Assembly (NCBI GenBank): GCA_024278345.1
Contig: JAJRTK010000131.1
Location: 1 to 8,288, forward strand
DNA length: 8,288 nt
DNA from: a bacterium
GTDB taxonomy: Bacteria; CSSED10-310; JAJRTK01
Reading direction: 5' to 3'
Position numbers and translations under genes: made by a program. Shown here in pieces: positions 1 through 8,288 of this stretch. Positions within the stretch are counted from its first letter, which is position 1, and every line of letters starts with the position of its first letter. Under the pieces are notes generated by a model. That model had not been told where the DNA came from. It saw nothing but the letters and a program-made list of their open reading frames with translations, and did not search any database.

Positions 1-31
1 CTACCAACAGGCGCCCCCCCCCGTGAGATAA

Positions 32-502
32 GATCTCCTTCCAATTCTTGGCAAGATCCAGGCCCCCCTTGCCGTGGCTATCCTCTTCGAAGCCCTGGAC
101 GACGAAAACCAAAAGGTCCGAACCACCGCTGCCCGCGCTTCCATTGGCCAAGCCGACAGCCGATTCGTGGACAGGCTCCTGGGCTGGTTCGAAACCGCCG
201 ACGAAGAGCTTCAAGACAATATCCTCGACATCCTGAACCAAATGTCCCATCCCCGGGCGAAACAGGCCCTGGAAAAGCTCGGGGTCGCCCTTCCCCTTTC
301 CGAACCATCGGCTCAGGCCTCCCCCGCGGAAAACCAGGGCACTGCTCCCCGAATGGAAGAGCTCGTGGGCTCTTTTCACGAAGCTGCCGGCGCGAAAGAA
401 GGTGTTCCCGATGTCGATGAAGTAGAACCCTTCGATGACGAGCCCGCTGAAGAGCCCTACGAAGAGCCTGAATCCCGGGACAGAAAAATCGAAGACGAGT
501 AA
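32..502 (+). CDS. HEAT-repeat protein, 3' part only (frame broken at the left edge)
   Basis: This is the C-terminal part of a HEAT-repeat protein. The repeats are paired helices that stack into a scaffold, usually for protein-protein contacts. In the open frame I read helix pairs such as ILGKIQAPLAVAILFEALDD followed by ENQKVRTTAARA, and then ETADEELQDNILDILNQMSH. The repeat pattern begins before the first possible start, a GTG at 74, so that GTG is probably internal. Reading back in frame, a TAA at 29-31 closes the frame just after a run of nine C (14-22). The true protein therefore probably enters from another frame through a sequencing or real frameshift near the C run. After the repeats comes a low-complexity Pro/Ala/Ser linker and a strongly acidic tail ending DRKIEDE. 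No enzymatic motif is visible. The specific function is unknown. The HEAT call is fairly sure and the gene start is not in the window. Confidence 0.6.
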   Translation, partial: DLLPILGKIQAPLAVAILFEALDDENQKVRTTAARASIGQADSRFVDRLLGWFETADEELQDNILDILNQMSHPRAKQALEKLGVALPLSEPSAQASPAENQGTAPRMEELVGSFHEAAGAKEGVPDVDEVEPFDDEPAEEPYEEPESRDRKIEDE

Positions 503-516
503 GCGGGTCCAAGAGC

Positions 517-565
517 TGTCAACCTCAATTTCTCAAGACGAATCATGGCCTTGCGGAGGTTGACA
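517..565. repeat. 10-bp perfect inverted repeat upstream of the RHH-nadA pair (candidate operator)
   Basis: TGTCAACCTC at 517-526 is the exact reverse complement of GAGGTTGACA at 556-565, with 29 bases between them. The right arm contains a perfect -35 hexamer TTGACA (560-565) reading toward the RHH and nadA genes. No T-run follows, so it does not look like a terminator. Two half-sites separated by about four helical turns (centre to centre 39 bases) would suit a small dimeric repressor, such as the RHH-like protein encoded just downstream. The repeat is seen directly; the operator role is inferred. Confidence 0.4.
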
Positions 566-637
566 ACGTTTGAATTCAAAGTTAGGTTAAGAACAGAACA
601 ATGTTTATACAAACACCATATAAGAAGTGTATAGAAT
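560..637 (+). promoter_or_regulatory. Candidate promoter region for the RHH-nadA pair, with a second short dyad
   Basis: A TTGACA at 560-565 lies upstream of an AT-rich stretch. A -10 at the standard 17-18 spacing is weak (TTAGGT or TAGGTT at 583-589). Further down, TATAAG-like sequence (619-624) sits inside a second dyad, TATACA at 606-611 facing TGTATA at 628-633. The whole region is clearly more AT-rich than the neighbouring genes, which suits a regulatory region, but the exact promoter cannot be fixed by eye. Confidence 0.3.
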
Positions 638-703
638 GGCCCGGGTGAGGCGAATCGACCACCGGGGACGAAAAACCCGGCGTGAAGAAATCGGAGAAAG
701 CCT

Positions 704-922
704 ATGACAAAACGTGGCACCGGATCGAAGAAAATCGTGCGGACCTTCACCGCATTGCCTCGAGAGCTCGAAATGCTCACGACTCTCGCCCGCTATCACG
801 GATTTTCAAAGAGCGCCATGATCACAAGCCTCATCCGCAAAGAGTTCTGGAGAATCTTTCCCGCGGGAACCGAGTCGGTCAAGCCCGAACCTGGCGCCCG
901 TATCCGAGGAGAAAGCTCATGA
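704..922 (+). CDS. Small ribbon-helix-helix-like protein, coupled to nadA
   Basis: A 72-residue basic protein. After a Lys/Arg-rich N-terminus, residues 11-17 (IVRTFTA) form a possible beta strand. They are followed by LPRELEMLTTLARYHG (18-33) as helix A and FSKSAMITSLIRKEF (34-48) as helix B. This matches the CopG/Arc/MetJ-like layout of strand, helix, Gly turn, Ser-x-Ser helix cap and helix, which in this family dimerises and binds DNA through the strand. The C-terminal 20 residues look disordered. The start ATG at 704 has a GGAG ribosome site at 693-696. The TGA stop (920-922) overlaps the nadA ATG (919-921), so translation of the two is probably coupled. A DNA-binding regulator of nadA or of itself is the natural guess, and an antitoxin-like RHH is an alternative, though no toxin gene is adjacent. 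The family assignment rests on pattern only. Confidence 0.6.
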   Translation: MTKRGTGSKKIVRTFTALPRELEMLTTLARYHGFSKSAMITSLIRKEFWRIFPAGTESVKPEPGARIRGESS

Positions 923-1923
923 CAGACCAAGCAGTCTTGAATCCGCCCCAATCCTATGTTCCCGATGCCTGGACGATCCATGATGCTCATAAAACGAGCC
1001 GCATCCAGCGCCAGATCCGGGAACTGGCCAGGGAAAAAAAAGCGACCATCTTGGCTCATAATTACCAGGTTCCCGAGGTTCAGGAGCTGGCGGATTTTGT
1101 GGGGGATTCCCTTGGCCTCGCCATCCAGGCCCAGGAGACCGACAGCGACGTCATCGTCTTTTGCGGGGTCCATTTCATGGCGGAGTCGGCGAAAATCCTC
1201 AACCCCGAAAAGAGCGTTCTGTTGCCCAGTCTTGCGGCAGGGTGCTCGCTGGCTGATTCCATCTCCCCCGAAACCCTCGAAGACTGGAAAGGTCGCTATC
1301 CCGGCTACAAGGTGGTCACCTATGTCAACTCGACGGCCGAGGTGAAGGCCATGTCCGATATTTGTTGCACTTCGGCGAACGCCGTTTCCGTAGTCCGCAG
1401 CCTGGGAGTGGACAAGGTTTTGTTCACTCCCGATCGGAATCTTGGGCGGTGGGTTGCGAACCAGCTCCCGGAAGTCGATGTTGCCATTTACGACGGTGTC
1501 TGCCCCACCCACGACGTCCTCAGAAGCCCATCCGTGGCTAGGACGATGAAAGAGCACGCCAACGCCGTGGTCATCGCTCATCCCGAGTGTAGGGAAGACG
1601 TTGTTGCCATCGCTGATGAGGTCTGTTCCACCACCGGCATGATCCACGCCGTCGAACGGCATTCCGAGGCTAAGACCTTCATCGTCGCCACGGAATGGTC
1701 CATGCTCCATCGGTTGCGGACGATGTTTCCCGACAAAGAGTTTATCGTGGCCGACGGCTGTATCGGCTGCCGTCTCCACTGCCCCTACATGAAGATGATC
1801 GACCTCGACGGAATTCTGCGTTCCCTGGAAGAGGGCATCTTCGCCATTGATGTCGAACCAGAGATCATGGGCGGAGCACGGCAAGCGTTGGAGCGAATGC
1901 TGGCGGTGCCCCGCGATCATTGA
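919..1923 (+). CDS. nadA: Quinolinate synthase NadA
   Basis: NadA condenses iminoaspartate (from NadB) with dihydroxyacetone phosphate to give quinolinate, the precursor of NAD, in the cytoplasm. It needs a [4Fe-4S] cluster. The 334-residue product carries the family motifs in order: AHNYQVPEVQELADFVGDS (46-64), FCGVHFMAESAKIL (81-94), YVNSTAEVKA (135-144), CTSANAV (150-156), FTPDRNLG (169-176), AHPEC (220-224), STTGM (237-241) and ATEWSMLHRL (257-266). The three expected cluster ligands are C109 (AAGCSLADS), C195 (GVCPTHD) and C288 (HCPYMKM). Two further cysteines, C281 and C284, precede the last ligand. The start at 919 is chosen over longer in-frame GTG options because of an AGGAG site at 907-911, the overlap with the upstream RHH gene, and the usual family length. 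No nadB or nadC is in the window. A run of eight A (1034-1041) lies in the coding sequence without breaking it. Confidence 0.96.
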   Translation: MTDQAVLNPPQSYVPDAWTIHDAHKTSRIQRQIRELAREKKATILAHNYQVPEVQELADFVGDSLGLAIQAQETDSDVIVFCGVHFMAESAKILNPEKSVLLPSLAAGCSLADSISPETLEDWKGRYPGYKVVTYVNSTAEVKAMSDICCTSANAVSVVRSLGVDKVLFTPDRNLGRWVANQLPEVDVAIYDGVCPTHDVLRSPSVARTMKEHANAVVIAHPECREDVVAIADEVCSTTGMIHAVERHSEAKTFIVATEWSMLHRLRTMFPDKEFIVADGCIGCRLHCPYMKMIDLDGILRSLEEGIFAIDVEPEIMGGARQALERMLAVPRDH

Positions 1924-2016
1924 AGCCGACCGGAAAAAAGAGAAAACAGCCATCGGGCCCTTGAGGCGTTTCACGCCCAAAAGTTCGCCCCCGCTCTGGC
2001 TGGAATCGCGGTGGAA

Positions 2017-2271
2017 TCAGGCAGCCAGCATGGCGTCGAGCTTGCCTTCATTCTCCAGTGCATGCAGATCGTCACATCCCCCAATGTGGCGCCCGCCAAT
2101 GAAAATCTGAGGAACTGTCCGCTGGCCGGATTTCTCAATCATCTCTTTTTCCAGCGCCGGATCTGATGTGACATCGAAATCACTATATTTCACCCCTTTG
2201 CCTTCCAAAAGCGCCTTGGCTTTTTTGCAATAGGGACACCAACTTTTTGTGTAGAGAGAAACATCGGCCAT
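2017..2271 (-). CDS. grxC: Glutaredoxin 3 (dithiol, CPYC)
   Basis: An 84-residue class I glutaredoxin, a cytosolic thiol-disulfide oxidoreductase that uses glutathione to reduce protein disulfides and mixed glutathione disulfides. The active site is C12-P-Y-C15 near the N-terminus. The cis-proline motif TVP (52-54) and the glutathione-binding GGCDDL (64-69) are both in place, and the length is typical of GrxC. The ATG follows the TGA of grxD without a gap (TGAATG), and a GGGAG ribosome site lies inside the end of grxD (2280-2284), so it is translated with the upstream gene. It is the last gene of a bolA-grxD-grxC operon and converges on nadA across a 93-base gap. The family call is certain. 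The choice of grxC over another small CPYC glutaredoxin rests on overall resemblance. Confidence 0.93.
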   Translation of the reverse strand: MADVSLYTKSWCPYCKKAKALLEGKGVKYSDFDVTSDPALEKEMIEKSGQRTVPQIFIGGRHIGGCDDLHALENEGKLDAMLAA

Positions 2272-2616
2272 TCACTTCACTCCCGCGGGTTCGGTGTGGA
2301 AGGCTGCGTTAATCAGGGGACCCAGCTCGCCCTCCTCGTGCATTTCAACGATGATATCACAGCCACCGATGAACTTCCCATCGATGAACACCTGCGGAAT
2401 CGTTGGCCAGTTGGAGTATTCTGAAAGAACCTGCCGAATACGGGGATCAGGAAGAACGTTGATCGCCTCGAACGGCTTCCCGTAAGACTTGAGCACCTGG
2501 ACGGTGGCAGAGGAAAATCCGCACATCGGAAAATCTTTTTCGCCCTTCATGAAAAGCGCTATCTCATTTTCTTGGATGACGGATTTGACGTTCTGGAGTA
2601 TTTCTTGTTCCTTCAC
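2272..2616 (-). CDS. grxD: Monothiol CGFS glutaredoxin (Grx4 family)
   Basis: A 114-residue monothiol glutaredoxin. This family binds a [2Fe-2S] cluster as a glutathione-ligated homodimer or as a heterodimer with a BolA protein, and takes part in Fe-S cluster transfer and iron sensing. Visible signatures are ALFMKG (20-25, with K24), the active site M-C32-G-F-S (31-35), WPTIPQVFIDG (70-80) and FIGGCDI (82-88). The GTG start at 2616 is preferred because an AGGAAG ribosome site precedes it at good spacing and the resulting N-terminus (VKEQEILQNVKSVI) matches the family. A longer frame with a TTG at 2703 or an ATG further in would add residues that do not look conserved. It lies 83 bases downstream of bolA and directly abuts grxC. 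The BolA neighbour strongly supports the Fe-S role. Confidence 0.94.
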   Translation of the reverse strand: MKEQEILQNVKSVIQENEIALFMKGEKDFPMCGFSSATVQVLKSYGKPFEAINVLPDPRIRQVLSEYSNWPTIPQVFIDGKFIGGCDIIVEMHEEGELGPLINAAFHTEPAGVK

Positions 2617-2699
2617 GTGACTTCCTTTCTTGATTGCCTGACTCCCCATCGATGACGTTGAATTATTTGCCGCTGGTAGGCCATCACAAAGTTCGGGGA

Positions 2700-2960
2700 T
2701 CAAGAAGATCCCCCCACTTTAGCCCACTGAGCGGGCGTATAGGTCTTGAGAGCCAACGCGTGGACCGTCTGATCCGACATCAGTTGACGCAGCGGCTCGT
2801 ATACCATCCGGTGTTGTTTTACTCGACTTTCGCCCTCGAAAGTGCGAGACACCACAATCGCCCGAAGATGATCTCCTGAGCCGGTCATATCCTCGACCAT
2901 CGCTTCTGAATCGGGAATTGCCTTTTCGATCAAATTCTTAACCGTTTCCACCGCGTTCAT
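2700..2960 (-). CDS. bolA: BolA/IbaG family protein
   Basis: An 86-residue BolA-fold protein. BolA proteins pair with CGFS glutaredoxins to share a [2Fe-2S] cluster, and some also act as transcription factors. The core HLRAIVVSRTFEGESRVKQH (31-50), then RMVYEPL (51-57), VHALALKTYTPAQW (66-79), is the family signature. H50 sits at the place of the conserved cluster-linked histidine. The start is given as the ATG at 2960, with a GAAGG site at 2970-2974; a GTG at 2963 or TTG at 2966 directly upstream are close alternatives. It is first in the operon with grxD and grxC. A small inverted-repeat element begins only 25 bases upstream of the ATG, so it would lie within the leader of the operon. Small BolA proteins of this length are often closer to IbaG than to E. 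coli BolA, so the symbol is the family name. Confidence 0.92.
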   Translation of the reverse strand: MNAVETVKNLIEKAIPDSEAMVEDMTGSGDHLRAIVVSRTFEGESRVKQHRMVYEPLRQLMSDQTVHALALKTYTPAQWAKVGGSS

Positions 2961-2985
2961 CACCAACGACCTTCGTAGGAAAATA

Positions 2986-3084
2986 GGGTATCCACATAAG
3001 GCCGGAGGCCCTGGCGCCGTGCCCGAAATTCACTGGGTGACGAGACGATGACCAAGGCCATTGTCCCGCCGTGGGCGGATACCC
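2986..3084. repeat. 99-base element with terminal inverted repeats, upstream of bolA
   Basis: GGGTATCC at 2986-2993 pairs exactly with GGATACCC at 3077-3084. The right end, read on the minus strand, continues into GGCGGGACAA, which also occurs at both ends of the larger element at 8047-8288. The left end keeps GGGTATCCAC and then diverges. Inside are short hairpins: GGCC-GGA-GGCC at 3000-3010 and CCGCC-GTG-GGCGG in the right arm. It contains no open frame of its own. A degenerate miniature mobile element or a structured RNA in the bolA leader are both possible. No clear target duplication is visible. Confidence 0.5.
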
Positions 3085-3097
3085 GAAAACTGTAATG

Positions 3098-3118
3098 AGC
3101 CGCCTGCTGGCGGCTTTT
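3098..3118 (+). terminator. Hairpin with T-tail, terminator-like
   Basis: AGCCGCC (3098-3104), loop TGCT, GGCGGCT (3109-3115) gives a 7-bp GC-rich stem running into TTTT (3115-3118) on the plus strand. This is the form of a Rho-independent terminator. No plus-strand gene lies directly upstream; it would end read-through across the bolA region or a short RNA made from the 2986-3084 element. On the minus strand the T-run is not next to the stem, so it should not stop bolA transcription efficiently. Confidence 0.5.
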
Positions 3119-3130
3119 CGTCAGCGCTCT

Positions 3131-3177
3131 TGTTTGTCAAACACTATTGTTTCAAAAACAGTATCCCTTGTCAAGGG
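3131..3177 (-). promoter_or_regulatory. Candidate bolA-operon promoter with flanking palindromes
   Basis: On the minus strand a perfect TTGACA (3174-3169) is followed at 17 bases by AACAAT (3151-3146, four of six -10 bases). The -35 lies within the perfect palindrome CCCTTG-T-CAAGGG (3165-3177). A second perfect palindrome, TGTTTG-T-CAAACA (3131-3143), falls at the expected transcription start. Between them TGTTT-CAA-AAACA (3148-3160) forms a third dyad. This is the layout of a repressible promoter, about 175 bases upstream of the bolA ATG. The sequences are seen directly; the promoter and operator roles are inferred. Confidence 0.45.
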
Positions 3178-3270
3178 TGGGGGCTCGGTCATCGAGGCAC
3201 AAGGATGGTAATCCTGCCCGCTCCCTGTGGACCCGCACGTTTTTTCTTGGGCTCACGAAGCTCTTCGTAG

Positions 3271-3299
3271 TTGAATTCTAGATAGGTTATAGATACTAT
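3271..3299 (+). promoter_or_regulatory. Sigma70-type promoter for the pmtA-like gene
   Basis: TTGAAT (3271-3276), a 17-base spacer, and TACTAT (3294-3299) make a good match to a housekeeping promoter in an AT-rich patch. It would give a leader of about 147 bases before the GTG at 3453. A small hairpin, ACGAA-GCTC-TTCGT (3254-3267), lies just upstream of the -35. No other plus-strand gene starts between here and the methyltransferase. Confidence 0.5.
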
Positions 3300-3452
3300 T
3301 TTTGCCCTAATGCCCACTGAATCTGTAATGCTGGCGGAAATCTCCTGCTGACGAGGAGGCCGCTGGAGGATGACAGGCGTCGCGGTAGATTCGTGACGAG
3401 CGTTCCGGGCCATGGCCTCAAGGGTGAGACGGAAACTACAAAGGAGAACTGC

Positions 3453-4064
3453 GTGAACACCAGTTACACAGAGAAAGTCTATAATTTTTACTCGACCGTT
3501 TACGACTTTGTCTTCGGTCCAAGCCTGGAGACAGGTCGCAAGGTAGCCGTCGATCTCCTTGAGCCGAAACCCTACGAAAAAATACTGGAAGTGGGTGTTG
3601 GAACCGGGCTTTCGGTTCCATATTTTCCACGTGGTACAGCAATTGTCGGGGTGGATCTGTCTCAAAAAATGCTGGATGTCGCGGCAAAAAAGATGGAGAA
3701 GCTCGGAAGGAGCAATGTCGAACTCCTGACGATGGATGCGTCCCACATGGATTTTCCCGACGACAGTTTTGACGCCGCCGCCGCTCTCTACTGTTTGAGC
3801 TGTGTAGAAAATCCCGTTCAAGTTCTTCGAGAGATGAAGCGAGTCGTCCGTCCGGGAGGCCGCCTCGTTTTTATGAACCATTTCCAAAGCACCAACAAGA
3901 CGATGGCCTTCATGGAAAAGGCTGTAACCCCTATCGCCAAGCGCATCGGCTTTCGAACAGACCTCAAACTTTCCCCTCTCCTCCGAAAGGCGGAAATGAC
4001 CGACTGTCAGACGGTCAATGCCGACCCCTTTGGTGTGTACAAGGCCGTTAGAGTGGCGGTCTAG
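3453..4064 (+). CDS. pmtA: SAM-dependent methyltransferase, phosphatidylethanolamine N-methyltransferase (PmtA)-like
   Basis: A 203-residue class I SAM methyltransferase. The SAM-binding motif I is ILEVGVGTG (44-52), followed by the acidic residue that ends strand 2 in VGVDLS (65-70, D68). MDASHMDFPDDSFD (94-107) and LREMKRVVRPGGRLVF (125-140) are motifs II-III. The N-terminal YNFYSTVYDFVFGPSLETGR (10-29) and the C-terminal TPIAKRIGFRTDL (159-171) resemble the Rhodobacter-type PmtA, which methylates phosphatidylethanolamine toward phosphatidylcholine at the membrane face. The GTG start at 3453 has an AAGGAG site at 3441-3446; the longer frame from 3393 has no such support. It is a single gene convergent with lexA. 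The methyltransferase fold is certain. The lipid substrate is an inference from resemblance, and a UbiE-like or other small-molecule methyltransferase remains possible. Confidence 0.85.
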   Translation: MNTSYTEKVYNFYSTVYDFVFGPSLETGRKVAVDLLEPKPYEKILEVGVGTGLSVPYFPRGTAIVGVDLSQKMLDVAAKKMEKLGRSNVELLTMDASHMDFPDDSFDAAAALYCLSCVENPVQVLREMKRVVRPGGRLVFMNHFQSTNKTMAFMEKAVTPIAKRIGFRTDLKLSPLLRKAEMTDCQTVNADPFGVYKAVRVAV

Positions 4065-4127
4065 GCGGATCTCTCATCCCGGCCCGCACAGTCCAACGGC
4101 CACTGGGGGAAGAAGAGAAATTCGACC

Positions 4128-4760
4128 TTAAAGCTCGCGGAAAATTCGAATTACCTTGCCCACCAGGCGAAAATCTGGATCTTCCGGCGTCACGAAGATG
4201 GCGCTGTGCAAGGGGTTGGCTGGTTGCAGGCGAATCACGTCCCCCTCGGGATAGTAGCGTTTGACGGTCGCTTCGCCCCAGATCATAGCTGCCACGATGT
4301 CCCCTGTTGCGGCTTGGCTTTGCTGCCGAATGAAGGCGTAATCTCCGTCTAAGATGCCGTCTTCGATCATGCTGTCGCCGCGAACTCGCAAAGCAAAAAC
4401 ATTTCGAGCTTTGAAGAAGAAATTTCTCAAGCTCAGGGTTCCGACAACATTTTCCTCCGCAAGAATCGGTGTTCCAGCCGCAATTTCCCCGATGACGGGA
4501 ATATCGAGGTTAGCGTCTTCCCCGGGAAACCGTCTTAGGATAGGATCGAAGCCCACGACCTCGATGTTCCTGGTCGATAGGGAGTTTCGCTTCAGAGCTC
4601 CTTTCCTTTCTAGCGCACGCAGGTGTTCTTGCACCGTGCCAGCCGAGACTTTTGCCAGGGCCGCAAGTTCGCGAACTGTGGGAGGAAGCCCCTTTTCATC
4701 GATAAACTGGATGATAAGGTTCAAGATGTGAGACTGTCGAGCGGTCAACGGTTTTTTCAT
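4128..4760 (-). CDS. lexA: LexA repressor, SOS regulator
   Basis: LexA represses the DNA-damage (SOS) genes and cleaves itself when RecA forms filaments on single-stranded DNA. The 210-residue product has an N-terminal winged helix-turn-helix (about 6-65, with LTARQSHILNLIIQFI and PTVRELAALAKVSAGTVQEH) and a C-terminal S24-type peptidase domain. The cleavage site is A95-G96 in IGEIAAGTPI. The catalytic serine is S130 in RGDSMIEDGILDGD, and the lysine is K167 in EATVKRYY. All residues needed for self-cleavage are present. The ATG at 4760 follows a strong AAGGAGG site (4768-4774, 7 bases away), which rules out the longer frame to 4802. It stands alone, with no imuA-imuB-dnaE2 or recA beside it, and has its own promoter and a dyad just upstream. 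Confidence 0.96.
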   Translation of the reverse strand: MKKPLTARQSHILNLIIQFIDEKGLPPTVRELAALAKVSAGTVQEHLRALERKGALKRNSLSTRNIEVVGFDPILRRFPGEDANLDIPVIGEIAAGTPILAEENVVGTLSLRNFFFKARNVFALRVRGDSMIEDGILDGDYAFIRQQSQAATGDIVAAMIWGEATVKRYYPEGDVIRLQPANPLHSAIFVTPEDPDFRLVGKVIRIFREL

Positions 4761-4835
4761 GCTGTTACCTCCTTCGGTTGCATGCAGCTCCGCAAGAATC
4801 AACCTGAACCGAATCAGGCCTCCCCCTCTGTTTAG

Positions 4836-4880
4836 CTTATGTCCGTAAGTATTTCAACTCCTGGCATCCCGTTTTGTCAA
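4836..4880 (-). promoter_or_regulatory. lexA promoter with candidate SOS box
   Basis: On the minus strand, TTGACA (4880-4875) is followed after 18 bases by TGAAAT (4856-4851). Directly downstream, where transcription should start, lies the dyad CTTACGGACATAAG (4849-4836), with arms CTTA/TAAG and a 6-base centre. It sits about 75 bases before the lexA ATG. LexA commonly represses its own gene through a dyad overlapping the promoter, and LexA boxes differ between bacterial lineages, so this is the best candidate for the local SOS box. Confidence 0.5.
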
Positions 4881-4923
4881 GGTGTACCCCAGTGGAGTCG
4901 AAAAGGCCCGCAAATTACATATC

Positions 4924-5229
4924 CTAACGACGCTCTTTGGCACCGTTCCCGAAAATGAGCCTGCGGCGCATCGCAAGAATCTTCTCCCGCAACTTGCCAT
5001 CCGATCCCCAACCTTCCGACCCCCTCATCATCGTGTGAAAAAAAACTCCATCGGCACCGATTACGCCAACGAGAGTCACTTCATCTTCGGCTTGGTCGAT
5101 CCACCACCCCGTTGCTTGCTCCCCCCACGAAACATCCCTGAGCCCCTCATCTCCTTTTCCCATGACCACCCACGACCATGTTTGGAAAACAACGCATAAA
5201 GCGATCAAGTAAAGTAGTTGTTTTTTCAC
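4924..5229 (-). CDS. Small secreted or membrane-anchored protein of unknown function
   Basis: A 101-residue protein that I do not recognise. It begins MKKQLLYLIALCVVFQTWSW, two lysines and then a hydrophobic run to about residue 23, which reads as a Sec signal peptide or a single N-terminal membrane anchor. The rest (about 75 residues) is Gly- and Trp-rich (SWGEQATGWWIDQAEDEV, then VGVIGADGVFFHTMMRG) and ends in a basic tail (REKILAMRRR and KERR). No cysteine is present in the mature part and no lipobox is seen. The GTG start at 5229 is fixed by an AGGAGG site (5237-5242) seven bases away, so the longer open frame to 5451 is not the gene. It lies upstream of lexA in the same direction but is separated by the lexA promoter, so it is probably its own unit. 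Strong ribosome site plus signal sequence make a real gene likely. Confidence 0.65.
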   Translation of the reverse strand: MKKQLLYLIALCVVFQTWSWVVMGKGDEGLRDVSWGEQATGWWIDQAEDEVTLVGVIGADGVFFHTMMRGSEGWGSDGKLREKILAMRRRLIFGNGAKERR

Positions 5230-5774
5230 GGAAAAACCTCCTGATTCACGACATCCACAAGGCTTGAAAGATGGCTGGTCGCGGCCTTGGGCTCTAGAGC
5301 AGCTCACCTTGTCGGTCTCATGGTTTTCCAAGTTGCATGCCAACCTTTCCACGCGGCAGCTCCACCGTCGATGGGAGCCGTTGACCAAGGAGAGATCGCT
5401 CATTAGAGGCTTGCCTCCAATGGATGCTTGCCTGAAGGTGTTCCATCGCAAAGTGTCAAGTCTGTTGTCAGTAAATTGGTTCGGTTTGGGATATGCCCAT
5501 AAGAATCAGTCTATTATCCTTGTGTCGCGGCAGTTGTCGTGGCGGGCGGTTTCATTTCCAGGGCACGGACGCCGGTGGCCGGCGGCAAAAATGGCGACTG
5601 GCGGCGGCCGGAGGGCCGGTGACGGGAGCGGACACACGTCCAAAAAGGCGTTTTACGGGCAACCACCCCCCGTGAGGAGCCACCAGCGTTTCCCTGGCGG
5701 AACTCCACCGCCGCCCTTCATTCTCAGCCATGAATTGCTATATCCCTCAGAGATTTGATACTAGGGGAAGCAAG
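5230..5774. other. 545-base intergenic region with a hairpin cluster
   Basis: No convincing gene on either strand. The left part (5230-5520) is of ordinary composition with a small hairpin GAGGC-TT-GCCTC at 5406-5417. The right part turns GC-rich and carries four hairpins in a row: CGCCGG-TGG-CCGGCG (5570-5584), CGGCC with GGCCG (5605-5618), ACGGG with CCCGT (5655-5673), and CCACCAG with CTGGCGG having one mismatch (5680-5700). It lies between two divergent genes, so promoters for both should be here, but I cannot place them with confidence. No riboswitch class I know fits. Confidence 0.4.
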
Positions 5775-6656
5775 ATGGAGGAAAGATCTATATATAAGGT
5801 GGTCGTTGTCGAAGACGAGGACAAGATCAGGGCTCGGTTGGCCAAGATCCTCAAGGATAGTGGTCGCTACCGGCCATTGGAGGCTGCGGACGGTCGGGCA
5901 GCTCTTGAGGTGATCTTAGCCGAGTCTCCTGGGTTTGTTCTGCTCGACCATAGTCTTCCCGTCCTTGATGGCGGCGAAGTTATTCTTGCGCTGGAACAGA
6001 TTATTGAGGAGCGTCCCAGTCTGCAGAGGATCTCCGTCATCGCTCTCACGGGCAAAGGAGAAAGCTGGAAGCGCCGCGAGATTTCGAACCATGCTCTGAT
6101 TTCCGACTACGTCTCCAAGAGCTGCGACCCCTATCGCCTTCTCTTGACGCTGGATAACTTGGCGCAGTCTCGGCAACATCAAGAGCGAATTGCTGCCGAG
6201 CAGTACAAAAAGCTCGGAATCAAATCCCTGTTTTCCGCGATCATGGATGCTGCACAAGAGGGTTTTCTACTGACGAATCGCCAGGGATACGTATCGTACG
6301 CCAACTCGGCCGCGGGAAAAATTATAGGGGTGGCTCGCGGTCAGACCCTGTATGGAGAGCATCTCAGCTCCTTCCTTGGTGAGGAGCTCGCTGAAATGCT
6401 CGTGGGCAGCCCAACGGCTCAGCGGATCATCGAAGACGTTTCCAGAAAGACGGTTCGGTTGAGCCGCACCCGGGATGGTCGCGAAACGGTGATTCACTTT
6501 ACGATGTATCCGTACCACGGCCCAGATGGTCAGGAGAACGGGATCATCTTTCACATCCGGGACCTTGAGTTCCTACGCCGTGAACTCGAGCGTGCCGGAG
6601 TTTCCATCGGCGAGAAAGCAGTACCGCTCTTTCAGACCCCTAGTGGGAAGCGCTAG
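5775..6656 (+). CDS. Response regulator: receiver domain plus PAS domain, no known output domain
   Basis: A 293-residue cytoplasmic signalling protein. The receiver domain (about 6-130) has the acidic pair E13-D14 in VVVVEDEDK, the phosphate acceptor D58 in VLLDHSLPVLDGGEV, the threonine T92 in IALTGKGES and the lysine K115 in DYVSKSCDP, so it should be phosphorylatable by a histidine kinase. A helical linker (about 131-148) leads to a PAS domain (about 149-265, SLFSAIMDAAQEGFLLTNRQ then GYVSYANSAAGKIIG, ending NGIIFHIRDL). The last 28 residues are a short helix and tail. There is no helix-turn-helix, GGDEF, EAL, HD-GYP or kinase module, so it probably works through protein contacts or as part of a phosphorelay. 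The ATG at 5775 is chosen because it has a GGGGA-type ribosome site and places the receiver at the N-terminus; an in-frame ATG at 5730 would add 15 residues. No partner kinase is in the window. Confidence 0.88.
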   Translation: MEERSIYKVVVVEDEDKIRARLAKILKDSGRYRPLEAADGRAALEVILAESPGFVLLDHSLPVLDGGEVILALEQIIEERPSLQRISVIALTGKGESWKRREISNHALISDYVSKSCDPYRLLLTLDNLAQSRQHQERIAAEQYKKLGIKSLFSAIMDAAQEGFLLTNRQGYVSYANSAAGKIIGVARGQTLYGEHLSSFLGEELAEMLVGSPTAQRIIEDVSRKTVRLSRTRDGRETVIHFTMYPYHGPDGQENGIIFHIRDLEFLRRELERAGVSIGEKAVPLFQTPSGKR

Positions 6657-6727
6657 ATCGCAAAAGGCGGGCCAACAGGGAAGGGCGGATCGGATGCCAC
6701 GGTAGATCCACGGTGGAAGATGCCCGT

Positions 6728-8056
6728 TTAGAGCTCGGCTCTTCGATGGTAAAGTTCCGTCTTTGGAAAAGCCACGGAATCCAAGTAAACGAAATCCACC
6801 GTCTTGCCTCGAATCTCCAAGGCCGGGTAACTCTGGTCGCCAACTGGGGTGGTGTCTAGCGGCAACACAAAAGCGTTGGAGTTGTCATCGTCGGGAATAT
6901 CGGGAAACTGGGCACTGGCAGCGCTGACCTTGTAGCAAATCCGCCGTTTGTTCACCACGGTATGCACGGTCAAATCCAGAGAGCTTGTCTGGCTGATGAT
7001 GCTTCCATCGGCGCTGGCTCCAAGCACAAACCGCTCCCATGCAACGACCGCTTTTCCCGACACACCGGCCCCGGCTGCGACGACCCCGGAATCCGAGAAC
7101 TCCTTGGTATCAATCTGCAGCTTTCGACTTTCCTGGCCGGGTAACACGACATAAGCTTGCCAGTTGCGGCCTCCTCGGCGGAACGGTGCTGTCCCTATCA
7201 CTGGCTCACCCTCTTCGCCGATGGCCAGACGGGGATTCCCCATACTCATGCCTTCCGGAGCAGCCGCCGATTCCGCTGCGCTCCAACTCTGGCCATTGAA
7301 ACTGGCAAAGCCAAGATCATGGAAACGCCACGCCGCCCACAACAATGGCCCAGTGCCGCTGTTGTTGGCCGTAATGACCGGATGTTTGCGCCCCCCCGCG
7401 AAGACTAGGCTCCTGGATGCGGCACCAGGCCAGGCGCCTCCTGGTGGGCGGCTCTTGGCGTAGATCCCGTCCTGCCCCTGCCCGATCAATCCTAAGATCA
7501 CGGTTGCCCGACCGCTGGAATCAACGGCCACGTCAAGCTGTTCCACGGCGATTCCCTGTTCCGCATGCAGCAGATCGAATCCCCCTGAAACCTCACCTGT
7601 GGCGCTCACGTCCCTCCCCCAAACCCGGTTGCCCACGCCAGGTTGCTCCGCCCAGACCACGACGGCGCCGCCATCCGGGCCGGCAGCCACGCGGGGACTC
7701 CCGAATTCGTAAGAACGAGCCAGGGTGTGGCCTCCATCATTGAGCTGTGTCGGCGGGCTCCAGTTTCCCGAACTCGAGTCAAAAAACTGGTAGTAGACCC
7801 CGTTGTCATCCCTGGAAAGGTCGCCCCGGTAACAAAGATGCAAGTTCCCATTCAGCGTTGAGGCCAGGTCGGGATAGACCCCTGCCTTTCCCAGAGCCGT
7901 TGCGCCTCCCAAGAAATGGAGGCCCCCTCCTCCCGTACCTGTCCCATCGTCACTTCCACAGGCAGAAAGGAATGCCAGCAACAACAGGAAACCAACCCCA
8001 AGAGTGGATCCTGCTCTTCGCCCAGGGCGTAGCTTTCGGTCAACCCGGGTATCCAC
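6728..8056 (-). CDS. Lipoprotein with about seven propeller-like repeats; start codon inside a repeat element
   Basis: A 442-residue predicted lipoprotein of unknown function. A basic n-region (RKLRPGRR) and hydrophobic core (VGFLLLLAF) lead to a lipobox LSAC with the lipidated C33, followed by a Gly/Asp/Ser-rich tether, so it should be anchored in the cell envelope. The mature part has recurring units of the form P-x-hydrophobic-A, Gly turn, V-x-W or similar, near residues 61, 120, 173, 225, 274, 322 and 410 (for example SPRVAAGPDGGAVVVWAEQ). This suggests a beta-propeller of the BNR or sialidase-like kind, but no Asp-box or catalytic residues are evident. The GTG at 8056 is the only start that fits the signal peptide. 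It has no ribosome site and lies within the terminal repeat of the element at 8047-8288, so the native 5' end may have been displaced. It converges on the response regulator. Confidence 0.72.
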   Translation of the reverse strand: MDTRVDRKLRPGRRAGSTLGVGFLLLLAFLSACGSDDGTGTGGGGLHFLGGATALGKAGVYPDLASTLNGNLHLCYRGDLSRDDNGVYYQFFDSSSGNWSPPTQLNDGGHTLARSYEFGSPRVAAGPDGGAVVVWAEQPGVGNRVWGRDVSATGEVSGGFDLLHAEQGIAVEQLDVAVDSSGRATVILGLIGQGQDGIYAKSRPPGGAWPGAASRSLVFAGGRKHPVITANNSGTGPLLWAAWRFHDLGFASFNGQSWSAAESAAAPEGMSMGNPRLAIGEEGEPVIGTAPFRRGGRNWQAYVVLPGQESRKLQIDTKEFSDSGVVAAGAGVSGKAVVAWERFVLGASADGSIISQTSSLDLTVHTVVNKRRICYKVSAASAQFPDIPDDDNSNAFVLPLDTTPVGDQSYPALEIRGKTVDFVYLDSVAFPKTELYHRRAEL

Positions 8057-8288
8057 GCAAGGCGGGACATTCCCGGGACTGTGGAATCGCAAGCGTCCGG
8101 GCAACGCCTCGCTGTCGCTCGGCGGGTCACGCCGCGCGTTACCCGTAGGTGGTCCGGGGACGCTGTCCCCCGTCCCCTGGCAGGACTTCGCCCTGCACCC
8201 ACCAGGGAGCTCGCTCCCTGGACCCACATTTTTGTGCGCTGCGCGTTTTCCTTTTGTTTCCAAACTTTGTCCCGCCTTGCGTGGATAC
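8047..8288. mobile_element. Hairpin-rich MITE-like repeat with 20-bp terminal inverted repeats (right tip cut by window end)
   Basis: Bases 8049-8068 are the perfect reverse complement of 8269-8288. GG at 8047-8048 probably pairs with bases beyond the window. Between the arms lies a dense series of hairpins: ATTCC/GGAAT (8069-8087), GGGTCACGC/GCGTTACCC with one mismatch (8124-8144), GGGGAC-GCT-GTCCCC (8156-8170), GCAGG/CCTGC (8180-8196) and CCAGGGAGC-TC-GCTCCCTGG (8202-8221). A pyrimidine-rich stretch follows (8245-8271). No transposase is encoded. The terminal sequence recurs in the element upstream of bolA. It could be a non-autonomous mobile element or a dispersed structured repeat. Confidence 0.6.

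Follow-up and report, generated by a model that had tools for sequence, protein, structure and literature searches.

A predicted ribbon-helix-helix repressor of NAD supply encoded in overlap with nadA

The 8,288-nucleotide stretch of bacterial DNA analysed here (the window) encodes a 72-aa protein whose gene overlaps that of quinolinate synthase (NadA), the enzyme that forms the pyridine ring in de novo NAD synthesis. Conserved sequence features, predicted structure and gene neighbourhoods indicate that this protein is very probably a local ribbon-helix-helix (RHH) transcriptional repressor of NAD supply, acting on its own gene and nadA. All cells keep NAD supply under tight control, and the bacterial NAD repressors are given as NadR, NiaR, NrtR and NadQ only (PMC12421817, 2025); no RHH regulator of NAD was found in a literature search that left most subscription journals outside its scope. 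We consider it probable, as a joint reading, that the 72-aa protein represents a fifth type of NAD regulator in bacteria, with an RHH fold and no separate sensor domain, in which a self-regulated rhh-nadA cassette spreads between phyla, the same operator is re-used over a HAAT-type nicotinate importer in lineages without de novo synthesis, and this importer is a newly predicted vitamin B3 transporter.

The gene pair and the fold of the small protein

The gene pair and its upstream elements comprise the following features of the window, all on the forward strand.

560..588, +, predicted sigma70-type promoter (consensus scan)
560-565, +, -35 box TTGACA (consensus scan), followed by a 17-nt spacer
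583-588, +, -10 box TAGGTT (consensus scan)
604..637, +, predicted operator with three TATAYAAR-like units (conserved motif; best site of the window)
704..922, +, gene for a predicted RHH-like repressor, 72 aa (ORF, family alignment, AF2/Foldseek, CopG profile match)
907-911, +, Shine-Dalgarno-like AGGAG serving nadA, inside the small gene
919..1923, +, nadA, quinolinate synthase, 334 aa (PF02445, TIGR00550 and NF006878 above cut-off)
919..922, +, ATGA overlap of small-gene stop and nadA start (sequence; shared by 20 of the 33 homologous loci)

The small gene begins with ATG and ends with TGA at 920-922, while nadA has its ATG at 919 and its stop at 1923, which confirms the ATGA overlap described in the earlier note. 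NadA scores 384.5 bits against PF02445 (cut-off 27) and is likewise assigned by TIGR00550, with NF006878 also above cut-off. Because nadA has its own Shine-Dalgarno-like AGGAG, translational coupling from the small gene to nadA is plausible, as judged from how the two genes overlap. The small gene is present as a single copy in the window's genome, which encodes NadC in addition to NadA, and de novo NAD synthesis is therefore likely present. No Rfam match at the gathering threshold was found in the window. Two glutaredoxin-type genes and a BolA gene lie in a row at 2017-2966 on the reverse strand, a familiar Fe-S/redox cluster that here adjoins the gene of the Fe-S enzyme NadA, and the gene at 5730-6656 fuses a response regulator receiver to a PAS domain, with no recognised output domain.

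The 72-aa protein is laid out as a strand (about residues 12-17), helix A (19-32) and helix B (36-51), followed by the conserved tail EFWRxFPxGTx4xPx2GAxV. The family alignment shows the same order, RTFTA, PRELEMLTTLARYHG, an FSKSA turn, the second helix and the strongly conserved EFWRxFPxG...P..GA tail, and is devoid of cysteine. The earlier note had described a small strand-helix-helix protein; the AF2 monomer model (16 sequences) has RTFTA followed by helices over residues 19-32 and 36-51, with a pLDDT of only 63 and with the strand not formed, and a model with the homologue at locus L013 as first sequence gave the same helix pattern at no higher confidence. The RHH secondary-structure pattern, a strand and two helices within about 45-50 residues, is thus recovered at low pLDDT. 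In a profile search of the PDB, CopG came top with a weak E of 0.14, in register over the strand, helix A and the SKSA turn, and in this alignment T6 and T8 of CopG are paired with residues 14 and 16, which are conserved as T/S. The top 17 Foldseek matches were RHH entries, including Rv0298, CopG, Arc, TacA, MatP, VapB and NikA, or the designed beta-alpha-alpha protein 2mdv, with E from 0.33 to 1.7 and none individually significant. The small protein had no match in Pfam and no name from NCBIfam, where only aCcr1 was weakly matched (E 0.043). Taken together, alignment, CopG profile match, AF2 and Foldseek make an RHH protein likely, and the predicted fold is RHH-like, as anticipated in the earlier note.

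Distribution and linkage to nadA

A first scan, with a single genome for each species, yielded 15 loci with close relatives of the small gene, 14 of which have nadA immediately 3'. Profile searches covered the phyla to which an Acidobacteriota locus (347 genomes) and an Anaeromyxobacter locus (195 genomes) belong, the order of a Burkholderiales locus (399 genomes), and the window's own small phylum (8 genomes). Family homologues occur in 38 genomes and are 42-71% identical in alignments, with nadA directly downstream in 33 of the 38, so that the adjacency to nadA, set as a check in the earlier note, extends to distant as well as related genomes. The ATGA overlap is exact in 20 of these 33 rhh-nadA loci, and the others range from about -20 to +28 nt. 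Occurrence is patchy (14/347 and 14/195 in the phyla of the Acidobacteriota and Anaeromyxobacter loci, 5/399 in the Burkholderiales order), and profile matches are all-or-none, with E of 1e-31 or better or else nothing at 0.001. Several RHH-positive genomes are metagenome-assembled, and absences there may be gaps.

In a NadA tree of 52 sequences, the 27 RHH-linked NadAs form one clade (100/100) although drawn from several phyla, while the 25 NadAs from RHH-lacking genomes, many of the same phyla, fall outside it. The genes flanking the rhh-nadA pair vary among the loci viewed, as judged by inspection. This combination of a single NadA clade across phyla and differing flanking genes suggests that the pair is cassette-like, and it looks like a horizontally moving, self-regulated two-gene cassette. 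At one locus (genome G014, contig C349, L011 1648-6219) the pair is tandemly duplicated, with apparently identical copies 3.35 kb apart, possibly an assembly artefact.

Many RHH proteins are antitoxins, and a small RHH protein encoded 5' of a larger overlapping gene, with an antitoxin as first Foldseek match, could be read as half of a toxin-antitoxin pair. This reading is barely credible, since the partner gene encodes either NadA, which is a housekeeping enzyme, or an ABC importer (see below), and since the small gene is present as one copy in nearly every genome that carries the family, with no plasmid copies found in a plasmid search. No toxin partner was found, and the toxin-antitoxin reading was rejected.

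Promoter and predicted operator

The rhh upstream regions of different phyla are otherwise unalike but share the element TTATATAA. An exact copy lies no more than 100 nt from the start in 25 of 34 regions, where shuffles predict 0.085. A second TATAYAAR-like unit is present at a lag of exactly 11 bp in 22 of the 34, compared with 1.2 +/- 1.0 in shuffles; lags of 10 and 12 do not occur, and lags of 9 and 13 are likewise elevated, an effect to be expected of a TA-repetitive unit. The three units of the window (606-613, 617-624 and 628-635) are exactly 11 bp apart and lie about 20 nt 3' of the -10 box. Outside the Anaeromyxobacter group, TTGACN-16/18-TAnnnT is found at the equivalent position in most relatives, and in many loci with TTGACN-17-TAnnnT the repeats overlie the -10 or sit 10-20 nt after it. 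The small gene is thus preceded by a predicted short-repeat operator at the promoter of its own operon, as in RHH repressors.

With a leave-one-out motif, built without the window, the best-scoring site of the window is 604-626, and 200 Markov windows include none that scores as high. Second in this ranking is an AT-rich stretch at 3273-3299, 5' of a methyltransferase gene, probably by chance. Upstream of the operator, an imperfect inverted repeat at 510-572 has 17-nt arms that are 82% complementary (core GTCAACCTC/GAGGTTGAC), and its right arm includes the predicted -35 box.

The operator model was run over 20 whole genomes, including the window's own, and the sole place matched at E<=5 is upstream of the small gene. 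Since the model was trained on rhh-nadA sites, and the sites of the 20 genomes are in or near the training set, the informative part is the absence of further matches: no other full operator was found at E<=5 in the window's genome or the other 19. The predicted full operator is therefore the mark of a local, not a global, regulator.

In 12 GC-rich genomes of the Anaeromyxobacter group (4-7 Mb), TTATATAA occurs 0-2 times per genome. One copy lies at rhh-nadA and the sole other, in 8 genomes, precedes the NAD kinase gene (nadK), in a short gap and divergent from rarA. In these eight genomes TTATATAATG is identical throughout, with variable flanks. The nadK site is a single TTATATAA core that contains a perfect TATAAT and has no clear flanking repeats, and it could therefore simply be a conserved -10 box. 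The same might be asked of all the upstream TATATAA repeats, which are AT-rich and contain TATAAT-like words, and which could be promoter elements only, serving as -10 boxes or in DNA opening. For the repeats as a whole this is very unlikely, as in many loci a TTGACN-17-TAnnnT promoter lies apart from them on the upstream side, the 11-bp phasing is strict, and there is almost no other occurrence across whole genomes. An operator remains the favoured assignment.

The small gene at the head of an ABC importer in Burkholderiales

In all five RHH-positive Burkholderiales the small gene heads a HAAT-type ABC operon, whose next genes encode a solute-binding protein of the HAAT type, a fused permease and ATPases; the junction with the importer is ATGA in four of them and TGATG in one. 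The operator model finds sites in three of these genomes that lie outside its training, with E of 3e-5 to 3e-4, and locus L012, in the fifth genome, belongs to the training set. NadA was not found in any of the five, although present in 5 of 7 RHH-lacking Burkholderiales sampled, and NadC above cut-off was likewise not found in the five.

The closest solved relative of the importer's binding protein is PDB 3i45 (E 2e-145, nearly gapless over its length), whose record name is just 'twin-arginine translocation pathway signal protein'. Its ligand is probably nicotinic acid; a literature search found no paper on the ligand. Orthologues of the importer occur on plasmids (L146-L149) within nicotinate-degradation clusters. 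They adjoin genes for 6-hydroxynicotinate reductase and a molybdopterin hydroxylase on Comamonadaceae and Sulfitobacter plasmids, lie within a set resembling the aerobic nicotinate pathway on an Agrobacterium vitis plasmid, and lie beside an FAD monooxygenase and a molybdopterin dehydrogenase on a Roseomonas plasmid. NCBIfam has no models specific to nicotinate-degradation enzymes, and we take the assignment of these clusters to nicotinate pathways from general knowledge and the names in the records. From the gene context of the orthologues, with NadA and NadC not found, the Burkholderiales importer most likely carries nicotinate. The plasmid orthologues are a candidate nicotinate uptake system in their own right, independent of the RHH gene.

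In one importer-type genome (G769, about 77% of which was read), NadD, NadE and NadK were found, while PncB, the link from nicotinate to NaMN, was not found within these 1.93 Mb with E. coli PncB as query. A weak PncB candidate (L158:13183-13866) is not named as an NAPRTase and was rejected. Two nadB-like matches in this genome, both below the NadB cut-off, were also rejected, one being succinate dehydrogenase and the other closest to fumarate reductase/SdhA models. Among further neighbours, a large glutamate-synthase-beta-like oxidoreductase lies 5' of the importer operon (L127 8081-16798; also L125, L126 and L128), and a C45-family acyltransferase/hydrolase neighbours it in L126 and L127.

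These five genomes also bear on the choice, left open in the earlier note, between a new type of regulator and an accessory factor of NadA. As an accessory or chaperone factor (for cluster loading, or as a complex partner), the small protein would be co-translated with NadA for stoichiometry, consistent with the tight overlap and with its confinement to one NadA clade. Such a role is highly improbable because the gene occurs without NadA, five Burkholderiales carrying both gene and predicted operator with no NadA found; moreover, the fold is RHH-like, the family alignment has no cysteine, and the conserved upstream DNA repeats would be left without a role. The regulator is favoured by the same five genomes and by the conserved 11-bp-repeat operator predicted 5' of the small gene.

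Proposed mechanism

In the proposed mechanism, RHH dimers would bind side by side on TATAYAAG-like units that recur with an 11-bp period, equal to one helical turn. The array of units would be centred on TTATATAA and lie at the -10 of the rhh-nadA promoter or immediately 3' of it, where the dimers would block transcription of the small gene and nadA. Through the ATGA overlap, a single message would encode both repressor and enzyme. When the NAD pool suffices the promoter would be shut, and when it falls the repressor would release. Because the protein has no separate sensor domain, the signal would act directly on the RHH dimer and the conserved C-terminal motif. This signal would most likely be NAD(P), a late intermediate (NaMN/NaAD) or nicotinate, which are likelier than an early intermediate since the regulator is also present where quinolinate is not made. 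The lack of cysteines in the family alignment makes an Fe-S sensor unlikely. We infer DNA binding, repression rather than activation, and the identity of the effector, each from sequence comparison.

The predicted targets vary by lineage, and each contributes to NAD(P) supply: 33 genomes have nadA as target, 8 have a core site at NAD kinase, and 5 have a probable nicotinate importer, which points to a role in NAD metabolism. An RHH regulator of another kind, an activator or one responding to a non-NAD signal such as oxygen or iron, could also be envisaged, as NadA is an oxygen-sensitive [4Fe-4S] enzyme and the direction of control is itself deduced. This is unlikely, given that the predicted operator lies on or 3' of the -10, where repressors usually act, that the family has no cysteines, and that the site is common to targets without Fe-S clusters (the nicotinate importer and NAD kinase). 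An RHH dimer array on 11-bp promoter repeats, repressing its own operon, would explain every item.

If correct, this proposal supplies a regulator together with its operator, a small regulon that lends itself to testing, and a candidate importer of nicotinate. It would do so for Acidobacteriota, Myxococcota and some Burkholderiales, and the papers searched yielded no such NAD control for these groups. A 72-aa sensor of NAD state without a sensor domain would also be a compact model for metabolite control by RHH proteins.

Comparison with known systems

Like NadR, NiaR, NrtR and NadQ, the small protein would exert local control of nadA or other NAD genes, with which such regulators are often clustered. 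NiaR is a winged-helix protein. NadR, NrtR and NadQ are described as combining a helix-turn-helix DNA-binding domain with further domains (PMC5343134, PMC12421817). None of the four known regulators has the RHH fold, as the earlier note supposed. By contrast, the small protein, with its 72 aa and no Pfam or NCBIfam match, belongs to none of these families, consists of a single small RHH-like domain, and has a different predicted operator (that of NadQ is ttATRCTCannntGAGYATaa).

With CopG, Arc and other short RHH repressors it shares a short strand-helix-helix architecture, an SKSA inter-helix turn as in CopG, a (predicted) autoregulated operon, and predicted operator repeats at the promoter with a spacing of about one turn of the helix. 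It differs from them in being chromosomal and tied to NAD supply genes, and in its distinctive invariant tail EFWRxFPxG...GA, unmatched by the RHH models of Pfam and NCBIfam. MetJ, the RHH repressor of methionine synthesis, binds tandem short repeats, and the small protein is predicted to control a biosynthetic pathway in the same manner. No sequence relation to MetJ was detected, and MetJ has about 105 aa and 8-bp repeats, whereas the small protein has 72 aa and 11-bp repeats, and its pathway is that of NAD. The importer of the Burkholderiales resembles PDB 3i45 and related HAAT-type importers, its binding protein matching 3i45.
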